Positions 1-37,620 of a DNA stretch of 37,620 nt are shown one piece after another. Both the position numbers and the translations under genes were made by a program. The notes below the pieces were generated by a model that made no database searches, was not told where the DNA came from, and worked only from the letters and a program-made list of their open reading frames with translations. How positions within the stretch are numbered: position 1 is the stretch's first letter; each line of letters starts with the position of its first letter. Source of the stretch: Opitutaceae bacterium (GTDB lineage: Bacteria > Verrucomicrobiota > Verrucomicrobiia > Opitutales > Opitutaceae); assembly GCA_003164715.1 (NCBI GenBank), contig PLTZ01000012.1, positions 1 through 37,620 on the forward strand, written 5' to 3'.

Positions 1-1062
1 CCCCTTATCCGCGATCCGCGCGACAAATACCACTGGGAGCGCGATGCCCTGGCTTGCAAGACGAAGTACGTGCGCATCGTTCGGCGCCGGCACCGCGGCC
101 GCTGGCGCTACTACGCGCAGCTGGTCCAGGAAGGGAAACCGCCGACCTGCCAGCGCATTCTGGCCCCGAAGGGGACGCTTGGCGGACTCGATCTGGGCCC
201 TTCCACCCTCGCGGCCGTGACGGACAAGCTGGCCCTAAAGACGGTGCTTTGCCCGGGGGTGGCGAACAAGGCTGCGGAACTGCGTGTCGTCGGCCGCGCC
301 ATCGATCGCTCCAGGCGGGCCATGAATCCCGGCAACTACAACCCGGATGGGACCGTTCGTCGTGGCCCGAAGCGCTGGGTGCGATCGAATCACTATCGGA
401 AGCTGCAGGCGTGCCAGGAGGATCTCCAGGTGGGGCTTGCAGCCACGCGCAAGAGGGAGCACGGGGAACTGGCCAACCGGCTCCTGGCGCAAGCGCTCAA
501 CTGGAGGACGGAGGACGTCTCCTACAAGGCCTTCCAGAGACTTTTGGGACGGAGCGTTGGAAGACGCGCCCCGTCGCTGTTCATCGCAACCCTCTCCCGC
601 AAAGCCGAAAATACTGGCGGGAGCGTGGTGGCGTTTCGCACCCGGTCCACCCGGCTGTCCCAGTTCGATCACTCGACCGGGGACTGCGTGAAGAAGCCGC
701 TTTCCGAGCGGCTCCACGTCTTCGGGGACGGCCGGACTGCGCCCGTGGACCGCGACGTTTACAGCGCGTTTCTCGCCCGCTTCGTCCGGGACGATCAGCT
801 CGACATCCGCCAGGTCCTCGAGGCCTGGCCACATGCGGAACCGCGGGTGCGATTGCCGGTGTCGGGTCTTCCAAGCTGCGAGCGCCGGGCTTTGCCCGGA
901 CACGGTCCCCGAAAGGGGCCCGTCGGAGCGGTTCGGCAATCAAAGGCAGGGTCAGCCAGGGATGACGCCGGGGATGCTGTACGCCGCAAGGCGGAGAGCC
1001 CCGGAAAAGCCCTGGTCACGGCCCGGGAGGCGCAAGCCTCCGCCCGAATCCCCCGACCTTAG
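1..1062 (+). CDS. tnpB: TnpB-like RNA-guided nuclease/transposase accessory protein, 5' partial, zinc ribbon lost
   Basis: The frame is open from base 1, so the true start is outside the window; 353 residues are visible, and an internal GTG at 70 is the first recognised start. It resembles IS200/IS605 OrfB (TnpB) proteins. RuvC-like motifs are present: GLDLGPST (first Asp), NWRTEDVSYKAFQ (Glu) and APVDRDVYSAF (last Asp). The zinc ribbon that normally separates the last two motifs as two Cys pairs is gone: the segment reads SQFDHSTGDCVKKPLSERLH followed by VFGDG, with only one Cys. The C-terminal third is low-complexity and coincides with the structured RNA region, and the TAG stop (1060-1062) overlaps the right-end hairpin, from its loop into the stem. 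The RuvC triad looks intact, but loss of the Cys ligands suggests either decay or an unusual variant. Confidence 0.75.
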   Translation, partial: PLIRDPRDKYHWERDALACKTKYVRIVRRRHRGRWRYYAQLVQEGKPPTCQRILAPKGTLGGLDLGPSTLAAVTDKLALKTVLCPGVANKAAELRVVGRAIDRSRRAMNPGNYNPDGTVRRGPKRWVRSNHYRKLQACQEDLQVGLAATRKREHGELANRLLAQALNWRTEDVSYKAFQRLLGRSVGRRAPSLFIATLSRKAENTGGSVVAFRTRSTRLSQFDHSTGDCVKKPLSERLHVFGDGRTAPVDRDVYSAFLARFVRDDQLDIRQVLEAWPHAEPRVRLPVSGLPSCERRALPGHGPRKGPVGAVRQSKAGSARDDAGDAVRRKAESPGKALVTAREAQASARIPRP

Positions 1063-1078
1063 TCGTGGGGAGGTTCAA
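880..1078 (+). ncRNA. Probable omega RNA (reRNA) scaffold at the 3' end of the TnpB element
   Basis: Several perfect hairpins are packed into the 3' end of the tnpB frame: CCGGGC/GCCCGG around TTT (885-899), CCCC/GGGG around a GAAA tetraloop (907-918), CCGC/GCGG around AAG (984-994), GGAGGC/GCCTCC around a GCAA tetraloop (1026-1041), and the terminal hairpin at 1050-1070. In TnpB systems the guide-RNA scaffold overlaps the end of tnpB and the right end, with the guide copied from the flank. If that holds here, the guide would begin at 1079, inside the ssb remnant. The structures are seen; the RNA role is inferred from the family. Confidence 0.5.
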
Positions 1079-1394
1079 CCACACGGTCTTCATTAACGAC
1101 ATCGAGGTCTGGGGACCCTCAGGCGAGGCCTGCGCCCACTTCCTCACGTCCGGGTCGATGGTCCTGGTCGAGGGGCGCATGGAGGTCGACCAGTGGAAGG
1201 ACCGCCAGAGCGGCGCCAAGCGCTCCCGCATGAAGGTGGTCGCGGAAAACGTCCAGTTCCTCAGGATCAAGCGTCCGGAGGCCGGGGGAGGGCCCGATCC
1301 GGCGCCCGGAGCCCCAGGCGCCGCGCCAGAAGAGGCCGCCGGCCGAGGGGCCCCGTCCAGGCGCCCGGGCCGCGCGGCGAGGACCGTGTCGTGA
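1079..1394 (+). pseudogene. ssb: Single-stranded DNA-binding protein, C-terminal fragment cut by the IS element
   Basis: Immediately after the element end the frame encodes HTVFINDIEVWG, then LTSGSMVLVEGRMEVDQWKD and VVAENVQFL. These are the third strand to the end of an SSB OB fold. A low-complexity Pro/Gly/Ala tail of about 40 residues follows. The N-terminal 45-50 residues expected for SSB (first OB strands) are missing, and the upstream sequence is transposon. A GTG at 1065 inside the element hairpin is in frame, so a truncated product could in principle be translated from the IS end, but it would lack half the OB fold. The acidic SSB tail motif (DDDIPF-like) is absent; the protein ends RAARTVS. 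A functional ssb must therefore be elsewhere in the genome. Confidence 0.8.
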
Positions 1395-1720
1395 ACGCGG
1401 CGGGAGCGGTCAGGGCTGCTACCGGGGCCTTCCTGGCCGCGGGGGGATTCGCAGCGGCGGCGGCGGCCCTTGGGCACCTCCCGATGCCGGCGGCCGTTCG
1501 CGCGGCCGGGATGCTCGCCCTACCCCTGGCCCTGCTCGGCGCTCTGAGTCGGGGCGGCCGGCGCCTCTGCCGCGGCGCTGTCGGGACCGGGGGCCTCGGA
1601 CCACCGCTCCGGGACCTCCTGCTCGGGCAGCGCGGTAAGCTGGACCAGGCTCTTCATCGACGAGAAGTGCTGGCTCAGGTCGAAGTCCCCATCGAGTCCG
1701 CCGACCAGCTTGTCGAATAG
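1391..1720 (+). CDS. Possible small membrane protein, unrecognised
   Basis: A GTG at 1391 overlaps the ssb stop as GTGA and opens a 109-codon frame. Its first 55 residues are rich in Ala, Leu and Gly and could form two membrane helices (about residues 10-27 and 38-52). The second half overlaps the 3' end of the SNF2 gene on the other strand by about 200 bp and looks like shadow sequence. I recognise no family. The coupling to ssb argues for a gene, the antisense overlap argues against it. The true product may be shorter, or the frame may be spurious. Confidence 0.25.
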   Translation: MNAAGAVRAATGAFLAAGGFAAAAAALGHLPMPAAVRAAGMLALPLALLGALSRGGRRLCRGAVGTGGLGPPLRDLLLGQRGKLDQALHRREVLAQVEVPIESADQLVE

Positions 1721-4192
1721 GTCCCTCTTGGAGGCCTTCAGGGCCTGGATGCGCTCCTCCACGGTCCCCGCCGTCACCATGCGGTAGACGAAGACCGTGT
1801 TGGTCTGGCCGATCCTGTGGACACGGTCGACCGCCTGGGCCTCCACGGCCGGGTTCCACCACGGATCGAGGAGGAAGACGTAGTCAGCCGCATGAAGCGT
1901 GATCCCGGTGCCGGCGGCCTTGAGCGAGACCAGCATGGCCGCCGCTCCGGGGGCTCCCTGGAAGGCCTGGACGGGCTTCAGGCGGTCGAGCGTCATGCCG
2001 GTCAGCTCGAACCTCGGCAGATCGGGAAAATTCTGGATGAGCGCCGCGCGCACGCGGTCGAGCAGCATCACGAACTGCGAAAAGATGACGACCTTGTGGC
2101 CGCTTCCGACGATCTCGGCCAGCTTCTCCACCAGCAGGTTGATCTTGCCCGAATCCGACAGCGGGGCCTTGAGCCACGGCAGCATATCCGGGTCGCAGCA
2201 GGTCTGGCGCAGGCGCGTCAAAAGCGCCAGGAAGCCGAACGACTTCTCGCGCATGGCCGAACCCACGTCGTCGCCCAGGCGCTCGAGCCCCTCCGTGCAG
2301 ATCCTGGCATACTCGGCGCGCTGCACGTCGGTGAGCGGGCAGATGAGGTCCATCTCGACCTTCGGAGGCAGCTCCTGCGCAACCTCCTTCTTCGTGCGCC
2401 TGAGGATGAACGGCGCCAGCTGCGCCCTGAGCCTCGCGAGCGTGGCCTCGCGGTCGGCGCTGAGCGAGGCCTCGAACGACGAGCGTGTGCCCAGGAGCCC
2501 GGGAAGCAGGAACCGGAAGATGCTCCAGAGGTCGAGCTGCCGGTTCTCAAGCGGCGTTCCCGTGAGCACGACCCGGTGTCTCGCACGCACGGCGAAGCAG
2601 GTCTGGGTGACCTTGGCGTCGGGATTCTTGATGAACTGCCCCTCGTCAAGGACGGCGTAGCCGAACTCCACACTGTCGAGAAGGGCGCGGTGCTTCCTGA
2701 GCTGCGTGTAGCTGCACAGCCAGAGGACGGGGTCCTTGCGCGACGAGAAGTCGTTACCCGTCTTCAGGACGTCGACCGTCATCTCGGGGAAGAACTTCCC
2801 AATCTCCTCCCGCCAGACCGGCACGACGCTCGCCGGGCACACGATGAGGCTCGGGCGCTCCCTGGCGGGCCTCGCCGAGAGGAGCGAGAGGACCTGCAGC
2901 GTCTTTCCCAGCCCCATCTCGTCGGCAAGGAGCCCGTGGCAGTCCACCTCGCACAGGTGGTGCATCCACTCCACGCCGCGCCTCTGGTAGGGCCTGAGGA
3001 TCGCCGCCAGCGCCGGCGGCGAGTCCGGCGCCGCCAGGACCCGCTGGCGCCAGGCCTCCATCTCGGGCGAGAGCGTGAGCTTGAGGCGCGCGTCGTTGAA
3101 GAGAGAGAACACCAGGTACTGCAGGAGCGATCCCCCGCCCTCCTGCGTCTCCTCGATGTTGCGGCGCCACGAGCTGTAGGACTCCCACTTCTCGGCGGAG
3201 AGGGCCACGATGCCGAGGTTCGGGAGGATGACCGGCTGGCCCCCGCGCTTGAGGAGCGCCGAGACCTCCCCCTCGGTCAGCATCCGCTCGCCGGCCCGGA
3301 AGATCCACCGCAGGTTGAGCCCGGCGTCGCCGGCCACGCGCTCGGCGACGGCCTCGATCTCGACGCTGCGCGTGCCCTTGAGCAGATTCGCTGCCTTGTC
3401 GTCGAGTTCTATGGAGAAGACGCGCCTCCATAGCGGCAGCGTCACCTTCAGAAAGTTCGGGATCTCGACCAGCGACTCCATGAGGTACGCCCCCGTGTCC
3501 TGGTTGTACTGGAAGTGCGCCTTTCGCGCATAGGCCGCCAGACCTATCAGCTTCGCGCGCTCGCCCGACGAGACGTGCCCGTTGCCGCCGTTCGCGGACC
3601 TTGTGTCGGGCCCGAGCGCCGGGCTGCGGGTCTTCTTGTCCACCTCGATCCAGAAGGCCTGGAACGCGAGGCCGGAGGACTTGATCTTGAAGACGAGGAT
3701 CAGCGGCCGGGACGGGCCGTTCAGGCGAGACGCAGCCGGAGCGCCCGCGCCGTTGGCCGCCGGCTGGGGCTTGACGCCGGCGCCGTTTACCGGGACGCCG
3801 TTGGCCGGGCCGCCGTTCGCAGCCACCTCGGCCGCGGGGGCGGGCTCCGCCGGAAGCGGCGAAATCTCGTCAGCGACGAGTTCCTCGATCTCGTGAAGTC
3901 CCGCCACCGCAAGGGCATGCGCGACTTCCCGGTCCGTCGTGGACGACCGCACCGACAGGGTTCCCGCGTTCCACTCGATGACCGCGTACTCGTCCTTCTT
4001 CTCGATGCGCCGGTGGATGATCGCATCCCGGGCCGTCAATTCGAGCTCCCTCACCTCCCCGTTCCGGTAGATCCTGCGACCCTCGTCCAGCTGGCTGGGC
4101 GAGAATGTCTCAGACCAGTCATCCGCGAGCATATCAAACCAATATTCCAGGGAATGTGGCGTGTAGACCCGTTTCGGACCGTGGGTTTGCAT
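1520..4192 (-). CDS. SNF2/Rad54-family DNA-dependent ATPase (DEAD/DEAH helicase superfamily 2)
   Basis: This 890-residue protein has the full set of SNF2 motifs: motif I ADEMGLGKT near residue 425, motif II LDEGQFIKNP near 514 (DEGQ where bacterial homologues often have DEAQ), motif III LTGTPLENRQLDLWS, and a C-terminal helicase lobe with VVIFSQFV, KAAGTGITLHAA and WNPAVEAQAVDRVHRIGQ near 770-800. The N-terminal 100 residues resemble the region preceding SWIM zinc fingers in bacterial SNF2 proteins, but no CxC...CxH finger is visible. A Pro/Ala/Asn-rich linker follows (about 110-150). The C terminus is an Ala/Pro/Glu-rich tail. Such proteins remodel protein-DNA or polymerase-DNA complexes; the target is unknown. 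The gene stands alone, divergent from mgtA. The ATG at 4192 is the first plausible start; a later in-frame ATG near residue 22 is possible. Confidence 0.9.
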   Translation of the reverse strand: MQTHGPKRVYTPHSLEYWFDMLADDWSETFSPSQLDEGRRIYRNGEVRELELTARDAIIHRRIEKKDEYAVIEWNAGTLSVRSSTTDREVAHALAVAGLHEIEELVADEISPLPAEPAPAAEVAANGGPANGVPVNGAGVKPQPAANGAGAPAASRLNGPSRPLILVFKIKSSGLAFQAFWIEVDKKTRSPALGPDTRSANGGNGHVSSGERAKLIGLAAYARKAHFQYNQDTGAYLMESLVEIPNFLKVTLPLWRRVFSIELDDKAANLLKGTRSVEIEAVAERVAGDAGLNLRWIFRAGERMLTEGEVSALLKRGGQPVILPNLGIVALSAEKWESYSSWRRNIEETQEGGGSLLQYLVFSLFNDARLKLTLSPEMEAWRQRVLAAPDSPPALAAILRPYQRRGVEWMHHLCEVDCHGLLADEMGLGKTLQVLSLLSARPARERPSLIVCPASVVPVWREEIGKFFPEMTVDVLKTGNDFSSRKDPVLWLCSYTQLRKHRALLDSVEFGYAVLDEGQFIKNPDAKVTQTCFAVRARHRVVLTGTPLENRQLDLWSIFRFLLPGLLGTRSSFEASLSADREATLARLRAQLAPFILRRTKKEVAQELPPKVEMDLICPLTDVQRAEYARICTEGLERLGDDVGSAMREKSFGFLALLTRLRQTCCDPDMLPWLKAPLSDSGKINLLVEKLAEIVGSGHKVVIFSQFVMLLDRVRAALIQNFPDLPRFELTGMTLDRLKPVQAFQGAPGAAAMLVSLKAAGTGITLHAADYVFLLDPWWNPAVEAQAVDRVHRIGQTNTVFVYRMVTAGTVEERIQALKASKRDLFDKLVGGLDGDFDLSQHFSSMKSLVQLTALPEQEVPERWSEAPGPDSAAAEAPAAPTQSAEQGQG

Positions 4193-4233
4193 TTACCTAA
4201 AAGGTCGAACGTAGAGAGCAGCTCCCCTTTCGC

Positions 4234-4264
4234 GCAACAGTTTTCTCAGGTTATAAAATGTTGC
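4234..4264. promoter_or_regulatory. Imperfect palindrome in the SNF2/mgtA divergent promoter region
   Basis: GCAACAGTTTT (4234-4244) and AAAATGTTGC (4255-4264) are inverted repeats with a single unpaired base, separated by 10 bp. This is the only AT-rich island in the 313-bp intergenic region and contains TATAAA (4252-4257), a possible -10 on the plus strand; the complementary strand also offers a TATA-like box. It could be an operator for a dimeric regulator of both genes or an RNA hairpin. No clear -35 is seen. Confidence 0.4.
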
Positions 4265-4327
4265 CTATCGAGGCGTTTGCGGCTTGCGCGCCCCCGCGAT
4301 CGGGGTTGCCGTTGCAGCTCCGAGATC

Positions 4328-4504
4328 ATGACCGACCCACACCAGTTTGCTGATGGGGACAATTCGCCGTCATCACCGTCCGCGGCGCAGGCGTTTTGCA
4401 AATCGGGACCGCAGAGCCCCGCGTTTTCCAAGGTGAATGTGACGTTTGCTGGCGCGGCGGTTTTCCGGCTTGCACAGGCCGGAGGATGCAGCTCCTCAAT
4501 TTAA
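4328..4504 (+). CDS. Possible leader peptide ORF upstream of the magnesium ATPase gene
   Basis: An ATG at 4328 opens a 58-codon frame ending TAA at 4502-4504, one base before the preferred mgtA ATG at 4506. The peptide is rich in Ser, Pro and Ala, with repeated Ser-Pro pairs in residues 13-35. No family is recognised. In enterobacteria mgtA is controlled by a short proline-containing leader ORF (mgtL); the position here is suggestive, but the peptide is longer and not homologous. It could instead be chance open sequence in a GC-rich region. Confidence 0.25.
   Translation: MTDPHQFADGDNSPSSPSAAQAFCKSGPQSPAFSKVNVTFAGAAVFRLAQAGGCSSSI
4463..4497 (+). promoter_or_regulatory. Two mutually exclusive small hairpins around the mgtA ribosome-binding region
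   Basis: CCGGC (4465-4469) can pair with GCCGG (4478-4482). GGAG (4481-4484), a Shine-Dalgarno-like run, can instead pair with CTCC (4492-4495). The two pairings share bases 4481-4482, so they cannot form together. This could gate translation of the ATPase gene, but the stems are short and I recognise no known riboswitch (no M-box signature). Confidence 0.25.
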
Positions 4505-4505
4505 G

Positions 4506-7127
4506 ATGCCCACGACCCCAAAGAATGGGACCGAACGGCAAGGCTCGGCCGATCCTGCCCTGTACACGGCGGCCGAGGCCGAGCTCCTCGGCAAGCTGGG
4601 GACGTCGGCGGCCGGACTCACCTCCGAGCAGGCCGCGGCGAAACTCAGCGAATTCGGGCCGAACTCCGTGGCGAGCGGTGGTCGCCAGTCCTTCCTGGCC
4701 GACATCCTCCACCGCTGCAAGAACCCGCTCGTCATCCAGCTGCTTATCATCGCGATCGTCTGCTATATCACGGGCGATCCGACCTCGGCCGGCGTGGTGG
4801 GCGGCATGGTCTGCCTGAGCGTCTTCCTCTCGTACTTCCAGGAGACGCGTTCGTCCCGGGCCGTCGAGAAGCTGCAGACCATGGTGAAGACGACCGTCAC
4901 GGTCGTGCGTGACGGGAAGGAGTCGGACATCCAGCTCGAGGAAGTGGTGCCCGGCGACCTCGTGGTCCTCGCCGCCGGGAGCCTGATCCCCGCCGACCTG
5001 CGCGTCCTCACGACGAAGGATTTCTTCGTCAGCCAGTCGGCGCTCACGGGCGAGTCCATGCCGGTCGAGAAGATCGCCGATTCGAACCAGCCCGTGGGCC
5101 GGGTGCCCTTCGAGTTCACGAACGCCTGCTTCATGGGCAGCAACGTGCTGAGCGGCTCCGCGCGCGCGGTCGTCGTGACCACGGGCAGCCGCACCTACTT
5201 CGGATCTCTGGCGGAGAAGATGCTCTCCAAGCGCGCGCCGACAAGCTTCGACGAGGGCGTGCGCGGCTTCACGTGGCTCATGATCCGCTTCATGGTCGTC
5301 ATGGTGCTGATCATGTTCTTCGCCTATGGGTTGAGGGACCACCAGTGGCTCGTGGCCCTGCTGTTCGCCCTCTCGGTCGCCGTCGGCCTCACCCCGGAGA
5401 TGCTGCCGATGATCATGACCGTCTGCCTCTCGAAGGGCGCGCTCATGATGTCCCGGAAGAAGGTCATCGTGAAGCACCTGCACGCGATCCAGAATTTCGG
5501 GGCGATGGACGTCCTGTGCACGGACAAGACCGGAACGCTGACCCAGGACCACGTCGTGCTCGAGCGCTACGTCGACGTGACCAACCGCACGAGTGAGGAC
5601 GTGCTGCGGTATGCGTACATGAATAGCTTCTACCAGACGGGCCTTCGTAACCTGCTCGACCGCGCGATCCTCGCGCACAGCGACCTCGACGTGGAGCGCA
5701 ATTGCAAGAAGGTCGACGAGATCCCCTTCGACTTCAAGCGGCGCAGGATGTCGGTCGTGATCGACTACGAGGACCGGCACGTCCTGATCTGCAAGGGCGC
5801 GGTCGAGGAGGTGATCGGGGCGTGCGTCAACTACCAGGTCGACGACGACGTGAACCCGCTTATCCAGCTGATCCGCGACGACCTTCTCGACGAGTACCGC
5901 ACGCTGAGCGCCCAGGGCTACAGGGTGCTCGCGATCGCGTACCGCGAGTTCGATCGCACCAAGTCGGTGTTCGCAGTGGCCGACGAGTCGGATCTGATAC
6001 TGCTCGGTTACATCGCGTTCTTCGACCCGCCGAAGGACACGTCCGCCCGAGCGATCGAGGCGCTCGGCCGCTCCGGCGTCGCGGTCAAGATTCTCACCGG
6101 TGACAACGAGCTCGTGACGCGCAAGGTCTGCAACGACGTGGGCATTAAGGTCGCCAAGATCGTCACCGGGCCGCAGTTGGCGGCGCTTGACGAGGCGGCC
6201 TTCGGCCGCGAGGTCGCCGAGGGCAATGTGTTCGCCCGTCTGACGCCGGACCAGAAGGAGAAGGTAATCAAGAGTCTCCGGTCCCAGGGCCATGTGGTCG
6301 GGTTCATGGGAGACGGCATCAACGATGTCCTCGCGATGAAGGCCGCCGACGTCGGCATCTCGGTCGACACCGCAGTCGACGTCGCGAAGGAGTCCGCCGA
6401 CATCATTCTGCTCGAGAAGAGCCTCCTCGTCCTCGAGGACGGGATCCTCGAGGGGCGCAAGGTCTTCGGGAACATCATCAAGTACATCAAGATGGGGGCC
6501 AGCTCCAACTTCGGGAATATGTTCAGCATGCTGGGCTCGGTGTTCGTCCTGCCCGTCGACCTCCTGCCGATGCTGCCCCTGCAAATCCTGGTCAACAACC
6601 TGCTCTACGACTTCTCGCAGGTCGGGATCCCGCTAGACCACGTCGACCAGGAGTACCTGGACAAGCCCAGGCGCTGGAACATCAAGAGCATCCAGAACTT
6701 CATGTTCTTCGTGGGCCCGATCAGCTCGATCTTCGACTACGGGACCTGGTTCCTCATGCTGTACCTCTTCGGATGCGCGGCATTCGGGAACGCCGACACG
6801 CCCGACGCGGTGAAGGGGCACCTGGAGAAGCTCTTCCACAGCGCGTGGTTCGTCGAGTCGATCGTGACCCAGACGCTCATCGTTCACATCATCCGCACGC
6901 GGCGCATACCCTTCATCCAAAGCCGCGCCAGCCCGACCATGCTGCTCACCACGATAGGCATCATGGCGATCGGGATCGCCCTGCCCTTCACGGCCGTCGG
7001 CCGCTACCTCGGGTTCGTGGCTCTCCCCGCGTCGTTCTTCCTCTGGCTGCTCCTTTTCGTGGTGACCTACAGCGTCCTCACCCACATCGTGAAGACCTTG
7101 TTCTACCGGCGTTTCGGCACGGACTGA
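4506..7127 (+). CDS. mgtA: Magnesium-translocating P-type ATPase (type IIIB)
   Basis: This 873-residue inner-membrane pump would import Mg2+ using ATP. Diagnostic motifs are the actuator-loop TGES near residue 181, the phosphorylation site DKTGTLTQ with Asp at residue 340, and GDGINDVLAMKAADVGIS in the hinge. The final membrane half contains MGASSNFGNMFSMLGS and ILVNNLLYDFSQVGIPLD, which are typical of MgtA/MgtB rather than Ca2+ or heavy-metal ATPases. The length fits the family (about 890-910). I chose ATG 4506 because the N terminus MPTTPKNG precedes the conserved cytosolic region; an in-frame TTG at 4446 would add 20 residues. The gene is divergent from the SNF2 gene and lies 12 bp upstream of a PTS EIIA-domain gene, so the two are probably co-transcribed. 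Confidence 0.95.
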   Translation: MPTTPKNGTERQGSADPALYTAAEAELLGKLGTSAAGLTSEQAAAKLSEFGPNSVASGGRQSFLADILHRCKNPLVIQLLIIAIVCYITGDPTSAGVVGGMVCLSVFLSYFQETRSSRAVEKLQTMVKTTVTVVRDGKESDIQLEEVVPGDLVVLAAGSLIPADLRVLTTKDFFVSQSALTGESMPVEKIADSNQPVGRVPFEFTNACFMGSNVLSGSARAVVVTTGSRTYFGSLAEKMLSKRAPTSFDEGVRGFTWLMIRFMVVMVLIMFFAYGLRDHQWLVALLFALSVAVGLTPEMLPMIMTVCLSKGALMMSRKKVIVKHLHAIQNFGAMDVLCTDKTGTLTQDHVVLERYVDVTNRTSEDVLRYAYMNSFYQTGLRNLLDRAILAHSDLDVERNCKKVDEIPFDFKRRRMSVVIDYEDRHVLICKGAVEEVIGACVNYQVDDDVNPLIQLIRDDLLDEYRTLSAQGYRVLAIAYREFDRTKSVFAVADESDLILLGYIAFFDPPKDTSARAIEALGRSGVAVKILTGDNELVTRKVCNDVGIKVAKIVTGPQLAALDEAAFGREVAEGNVFARLTPDQKEKVIKSLRSQGHVVGFMGDGINDVLAMKAADVGISVDTAVDVAKESADIILLEKSLLVLEDGILEGRKVFGNIIKYIKMGASSNFGNMFSMLGSVFVLPVDLLPMLPLQILVNNLLYDFSQVGIPLDHVDQEYLDKPRRWNIKSIQNFMFFVGPISSIFDYGTWFLMLYLFGCAAFGNADTPDAVKGHLEKLFHSAWFVESIVTQTLIVHIIRTRRIPFIQSRASPTMLLTTIGIMAIGIALPFTAVGRYLGFVALPASFFLWLLLFVVTYSVLTHIVKTLFYRRFGTD

Positions 7128-7139
7128 ACCGACTAAGCC

Positions 7140-8003
7140 ATGCGCAGCATACTCACCGCACTCCAGGACGGGCGCCTTTTCGAACTTCCGGAGGGCGCGT
7201 CGAAGGAACGCGTCCTCGGATTCCTCGCCCGGATCCTCGACGCGAACCCCAACATCGAGGCCGGCATCGAGGTGATCGAGGAGATCACGCTTCGGGAGAA
7301 GGAGTGCAACACGGGAATCGGGATGGGCGTCGCTGTCCCGCACGTGCGGGCGCACCGCGAGGAGGGCGAGCTCTTCTGCGCGATCGGATGGTCCTCTCAG
7401 GGGATCGCCTACGACGCCCCGGACGGAATCGCGGTCCACCTCGTGGTGATGTACTACATCCCGGGCTCGCAGAAGAACGTCTACCTCAAGGAGGTCTCCA
7501 CCCTGGTCAAGGCGATGCGCAAGAGCGGCGGCATGGAGCCGATCGCCAAGGCCCCCGACCTGAACGCCGTCCGCAATCTCCTGCTCGACTGGGTGAGCTC
7601 CGTGCTCGGGGACGCGGGCCCGGAGTCCGTCGCCCGGATGATCAAGCTCGAGGTGAGGCAGTCCCAGACGGCCGAGCCCGTGCCGGTGCACCCCCAGGTC
7701 GCGGCGCCAGCGGCACCGGGCCCGCTGCCCGCGGCGCTGGCGATCGACGGCCATGTGGCCATCTTCTCGGTCCTCGTGGCTCCGCCAAGCAGCCCCTTCG
7801 TGCTGGCCGCGGATGCCGGGTTGGTCGCAGCGATTGAGAAGGATGCGGGCCTCGCGCAGAGCCTCGCAGTGGCGGCGCCGTTCTCCTACGGCCGCCAGCG
7901 GGTTTTTGTCACGGGTCTTACGGCGTATTCGGGGGGGCGCATCCTCTACCAATGTGTGGCCATTCCGGATAATGCGCCCATTTCGGACTTGTCCAAAACG
8001 TAA
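7140..8003 (+). CDS. PTS EIIA (fructose/nitrogen-type) domain protein with extra C-terminal region
   Basis: Residues 1-155 match the PTS EIIA-2 fold (Fru/Mtl/Ntr type): the segment NTGIGMGVAVPHVRAH carries the phospho-accepting His at residue 68. A linker rich in Ala and Pro (175-195) leads to a C-terminal domain of about 90 residues that I do not recognise. EIIA-Ntr proteins are about 155 residues, so this 287-residue form is a fusion or extension. No EI, HPr, EIIB or EIIC gene is nearby, which favours a regulatory role over sugar uptake. The immediate neighbour is the Mg2+ ATPase; EIIA-Ntr proteins are known to control ion transporters elsewhere (for example TrkA and KdpD), so control of this pump is a reasonable inference. 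Confidence 0.85.
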   Translation: MRSILTALQDGRLFELPEGASKERVLGFLARILDANPNIEAGIEVIEEITLREKECNTGIGMGVAVPHVRAHREEGELFCAIGWSSQGIAYDAPDGIAVHLVVMYYIPGSQKNVYLKEVSTLVKAMRKSGGMEPIAKAPDLNAVRNLLLDWVSSVLGDAGPESVARMIKLEVRQSQTAEPVPVHPQVAAPAAPGPLPAALAIDGHVAIFSVLVAPPSSPFVLAADAGLVAAIEKDAGLAQSLAVAAPFSYGRQRVFVTGLTAYSGGRILYQCVAIPDNAPISDLSKT

Positions 8004-8065
8004 CACGTTCGACACGCAATTGGCACACACCGCGTGCACATTGGAGTGCGTAAACCACGCATTCC

Positions 8066-9232
8066 GTGAAACTCGCGATTGTCACTGAGACATTTCCCCC
8101 CGAAATCAACGGGGTGGCGATGACCTTTGGTGTCATTGCCAACGAGCTCGGCCGGCGCGGACATTCGGTTGCGGTTTACAGGCCTTGGCGGCGCGACCTG
8201 AGGGAGCACGCGGACGGGCAGGCCTTCGTCCAAGTGCCCATGCCCGGCCTTCCGATTCCCGGTTATCCCCTGCTTCGTCTCGGCCTTCCGGCGGGCGGTG
8301 CGCTTAGGCGCGCATGGACGGCCGAAAGGCCTGGCCTCGTTCATGTTGCGACAGAGGGCCCCCTCGGCCTGTCCGCCGTGAGGACCGCCCGCTCCCTCGG
8401 GATCCCGGTGACGTCGAGCTTCCACACAAACTTCCACGCCTACACCCGGCACTACAGGATCTCGCTCCTTAGGGACGCCGCGCTCGCGTGGCTGCGCCAC
8501 GTCCACAACCTGACGAGCCGCACGTTCGCCCCCACGGCGGAACTCTGCAACGAGCTCTCCGGAATGGGGTTCAAGAACCTCGCCGTGCTGTCACGGGGGG
8601 TCGATACGCGCCAGTTCCGGCCGGAACGGCGGTCGAGCGCCCTGCGCGCCGAGTGGAAGGCAGGCCCGATCGATCCCGTCGTGATCCACGTGGGCCGGAT
8701 GGCGGCCGAGAAGAACTATCCCCTGCTCTTCCGCGCGTACGCCGCCATGAAGGAGGCCAATCCCGCCTGCCGCTTCGTGCTCGCAGGCGAGGGCCCGCTC
8801 AAGCGCTCGCTGATCAAGGCCCATCCGGACTGCGTCTTCGCGGGCTTCTTCTCGCGCGACGAGATCGGCCGCTACTACGCGTCCGCCGACATCTACATCC
8901 ACGCGAGCCTCACCGAGACCTTCGGCAACGTGCTCACTGAGGCGATGGCGAGCGGCCTGGCCTCGGCCGGGTTCGACTACGCCGCGGCCCGTGTCTTCAT
9001 CAGGGACGGCGAGAGTGGACTCACGGCTCCGTGCGACGAGCCCGACAGGCTCGTCGCGGCGGCCGTCAGGCTCGCGACCGACCCCGCGTTCAGGAACCGG
9101 CTTCGGATAGCCGGGCGGGCGGCGGTCGAGGCCCAGTCCTGGGAGAAGGTGATCACGCGATTCGAGGCTGAGCTTGAGGCGGCGGCGGGTGTTACGCGCA
9201 CGTCCGCCGGGCAAACGCCGGTTCTCGTCTGA
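8066..9232 (+). CDS. GT4-family glycosyltransferase, probably lipid-directed
   Basis: This 388-residue GT-B enzyme opens MKLAIVTETFPPEINGVA, the usual glycine-containing acceptor loop of GT4 transferases. It also has HTNFHAYTRHY near residue 117, SRGVDTRQF, HVGRMAAEKNYPLLFRA as the start of the nucleotide-sugar domain, and the EX7E-type motif TETFGNVLTEAMASG near 285. The pattern resembles diacylglycerol or phosphatidylinositol glycosyltransferases such as Agt, SqdX and mannosyltransferases. The GTG at 8066 is the start. It begins an operon: the next gene starts 2 bp after its stop. With the neighbouring GT28, lipid kinase and PlcP-like phosphatase, the likely acceptor is diacylglycerol or a monoglycosyl diacylglycerol. 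Donor sugar cannot be read from sequence. No Pho box was recognised in the 62 bp upstream. Confidence 0.85.
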   Translation: MKLAIVTETFPPEINGVAMTFGVIANELGRRGHSVAVYRPWRRDLREHADGQAFVQVPMPGLPIPGYPLLRLGLPAGGALRRAWTAERPGLVHVATEGPLGLSAVRTARSLGIPVTSSFHTNFHAYTRHYRISLLRDAALAWLRHVHNLTSRTFAPTAELCNELSGMGFKNLAVLSRGVDTRQFRPERRSSALRAEWKAGPIDPVVIHVGRMAAEKNYPLLFRAYAAMKEANPACRFVLAGEGPLKRSLIKAHPDCVFAGFFSRDEIGRYYASADIYIHASLTETFGNVLTEAMASGLASAGFDYAAARVFIRDGESGLTAPCDEPDRLVAAAVRLATDPAFRNRLRIAGRAAVEAQSWEKVITRFEAELEAAAGVTRTSAGQTPVLV

Positions 9233-9234
9233 AC

Positions 9235-10386
9235 ATGCGGCCGCGAATCCTGATAATGACCGCGGCGTACGGCGAGGGCCACAACGCCGCGGCCAACGCC
9301 CTTGCAACCGCGTTCAACGACGACGTCCCGGGGACCGCGCTGGTGGTCGACGTCTTCGCGCTGTCGTGCCCGCGCCTCAACGCCCTCATCCGCAGGGCGT
9401 ACCTGGCCACGATCAACGGTACGCCGCGCCTCTGGAGGCACGCCTACGCCTGGATGGACCGCCCGGGCTTCATGACGAGCGGCGTCAGGATGCTCGGGCC
9501 GCAGATGAGGATGCTTGAGGCGATCATCGCGCGCGAGCGCCCGGCCGCGATCTGCAGCACGTTCCCCGCGTACGCGGCGCTCTTCAAGAAGCTCGCCCGC
9601 GAGGGGCGCTTCGCCATCCCGCATTTCAACATTGTGACCGACTCGATCAGCATCAACTCGGTGTGGTGGCGCCCGGGCTGCGACGGCTGGTTCGTGCCGA
9701 ACGAGGATTCGGCCGAGGTGATGAGGGCCGCGGGCGTCGACCCCTCGCGTCTCCACGTGACCGGGTTCCCCGTCACGCCGTACTTCAGGAAGAACGAGGG
9801 CATCGTGACACGGCCCGAGCTCTCCACGGGGACCGCCCCGCGGGTGCTCTACATCGTCAATTCGGGGACGCGCAACGCCGAGGCGACGGCGCGGCTCCTC
9901 CTGGCTGAGGGGGACTGGGAAATCACGTGCACCGTGGGCCGCGACGAGTCCCTGCGCGCGAAGCTCCTCGGCCTCGCGGCCCAGAGGAGCCGCAGGGCCG
10001 AGATCCTCGGCTGGACCGACCAGATCCCGAGGCTCCTCATGACGCACCACGTTGTCGTCAGCAAGGCGGGCGGCGCGACGACCCAGGAGGCCATCGCCGC
10101 GCGCTGCCCGATGGTGGTCAACCAGGTCGTGCCGGGCCAGGAGGAGGGAAACTGCGAGCTTTTGCTGCGCCACGGCGCGGGGGCCCTCGCCACCACGCCC
10201 GAGGCCGTCCTCGCCGCGCTTCGCGCGGCGTTTGGCGACGGAGGGCGGGGCTGGAGCGCCTACCGCTCTGCGCTCGAGCCCATGGCCCGGCCCGACGCCG
10301 CGCGCACCATCGCGGCGCAAGTCCTTTCACTTGTGAACGGGGGGGCCGGGCAGTCCCGCGCGGGCCTCTCCGCGGCACTGCGATGA
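9235..10386 (+). CDS. MGDG-synthase-type (GT28) glycosyltransferase
   Basis: The N terminus RILIMTAAYGEGHNAAANAL matches the MGDG-synthase N-terminal domain, where a G-x-GH-x2-AA loop binds the lipid acceptor. The C-terminal half carries ILGWTDQIPRLLMTHHVVVS, followed by KAGGATTQEAIAARCPMVVN, the UDP-sugar binding signature shared with MurG and UgtP. At 383 residues it has the normal size. Such enzymes transfer galactose, glucose or glucuronate from UDP-sugar to diacylglycerol at the membrane face. It sits between the GT4 gene and the lipid kinase gene, whose ATG overlaps this stop as ATGA. Which sugar is used is not decidable here. Confidence 0.88.
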   Translation: MRPRILIMTAAYGEGHNAAANALATAFNDDVPGTALVVDVFALSCPRLNALIRRAYLATINGTPRLWRHAYAWMDRPGFMTSGVRMLGPQMRMLEAIIARERPAAICSTFPAYAALFKKLAREGRFAIPHFNIVTDSISINSVWWRPGCDGWFVPNEDSAEVMRAAGVDPSRLHVTGFPVTPYFRKNEGIVTRPELSTGTAPRVLYIVNSGTRNAEATARLLLAEGDWEITCTVGRDESLRAKLLGLAAQRSRRAEILGWTDQIPRLLMTHHVVVSKAGGATTQEAIAARCPMVVNQVVPGQEEGNCELLLRHGAGALATTPEAVLAALRAAFGDGGRGWSAYRSALEPMARPDAARTIAAQVLSLVNGGAGQSRAGLSAALR

Positions 10387-11327
10387 ATCTCAGGTTCGTC
10401 TTCAACCCGCGCTCCGGCAGGCCCCGCCGAAACGCCCCCATCCTGCCCATGCTGCGGGACTTCATCGCGGCGCGCGCGCTCGACGCCGACCTCGTTTGCA
10501 CGGAGGGCCCGGGACACGCCACGGAGATCGCGCGGGACGCGGTGACCGCAGGCTGCCTGCGGGTCGTCGCCGTCGGCGGCGACGGGACCGTCAACGAGGT
10601 CGCGCAGGCGTTGATCCACACGCCTGCGGCCATGGGCCTCGTCCCCTGCGGGTCGGGCAACGGACTCGCCCTGCACCTCGGGCTGCCGAAGGCCTTCGCC
10701 GAGGCCCTCGAGCTTGCGACCGGGACCTCGGGGCGGATGGCCGAGCTCGACACGGGCAGCGCCAACGGCCTGCCGTTCGTGAATGCGATGGGCCTCGGCC
10801 TCGACGCCGACGTCGCCCGGCGCTTCAACCGCCTCATGCGCCGCGGCCTGTCGGCCTACACGCGCACCGCGCTGGCCGCCTTCTTCAGCCGCTCAACCGA
10901 GCGCTGCCACGTCAGCGTCGGGGGGCACCGTGAGACGATCGACGCCCTGCTGATCGCGGTCGCCAACTCCGACCAGTACGGCAACAACGCCAGGATCGCG
11001 CCGCGCGCCCGCGTGGACGACGGGGTTCTCGACCTGGTGGCGGTGCGCCCGGTGGGCCTCTTCTCGGCGTGCGTCCTCGGGGCGCAGCTCTTCCTCGGCG
11101 GGATCGACCGCAACCCCCGCGCCCGCCGCCTCAGGGGAGCGCGGTTCCTGATCGAGAGGCCGGCCGCGGGCATCATCCACACCGACGGCGAGACCCACAT
11201 GGCGGCGGCCACGCTCGAGGTCCTCGTGCGGCCCCGCAGCCTGAGGCTCGTCGTGCCCGCGGACTGCACCGCGGCGGCGCGCATCGAGGACCGGCCGGCG
11301 ACCGCCTTCGCCCTGCAGCTGCCGTGA
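10383..11327 (+). CDS. Diacylglycerol/lipid kinase family protein (DagK/YegS type)
   Basis: This 314-residue protein starts MNLRFVFNPRSG and has the nucleotide-binding signature VVAVGGDGTVNEVAQAL (GGDGT at 65-69), then LVPCGSGNGLALHLGLP and NAMGLGLDADVARRFN. These are hallmarks of the DAGKc catalytic domain with the YegS/DgkB two-domain layout. It probably phosphorylates diacylglycerol to phosphatidic acid, or a related lipid. The ATG overlaps the preceding stop (ATGA), and its own stop overlaps the next GTG (GTGA), so translation is coupled. In this operon it could return diacylglycerol released by the PlcP-like enzyme to phospholipid synthesis. Confidence 0.88.
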   Translation: MNLRFVFNPRSGRPRRNAPILPMLRDFIAARALDADLVCTEGPGHATEIARDAVTAGCLRVVAVGGDGTVNEVAQALIHTPAAMGLVPCGSGNGLALHLGLPKAFAEALELATGTSGRMAELDTGSANGLPFVNAMGLGLDADVARRFNRLMRRGLSAYTRTALAAFFSRSTERCHVSVGGHRETIDALLIAVANSDQYGNNARIAPRARVDDGVLDLVAVRPVGLFSACVLGAQLFLGGIDRNPRARRLRGARFLIERPAAGIIHTDGETHMAAATLEVLVRPRSLRLVVPADCTAAARIEDRPATAFALQLP

Positions 11328-12178
11328 AAAGACTCCGCGTACGCACCGTCATCCTCTCCGACGTCCACCTGGGCACCGTCGACTCCAAGGTCGCGGAGGT
11401 GAACCACTTCCTGCGCCATGTGCGCTGCGAGAGGCTCATCCTGAACGGGGACATCATCGACGGCTGGCAGCTCAAGCGTGGCGGCCAGTGGACCAAGGCG
11501 CACACGCACTTCATCCGAATCGTGCTCAAGATGCTGGAGAAGCGCGACACCCAGATCGTCTACCTGCGGGGCAACCACGACGACATCCTCGCGAAGTTCC
11601 TCCCGCTCGAATTCGAGAACCTCCTGGTGGTCGATGAGTACCTCCACGAGGGGATAAAGGGCAGGTACCTCGTCCTCCACGGCGACGTCTTCGACACGGT
11701 GACGAAGAATTTCGTGTTCCTCGCCCACCTCGGCGACTGGGGCTACCACATGCTGCTCATGATCAACCGGGCCTACAACGTGTGGCGCTCGTGGCGCGGC
11801 CTCGAGTACTGGTCCCTGAGCCGGGCGATCAAGGCCCGGGTGAAGTCCGCGGTGAGCCACGTCTCGAAGTTCGAGGAGCACATCGCCGAGCTCGCGCGCA
11901 CCCGGGGATGCTGCGGCGTGATGTGCGGCCACATCCACACGCCCGCCGACAAGATGCTCGGCGACATCCACTACCTGAACTCCGGGGACTGGATCGAGTC
12001 GCTCACCGCGATCGTCGAGCATTGGGACGGCACCTACCAGTTGATCGAGTATTCGGACTTCGTGAAGCAGTTCCCGTTCCCGGACGAGGACGCCGCACCC
12101 GAGGAGCAGGCGCCGGGCGCAGTCCCGGAGGCCGCGCCGAGGTTCCAGGACGAGCATAGCGAGAGCCCCGTGATCTGA
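11324..12178 (+). CDS. Calcineurin-like metallophosphatase, PlcP-like (LpxH superfamily)
   Basis: All metal-binding motifs are present: SDVHLG (Asp13, His15), NGDIIDGW (Asp43), RGNHDD (Asn84, His85), LHGDVFD (His119) and CGHIHTP (His203, His205). The segment LGDWGYHMLLMINRAYN, followed by GLEYWSLS and VSKFEEH, closely recalls phosphate-starvation phospholipase C PlcP of alphaproteobacteria, which is usually auto-annotated as UDP-2,3-diacylglucosamine diphosphatase. The Pro/Glu/Ala-rich C-terminal 40 residues are unconserved. PlcP strips head groups from phospholipids to give diacylglycerol, which suits an operon with two lipid glycosyltransferases. LpxH activity in lipid A synthesis is the alternative; no other lpx gene is here. 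The 284-residue start at GTG 11324 overlaps the kinase stop. Confidence 0.82.
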   Translation: MKRLRVRTVILSDVHLGTVDSKVAEVNHFLRHVRCERLILNGDIIDGWQLKRGGQWTKAHTHFIRIVLKMLEKRDTQIVYLRGNHDDILAKFLPLEFENLLVVDEYLHEGIKGRYLVLHGDVFDTVTKNFVFLAHLGDWGYHMLLMINRAYNVWRSWRGLEYWSLSRAIKARVKSAVSHVSKFEEHIAELARTRGCCGVMCGHIHTPADKMLGDIHYLNSGDWIESLTAIVEHWDGTYQLIEYSDFVKQFPFPDEDAAPEEQAPGAVPEAAPRFQDEHSESPVI

Positions 12179-12214
12179 CGGCTGGGTTGACAGGGGCCGC
12201 CCGGCGTCTCGTCT

Positions 12215-13306
12215 TTGGCCAACGTGCCGGAACGCGAAAAGATCCTTGTGGCGATGTCGGGGGGCGTGGACAGCTCCGTGGCCGCCCTCCTCCTAAAAGG
12301 GCAGGGCCTCGACGTCTCGGGCGCCTACATGAAGAACTGGATCAACGAGGACGGGGTCGTCGGCAACTGCCCCTGGAGGGAGGACATCGAGGACGCCCGC
12401 CGGGTCGCCGAACAGGTGGGGATCCCGTTCCAGGTCGTGAACCTGATGGGGGACTACCGCGAGAAGGTGGTCCAGTATCTCCTCGACGGGTACGCCCGCG
12501 GGCTGACGCCGAACCCGGACATCATGTGCAACCGCGAGATCAAGTTCGGTGTGTTCCGCTCCTGGGCGCTCGCGAACGGCTTCACCGCCGTCGCCACCGG
12601 GCACTACGCCCGCCGCCGCGAGACCGCCCCGGGCGCGGTCGAGCTGCTCGAGGGCGCGGACGCGAACAAGGACCAGTCCTACTTCCTCTGCCTCCTCGGC
12701 CAGGAGCAGGTCCGCAGGGCCCGCTTCCCGATCGGCGACCTCCAGAAGCCCGAGATCCGGCGCATCGCCGCGCAGGCCGGCCTCGCCACGGCCGCCAAGA
12801 AGGACAGCCAGGGCATCTGCTTCATCGGCGACGTCCGGATGGGGGACTTCCTGCGCGCGTATGTGCCCGACAGGCCGGGCCCGATTCTCCGGGCGTCGGA
12901 CGGGCGCGAGCTCGGCCGCCACCGCGGACTGCACTACTTCACGCTCGGGCAGCGCCGGGGCATCGGCGTGCCGTCCAACGCCGAGAACGAGCGCTACGTC
13001 GTCGTCGGCAAGCGCGCCGCCGACACTGCGCTCCTCGTGGAGTTCGACCATCCCGACGCGCCCGGACTCTTTCAGACCGAGGTCCGGGTCCATTCGCTCA
13101 GCTGGACCGGCGAGCCCGTGACCGCAGCAACGCGGCTTGAGGGCCGGGTCCGCTACCGGGATCCGCGGGTCGGCCTCTCCTTCGAACCCGAGGGGGACCG
13201 CGCCGCCCGGGTCCGCTTCGAGGCCCCCCAGCGGGCGCTGGCGTCGGGCCAGGTCCTCGCGCTCTACAACGGTCCCCGGCTCCTCGGAGGAGGCGTTTAT
13301 GTCTAG
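12215..13306 (+). CDS. mnmA: tRNA-specific 2-thiouridylase MnmA
   Basis: MnmA adenylates U34 of tRNA-Lys, -Glu and -Gln and replaces its oxygen with sulfur. The PP-loop [15 protein letters not shown] is at residues 13-27. The catalytic cysteines are both present: Cys105 in [13 protein letters not shown] and Cys202 in [18 protein letters not shown] and [12 protein letters not shown] are further family signatures. The 363-residue length is normal. The TTG at 12215 is taken as the start; a GTG at 12224 is equally plausible and would remove three residues. It follows the lipid operon by 36 bp and may be co-transcribed. Its stop is 2 bp from the convergent lysE-type stop, and no terminator hairpin separates them. 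Confidence 0.95.
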
Positions 13307-13308
13307 CT

Positions 13309-13962
13309 CTAGCCCGCGGAGGCCACCGCGAGTGCCACGGCCAGTGCGACAAGGACGGCCCCCATGGCCCGGTCTATCCAGTGGCCGCCCCGCAGGAACG
13401 CGCTGCGCACGTCCTCCCGGGTGAGAAAGACGGAGACCATCGTGAACCAGGCCATCGTGCTGGCCGACATCCACAGCCCGTAGCCCCCCTGGACGACCCT
13501 GGGGGTCGCCGGGTCGATGACCGATGCGAAGATCGCCACAAAGAAGAGCGTGACCTTCGGGTTGAAGACGTTCGTGAGGAAGCCCGTCGTCCACGCGGCG
13601 CGTGGAGACGGCTCGGAGGGGCGGGACAGCTCGGCCTGCGCGGCGGCCGGCGCCTCCCCCATCCCGCGGCGCGGCCCGCTCATGAGCCCCTTCACCCCGA
13701 TCCAGGCGAGGTACCCGGCGCCCACGAACTTCACCACCGTGAAGGCGACCGGGTTGGTCCTGAGCAGGATCCCGATCCCCAGCACCGCGTAGGTGACGTG
13801 CACGAGGATCGCGCTGCCGATGCCGATCGAGGTCCAGACGGCGGCCCGCCTCCCGTGCGCGATGCTCTGGCGCACCACCATCGCGAAATCCGGGCCGGGG
13901 CTGGCGACGGCGAGCAGGTGCGCCACCGCGACCTTTAGGAACTGCGCCCAGTAGGGGTGCAC
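13309..13962 (-). CDS. LysE/RhtB-family amino-acid exporter
   Basis: This 217-residue protein contains VASPGPDFAMVVRQSIAHGR in the first quarter, the LysE/RhtB signature, and about six hydrophobic helices. GAGYLAWIGVKGLMSG ends the third helix, a charged cytosolic loop of about 30 residues follows, then GFLTNVFNPKVTLFFVA. Such proteins export amino acids or analogues such as homoserine, threonine or lysine; the substrate is not predictable. It starts 8 bp after the TPR lipoprotein gene and is the last gene of the minus-strand run, converging with mnmA. Confidence 0.88.
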   Translation of the reverse strand: MHPYWAQFLKVAVAHLLAVASPGPDFAMVVRQSIAHGRRAAVWTSIGIGSAILVHVTYAVLGIGILLRTNPVAFTVVKFVGAGYLAWIGVKGLMSGPRRGMGEAPAAAQAELSRPSEPSPRAAWTTGFLTNVFNPKVTLFFVAIFASVIDPATPRVVQGGYGLWMSASTMAWFTMVSVFLTREDVRSAFLRGGHWIDRAMGAVLVALAVALAVASAG

Positions 13963-13970
13963 GGCCGACG

Positions 13971-14468
13971 CTAGGGCGCCAGGTCCTTGAGCGCCGGGTC
14001 GGCCATCATCTTCTCGAGCCCGTTGGATTCGACGAAGCTGCGGAGCCTGCGGTCGTCCGGGTACTTCGAGCGGGCCTTCTCGACGCAGGACCTGGCCTCG
14101 TCCGACCGGCCGAGGAGCACGAGCACGTACGCCTCGCGGATCACAAGGACGGCGTTCGCCGGCCCGGCCTTCAGCGTGTCCTTGTACGCCGCGAGCGCGG
14201 ACTTGTAGGCGCTCCGGGCGCCGCCCGGGTTGTGCAGGCGCATCCGGACGACGCCGAGGCTCACCCAGGTGTCGCCCTCGTCCGGGCAGAGCTCGGTCGC
14301 CTTTGCGTAAAGCCCTTCGGCCCGGGCCCAGTCCTTGAGCGTCAGCGCGAAGTTCGCCTCGCTCACGTCGTTGGCGGCCTCGTCCCGCTCCAGGGGCGTG
14401 ATCACCCTCTGGCGGCAGCCCGCGAGAAGGAGTGCCGCCGCCAATACCAGGGCCGGCCGGAAGTTCAT
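13971..14468 (-). CDS. TPR-repeat lipoprotein
   Basis: The ATG at 14468 shares one base with the stop of the upstream ATPase gene (TGATG). The first 18 residues are a lipoprotein signal ending LLLAGC, with Cys18 as the lipidation site. The remaining 147 residues contain two to three tetratricopeptide repeats: residues around ANFALTLKDWARAEGLYAKA, then WVSLGVVRMRLHNPGGARSA, then a third helical pair. Small TPR lipoproteins next to secretion/pilus ATPases often act as pilotins or assembly factors (PilF/PilW-like); that role is inferred from context. A longer upstream frame exists but lies inside the ATPase gene. Confidence 0.8.
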   Translation of the reverse strand: MNFRPALVLAAALLLAGCRQRVITPLERDEAANDVSEANFALTLKDWARAEGLYAKATELCPDEGDTWVSLGVVRMRLHNPGGARSAYKSALAAYKDTLKAGPANAVLVIREAYVLVLLGRSDEARSCVEKARSKYPDDRRLRSFVESNGLEKMMADPALKDLAP

Positions 14469-16180
14469 CACAGGTCCGGCGGAACGGTAGAAATGGCCTC
14501 CTCGAGCGTCGAGAGGCCGTCCTTCACCTTGATGAGGCTGTCCTGGTGGAGCGTCTTCATGCCCTGGCGCTGCGCGATCTTCTTCAATTCCGCGGTCTCC
14601 ATCTTCTTGTTGATGCCCTGGATCAGCTCCTCGTTGGTGATCATCAGCTCGTGGATGCCGACGCGCCCGCGGTAGCCGCTCCCGTTGCATTTCGGGCAGC
14701 CCTTCGGGTTGTGCTTGAAGATCTGCCCGCTCCAGCCGATCGCCTTCTCGAGGATCTCCTTCTCGCGGCCCTTCGCCTCGTACGGGATCCGGCACTGCTT
14801 GCAGACACGGCGCATCAGGCGTTGGGAGCAGACGCACAGGATCGAGGACGAGATCATGAACGGCTCGATGTCCATGTCCGTGAGGCGGGCGATCGTGGAG
14901 GGGGCGTCGTTCGTGTGCAGGGTGGACAGGAGCAGATGGCCCGTGAGCGCGGCCTCGATGGCGATCTCCGCCGTTTCGACGTCTCGAATCTCACCGACGA
15001 GGATGATGTCGGGGTCCTGCCGCAGGAAGGACCGCAGCGCCGTCGCGAACGTGAGGCCGATCTGCCGGTGCATCTGCATCTGGTTGATGCCGGGCAGCGT
15101 GTATTCGATCGGGTCCTCGGCCGTGCGGATCACGATGTCGGGGGTGTTGATCTCGTTGAGCGCCGAGTAGAGCGTCATCGACTTTCCCGAGCCGGTCGGC
15201 CCGCAGTGCAGGATCATCCCGTAGGGCTGGCGGATGCAGTCGCGGTACTTCCCGAGGTTCTCCTCCGTGAAGCCGAGCGACGTCAGGGGAAGGGTCGACT
15301 TCTGCTTGTCTAGGATACGCATGACCACGCCCTCCCCGTGGTTGAGGGGCGCCGTGGACACGCGCAGGTCGAGGTCCAGGTTCTTCTTCGTGTACTGCTT
15401 GAAGACGATGCGCCCGTCCTGGGGGAGCCGCCGCTCCGAGATGTCCAGGTTGCACATGATCTTGAGCCTTGCGACGAGGGCCGGCCCGACCTTCACGGGC
15501 AGCCGCAGCTTCTCCTGGCAATTCCCATCGACCCGGTACCTGACGATGACGTCCTTCTCCTGGGGCTCGATGTGGATGTCGCTCGCCCCCGCGAAATAGG
15601 CGTCCTCGATGATCCGGTTGCCGAGCTGGATAATGGGGCCCGACTCCTCGTTGACGTCGGTGTCCTTGATGATGTCGCCCTCGCCGGCGGCCCCGTACTC
15701 GGCGCCGATCTGCTGGACGACGTCCTCGAACCCGGCGGACCGGTCGTTCGCCTTGCTGAACTTTTCCTTGATGTCCTTCTCGCGGGCGAGGAGGCGCACC
15801 ACGCGCTTGCCCGTCATCTCCTGGATCTTGGCAGGGAGCGTGACCTCGAAGGGGTTCGCGAAGGCGACGAGGAGCAGGTCGCCGACCTGCCCGACCGGCA
15901 GGACCAGGTTCTCCTGGCAGAAGTCCTGGGGTATCCGCTCGAAGGTCGACGTCGCGATCTTGTAGCGCGCGACGTTGAACGGGGCGAGGCCGAGGGCCCG
16001 GCCCTTCGCGACCAGGCACTGGAAGGCGGTGATCTTGTAGTCCTCCTGCAGCAGCCGGTCGAGCGCGTCGCCGTTGAGGTCCTGGGGCCGGGCCGCTATC
16101 GCGTCGCGCTGCTCCGCCGTCAGCCGGCCCATCGCGATGAGCTTGGCCACGATCAGGGACTGGACTTTTCCTAGTGGCAT
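14468..16180 (-). CDS. Type II secretion / type IV pilus assembly ATPase (GspE/PilB family)
   Basis: The 570-residue protein has an N-terminal MshEN/GspE-N-like domain (residues 1-140), then the secretion ATPase core: ASDIHIEPQ (199-207), Walker A GPTGSGKS (327-334), an Asp box TAEDPIEY, Walker [13 protein letters not shown] (389-400) and a His box [10 protein letters not shown]. The metal-binding insert has Cys460, Cys463, Cys495 and Cys498, as in GspE and PilB. It would power pseudopilus or pilus extension at the inner membrane. ATG 16180 is chosen because the protein then begins at the normal N-terminal domain, 13 bp after the upstream gene; an upstream in-frame extension is Arg/Pro-rich shadow of that gene. 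No gspF, gspD or pilin gene is adjacent, so pilus and secretion roles cannot be separated. Confidence 0.93.
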
Positions 16181-16193
16181 CTGAGGGGGCGGG

Positions 16194-16832
16194 TCAGGCG
16201 GAGCGCGCGACGGGCGCCTGCGCCGTCGGCATGGGCGGGTTGGTCTGGGGGACGGGAGCGGCCGGTGCCGCCGCCGGCTCGCCGGCGATCGGGAACGGGG
16301 CCTTGGAGCTCGTCGGGCTTCCGATGCGGTCCAGGTGCTCTGCGATGCCCTCAAGCGTCGTCCCGAACCAGAGGATGGGCCCTTCGTAGTGCTTCTCCCA
16401 GTAAGTGCGCACGGCCGGGCTCAGGTAGTACGCCGAGGCGATGAACGTGAAGTCCTCCTCCTGGTCGAAGGGCACCGACCAGGTCGCCCAGCAGGCGTCC
16501 ATGTCCAGGCCCTTCTTCGTGTCGTCGGGGGGATCGTATCCCCGCAGGTCGACCAGGCCCAGGCCCTCGGTCTCCACAAGGTGTTGCAGGACATCCTCCT
16601 CCCGGATGACCTTCAGCTCATAGGCAAGGACGCCGAGGACGGTGGCCTGGCGGGGCTGGTTCGTCGCGATGATGTCGAGCAGCCGCTCGTTCGCCTTCTC
16701 CAGGTCCTCTATCTTCACAAGGTTGTGCTCGACCAGCCCGGCGCCAAGCAGCCGGTTGGCTCGCATCATCAGCGAGCGGTTCTCGGGCGACATTGTGGGT
16801 CCTGTGGCCAAGGTTCCTGTAGTATGTGTCAC
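16194..16832 (-). CDS. GspE N-terminal (MshEN-like) domain protein
   Basis: This 212-residue protein lacks ATPase motifs. Residues 25-150 resemble the MshEN/GspE-N helical domain: [20 protein letters not shown], then [20 protein letters not shown], then [14 protein letters not shown]. MshEN domains in some homologues bind cyclic di-GMP; whether the ligand residues are kept is not clear. The tail is Pro/Ala-rich. It is encoded directly upstream of the GspE/PilB ATPase, so it is a likely partner or regulator of that machine. The GTG at 16832 overlaps the obgE stop as GTGA; an ATG at 16793 is the alternative start. Confidence 0.65.
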
Positions 16833-17866
16833 GCGGCTGCGGCTGGCGACACCTTTTCCTTTCGGCGAAGGGCGCTCACCCGACTCAGCAGCTCCGTCTT
16901 TAACTCCTCCAGCCCCGTGCCTTCAAGGCATGAAATTTCAAGGGCGTCCACCCTGAAGCGGCGCTTGAACTTTCTCAGGTTCGCGGGCGCGGCGGGCAGG
17001 TCCATCTTGTTGGCCGCCACGAGCCTCGCCTTCTTCAGAAGCGACGGATCGTAAAGCTTCAACTCGTTGAGCAGCTGGCGGTAATCTTCCCCGGGGTCGC
17101 GTCCGTCGTTGCCGGCCATGTCGACGATGATCAGGAGCACGGCGCAGCGCTCCACGTGCCGCAGGAACCGGTGCCCGAGCCCGCGGTTCTCGCTCGCCCC
17201 CTCGATCAGCCCCGGGATGTCGGCGAGAAGCAGGCGCCGGTCGCCCCGGACCTCGTCCGGGAATTCGATCACTCCGATCTGGGGGTGCAGGGTCGTGAAT
17301 GGGTACGCCGCCGTCTTTGGATGGGCCTTCGTGATGGCGTTGGTGAGGGACGACTTGCCCGCGTTCGGGAAGCCCACCAGCCCCACGTCGGCGATCGACT
17401 TGAGGACGAGGCGGTACTCGCCCCGCTCGCCCGCCTGACCGGGATTGGCGCGGCTCGGCGCCCGGTTCGTCGAGGTTTTGAAGTGGGTGTTTCCCCAGCC
17501 GCCGTTGCCCCCCTTGCAGAGGACGACGCGCTGGCCGTCCAGGATAAGCTCGGCCACGACCTTGCCGGTCGCCACATCGGTGACGATCGTCCCCAGGGGC
17601 AGCCGCAGCTCGGCGTCGCGCCCCTCCTTGCCGTTGCAGTCCTTCCCGAGCCCGTGCTCTCCGCGGCCCGCCTTCCAGTGCGGCTTGAACTTGAAGTCCA
17701 CCAAGTTGTTCGTGTCGTGCGAGCCGACGAGGACGACGTCGCCGCCGGCCCCCCCGTCGCCGCCGTTGGGCCCTCCCCAGGGCTCGTATTTTTCACGGCG
17801 GAAGGAGACGCAGCCGCGCCCGCCGTCGCCGGCAGTGGCCTTTATGACGCATTCATCGACAAACAT
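16829..17866 (-). CDS. obgE: GTPase Obg/CgtA
   Basis: This 345-residue ribosome-associated GTPase acts in 50S assembly and stress control. The glycine-rich Obg domain is at residues 1-157 (MFVDECVIKATAGDGGRGCV and repeated GGxGG elements). The G domain follows with G1 GFPNAGKSSL near 165, G3 DIPGLIEGASENRGLGHRFL and G4 NKMD. The C-terminal OCT domain found in some Obg proteins is absent, as in many bacteria. It starts 30 bp after ftsZ. Confidence 0.96.
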   Translation of the reverse strand: MFVDECVIKATAGDGGRGCVSFRREKYEPWGGPNGGDGGAGGDVVLVGSHDTNNLVDFKFKPHWKAGRGEHGLGKDCNGKEGRDAELRLPLGTIVTDVATGKVVAELILDGQRVVLCKGGNGGWGNTHFKTSTNRAPSRANPGQAGERGEYRLVLKSIADVGLVGFPNAGKSSLTNAITKAHPKTAAYPFTTLHPQIGVIEFPDEVRGDRRLLLADIPGLIEGASENRGLGHRFLRHVERCAVLLIIVDMAGNDGRDPGEDYRQLLNELKLYDPSLLKKARLVAANKMDLPAAPANLRKFKRRFRVDALEISCLEGTGLEELKTELLSRVSALRRKEKVSPAAAA

Positions 17867-17896
17867 GGGTGCAGCCTACCTATATGCGCCTCGGGA

Positions 17897-19141
17897 TCAA
17901 ATCGCGATCTTGATCCCCTTGCGCAGGTAGGTCGGCACGTCCAGGTCCTGCCCGTCGAAAAGGTTGCGGTCGGTGCGCTCGAACTGCCCGCGGCTCTCGA
18001 CCTCGCCGAAGCCGAACTCGTCCTGCTTCGCCTTCTGGGCCGGGGTCGTGGGCGCCTCCTGCGGGGCGGCCGCGGGGCCCTCCTGGCCCTGTGCCTGCTC
18101 CTCCGGGTGCGCCGCCAGGCGCATCCGCGCGGGCGCCGGGCGCCGGACGCCGGGGCCGCGGGTGCCCATGTCGCTCGCCCCCAGCACCGAGATCTCGACC
18201 CGGCCCTGCATCGCTTCGTCAATCACCGCCCCCATGATGATGTGCGAGTCGCGCCCGAACTGCTCGGCGATCGCCGTCATGATCACGTTCACCTTCGGAA
18301 GCGTCAGGTCGGTCCCCCCCGTGATGTTGACCAGCAGCCGGTCCGCCTTCCTGGAGAACTCGGGCGTGTGGAGCAGCGGGCAGAGCTTGAGGTCGGCAAT
18401 CGCCTCCTCGGCCGCGTTCTCGCCCGCGCCCTCGGCGAGGCCGAAAAGCGTCTTGGCGCCGCGGTTCTGGAAGGCCTGGCGCAGCGTCGCGAAGTCCACG
18501 TTGATGAGCCCCGTCCTCGAGAGCATCGACCAGATGGACTTCACGCCCCTGCCGATCCACTCGTCGGCGCGGGCGAAAGAGTCGAGGACGGTCTCGTTGT
18601 CGGCCGCCTCCTGCAGGAGGATGTCGTTCGGCAGCGGGATGACTGCGTCGCACGCCCTCCTGAGCGCGGCGAGCCCCTCCTCGGCCTGCTTGAGCCGGCG
18701 GCCCCCCTCGAAGCTGAACGGGAGCGTCACGAAGGCGATCACGAGGGCCCCCTCCGCGGACGCGATCTCGGCCACGATCGGCGAGGCCCCCCCGCCGGTC
18801 CCGCCGCCCATGCCGGCGATGATGAAGACCAGGTCGCAATCCTTCACCACCTTCGCGATCTTCTCGCGATCGTCCTCGGCGGCCTGCCGCCCGAGGTCGG
18901 GGTCGCCGCCCGCCCCGAGGCCGCGCGTCGTGCCCATCCCGATCAGGACCTTGTCCTGGACGGGCGAGCTCGCCAGGGCCTGGCTGTCCGTGTTCACGAC
19001 GGCGAGCTGCAGGCGCTCGAGGCTCTCCATCTTCAGGCGGTCGACGGCGTTGGACCCCGCCCCGCCGACGCCCACCAGCTTGATGGCGACGTTGCGGTCG
19101 CAGAGGGCCTGGGGCTCAAGGGGAAGTTCGTTCGGGTTCAC
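17897..19141 (-). CDS. ftsZ: Cell division GTPase FtsZ, divergent active-site residues
   Basis: This 414-residue protein forms the division ring. KLVGVGGAGSNAVDRL (21-36) opens the GTP-binding domain. The tubulin signature reads GGGTGGGAS (112-120), where most FtsZ proteins have GGGTGTGAA. The T7 synergy loop reads GLINVDFATLRQ: Asp216 is kept, but Thr219 replaces the second Asp (E. coli Asp212) that is needed for GTP hydrolysis by the neighbouring subunit. The C-terminal linker is Ala/Gln/Pro-rich, and the tail DVPTYLRKGIKI matches the conserved FtsA-binding peptide. GTG 19141 overlaps the ftsA stop as GTGA, fixing the start; a longer upstream frame lies inside ftsA. Context leaves little doubt about identity. 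Confidence 0.95.
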   Translation of the reverse strand: MNPNELPLEPQALCDRNVAIKLVGVGGAGSNAVDRLKMESLERLQLAVVNTDSQALASSPVQDKVLIGMGTTRGLGAGGDPDLGRQAAEDDREKIAKVVKDCDLVFIIAGMGGGTGGGASPIVAEIASAEGALVIAFVTLPFSFEGGRRLKQAEEGLAALRRACDAVIPLPNDILLQEAADNETVLDSFARADEWIGRGVKSIWSMLSRTGLINVDFATLRQAFQNRGAKTLFGLAEGAGENAAEEAIADLKLCPLLHTPEFSRKADRLLVNITGGTDLTLPKVNVIMTAIAEQFGRDSHIIMGAVIDEAMQGRVEISVLGASDMGTRGPGVRRPAPARMRLAAHPEEQAQGQEGPAAAPQEAPTTPAQKAKQDEFGFGEVESRGQFERTDRNLFDGQDLDVPTYLRKGIKIAI

Positions 19142-20352
19142 GTTGGTGCGAAGAGGCGCGACACGTTGTGCAGGAACCCTCCCTTGCGCCGCGTCGCGGC
19201 GGCGTTGTCGCTGAGCGAGCTGACGCCGTAGTAGAGGATGCCGAGCGCCGTGTGGTATCCCGGGTCCCGGAGGTTCTCGTTGACCCATGTGGGTGCCTCG
19301 CCGAGGCGTGCCGAGGTGCCGAACACCTTGGACGCGCACTCCACGAGCGCGGGCATCTTGGCGGCGCCCCCGGTCAGGACCACGCCCCCGGCGCAGGCCT
19401 CCGGGGAGAACGCGTGGCCCAGCCGCCTTTTCACGACGTCCAGGAGCTCCCACGCACGCGCCGCGGTGACGCTCTCGATCGCGTGCCGCGAGAACTGCCG
19501 GTCGCCGATGGCGAAGTTCCCGTCCAGCCAGACCTTCTCGCCCTTGTCGCGCGCCTGGGAGACGGCGCGCCCGAAGCGCAGCTTCAGCTTCTCGGCCTGG
19601 CCCTCGGTGAGCCTGAGCCCGATGCTCAGGTCGTTGGTGAAATGGGCCCCTCCCACCGCGAGGACACCCGTCGTGTGGGGCGCGCCGTTGCGGTAGAGCA
19701 CGTAGTCGGTCGTCCCCGCGCCGATGTCGATCGCCAGCACGCCGTTCTGGCGCTCCTCCATGCTCGTCACCATGTGCCCGGATGCCAGGCTCGAAAGGAC
19801 GAGCTCGCGTACCTCGAGGTTGAAGCCCCGGATGACGTGGATGTTGTCGGCAAGCCGCTGCTCCTGCCCGTGCACGGTCCAGTAGCCGACCTCGAGCTTC
19901 TGGCCCACCAGGTTCTCCGGGGACGTCGGGACCAGCCGCCCGTCGACCCGGAACGGCCTGCGGATGTTGTGGACCACCATGCGGCCGAGCGGAAGGTCCT
20001 TGGCCTTCGCGAGGTCGCAGACGGTCCTGATGTCATCCATCTCGATCATGTTGTCAGCCGCCTTAACGTTGACGGAGGCCTCGTTGTAGAATCCCTCGAG
20101 GTGGCCCCCGGTCTGCGCCAGGTAGACATGGTCGATCCGCTCGTTGGCGTCGCGCTCGGCGATCTCCAGGGCGTTGTGCGTGCACTCGGTGGCGGCCCGG
20201 AAGTCCACGACCGAGCCCTTGATGACGCCCCGGGACGTGCTCTCGCCGCAGCCGATGATGGCGATCTCGCGGCCGGTGTACTCGCCGACGAGCGCGGTGA
20301 TCTTGGAGGTTCCGATTTCGACGGCGCCTATGAAGGTGGTCTTAGAGCTCAC
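19138..20352 (-). CDS. ftsA: Cell division protein FtsA
   Basis: This 404-residue actin-like protein tethers FtsZ to the membrane. IGAVEIGTSKITALVGE (8-24) is the first phosphate loop, IDIGAGTTDYVLYRNG (near 210) the second, and GVVLTGGAAKMPALVE the adenosine motif. The C terminus KGGFLHNVSRLFA can form the amphipathic membrane-targeting helix. Its GTG start at 20352 lies 11 bp inside ftsQ, and its stop overlaps the ftsZ start. Confidence 0.96.
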   Translation of the reverse strand: MSSKTTFIGAVEIGTSKITALVGEYTGREIAIIGCGESTSRGVIKGSVVDFRAATECTHNALEIAERDANERIDHVYLAQTGGHLEGFYNEASVNVKAADNMIEMDDIRTVCDLAKAKDLPLGRMVVHNIRRPFRVDGRLVPTSPENLVGQKLEVGYWTVHGQEQRLADNIHVIRGFNLEVRELVLSSLASGHMVTSMEERQNGVLAIDIGAGTTDYVLYRNGAPHTTGVLAVGGAHFTNDLSIGLRLTEGQAEKLKLRFGRAVSQARDKGEKVWLDGNFAIGDRQFSRHAIESVTAARAWELLDVVKRRLGHAFSPEACAGGVVLTGGAAKMPALVECASKVFGTSARLGEAPTWVNENLRDPGYHTALGILYYGVSSLSDNAAATRRKGGFLHNVSRLFAPT

Positions 20353-21349
20353 GGTGGGTGTCTGCGCGGAGGCTGGAGAACGCCGGGAAGGCGATGACCG
20401 GGTTCGACGATCCCGGGGCCACCGCAGTGTTGACCGGGGGCTCGGAGAGCGCCGGGGCCGCCTTTCCGTAGGCGACTGGCACCTGCGAGCCGAGGGCGAG
20501 ATTCACCTCACGCAGGGGCCGCGTTGGGTCCGTCGAATCGTCGACGAGGAGGTCCAGCCGGGCGATCTGCCTCAGGTAGTCCTCCCGTGTCCCGAAGACG
20601 ACCCTCATGCCGTCGCGCGTGCGCACCTCAATCTCGCCGTCCGACGCCAAGCGGGCCATCGAGATGACCTGCCAGCTGCGGTAAAGGTTCTCCGCCTCGA
20701 GCTTGGCGGCGCCGAGCAGGTCCGAGACCGCCCTCATGCCGCCTATCGGGACAAACGATCCGCCGGAGCGCACGAGCCGGACGCCGTCGAGCCAAGGCAG
20801 CGTGGCCTCCATCGCCGGGTCGAAGCCCTTGCCCGCGAAGGCGACCCCGTCCCTGGAGACGAGCAGCATCGCGGGGGTGCCGCCTGCCGCCTGGGCCATC
20901 AGCCTCGCGACGGGCGACCTCTCGGAGATGCGCACGGTGAGCCGGTCGGGGAAATTCCGGGCGATCGCCGCGGAGCTCACCTGGGCGTCCGCGAGCACCC
21001 TCAGGCGAAGCTCGTTCAAGTCGAGGCCCATGAGCGTCGCGTCCTGGGGTATGGCGAGGGTGCGCGCCAGCCAGTTCTGGTCGAGGACCCCGTCCGTCAC
21101 GAGGACAAGCCTGCGGACGCGGTCGGACTTCGCCGCCGAGGGCATCGAGTCGGGGTTCTCGCGGAGCACGGCCGCCATCTCCCATGCGCCCCAGGCCACG
21201 GTGCCGGCGGCCAGGACGCCAAGGATCGCGCGCGTCACCCCCATCGCGAGGCGCCGGCGCCCCTCGCGCGACATTGCGCGAGGCCTCACCTCCTGGGGAA
21301 TCTCCCTCCAGGAACGGGTCTCGGGCATGGTATGGGTGTCTTTGCTCAT
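20342..21349 (-). CDS. ftsQ: Cell division protein FtsQ (DivIB)
   Basis: The 335-residue protein has a cytosolic basic N terminus, one membrane helix (about 37-57) and a periplasmic POTRA-like region: LDLNELRLRVLADAQVSSAA then IARNFPDRLTVRISERSPVA. A beta domain follows, with VRTRDGMRVVFGTREDYLRQ. FtsQ bridges early and late divisome proteins. Sequence conservation is low, as usual for the family, so position between ddl and ftsA is part of the evidence. ATG 21349 overlaps the ddl stop (ATGA). The last 60 residues are Pro/Ala/Ser-rich. Confidence 0.88.
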   Translation of the reverse strand: MSKDTHTMPETRSWREIPQEVRPRAMSREGRRRLAMGVTRAILGVLAAGTVAWGAWEMAAVLRENPDSMPSAAKSDRVRRLVLVTDGVLDQNWLARTLAIPQDATLMGLDLNELRLRVLADAQVSSAAIARNFPDRLTVRISERSPVARLMAQAAGGTPAMLLVSRDGVAFAGKGFDPAMEATLPWLDGVRLVRSGGSFVPIGGMRAVSDLLGAAKLEAENLYRSWQVISMARLASDGEIEVRTRDGMRVVFGTREDYLRQIARLDLLVDDSTDPTRPLREVNLALGSQVPVAYGKAAPALSEPPVNTAVAPGSSNPVIAFPAFSSLRADTHREL

Positions 21350-22281
21350 GGACGGCGCGAGGCATTGCCGAGACGAAAACGCTCCACCGCGGGCAGCACC
21401 ATCTCCCTGACCAAGGCCGCGAAATCCAGTCCCGCGCATCGAGCGCACATCGGCAGCAGGCTCGTGTCCTTCATGCCAGGAAGCGTGTTGATTTCGAGCA
21501 AAAACGGCTCGCCCTTCGCGGAAACCATGAAGTCCACGCGCGCGTAGTCGCGGCACCCGCACGCGGCGAAGGCCGTCTCCGCCGCGCGCCGGACCTCGGC
21601 GTCGAGCGCCCCGTCAAGGGGCGCCGGGGCGACGTACTCGGTCGAGCCCTTCGTGTACTTGCTCGCGTAGTCGTAGACGCCGGACCTTGGCCGGATCTCG
21701 ACGGTGCCCAGGGCGCGGCCCCTGAGGATGCCCACGGAGAGCTCCCTGCCCTCGATCCTGCGCTCGGCGATCCAGCGTCCGGCGGTGATCGAGCCGAGCG
21801 CCGCCTCGAGCCCGGCGCGGTCCCCGACCAGGTGCAGGCCGACGCTGCTGCCCTCGCTGTTGGGTTTGACGACGATGCTCGTGCCCAGCCGCCCCTCCAC
21901 GTCCGCGGCCGCGGGCTTCGAAGCCGCGTCAAACGCGATCCCGTCGACGACCGGCACGCCGTGCCCGGACACCGTCCGCTTGGTGAGCGCCTTGTCCATC
22001 GTGAGCGCGCTCGAGGCGGCGTCGCAGCCGGCGTAGGCGCCGCCGACCGCGTCGAGCAGGCGCTGCATGCCCCCGTCCTCGCCAAAGGTCCCATGGAGCG
22101 TCGAGAACACGACGTGCCGGGCGGGATCGTAGCCGTCGGGAAGGGCGTTGGCCACAACGGGGAACAGCCGCGTCGTGAACGACCGAGCGAGCGCGAGCGC
22201 GCAGGCCGCGCCGGATCCCGTCGACACCTCCTTCTCGGAGGAGGTTCCCCCCGCAAACACGGCGACCACGGGCGAGTTCAC
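21346..22281 (-). CDS. ddl: D-alanine--D-alanine ligase
   Basis: This 311-residue ATP-grasp enzyme makes the D-Ala-D-Ala dipeptide used by MurF. VAVFAGGTSSEKEVSTGSG marks the N terminus, STLHGTFGEDGGMQ the substrate loop, VVKPNSEGSSVG the ATP-grasp lid, and EINTLPGMKDTSLLPM the metal site and omega loop. The GTG at 22281 overlaps the murC-murB stop (GTGA). In Chlamydia the adjacent murC is fused to ddl; here ddl is separate and murC is fused to murB instead. Confidence 0.96.
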   Translation of the reverse strand: MNSPVVAVFAGGTSSEKEVSTGSGAACALALARSFTTRLFPVVANALPDGYDPARHVVFSTLHGTFGEDGGMQRLLDAVGGAYAGCDAASSALTMDKALTKRTVSGHGVPVVDGIAFDAASKPAAADVEGRLGTSIVVKPNSEGSSVGLHLVGDRAGLEAALGSITAGRWIAERRIEGRELSVGILRGRALGTVEIRPRSGVYDYASKYTKGSTEYVAPAPLDGALDAEVRRAAETAFAACGCRDYARVDFMVSAKGEPFLLEINTLPGMKDTSLLPMCARCAGLDFAALVREMVLPAVERFRLGNASRRP

Positions 22282-24590
22282 AGGACGTCCCTCCAGTCCT
22301 TCCCGTAGAGGAGCACCTCCAGCTCCAGGTCCACTCCCCTTGCCTTGCTTACCTCGGCCCGCACGCGCCTTACGAGCTCGAGCACGTCGGCGCTCGTCGC
22401 GTTCCCGCGGTTGATGACGAAGTTCGCATGGACCAGGGAGACCTCGGCGCCCCCCACCCGGGTTCCCTTCAGCCCGCACGCGTCGATCAGGCGCCCCGCC
22501 GAGTCCCCCGGCGGGTTCTTGAACATGCACCCCGCGCTCGGCTCCCTGGGCTGGGTCTCGTGGCGCCTGCGCCGGAAATCCTCGATCTTCCGGCCCACGG
22601 ACTGCGCGTCGGTCCGGGACGCCGGGTGAAGGACGGCCCCGAGCGCGATGCTCTCGCGCAGGTCCGCGCACTCGCGGTAGTCGACCTTCACCGCGTCGCG
22701 GGGCACGTTGCTGACGGCGCCGTCGGCCGACATGAGCCTGACCTCGTCGACGATGTCGAAGATCCAGCCGCCCATGGCGCCGGCGTTCATCCTGAGGGCG
22801 CCCCCGACGCTCCCGGGGATCCCCTCGAGGAATTCGAAGCCCCCGAGGCCCGCCGCGGCCGCGAGGCCGCACAGGTTCTTGAGCCGGAGCCCGGCGCCCA
22901 CCCGCACCCTGCCGTCGGGGAGCGTCTCGAAGCCGGACCATGATCTATGGGAAAGGGTAACGATGAGCCCCTCGACGCCCTCGTCGGGCACGAGGATGTT
23001 GGAGCCGCGGCCGAGTACGTAGACGGCGGCCCCGTCCTTTCTCGCCTCGGCGAGGAGCGTGCGCAGGTCCTCCTCGGTCGCCGGCTCGGCGAACAGCCGC
23101 GCGGCACCCCCGACCCGTAGCGTGGTCTTGGCGGCGAGCGGCTCCTCCCGGGTCAGCACCGTGGCGCGGGATAGCGCCGGGCGGACCCTTTCGGCGAAGC
23201 GGTCCCAGCGCAGCGAGCGCGCCGCGCCCTGCTTCACCGCGTCCACCCACGCCCGGGCCGTCTGGTCGATGTCCCCAGCCCCGACAAAGGCGACCAGATC
23301 CCCCGGCCTCGCCTCCTGCAGCAGCGCGGGAATGCAGGCCAGCCCGTGGCCCGGCAGGTAGCTGACGGGGAGCGCGGGAGCCCCCCTCTTGAGCTCGGCG
23401 TACACGTCGGCCGTCGTGCCGCCGGAGACGGGGGCCTCCCCGGCCGGATACACGTCGAGGAGGTGGACCAGGTCCGCGAGCGCCAGCGACGCCGCGAACT
23501 CGGCCTTGAAACGGGCCGTGCGGCTGTGCCGGTGGGGCTGGAACACGGCGATCAGCCTGCCGCCGGGCGCCAGCCGCCCCCTGAGGCTCGGAAGGAGCGC
23601 GCGGATCTCCGCCGGGTGGTGCGCGTAGTCCTCGATCACGGTGAGGCCGCCCTCCTCAAGGAGCACCGCCTGGCGCCTTCGCACGCCCGGGTAGTGCGCG
23701 AGCGATCCCCTTGCGGGCTCGACCCCCATCATCTGCGCGGCGGCCAGCGCCGCCGTCGCGTTCGCCCCGTTGAAATCCCCGGTGGTGCCGACGTCCACCT
23801 CGATCGGCCTGAACCGTCCGCCAAGCCGAAGGCGCATCCTGCCCTTGCCCTCGCTCTCGAGGGCGCCTGAGAAGTCCCCGCTCCTGCCGAAGGTGACGGC
23901 CGAGGGCGCCAGCCGCAGCGAGACCGGGCATGCGTCGCTCACGAGGATCGAGCCCCGGGTGCGCGCGCAGAGCGCCGCAAAGGCCACCTCGAGCTCGGAC
24001 GGACTGCGGTAGCGGTCGGGATGGTCCCAGTCGAGGTTCACGATCACCGTGATCTCCGGCGAGAATCCGTCGATCGTGCCGTCGCTCTCGTCGACCTCGG
24101 CGACGACCCACTCGTTCGAGCCGACGCCGGCCGGCGGCGTGGAGTCGTTGAACAGGCCGCCCGCCACGTACCCGGCGGGAAACCCCGCGTGGCGCAGGAC
24201 GGTGATCAGCATGGCGGTCGTCGTCGTCTTCCCGTGCGAGCCGCACACGGCGACCAGCTTCTTGCCTCGCGTCACCTCGCAGAGCATCTCGCCGCGCCTC
24301 ACCACGGGCAGCCCGCGCGCAGCCGCGGCCAGAAACGACGGGTGCGAGTCCGGGATGGCCGACGAGCGGACCACGAGGTCGGCATCGCTCGGCAGCGGGC
24401 GGACCTTAACCCCCGCCGCCGCCAGCTGTGCCGCGACCTCGGCGGAGAGGCCGTCATCCTCCCCGGACACGCTCCAGCCCGAGCGCGCGAGGTAGATCGC
24501 CAGCGGCGCGACGCCCATGCCCCCTGCGCCGAGGCAGTGCACCCGATGCACCGGCCGGCCGAAAAGCTGGGGTAATGGCGAGCCTCTCAT
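22278..24590 (-). CDS. murC/murB: MurC-MurB fusion: UDP-MurNAc--L-Ala ligase and UDP-MurNAc dehydrogenase
   Basis: This 770-residue protein joins two consecutive pathway enzymes. MurC occupies about 1-455: GAGGMGVAPLA (21-31), the ATP loop GSHGKTTTT (117-125), AEVDESDGTI and EDYAHHPAEI. MurB occupies about 462-770: TTLRVGGAARLF, YVLGRGSNILVPDEG (FAD binding), IPGSVGGALRMNAGAMG and GGAEVSLVHANFVINRG. In MurB the proton-donor serine position reads PSAGCMFKNP, with Cys688 in place of Ser. Chemically the order in the protein is the reverse of the pathway (MurB makes UDP-MurNAc, which MurC then uses). ATG 24590 overlaps murG. The fusion could channel UDP-MurNAc. Such fusions occur in the PVC group, as I recall. 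Confidence 0.95.
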   Translation of the reverse strand: MRGSPLPQLFGRPVHRVHCLGAGGMGVAPLAIYLARSGWSVSGEDDGLSAEVAAQLAAAGVKVRPLPSDADLVVRSSAIPDSHPSFLAAAARGLPVVRRGEMLCEVTRGKKLVAVCGSHGKTTTTAMLITVLRHAGFPAGYVAGGLFNDSTPPAGVGSNEWVVAEVDESDGTIDGFSPEITVIVNLDWDHPDRYRSPSELEVAFAALCARTRGSILVSDACPVSLRLAPSAVTFGRSGDFSGALESEGKGRMRLRLGGRFRPIEVDVGTTGDFNGANATAALAAAQMMGVEPARGSLAHYPGVRRRQAVLLEEGGLTVIEDYAHHPAEIRALLPSLRGRLAPGGRLIAVFQPHRHSRTARFKAEFAASLALADLVHLLDVYPAGEAPVSGGTTADVYAELKRGAPALPVSYLPGHGLACIPALLQEARPGDLVAFVGAGDIDQTARAWVDAVKQGAARSLRWDRFAERVRPALSRATVLTREEPLAAKTTLRVGGAARLFAEPATEEDLRTLLAEARKDGAAVYVLGRGSNILVPDEGVEGLIVTLSHRSWSGFETLPDGRVRVGAGLRLKNLCGLAAAAGLGGFEFLEGIPGSVGGALRMNAGAMGGWIFDIVDEVRLMSADGAVSNVPRDAVKVDYRECADLRESIALGAVLHPASRTDAQSVGRKIEDFRRRRHETQPREPSAGCMFKNPPGDSAGRLIDACGLKGTRVGGAEVSLVHANFVINRGNATSADVLELVRRVRAEVSKARGVDLELEVLLYGKDWRDVL

Positions 24591-25717
24591 GCCACCAGCT
24601 CCACGGAGCTACCGAGGCGCCCGCCCGAACCCGCCCGGGCCATGGCCTCAAGGTCGGCGACCATCAGCTCGAGCGCGTTGGCCCGGTCCATCCGCCTCAG
24701 GTTGCCGCGGAATTGCCTCAGGAGCCAGTCGTTGAACACCAGGTCCAGGACCTCGGCATGCAGGGTCCCGAGGGCCGACTCGTCGATGAGCAGTCCGCCG
24801 CCCTGGCGCTCGAAGTAGGCGGCGTTCGCGCGCTGGTGGTCGTTGGCGGCGTGGGGATACGGGACGAGGATCGCCGGGACCTCGCACCGGATGAGCTCCG
24901 CGAGCGTCCCCGCCCCCGCCCTCGAGATGACGACGTCGGCGGCCGAGAGCAGCTCCGCGATCCTGTCGCAGAACGGGACGAAGACCGACTTGACCGGCTC
25001 GCCCATGCGCGAGCGGTGGTAGAGCGTCTCGGGCGCGGTCTTGCCGAGGCCCGCCACGCAGAAGACCTGGATTCCCTCGAGGGCCAGCATCTCGAGCTTC
25101 GAGGCGGCCCACGCATTGAGCGCCGAGGCGCCCTGGCTGCCGCCCAAGACGACAACCACCTTCTGCATCGGGTCGAGCCCGAGGGCCAGGCGCGCCTGCG
25201 CCGCGGGCATGCGCACGATCTCCTTCCTGACGGGAAGCCCCGCGTACCTAACGGCGGACGCGCGGACCCCGGCGACCCGGATACCGAACGGGAGATACAC
25301 GCGGTCCGCCATGCGCCCGAGCGTGCGGATGGCGAGGCCCGGCTTTCGGTTGGACTCGTGGAGCGCAACCGGGATGCCGTGCACGCGGCCCGCGGCGGCG
25401 GCGGGCGCCGACGTGAAGCCGCCAAATCCGATGACCAGGTCCGGCCGGGTGTCGCGGATGAGATGGGTGCAGAACCGCAGTGCCGAGACCTGCGACGCCG
25501 CAAACCGCGCCATCCTGACGGGGTTCCACGAGAACCCCGTCCCGGGCATCCGGTCGAACACCAGGTCCGGGTACTTCTCCGCGAGGCGCGAGTCGACCCT
25601 CTTCTTGCTGATGAGGAGCCTGGCCTCGTGGCCGCGCGCGATCAGTCCCTGCGCCAGGGAGATGCCGGGTGACAGGTGCCCGCCGGTGCCGCCGCACGAG
25701 ATGAGGAACCGGCTCAT
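24587..25717 (-). CDS. murG: MurG, lipid II-forming N-acetylglucosaminyltransferase
   Basis: The 376-residue GT28 enzyme adds GlcNAc to lipid I on the inner face of the membrane. CGGTGGHLSPGISLAQ (8-23) is the acceptor glycine loop; GFGGFTSAPAAAAG and ALHESNRKPGLA are MurG signatures (HE near 120); LGGSQGASALN (about 190) and SRAGAGTLAELIRCEVPAIL form the UDP-GlcNAc site. ATG 25717 overlaps the ftsW stop (ATGA). A much longer upstream frame lies within ftsW and is not used. Confidence 0.96.
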   Translation of the reverse strand: MSRFLISCGGTGGHLSPGISLAQGLIARGHEARLLISKKRVDSRLAEKYPDLVFDRMPGTGFSWNPVRMARFAASQVSALRFCTHLIRDTRPDLVIGFGGFTSAPAAAAGRVHGIPVALHESNRKPGLAIRTLGRMADRVYLPFGIRVAGVRASAVRYAGLPVRKEIVRMPAAQARLALGLDPMQKVVVVLGGSQGASALNAWAASKLEMLALEGIQVFCVAGLGKTAPETLYHRSRMGEPVKSVFVPFCDRIAELLSAADVVISRAGAGTLAELIRCEVPAILVPYPHAANDHQRANAAYFERQGGGLLIDESALGTLHAEVLDLVFNDWLLRQFRGNLRRMDRANALELMVADLEAMARAGSGGRLGSSVELVA

Positions 25718-26877
25718 GCGAGGACCTCGCGCATCGTGCCCGCCCCCTGGGCGAGCGACGCCCTGCCCCACGTCCGCTGCGTGTTGATGAGGATTCCCAC
25801 AAGCAGGCCCATGAGGAGAAGGTTGGATAGCCCCGCGCTGATGAAGGGAAGCGACATGCCCTTCGTCGGGAGCATGCCCGTCACGACGCCCAGGTTGATG
25901 ATCGACTGCAGGCACATGAGCAGCAGGCAGCCGGTCGCCAGGAGAAAGTGGAACAGGTTCGGGGCCCGCCGCAGGTGGGCCAGCCCCGCCACGAACATGA
26001 CCGCGAACACCGCCACGACCCCGAGCGTGAACCACATGCCGAGTTCCTCGCCCACCACCGCGAAGATGAAGTCCGTATGCGCCTCGGGCAGGAAGTTGAT
26101 CTGCTGGCGCCCCTGGCCCAGGCCCGCCCCGGAGGTCCCGCCCGCGGCGAACGCCTCCAGGGACTGGTAGAGCTGGTAGGTCCCGCCCTGCTTGTTGCCC
26201 TCGACATCCAAGAAGGCCGTGAACCGCCTGAGCCGGTTCGGGTTGTGCGCGACCATGAGCGCGAAGGCCGCGGCCGAGAGCGCGACGGTCGGCAGGATGT
26301 AGCGCCACTTGGCGCCCGAAAGGAACAGGAGGAGCAGCCCCACGGAGAGGGCGAGCGCCGCCGTGCCGAAGTCGGGCTCAAGGATGATGAGGCCCGCGAA
26401 GGCGCCGATGATCGCCAGGGGATAGAGGAAGCCGCGCCTGAAGTCGCCGATCCTCGTCTGGTTGAGCGCCAGGTAGTGGGCGAGGCAGAACACCATCGCC
26501 AGTTTCGCGAACTCCGAAACCTGCAGCCGCGCCGACCCGTACCCGAGCCATCTGCGGCTTCCCTTCACCGAGACGCCCAGGTGGGGTATCAGGACCAGGA
26601 CCAGTAGGACGAGCGCGATGACCGCGATCCAGACCGACGCGCGCCGGGCGTAGTCGAGGTTGATCCGGCTCGCGACGAAGCAGAGCAGGCCGGCGACGGC
26701 GACGCCCACCAGCTGCTTGTCGAGGTAGAAATAGGGATCCTGCTTGAGCGACACGCTGGCGCTGAAGAGGATGGTCAGCCCGAGGAACGTCAGGCCGACC
26801 GCGCAGACGACGATCACGGCCACCGGGCTCGCTATCGACCGGAGCGTGAAGGTGTCAGCGGGCCTTTCGCTTGCCAT
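25714..26877 (-). CDS. ftsW: FtsW, division-specific SEDS peptidoglycan polymerase
   Basis: This 387-residue protein has about ten membrane helices of the SEDS (RodA/FtsW) family. Signatures seen are KGSRRWLGYGSARLQVSEFA, EPDFGTAALALSVG (with the catalytic-region Asp), YQLYQSLEAFAAGG, LPEAHTDFIFAVVGEELG and GMLPTKGMSLPFISAGLSNL. FtsW polymerises lipid II with its partner transpeptidase FtsI, encoded upstream in this cluster. FtsW is chosen over RodA from the dcw context. It starts 11 bp after the LysM lipoprotein gene. Confidence 0.95.
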   Translation of the reverse strand: MASERPADTFTLRSIASPVAVIVVCAVGLTFLGLTILFSASVSLKQDPYFYLDKQLVGVAVAGLLCFVASRINLDYARRASVWIAVIALVLLVLVLIPHLGVSVKGSRRWLGYGSARLQVSEFAKLAMVFCLAHYLALNQTRIGDFRRGFLYPLAIIGAFAGLIILEPDFGTAALALSVGLLLLFLSGAKWRYILPTVALSAAAFALMVAHNPNRLRRFTAFLDVEGNKQGGTYQLYQSLEAFAAGGTSGAGLGQGRQQINFLPEAHTDFIFAVVGEELGMWFTLGVVAVFAVMFVAGLAHLRRAPNLFHFLLATGCLLLMCLQSIINLGVVTGMLPTKGMSLPFISAGLSNLLLMGLLVGILINTQRTWGRASLAQGAGTMREVLA

Positions 26878-26888
26878 GGCGCGTCGCT

Positions 26889-27722
26889 TTAGGGGTTCTT
26901 CGGCTGCGCGCCCGCGCCGCTATCCTCTATCTTCACGACCGGAACGTCCGTCCCGTTGGCCGGCTTGAGCCCCGCATCAAGGTCCTGGTCGGCAGCCGGG
27001 GCGGCCGCGGCCTTTGCCGCGCCCTCGGTTGCGGCGCCCTTGGAGGGCCTGGCCGACTTTGCCCCGCTCGACGCGGACCTTGTCGGGATCACGAGCTCCT
27101 GGCCCGGTTGGATCTTCCGCGGGTCGGTGATGTTGTTGGCGACGGCGATGTCGCCCTGCTTGACACCGTACTTGCGGGCGATCGCCCCCAGGGTCTCGCC
27201 CGGCCTGACGACGTGGCGGGTCGCGTCCGCCGGGGCCTTCTCGGACGGCGACGCCTCGGGCGTCCTCGCGGCGGCGCTCGCCTCGAAAGCGGCCGCGCCC
27301 GCCGTCGGCTTCGACGGGATGATCAGCTTCTGGCCGGAGTGCAAAACCGAGGTGGGCCTGAGGTTGTTCGCCGCAGCGAGGTCGGCCTTCGAAAGCTGGT
27401 TCTTCTTCGCGATGCCCGAGAGGGTGTCGCCGCCCCTGACCGTGTAGGTCGTGGCAGGGGTCACGTCGGACACCGGCGCCGCCTCGAGCGCCGAGGCCAC
27501 GGTCGTGCCCGGCCGGGTCGGGCTGTAGCGAATGCCCACCGTGTCGGGCGGCGTGATGACCGCGCTCGGCGCCTGCGCCGAGGAGTCCCCGCCGGGTGCG
27601 GCCGAGATGGGCGGATTGTCCGGGGCCGCCTTCGTGTCGCTGCAGCCGGGGCTGGAGAAAATGAGGATCAGCGCGAGCGCATGGAGGCCCGCCGCGATGC
27701 CAAGGATCTTTAGTATTTTCAT
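26889..27722 (-). CDS. Double-LysM protein with N-terminal export or lipoprotein signal
   Basis: A hydrophobic N terminus (residues 3-23) ends SSPGC, so Cys27 could be lipidated, though the lipobox is imperfect and an uncleaved anchor is possible. Two LysM domains follow: residues 92-138, opening TYTVRGGDTLSGIAKKNQL, and 170-214, opening HVVRPGETLGAIARKYGV. They are separated and flanked by Ala/Pro/Ser-rich linkers. LysM domains bind N-acetylglucosamine chains of peptidoglycan. No peptidase or amidase domain is present, so the protein probably anchors or recruits. Its place between murD and ftsW suggests a role in septal wall synthesis. Confidence 0.88.
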   Translation of the reverse strand: MKILKILGIAAGLHALALILIFSSPGCSDTKAAPDNPPISAAPGGDSSAQAPSAVITPPDTVGIRYSPTRPGTTVASALEAAPVSDVTPATTYTVRGGDTLSGIAKKNQLSKADLAAANNLRPTSVLHSGQKLIIPSKPTAGAAAFEASAAARTPEASPSEKAPADATRHVVRPGETLGAIARKYGVKQGDIAVANNITDPRKIQPGQELVIPTRSASSGAKSARPSKGAATEGAAKAAAAPAADQDLDAGLKPANGTDVPVVKIEDSGAGAQPKNP

Positions 27723-27782
27723 GGGAAAAGTCCGTTTGCCGGAGCAGAAGTCAGGTTGTGGGTTGTTGTAGCCGATGCTATA

Positions 27783-29066
27783 TCAAACTTGGGCGGCATG
27801 CAGGTCGGCGACCGCCCATTCAAAGCGGTTGCCCCGATCCTCATAGCTCTGGAACATGTCGAAGCTGGCGAACCCGGGGCTAAGGATCACGTCGGCCGAG
27901 CCGCAGGCGGCGGCGGCGGCCGCGCCGCAGCGGACCGCATCCTCGAGCGTCGCGCAGACCGAGTGGGCGACGCCCAGCGCCCCAAATGCCCCGGCCAAGG
28001 CGGCCCCCGTCTCACCGATCAGCACCGCATGCGCCACCTTGGGCGCGATCCTGCGCGCGAATCCCTGCACGTCGCCTCCCTTCGAGCGGCCGCCGGCGAT
28101 CAGGACGACGGGCCTGTGGAAGCCGGCGAGCGCCGCCTCGACGGCGTGGAAGTTCGTGGCCTTCGAGTCGTTCCAGTAGGTGACCCCGTCGAGCGCCTCC
28201 ACGTTCGTGAGCCTGTGGCGGCCGATGCGGAAGCGCCTCGCCGCGTCGAGGAGCGCGGACTCCTCCAGGCCCTCGGACCGCCACCAGGCCGCGGCGAGCA
28301 CGTAGTTCTCCCGCTGGGGATAGAACGCGAACGGCGTGCCCTCCAGTCGCGGATCGTCGGGAAGGCCCTCGGTGGGGACGTGGGCGCCGGACGGAACCGT
28401 GCGCCCGAACTGCGCCGCGTAACGCACGACCGAGCTTCCGGCGAAGAAGCGCCCGGCCTTGGTCCGGAGCACGAGCTCCCACTTGGCCGCGAAATACTGC
28501 TCCATGCTCCTGTGGCGCTCGAGGTGATCCTCGGCGAAGTTCGTCCACAGCAGCGCGTCGGCGCTGAAGTACCCGAGCTGCTCGGCCTGGAATGAGCTCA
28601 CCTCGCAGACCGCGGTGACCTCCGCGGAACCCCCGTCCTCGTCCGCGACGACGCGGCTGAACGGCACCCCGATGTTGCCGGTCGCCAGCGCCCTCGCGCC
28701 CGTGCCGCAGAGCGCGCGGGCGAGGAACTCCGTCAGGGTCGTCTTCCCGTTCGTCCCGGTCACGGCGACAATCCGGCCGCGCCAGAAGAGGGAGGCGAAG
28801 TCGATCTCGGCCAGGCAGATGCAGCCGGACTTGCGCGCGAGCTCGAGCCAGGGGTGGTGCGGCGCGAAGCCCGGCGAGAAGATGACCAGCGCGTGCCCCG
28901 CCGCGGCCTCCGGCGTGAACTCGGTGCCGCTGCGGTCGTAGGTGACGCTCGCGGCGCCAAGCTTCGACAGGAGCGCGATCGCCCCCCCGCCGCTCACGGC
29001 GCCGCCGAAGACCGCAACGGGGCGCCCGAGCCTGGAACGGAGGAAGTCTGGAGTGGTCATGGCCAT
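27783..29066 (-). CDS. murD: UDP-N-acetylmuramoylalanine--D-glutamate ligase
   Basis: This 427-residue ligase adds D-Glu to UDP-MurNAc-L-Ala in the cytoplasm. The ATP loop TGTNGKTTLTEFLARAL is near residue 100; TNFAEDHLERHRSMEQYFAAK, WNDSKATNFHAVEAAL and ILSPGFASFDMFQSYEDRG are MurD signatures (the last has Ser-Phe-Asp near the D-Glu site). It starts 3 bp after mraY. A 60-bp gap to the LysM gene is one of the larger gaps in the cluster; I see no terminator in it. Confidence 0.96.
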   Translation of the reverse strand: MAMTTPDFLRSRLGRPVAVFGGAVSGGGAIALLSKLGAASVTYDRSGTEFTPEAAAGHALVIFSPGFAPHHPWLELARKSGCICLAEIDFASLFWRGRIVAVTGTNGKTTLTEFLARALCGTGARALATGNIGVPFSRVVADEDGGSAEVTAVCEVSSFQAEQLGYFSADALLWTNFAEDHLERHRSMEQYFAAKWELVLRTKAGRFFAGSSVVRYAAQFGRTVPSGAHVPTEGLPDDPRLEGTPFAFYPQRENYVLAAAWWRSEGLEESALLDAARRFRIGRHRLTNVEALDGVTYWNDSKATNFHAVEAALAGFHRPVVLIAGGRSKGGDVQGFARRIAPKVAHAVLIGETGAALAGAFGALGVAHSVCATLEDAVRCGAAAAAACGSADVILSPGFASFDMFQSYEDRGNRFEWAVADLHAAQV

Positions 29067-29069
29067 CGG

Positions 29070-30182
29070 CTAGCGGATCTTGAGCGTGGCGAGGCCCGCG
29101 AGGGCGAAGATGAGCGAGAGGATCCAGAAGCGCAGGACCACCTTGGTCTCGGGCCATCCCAGCTTCTGGAAGTGGTGGTGGATGGGGGCCATCAGGAAGA
29201 AGCGCCTGCCTTCGCCGTCGATCCGGCGGGTGGCCTTGAAGTATCCCACCTGGATGACGACCGACGCGGCCTCCCACACGAACACCCCCCCGATGATGAT
29301 GAGCGTGAGCGGCTGCTGGACCATGAACGCGATGATGCCGAGGAGGCCCCCGAGAGCGAGGGACCCCGTGTCCCCCATGAACAGCTCCGCCGGATGCGAG
29401 TTGTACCAGAGGAAGGCCAGTCCCGCACCCACCAGCGCGCCGCAGACGACCGTCAGCTCCCCGGTCCCGGGCACGAAGCTGATGAGGAGATAGTCGGCGA
29501 TCTTCACATTGCCGGCGGCGTAGGCCATGATCCCGAAGGTCAGCGCGACCGTGATGGTGCAGCCGATGGCGAGGCCGTCCAGCCCGTCGGTCAGGTTGAT
29601 CGCGTTCGAGAAGCCCACGATCCACAGGTAGACGAACACGGCGAGCGCGGCAATCGGCATGGAGGCGACCAGCGGGTACTTCACGAACGGGACCCAGAGC
29701 TCCCGGATCTTGGTCGCGCTCGTCGGATGCATCAGGAGCGCCGCGAGCGCGAGGGCGGTGATGACCGTCTGCCAGAAGATCTTCGCCCCGGAGGATATCC
29801 CGTGCCGGCTCTTGCGCACGACCTTCAGGTAGTCGTCCCTGAACCCGACGGCCGTCAGCCCCGCGTAGACGAACAGCGCGACGACGACCCACACGTTGGG
29901 CGTGGCCCACAGCAGCGAGCTGCCGAACACGCAGGCGAAGATCAGCAGGCCGCCCATGGTCGGCGTGTTCTTCTTGTCGAAGCGGCTGGCGAGCTCCCCC
30001 GTCCGGTCGTCGTCATAGTGCTGGCCGAACTTGAGGCGGCGCAGGTGCGCGATGAGCCACGGCCCGATCACGAACCCGATCAGCGCCGCGGTCCCGGCGG
30101 CCAGGAGCGTGCGCAGGGTGATGTAGCGAAGGATCCGCAGCGGGCCGAAGGACTCCTCGTAGGCTGAGAGGAGGCTAAGCAT
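29070..30182 (-). CDS. mraY: Phospho-N-acetylmuramoyl-pentapeptide transferase MraY
   Basis: The 370-residue, roughly ten-helix enzyme moves phospho-MurNAc-pentapeptide to undecaprenyl phosphate, forming lipid I. Signatures are KKNTPTMGGLLIF, FRDDYLKV (catalytic Asp pair region), GFSNAINLTDGLDGLAIG, AELFMGDTGSLALGGLLG and MAPIHHHFQKLGW. The ATG at 30182 lies 8 bp inside murF; a longer frame upstream is murF shadow. Confidence 0.97.
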   Translation of the reverse strand: MLSLLSAYEESFGPLRILRYITLRTLLAAGTAALIGFVIGPWLIAHLRRLKFGQHYDDDRTGELASRFDKKNTPTMGGLLIFACVFGSSLLWATPNVWVVVALFVYAGLTAVGFRDDYLKVVRKSRHGISSGAKIFWQTVITALALAALLMHPTSATKIRELWVPFVKYPLVASMPIAALAVFVYLWIVGFSNAINLTDGLDGLAIGCTITVALTFGIMAYAAGNVKIADYLLISFVPGTGELTVVCGALVGAGLAFLWYNSHPAELFMGDTGSLALGGLLGIIAFMVQQPLTLIIIGGVFVWEAASVVIQVGYFKATRRIDGEGRRFFLMAPIHHHFQKLGWPETKVVLRFWILSLIFALAGLATLKIR

Positions 30183-31581
30183 CGGACACCTCCGCGACCT
30201 CGGCGCCCAAGAAGGCCCGTTCCAGCTCGTGGCGCCGGCTCCCCTTGACGAAAACCGAGCCGCGGAAGGCCGACAGGTGCGCGGACAGCGCCCCGACCTC
30301 GTCGGCAACCTCGATCTGGTCCGGGTCGGCGCCCGCCTCAAGGGCGCCTTGCCGGATGGCGCCGGCCAGGCTGCCGATCGCCACCAGCTGGTCGCCCCTG
30401 CGCAGCCGGACCGAGCGGCCGAGCTCCAGGTGGTAGCGTTCGGCCTCGGTCCCGAGTTCCTCCATGCACCCGATGACCAGAAGCCGGGGCTCGCCGGGGG
30501 GCGACGCCGCGTTGAAGCCGGAAAGCGCGTCCGCCATCGACGCGGGATTGGCGTTGTAGCAGTCCAGGTAGAGCCTGCGCCCCTCCGACCGGCGCCACTC
30601 GCCCCTCAGCGGCGAAGGGCGCCACGAAAGGAGCCTTTGCTGGATCTCCTGGCCCCCGACGCCGACCCTGAGCGCGGCGCAGACCGCCATCGCCACGTTC
30701 TGGGCCATCCCGTCGGTGACCCGCTGAAGCGTGGCCACGACCGATGGCGGCGGCCCGTACTCAACGGCCACCGTCGTGTAGCTCGCCGAGTGTGAGACGA
30801 AGAAGGGGACACGTCCCGCGGCGCGGGCGCCGGCGCCCGGGTTCGAGGCCGGCTCGACGACGATGCAGCCCGGCGCGGGCAGCCCCCGGAATGCACTGTA
30901 GGCCTCGCAGGAGCTCGGGAAGATGCAGGCGCCCCCGGTGCGCATCGCGGCGGCCAGCACGGCCTTCTCCCGCGCCACCCCCTCAAGGCCCCCGAGCTCG
31001 GCCAGGTGCGCGGGTCCGACGAGCGTGACCAAGACAAGGTCGGGATCGATCATCGCAGCGAGCGGGCCCATCTCGCCCGGGGCGCTGATCCCCGCCTCGA
31101 TGACCGCGAGGCGGTGACGGGCCGGATCCAGGCGGCAGAGCGTGAGCGCGACACCGATGTGGTTGTTGAGGTTGCCCTCAGTCGCAAGCACGCCGCCAGC
31201 CTCCCCCCCGAGCAGGAGCGCGAGGAGCTCCTTCGTCGACGTCTTGCCCGCGCTGCCGGTGATCCCGATGAGGGTCCCGCGAAAGGCCTTCCGCTGCTCG
31301 CGGGCGATCGCCTGCAGGGCTGCAAGGGGGTCGGCCACCACGAGCTGCGCCAGTGCGACGCCGGGAATCTCCCGGGATACGACGGCCGCGGCCGCGCCGG
31401 CCCGCTGCGCGTCGCCCAGGAAATCGTGGCCGTCGCGCCGTGCGGTCTTGAGCGCAACGAACGCCTGGCCCGGCGCGGTCCTGCGCGAGTCCACCGAGAA
31501 CCCGACGGGCGCCGCGGCGGGGCGGCGCGACCAGCGTCCCCCGGTCCACAAGGCAAGGATGTCTGGATCGAAGGCCGGCAT
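30175..31581 (-). CDS. murF: UDP-MurNAc-tripeptide--D-Ala-D-Ala ligase MurF
   Basis: This 468-residue ligase attaches the dipeptide made by Ddl. SVDSRRTAPGQAFVAL is the N-terminal UDP-binding segment, IGITGSAGKTSTKELLALLL (near 105) the ATP loop, LNNHIGVALTLCRL and IEAGISAPGEM the central domain (MurF often has Met or Leu near the Gly-Ile pair), and DCYNANPASMADAL the ADP-binding turn. The ATG at 31581 shares one base with the murE stop (TGATG). Confidence 0.95.
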   Translation of the reverse strand: MPAFDPDILALWTGGRWSRRPAAAPVGFSVDSRRTAPGQAFVALKTARRDGHDFLGDAQRAGAAAAVVSREIPGVALAQLVVADPLAALQAIAREQRKAFRGTLIGITGSAGKTSTKELLALLLGGEAGGVLATEGNLNNHIGVALTLCRLDPARHRLAVIEAGISAPGEMGPLAAMIDPDLVLVTLVGPAHLAELGGLEGVAREKAVLAAAMRTGGACIFPSSCEAYSAFRGLPAPGCIVVEPASNPGAGARAAGRVPFFVSHSASYTTVAVEYGPPPSVVATLQRVTDGMAQNVAMAVCAALRVGVGGQEIQQRLLSWRPSPLRGEWRRSEGRRLYLDCYNANPASMADALSGFNAASPPGEPRLLVIGCMEELGTEAERYHLELGRSVRLRRGDQLVAIGSLAGAIRQGALEAGADPDQIEVADEVGALSAHLSAFRGSVFVKGSRRHELERAFLGAEVAEVSDA

Positions 31582-33071
31582 CAGTTTCTCAGGGCCTTCA
31601 CCCCGATCAGCTCGCGCACGACCTGCCGGTCGTCGAAGGGGATCACGGTGTCGGCGAACTCCTGGTAGCCCTCGTGGCCCTTGCCCGCGATCAGCAGGCT
31701 GTCGCCCTCCTTCGCGCTGTCCAGGGCGAGGCTGATGGCCCTGCGGCGGTCGTCGATCCATGCGATCTTCGAGGGGTCGACGACGCCCTCCCTCATGTCC
31801 GCGAAGATCTTCTCCACCTGCTCCCCGCGCGGATTGTCGGCGGTCGCGAACGCGAAGTCGGCGACCTCCTGGACGGCCCGCACCATCCTCGGACGCTTGG
31901 TCCGGTCCCGGTTTCCGCCGCAGCCGAAGACGACGAGGAGCCGGCCCGGTGTGATCGCGCGCAGCATGCCCAGCGCATTCTTGAGCGCGTCGTCGGTGTG
32001 CGCGTAGTCCACGAGCACGTTGAAGGGCTGCCCCTCCTCGATCCGCTCCATGCGCCCCGGGACCCCCTTGAAGTCCCGGATGCGCGGGATGAAAGCCGCC
32101 GGGTCGCGGCCGAGCGCCCATGCGGTTGCGGCGGCCGCCAGGAGATTGGAGACGTTGTAGCGCCCGATGAGCGGCGACTCCGCGGCGACGGACCCGCCGG
32201 GCCACGCGACCCGCAGGGCCGTGTCCCGGAAGTTGAGGACGACATTCTCGGCGCGGACGTCGGCACGCGGGTTCTCTCCAAAGGTGACGAGTCGGGACGA
32301 GGGCACCTCCGCGGCGATCTTGGCTGCGAGCCGCTCGCCGTAGGGGTCGTCCAGGTTGACGACCGCAATCCGCGGCACCGGCCCCACGCCCCCGGTGAAC
32401 AGGCGGGTCTTCACCTCGAAGTACGCCTCGAGCGTCTTGTGGAAGTCCAGGTGGTCGCGCGTGAGGTTGGTGAACACGGCGGCGGCGAACTCGAGGCCCA
32501 GCACCCGCTGCTGCGCGATGCCGTGGGAGCTCACCTCCATGACGGCGTTCCGGCATCCGGCGTCGCGCATCTGGGCGAGCATCCCGAAGATGTCCAGCGA
32601 CTCCGGGGTCGTCCGGTATGAGGGCACCGCGCGGGCGCCCAGGTCGTAACTAATCGTGCCGAGGAGGCCCACGCGCTCGCTCCCGTTCAGGAAGTTCCGG
32701 AGCAGGTGGGTCACGGTCGTCTTCCCGTTGGTGCCCGTGACCCCGACGACGGACATGCCCCGGTCCGGGAATTTGTAGAAGCGCTGCGAGACGCGGGCCA
32801 ACATGGCGCGGGCGTCCGCGACCTGGATGAAGGTCACCTTGGCCGGCGGATGAACGGGGATCTTCTGCGCCACGATGGCCGAGGCCCCGCGGCTCACCGC
32901 CTCGTCGACGAACGCCACGCCGTCGGCGCGCAGCCCCGGGAGCGCGAAGAACAGGTTGCCCGGGACCACCCTGCGGCTGTCCATCACCAGGCCCGAGATG
33001 GGGCGCTCGAGGCTTCCCTTCACGGCGAGGGTTTCGCCTTCGTCTATGAAATCGGAGAGAATGGGTGCCAT
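31581..33071 (-). CDS. murE: UDP-MurNAc-tripeptide synthetase MurE, probably meso-diaminopimelate-specific
   Basis: The protein starting MAPILSDF is 496 residues. SRRVVPGNLFFALPG is the UDP-binding segment, GVTGTNGKTTVTHLLRNF the ATP loop (near 107), MEVSSHGIAQQRV and NLTRDHLDFHKT the central domain, and DNPRGEQVEKI the third-amino-acid recognition motif; DNPR is the meso-DAP form. A frame extension begins with GTG 33176, overlapping the ftsI stop as GTGA like other junctions here, and would add 35 residues rich in Arg. I prefer ATG 33071 because the family domain begins there, but the extension is possible. Confidence 0.95.
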   Translation of the reverse strand: MAPILSDFIDEGETLAVKGSLERPISGLVMDSRRVVPGNLFFALPGLRADGVAFVDEAVSRGASAIVAQKIPVHPPAKVTFIQVADARAMLARVSQRFYKFPDRGMSVVGVTGTNGKTTVTHLLRNFLNGSERVGLLGTISYDLGARAVPSYRTTPESLDIFGMLAQMRDAGCRNAVMEVSSHGIAQQRVLGLEFAAAVFTNLTRDHLDFHKTLEAYFEVKTRLFTGGVGPVPRIAVVNLDDPYGERLAAKIAAEVPSSRLVTFGENPRADVRAENVVLNFRDTALRVAWPGGSVAAESPLIGRYNVSNLLAAAATAWALGRDPAAFIPRIRDFKGVPGRMERIEEGQPFNVLVDYAHTDDALKNALGMLRAITPGRLLVVFGCGGNRDRTKRPRMVRAVQEVADFAFATADNPRGEQVEKIFADMREGVVDPSKIAWIDDRRRAISLALDSAKEGDSLLIAGKGHEGYQEFADTVIPFDDRQVVRELIGVKALRN

Positions 33072-33172
33072 TTTGAAAGCTCGGTTGTATTCAACGTATT
33101 CGCTGGTTCTGCGGCGCAAGGGCCGGTCGCGGAATGCGCGCACAAGCGCATGGTTCTGGGTGAGGTATCCGA

Positions 33173-35152
33173 TCACTGGGACCCTCCCATCGCAAACGCC
33201 TGCCTCGTCTCATTCTCGATCCTCGGCCGGGTGCCGAGGTAGGGTATCAGCCTCTCCCCCAGCCTCTTGAAGACGGGGGCTGCGACCGTGTGTCCCCACG
33301 CCCTCCCGCCGGGGCAGCGTGCGTCCGCGTCGTCGATGATGACGGCGATGGAAACCTGGGGGTTGCTCGCCGGGAAGAACCCGACGAAGGAGGCCACGTC
33401 ATGCCGGTCGGCGTACCGCATCACCGTGCCGCCCGCGGGCAGCGCGACGGGCATGAGCTTCTGCGCCGTGCCCGTCTTCCCCGCGACTTCGAAGCCGGGG
33501 ATCGCCGCCTCGGGCGCTGTTCCCTGGGAGGACGCGACCGCGGTAAGCAGGTGGGCCATCGTGCGCGCCGTCTGCTCCGAAACGACCCGGCGCTCCGCAA
33601 TCCTTCCAAAGCGGTAGACGAGTTCGCCGTGCGAGTCTCGGACCTCGCTGATGATCTGTGGCCTTAGGAGAAGGCCGCCCGAGGCTATGACGCCCATCGC
33701 CTGCTGCATCTGCATGGCCGTGGCGGTCACGGACTGGCCCATCGGCATGCGCGTGATGGTCATGCTGTCCCATTTTTCAGGCGCCTTGAGATTGCCCGTC
33801 ACCTCTCCGCCCACCGGAAACCCCGTCCGTTGCCCGAACCCGAATTCGCGCGCGTACTCGTAGAAGCGCCGATCGCCCAGGCGCATGGCCACCTGCGCGG
33901 CGCCCTTGTTCGAGGAGTGCGCGATGATCTCGGCCACGCTCAGGTGATGGTCGTAACGGTCGTCGTCGCGCGGAAGGCTTCTTGTAAGCCCATTGTAATC
34001 AACTTTCTCCAGCGTGCAGTCGAACTCCGTCCTCGTGGTCACGAGCCCGTCGTTCAAGGCGCCCGATATCGCCACGATCTTGAACACCGAGCCCGGCTCG
34101 TATTCGTCGGCCAGCGCGATGTTGCGCATCCTGCCCTGCTCGCCACGCGGCAGCTTGTTGAAGGAGTTGAGGTCGAACGACGGGTAGTTCGCGAGCGCGA
34201 GGACGAAGCCCGTCTGGGGATCGCTCACGATGATCGTCGCCTTCTCGGGCTCGTACTGCTGTGCGATCTTCGCCAGCTCGTCCTCGACGATCCGCTGCAC
34301 GGTGGAGTCGATCGACAGCGACACGCTGAAGCCGTCCACCGCGGGAACCTCGCGCGTGCGGAACTGGGCCAGCTCGTGGCTCTTTCCGTCCTTCTCCGAC
34401 TCAAGCCAGCCGTTCTCGCCGCGCAGGTAGAAGTCCGCGTAGTGCTCCATCCCGGCGACCGGGCGCTCCTGGCGGTCGACGTACCCGATGATATGCGCGG
34501 CCATCTCGTTGTGGGGGTAGTCGCGGCGGTAGACCCGGCTGCCGTAGACGCCCCGTATCCCGAGCTTCTGCACCTGGGAGTAGACCGACTCGGGCACGTT
34601 GTCGCTCAGCTTGGCCCAGCGGATCGGACGGTTTCCGTCCCGGTCCGGATCGTCGAGCACGGTCTCGTCCTTCGGCGCCGCGTCGATGTCGCCCGCGGCC
34701 TGCGCGTCCGGCGCGGCGGCCGGCGCCGAGGCGGGCGCGCTGAGCGTGATCACCATCTCGCCGCGGGCGGACGACGCCGGGGCCTCGCCCTTCTCGGAGG
34801 CGGGCCGGGTCTTGGTCAGGTAGGCCCTCTCAACGTCGGGCAGCGACGCGCCGATCAGCGCCGCGAGCTGCGGCAGCTTGGCCCTGTCCTCGATGCGCAC
34901 AAACTGGGGGTCGACCCCGAGCACAATGATCGAGCGGCTGGTCGCCAAGAGCGCCCCGTTCCGGTCCAGAATATCCCCCCTGCGGGCGTTGTCGACAATC
35001 AGCTGCCGGCGGGCCTCGTCGACCGACCGAAGGAGGTCATCCCTGTTGACTACGTGAAGCCAGACAAGGCGCGCCTCGACCGCCGCGAACAGGGCAATAA
35101 CCACGCTCGCGAGAAGGGCGATTCGGTAGCTTGTGGTGAAGCCCTTCGACAT
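33173..35152 (-). CDS. ftsI: Division-specific class B penicillin-binding protein (FtsI/PBP3)
   Basis: This 659-residue transpeptidase cross-links septal peptidoglycan. It has one N-terminal membrane helix (about 10-30), a dimerisation domain with DNARRGDILDRNGALLATS, and an Ala/Pro/Asp-rich insertion at about 125-170. The active-site motifs are SVFK (Ser355, Lys358), SSN (Ser413) and KTG (Lys559). No PASTA repeats follow. It starts 16 bp after the ftsL-like gene and is the partner of FtsW encoded downstream. Confidence 0.96.
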   Translation of the reverse strand: MSKGFTTSYRIALLASVVIALFAAVEARLVWLHVVNRDDLLRSVDEARRQLIVDNARRGDILDRNGALLATSRSIIVLGVDPQFVRIEDRAKLPQLAALIGASLPDVERAYLTKTRPASEKGEAPASSARGEMVITLSAPASAPAAAPDAQAAGDIDAAPKDETVLDDPDRDGNRPIRWAKLSDNVPESVYSQVQKLGIRGVYGSRVYRRDYPHNEMAAHIIGYVDRQERPVAGMEHYADFYLRGENGWLESEKDGKSHELAQFRTREVPAVDGFSVSLSIDSTVQRIVEDELAKIAQQYEPEKATIIVSDPQTGFVLALANYPSFDLNSFNKLPRGEQGRMRNIALADEYEPGSVFKIVAISGALNDGLVTTRTEFDCTLEKVDYNGLTRSLPRDDDRYDHHLSVAEIIAHSSNKGAAQVAMRLGDRRFYEYAREFGFGQRTGFPVGGEVTGNLKAPEKWDSMTITRMPMGQSVTATAMQMQQAMGVIASGGLLLRPQIISEVRDSHGELVYRFGRIAERRVVSEQTARTMAHLLTAVASSQGTAPEAAIPGFEVAGKTGTAQKLMPVALPAGGTVMRYADRHDVASFVGFFPASNPQVSIAVIIDDADARCPGGRAWGHTVAAPVFKRLGERLIPYLGTRPRIENETRQAFAMGGSQ

Positions 35153-35168
35153 TGCGAGTCAGGCGGCG

Positions 35169-35567
35169 TCAGTGCGCAAGCGCGACCTGAAGGCTGATGG
35201 TGGCCGGCCCCTCCCCGAATAGCTTGCGGTTGTGTATCGACGCCAGGCGCATGACGGGATCCTCGGAGACGCGGCGCACCTGCGTCTCCCCGGGCGGCAA
35301 GAGGCCCAGATGCCACTCTGAATTCCTTCGGTTGAGCACGGCCGGATCCTGCTCGGCCGCGATTGCCGCGTCGGTCTCCTCGACGCGCCGCTCGACGTCC
35401 GCGATCGAGGCCTCGAGGACCTTGTTGGCGTTGGCGGCGACGGAGATCTGGTGGCGCATCCACACGGTCCCCAGGCCCACCGAGGCGCTCGCGCTGATCG
35501 CCACCAGCGCGTACACCAAGAACTGGTTCACGAATGCCTGTGATCCCGCCTTTTTGCCGGTGCGCAT
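35169..35567 (-). CDS. FtsL-like small bitopic division protein
   Basis: The 132-residue protein has a short basic N terminus, one membrane helix (about 14-35) and a helical segment (about 42-66) of alternating hydrophobic and charged residues that could form a coiled coil. The C-terminal half, with VRRVSEDPVMRLASIHNRKL, is periplasmic. FtsL proteins are too divergent to identify by motif; the identity rests on topology and position between rsmH and ftsI. The ATG shares one base with the rsmH stop (TGATG). Confidence 0.7.
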   Translation of the reverse strand: MRTGKKAGSQAFVNQFLVYALVAISASASVGLGTVWMRHQISVAANANKVLEASIADVERRVEETDAAIAAEQDPAVLNRRNSEWHLGLLPPGETQVRRVSEDPVMRLASIHNRKLFGEGPATISLQVALAH

Positions 35568-36487
35568 CAGAGTTTGCGTATCGCCCGCAGCTTGGCCGAC
35601 CTGCTTCTAGGATTGCTTTCGAGCTCCTCGTCCGAGGGCACCACGGGGCGGCGCGTCAGCGCCTCGGCCCTGCGCGTGCGCAGATCCTGCGGCATCGAGT
35701 CATCCGAGCTCTCGGGCATCCCGCACAGGTGCCGGAAGGTCTGCTTCACCGGCCGGTCCTCGAGGGAATGAAAGCTAATGGCGCAGAGCACCCCGCAGGG
35801 GCCGAGCTTTTCGAAGGCCGCCAGCAGCGCCGCGTTGATCGCCGCGATCTCGTTGTTGACGGCGATCCGGATGCCCTGGAACGAGCGCGTCGCCGGGTGA
35901 ATCCTCAGGGCGCGCCGGTCGCGGGCGGGTATCGCCGCGGCGATCACCTCGGCCAGCGTCCCCGTCCTCGCCAGTGCGCCCGTCCCCCGGGCCGCCAGCA
36001 GGGCCCTGACGACACGGCGCCAGTGAGGCTCCTCGCCGAGGTCGCGGACGGCGCCTGTGAGCATCTCCTCGGTCGCCGTCTCCAGCCACCGGGAGGCAGG
36101 CACGCCCGCACGGCGGTCCATCCTCATGTCGGCCGGGCCGTCGGTGCGGAACGAAAAGCCCCGCTCTGGGTCGTCGAGCTGGAACGACGAGAGGCCGAAG
36201 TCGAAGAGAACGCCGTCGAAGCCCGACTCGGCCATCGTCGCAAGGTTCCCGAAGTTCTCGGTTCTCAAGGTCAGCCTGCCCGGAAACTCGGCGGCGAGCG
36301 CCTCGGCCCTGGCCGCTGCCTCTGGATCACGATCTAGAGCAATGACTTGGGTCCCAGGCGCAGCCTCGAGAATCGCGCGGGAATGCCCCCCTCCACCAAA
36401 CGTGCAGTCTAGGTAGTGCCCGCCGGCGACGGGCGAAAGGAACTCCATGACCTCCCGAAGGAGGACGGGCTTGTGACCGGTGGACAT
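35567..36487 (-). CDS. rsmH: 16S rRNA (cytosine-1402-N4)-methyltransferase RsmH
   Basis: The 306-residue SAM-dependent enzyme methylates C1402 in the ribosomal P site. STGHKPVLLREVMEFL starts the protein, YLDCTFGGGGHSRAIL is the SAM loop, ALDRDPEAAARA binds the adenosine end, FDFGLSSFQLDDPERGFSF and SFHSLEDRPVKQTF are family signatures. ATG 36487, eight bases after a GAGG, gives the usual N terminus. Frames starting at 36523 or 36565 would overlap the small ORF upstream. Confidence 0.95.
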   Translation of the reverse strand: MSTGHKPVLLREVMEFLSPVAGGHYLDCTFGGGGHSRAILEAAPGTQVIALDRDPEAAARAEALAAEFPGRLTLRTENFGNLATMAESGFDGVLFDFGLSSFQLDDPERGFSFRTDGPADMRMDRRAGVPASRWLETATEEMLTGAVRDLGEEPHWRRVVRALLAARGTGALARTGTLAEVIAAAIPARDRRALRIHPATRSFQGIRIAVNNEIAAINAALLAAFEKLGPCGVLCAISFHSLEDRPVKQTFRHLCGMPESSDDSMPQDLRTRRAEALTRRPVVPSDEELESNPRSRSAKLRAIRKL

Positions 36488-36503
36488 GCTCGCGGCCTCG
36501 GGA

Positions 36504-36725
36504 TCAATGAGCGCCAGTGGCATCAATGAGGGAGCGGCCCTGGCCCTGGCGCCTTCCGGCGACAACGCGGAGAACGAGGCTGTCGCGAATCCGCGGGACC
36601 GCGCACGCCTGGACGCCGCCGTATTCGGAGGCGTCGATCCAGGCGGGGAAGGTGCGGGACGCGGCGAGGGACGCCGCCTTTTTCAAAAGCTCGCGGGTGG
36701 CCGACGGTTTTCCGGAGTCGTGCAT
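36504..36725 (-). CDS. Small unrecognised protein between mraZ and rsmH
   Basis: An ATG 2 bp after the mraZ stop opens a 73-codon frame ending 16 bp before rsmH. The first half is basic and helical (ATRELLKKAASLAASRTFPA); the middle WIDASEYGGVQACAVPRIRD and end DSLVLRVVAG could be beta-rich. I recognise no family. The spacing fits the tight operon and the frame fills an otherwise empty 240-bp gap, which supports a real gene. The alternative is untranslated sequence. Confidence 0.5.
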   Translation of the reverse strand: MHDSGKPSATRELLKKAASLAASRTFPAWIDASEYGGVQACAVPRIRDSLVLRVVAGRRQGQGRSLIDATGAH

Positions 36726-36727
36726 AC

Positions 36728-37180
36728 TCAGATTCCGAGGCGGCGCATAATGTCGCCGAAGTTCTCGCCCGATGTGCGCGCCTCGACCTTCTGCCACCGG
36801 GCTGGCGAATACATGTTGAACTTGGTGAGGGAACCCACGAGGACCGCGTCCTTCGCTATCCCGGCGTGCCCCAGCAAATCGGCCGTGAGGCCGACGCGCC
36901 CCTGCTTGTCGAACGTAAATGACTGTGTCTGCGCAAAGAACTTGGACGCGAAGTCCTGGCCCTCTCCGTCGCTTAGCGCCATCTGCGCGATCTTTGCGTG
37001 GAGCTTCTCGACCTCCGATGGGGGCAGCACGGCCACGTAGCCGTCGGGGTGCGGCGTGGCCAGGAACACATCCCCGTCCGCATGCGCCGCCCGCCATGCC
37101 GAAGGGATCGTGACGCGACCCTTGTCGTCGAGGGTGTGCCTGAAAAGGCCTGTGAAAAATGCTTTGCCGGGATGCGCCAT
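36728..37180 (-). CDS. mraZ: Transcriptional regulator MraZ
   Basis: The 150-residue protein has two AbrB-like DNA-binding repeats: FRHTLDDKGRVTIPSAWR near the N terminus and FTFDKQGRVGLTADLLGHAG in the second half. Each carries the D-K/Q-G-R-V motif of the family. MraZ forms a ring and represses its own dcw operon. ATG 37180 gives the standard N terminus; a frame open to 37282 would run through the operator and is rejected. Confidence 0.93.
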   Translation of the reverse strand: MAHPGKAFFTGLFRHTLDDKGRVTIPSAWRAAHADGDVFLATPHPDGYVAVLPPSEVEKLHAKIAQMALSDGEGQDFASKFFAQTQSFTFDKQGRVGLTADLLGHAGIAKDAVLVGSLTKFNMYSPARWQKVEARTSGENFGDIMRRLGI

Positions 37181-37204
37181 GGGGGTAGCGAGGGGAAGAC
37201 CCGC

Positions 37205-37248
37205 CCCACAATGCCCCATTTCAACCCATTTTAACCCACTTTGGTCAA
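37205..37248 (-). promoter_or_regulatory. MraZ operator (four TGGG repeats) with overlapping promoter
   Basis: CCCA occurs at 37205, 37215, 37225 and 37235, giving four TGGG repeats on the minus strand at exactly 10-bp spacing, about 25 bp upstream of mraZ. MraZ of other bacteria binds TGGG-N direct repeats of this spacing. TTGACC (37248-37243) is a -35-like box; TTGAAA 18 bp downstream is a weak -10. The repeats cover the spacer and -10, consistent with autorepression. Confidence 0.75.
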
Positions 37249-37275
37249 GCCAAGACTCGCATAATTCGCATTTTT

Positions 37276-37387
37276 TTGACATCCTCCCGGTCTAAGCGGC
37301 TGAAGCCGCTGTAAGAAACCGGAAGCCAGCCCGACGGAGTACGACTCATGCCGACGGCGACCAATGGGAGCGAAGTCGCTTGTCCCT
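37276..37387 (-). mobile_element. Right-end remnant of a second IS200/IS605-type element
   Basis: On the minus strand a hairpin of AGCGGC/GCCGCT around TTCA (37295-37310) sits inside an outer stem CCGGT/ACCGG (37287-37291 with 37318-37322), followed by GAGGATGTCAA ending at 37276. A GAGT/ACTC stem-loop lies at 37337-37347. GGGAGGATGTCAA after a hairpin is a familiar right end of OrfB-type elements, and the stems look like omega RNA remains. No tnpB is left; the sequence upstream is an IS110 fragment. Confidence 0.6.
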
Positions 37388-37620
37388 TCAGGAGCAGAGT
37401 GCGCCGGCGTCCCGGCCGTCAGTCTTAACACGCTCGCCATAGGCGCACCAGTCGCGCGGCCGTACAACGAGATTATGGACGCCGAGGGCGGTCAGCCGAC
37501 GGTGCAACACATAGCCGAACGGTCCGGCCTCGTAGCAGCTATGCACCGCATCCGCCTGTGTAATCTGCCGTTGGACGAAGCCAATAAAGCCCTCCTGGCT
37601 GAACCGTTGCGGCGGCTGGG
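37388..37620 (-). pseudogene. IS110-family transposase fragment (DEDD domain), truncated
   Basis: Reading leftward from the window edge, 76 residues are visible before a TGA at 37388-37390. They include AVHSCYEAGPFGYVLHRRL, LVVRPRDWCAYGERVKTDG and RDAGALCS, which match the N-terminal DEDD RuvC-like domain of IS110 transposases (E in YEAGP, Asp residues in KTDxRDA). The C-terminal two thirds, including the Ser-containing domain, is missing and replaced by an IS200/IS605-type end. The start is outside the window. Confidence 0.8.

Follow-up and report, generated by a model that had tools for sequence, protein, structure and literature searches.

Within the window analysed here (the whole 37,620-nt stretch of contig PLTZ01000012.1 from an Opitutaceae bacterium), four same-strand genes at 8066-12178 read from their sequences as a GT4 glycosyltransferase, a GT28 glycosyltransferase of the MGDG-synthase type, a DAGK/YegS-type kinase, and a metallophosphatase, preceded by a Pho-box-like repeat array and a hairpin (Table 1). 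The GT4 and GT28 genes are separated by a 2-bp gap, and the GT28/kinase (ATGA) and kinase/phosphatase (GTGA) joints are 4-bp overlaps, so that the open reading frames agree with the four-gene operon described in an earlier note on this DNA. Flanking genes encode a cation ATPase, a PTS EIIA protein, mnmA, and a lysE-type protein. Shuffled sequences gave more hits than the real one in a scan for sigma-70 promoters and terminators, which picked out a single promoter-like site where GT4 meets GT28 (9230-9257) and a single terminator-like site within GT4; GT4 and plcP are presumed to be co-transcribed on a single transcript.

Table 1. Features of the Opitutaceae operon and its upstream region.
Feature	Coordinates	Strand	Description
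Pho-box-like array	8000..8026	+	three direct repeats, period 11 bp, GTAAC-N6-GACAC-N6-GGCAC; pattern match, conservation
Conserved hairpin	8043..8065	+	9-bp stem, 5-nt loop; abuts GT4 GTG start codon
GT4 glycosyltransferase, Agt-like	8066..9232	+	GTG start; Pfam PF13439/PF00534
GT28 glycosyltransferase, MGDG-synthase/UgtP type	9235..10386	+	ATG start; PF06925
DAGK_cat/YegS-type lipid kinase	10383..11327	+	ATG start; PF00781 DAGK_cat and PF19279 YegS_C
PlcP-type metallophosphodiesterase	11324..12178	+	GTG start; PF00149 Metallophos

Conservation of gene order, for which the earlier note had proposed a survey of related genomes, was assessed in 68 loci from 66 genomes, made up of the window and 67 others; two short PlcP fragments, from G008 and G041, were left out. 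The exact GT4-GT28-DAGK-PlcP order was found in 22 of the 68 loci and in 12 of 13 genomes of the genus, a GT4-PlcP arrangement in 12 loci, and other combinations of the operon's genes in 19, with PlcP adjoined by none of the other three in the remaining 15, some of which are cut by contig ends. Of the two 4-bp overlaps, that between GT28 and DAGK recurs in 18 of the 22 same-order loci and that between DAGK and PlcP in 17. Given that the order recurs across the survey, the four-gene arrangement is not due to chance. Two observations count against the membrane-remodelling explanation developed below, namely that PlcP has no operon-type GT4 beside it in 21 of the 68 loci, and that none of the NCBIfam matches listed for the operon's proteins reaches its curated cut-off. 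Gene contexts beyond order were drawn from the best 80 named loci among the PlcP matches listed; one of these, L148 from the cultured Opitutaceae member Geminisphaera colitermitum TAV2, carries a GT4-GT28-PlcP form of the operon.

The phosphatase is of PlcP rather than LpxH ancestry. In a 61-row tree of PlcP and LpxH sequences, the phylogeny called for by the earlier note, it groups with PlcP, as that note had suggested, and the six LpxH rows are split off at a 100/99 branch; the S. meliloti and P. aeruginosa PlcP references, whose identities were inferred from gene neighbourhoods, fall on its side of the tree. It carries the GNH(D/E) motif and the metallophosphoesterase ligands; GNHD is present in all 148 PlcP rows, and the metal-ligand positions D13, H15, D43, N84, H119, H203, and H205 are invariant in 20 PlcP rows. 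Identity is 43% to the probable P. aeruginosa PA3219 and 40% to the homologous phosphodiesterase of S. meliloti, PlcP (SMc00171), which is reportedly the subject of a 2010 study by Zavaleta-Pastor. Beyond the phylum, the nearest PlcP homologues among the matches listed come from Bacteroidota, not from alphaproteobacteria. A PDB sequence search with PlcP at E 0.01 gave no match, and an AlphaFold model from the single sequence (mean pLDDT 40.8) was too low in confidence for use. On these sequence grounds, we consider the protein a putative intracellular phospholipase C releasing diacylglycerol.

LpxH shares with this protein both the metallophosphoesterase family and the public annotation name, and the phosphatase could accordingly be read as a UDP-2,3-diacylglucosamine hydrolase in an operon for lipid A or envelope polysaccharide synthesis. 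NCBIfam LpxH models do match it, although weakly, at 39.1 bits (cut-off 134) and 19.1 bits (TIGR01854, cut-off 190.35; E. coli LpxH control, 388.9), and wherever an annotated feature underlies a match in the 31 plasmid records listed, the homologue is named 'UDP-2,3-diacylglucosamine diphosphatase', the very mis-annotation that had been foreseen for the last gene. However, the tree separates the two clades, and the diagnostic residue differs as well: by the rule given in the accessible text of PMC5016852, LpxH carries Arg where the catalytic His would otherwise stand (GNRD), as do the four gammaproteobacterial LpxH rows, whereas the operon phosphatase has GNHD, His also being found in two Bacteroidota rows annotated as LpxH. 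An LpxH search gave no match above cut-off in any of 57 genomes, the host included, while LpxI was present in 53 of them, among them the host and 13 of the 14 that lack PlcP. With LpxI encoded elsewhere in the host and no LpxH match, lipid A need not depend on the operon's phosphatase. As for a tie of the operon to lipid A or polysaccharide loci, which the earlier note would have taken as refutation, the flanks in the window hold no such genes, and for the relatives the flanks are represented by ORF lists for 19 loci, with one transferase profiled. The Pho-box-like array ahead of the operon likewise speaks against a lipid A role, a reading that was rejected on the tree and the LpxH/LpxI searches and that we regard as extremely improbable.

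Across 377 aligned positions, the GT4 protein shares 41% identity with the probable Agt2 of P. aeruginosa, its best match in the plasmid collection, and a query with the probable Agt1 retrieved the operon GT4 as its best match in the host genome (3.0e-29 vs 1.9e-8 for the next); by these pairwise searches it is closest to characterised Agt. According to the accessible text of PMC8528852, Agt1 and Agt2 of P. aeruginosa are proven diacylglycerol glycosyltransferases. Agt2 is a characterised glucuronosyl-diacylglycerol synthase, and the P. aeruginosa protein compared here is taken to be Agt2. GT4 is thus a putative Agt-like diacylglycerol glycosyltransferase, for which glucuronate or glucose is the most likely sugar, and plcP lies in the same gene run. 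The likeness to Agt, which the earlier note drew from alphaproteobacteria, is supported, and the closest characterised GT4 found (the probable Agt2) is gammaproteobacterial. While the best NCBIfam model for GT4 is an N-acetylglucosaminyl-phosphatidylglycerol synthase (125.7 bits, far below the cut-off of 480), which could indicate that phosphatidylglycerol rather than diacylglycerol is glycosylated in the manner of a GlcN-PG synthase, the same model is also the top one for the probable Agt1 and Agt2 (59.9 and 135.2 bits) and is therefore non-discriminating; together with the identity to the probable Agt2, this makes phosphatidylglycerol an improbable acceptor.

The GT28 protein matches the MGDG_synth domain (PF06925) at 5.5e-20, with 72.6 bits against a gathering cut-off of 25, and PRK13609 at 161 bits, below the cut-off of 500. 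Its PDB sequence matches are 9wde, a processive diacylglycerol beta-glucosyltransferase (2.1e-24), and 4wyi, MGD1 (1.4e-19), and the MGDG_synth domain is common to chloroplast MGD1 and Firmicute UgtP. To our knowledge, neither of the latter is encoded with PlcP. We therefore annotate GT28 as a putative beta-glycosyl-diacylglycerol synthase in which processivity is possible.

The kinase has the DAGK_cat domain and GGDG(T/S) motif of soluble DgkB-type diacylglycerol kinases. It shares DAGK_cat and YegS_C domains and GGDGT with DgkB/YegS/BmrU lipid kinases, but is set apart by its place in an operon with PlcP and by a GSGNG loop. At this position 40 of 40 kinase rows (three from Bacteroidota, and certain genomes entering twice) have GSGN, as against GTAN in E. 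coli YegS and in a lipid kinase of Mesorhizobium. It is the sole DAGK_cat protein that its query matched in the host genome at E 0.001, and a search of that genome for the DgkA family found none. While we regard it as a putative diacylglycerol kinase, its nearest plasmid-borne homologue (38-39%) adjoins a true serine palmitoyltransferase gene, from which it follows that the substrate may not be diacylglycerol. The remodelling operon could hold with a kinase acting on a sphingoid base, ceramide, or monoacyl lipid and with no diacylglycerol cycle; the distinctive loop is in keeping with this, as is a P. gingivalis protein modelled on human SphK1 that phosphorylates dihydrosphingosine (accessible text of PMC9045371). 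Nevertheless, neither of the two serine palmitoyltransferase matches in the host exceeds the cut-off (one is Kbl and the other, L241, scores 383 bits vs a cut-off of 640), kinase genes also occur within the PlcP-transferase clusters of two Bacteroidota (L168 and L183), and the operon kinase is the only candidate diacylglycerol kinase found in the host, such that we consider another lipid substrate rather unlikely.

The repeat array lies 39 bp ahead of GT4 and shares bases with the stop codon of the preceding gene; a repeat finder run on 7950-8150 did not report it. The pattern GTMACN6GNCACN6GNCAC has one exact match in the 3.79-Mb host genome, at the array (reversed control, 0), and a one-mismatch version stands ahead of the host pst-phoU operon. 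Across the genus, 10 of 11 exact matches fall just ahead of GT4 (control, two matches), with no exact match in three of 13 genomes (G001, G009, and G012); for one match (G004:C163:12175, at L255), tracing led to no pho gene. The pattern was drawn from operon upstream regions, so that finding it in close relatives is to some extent circular; a looser version with one mismatch is hardly above background (21 vs 15 in the control). Both points would suit a housekeeping glycolipid operon lying outside phosphate regulation, the 11-bp repeats being coincidental or serving another regulator. Against this stand the single exact genomic match ahead of the operon, the conservation of repeat units with divergent spacers in nine genus members, and above-threshold arrays at six of eight pst loci, which took no part in making the pattern. 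The pst genes were confirmed by NCBIfam; the array at L263 is 1.6 kb ahead of pstS, and no array exceeded the threshold at L259 or at L264, where PstS was not found either. An array score reached p<0.01 on the sense strand in 29 of 47 GT4 upstream regions (loci with a GT4 match from residue 1 and at least 100 bp ahead) vs 5 of 47 on the opposite strand, its weights having been chosen after viewing the upstream sequences and compared with mononucleotide shuffles; the opposite-strand control and the pst test are the less circular parts. At the sequence level, Pho-box-like arrays are thus found ahead of both GT4 and pstS, and a housekeeping role has, in our view, a small chance of being correct. 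Being of the same type as the one ahead of the pst operon, the array ties the four-gene operon to phosphate independently of the evidence in the earlier note, and PhoB would be expected to bind it. It counts against the remodelling explanation that the host PhoB- and PhoR-like proteins score below their models' cut-offs.

The remodelling cassette proposed in the earlier note gains partial support from the PlcP grouping, the Agt-like GT4, LpxI in the host, flanks without lipid A genes, and the Pho-box-like array, although activities, substrates, products, and the role of the kinase remain predictions from sequence. We consider it quite likely that this is a PhoB-controlled membrane-remodelling operon swapping phospholipids for glycolipids in low phosphate. 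As phosphate falls, PhoBR would activate transcription from the array ahead of GT4, and PlcP would cut the head group off phospholipids to yield diacylglycerol. GT4 and GT28 would both use this diacylglycerol as acceptor, and the phospholipids would probably be replaced by two kinds of glycolipid, one possibly acidic and the other neutral or di-glycosyl. The kinase may convert surplus diacylglycerol to phosphatidic acid, limiting free diacylglycerol and letting the backbone re-enter phospholipid synthesis; phosphatidic acid synthesis during phosphate starvation opposes the direction of the pathway, which counts against the explanation. More speculatively, and less likely than not, the operon could be one Pho-controlled, translationally coupled four-enzyme unit forming a closed diacylglycerol cycle, in which PlcP supplies diacylglycerol, GT4 and GT28, being of different families, divide it between an acidic glucuronosyl glycolipid in place of PG and a neutral hexosyl or di-hexosyl one in place of PE, and the kinase turns the surplus back into phosphatidic acid, membrane charge and diacylglycerol being balanced from one promoter as a general device of many Opitutaceae.

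Remodelling by PlcP and a glycosyltransferase is already known, as is PlcP in Verrucomicrobia; what looks new is the addition of a second transferase and a kinase in a four-gene form under Pho control. In S. meliloti no glycosyltransferase gene is annotated beside plcP, in a record with an incomplete gene table. PlcP-Agt under Pho control has precedents in the accessible texts of PMC8528852 and PMC4796936, and a phosphate-responsive DagK appears beside PlcP in a Pseudomonas proteome (accessible text of PMC5082522). The P. aeruginosa system (PA3219, PA3218, and PA0842; PMC8528852, as accessible) likewise combines PlcP, GT4 diacylglycerol glycosyltransferases (Agt1/Agt2), and Pho boxes, but encodes Agt2 apart from plcP, whereas in the Opitutaceae operon the Agt2-like gene is first, GT28 and the kinase are inside, and plcP is last. 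In marine heterotrophs, plcP likewise stands with glycosyltransferase genes in gene-context types 1-6 (PMC4796936), of which types 3 and 5 include a transferase that makes di- and tri-glycosyl lipids, but the main text of that paper, as accessible, describes neither a kinase nor the GT4-GT28-kinase-plcP order, both of which are present here. In its accessible text, the same paper reports PlcP in a verrucomicrobial single-cell genome, and the literature covered here notes of Verrucomicrobiota only that some carry PlcP. The operon offers a concrete, testable route by which members of the phylum could cut their phosphorus demand, and the PlcP assignment corrects an annotation that would point readers to lipid A. 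Phosphate is frequently in short supply in the soils, peat, and waters in which Verrucomicrobiota commonly live. For all PlcP systems, the question is raised of how diacylglycerol is controlled while phospholipids are dismantled.

The region around the GT4 start is also structured: the fold of 8042-8095 has a z of -3.17, and among eight distinct genus sequences three of eight counted pairs in the hairpin show changes on both sides.

The open reading frames and the Pfam domains tabulated below bear out the four-gene run proposed in the earlier note, including its 2-bp gap (9232/9235) and its two 4-bp overlaps (ATGA at 10383-10386 and GTGA at 11324-11327), in a host genome (92 contigs, 3.79 Mb, 98.8% complete) of which the window is contig C89. 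NCBIfam models matched all four proteins, each listed match falling below its curated cut-off; therefore, no equivalog name is available from NCBIfam. Directly upstream (4446-8003) lie a P-type cation ATPase gene (MgtA-like) and then a PTS EIIA-type gene (7140-8003). Pho-controlled PlcP-Agt remodelling is already established and PlcP is noted in Verrucomicrobia (PMC4796936; restated in PMC13086504), with verrucomicrobial methanotrophs described as lacking it (PMC9239053). In the titles and abstracts of the open-licence papers searched, no description of this four-gene operon was found. From its sequence, the operon is well supported as a new form of the known PlcP-Agt system with putative enzyme activities.

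Features of the operon and its upstream region (forward strand)
Feature	Position	Description
Pho-box-like array	8000-8026	GTAAC-N6-GACAC-N6-GGCAC, 11-bp spacing, upstream of GT4
Hairpin	8043-8065	GGAGTGCGT-AAACC-ACGCATTCC, abuts GT4 GTG start, found in 9 genus members
GT4	8066-9232	GT4 domains
GT28	9235-10386	MGDG_synth (PF06925)
Kinase	10383-11327	DAGK_cat, YegS_C
Phosphatase (P0004)	11324-12178	Metallophos

The phosphatase is a putative PlcP-like enzyme. Its proposed grouping with PlcP and not LpxH was upheld in a 61-row tree, containing long branches (Pannonibacter, Piscirickettsia, and others), where a 100/99 branch parts six LpxH rows from the window protein and both references. The Sinorhizobium meliloti reference gene, which adjoins luxR-type and AHL-synthase genes in its record, is taken to be SMc00171 from its gene neighbourhood; that of Pseudomonas aeruginosa adjoins a GT4 gene, the pair presumably being PA3219-PA3218 on the same kind of evidence. 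P0004 shares 39-49% identity with homologues of S. meliloti, P. aeruginosa, Sphingomonas, Mitsuaria, and Parabacteroides, and 22% with Escherichia coli LpxH; among the matches listed, the nearest named PlcP (PLXR01000158.1, Opitutaceae bacterium isolate palsa_1446) is 92% identical. A GNHD motif occurs in 148/148 PlcP rows and GNRD in all four gammaproteobacterial LpxH rows, the Arg being described as unique to LpxH in PMC5016852; however, two Bacteroidota rows annotated as LpxH also carry GNHD, which counts against a simple Arg/His rule.

P0004 need not be required for lipid A synthesis in the host because LpxI is present (G000:C45:1117-1467) and the LpxH model has no match over cut-off. Across the 57 genomes examined, LpxI was found in 53, including 13 of the 14 without PlcP, and the LpxH model exceeded its cut-off in none; 13 had sub-cut-off matches, 12 of these being the PlcP gene itself, and the host had no match, even a weak one. 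In Parabacteroides distasonis (L227, 2989-4679), a pstS-family gene and one with the annotation lipid A diphosphatase lie side by side in convergent orientation.

The operon GT4 is putatively Agt-like. Its best match in the plasmid collection is a P. aeruginosa protein (41% identity, 96% of the query covered) whose gene adjoins plcR, a phosphocholine-specific phospholipase C gene, and cerN, a neighbourhood that we take to be that of PA0842. PA0842 is named Agt2 and was shown to make glucuronic acid-diacylglycerol (PMC8528852). Probable Agt1 is 31% identical to the operon GT4, which was its top match in the host genome (3.0e-29; runner-up 1.9e-8). GT28 matches PDB chains of processive diacylglycerol beta-glucosyltransferase and MGD1.

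The kinase carries GGDGT, and a GSGN loop is present in 40/40 kinase rows, versus GTAN in YegS. At E 0.001 its query found no other protein in the host genome, where a search for the DgkA family also found none. Context favours diacylglycerol as its putative substrate. A Pi-responsive DagK alongside PlcP is reported for a Pseudomonas putida proteome (PMC5082522). The nearest plasmid-borne relatives are from Bacteroidota (best 38-39% identity). In B. finegoldii the homologue adjoins a true serine palmitoyltransferase gene, and in two other Bacteroidota (L168, 2464-5392; L183, 6986-9798) a kinase follows PlcP and a transferase (Glyco_trans_1_3 in L168), a parallel linkage of kinase gene to PlcP. 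On host contig C52, L241 (1492-2688) encodes a BioF/Kbl/serine-palmitoyltransferase family enzyme, whose best models are serine palmitoyltransferases at scores far below cut-offs.

PlcP was found in 66 of 95 genomes searched, host included. Across the window and 67 further loci (68 in all, some ending at contig edges), GT4-GT28-DAGK-PlcP occurred in 22, PlcP without any of the three partners adjoining in 15, GT4-PlcP in 12, GT4-DAGK-PlcP in five, GT4-GT28-PlcP and GT4-PlcP-GT28 in four each, DAGK-PlcP and PlcP-GT28 in two each, and GT28-DAGK-PlcP and GT28-PlcP in one each. Given these counts, and since GT4-PlcP pairs also occur, among matches listed, in records whose titles name Verrucomicrobiaceae, Akkermansiaceae, and Rubritalea, this pair seems to form the core, and GT28 and the kinase seem to be modules added to it. 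Where GT28 would otherwise separate GT4 from plcP, it follows plcP in L068, L070, L077, and L078, as though this module had shifted within the operon.

The EIIA-type stop codon falls within the Pho-box-like array, whose 11-bp spacing is also that of the Pho box given in PMC8528852 as CTGTCATNNNNCTGTCAT. GTMACN6GNCACN6GNCAC, a pattern drawn from these upstream regions, matched the host genome once, at the array (reversed control, 0), and the 13 genus genomes 11 times (control, 2); ten matches sit ~25-40 bp ahead of a GT4 start, the other being L255, and G001, G009, and G012 had none. A looser pattern allowing one mismatch gave 21 host matches versus 15 in the control. With weights set after viewing the sequences, 29 of 47 GT4 upstream regions scored p<0.01 against mononucleotide shuffles on the sense strand versus 5 on the other.

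Two overlapping looser-pattern matches precede host pstS, at a locus where pstS, pstC, pstA, pstB, and phoU each exceed NCBIfam cut-offs. The response regulator after phoU best matches PhoB (250.5 bits; cut-off 296.2) and the histidine kinase PnpS (356; cut-off 400), PhoR ranking third (279; cut-off 334). Nine pst regions were taken, host included, and eight scanned, the incomplete L258 being left out. In six of the eight a single array, on the same strand as the operon, exceeds the threshold: it lies 88-92 bp ahead of the pstS start in four, ~250 bp ahead of the aligned start in L261, and 1.6 kb ahead, preceding another gene, in L263; L259 and L264 had none. A PlcP locus and PhoU share a contig, <20 kb apart, in G001 (L046), G009 (L044), and G012 (L053).

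The hairpin may act in translational control or serve as a DNA operator. Across the nine genus members 95.3% of cells are paired, with both-side changes at 3 of 8 counted pairs; further pair types were not above shuffles.
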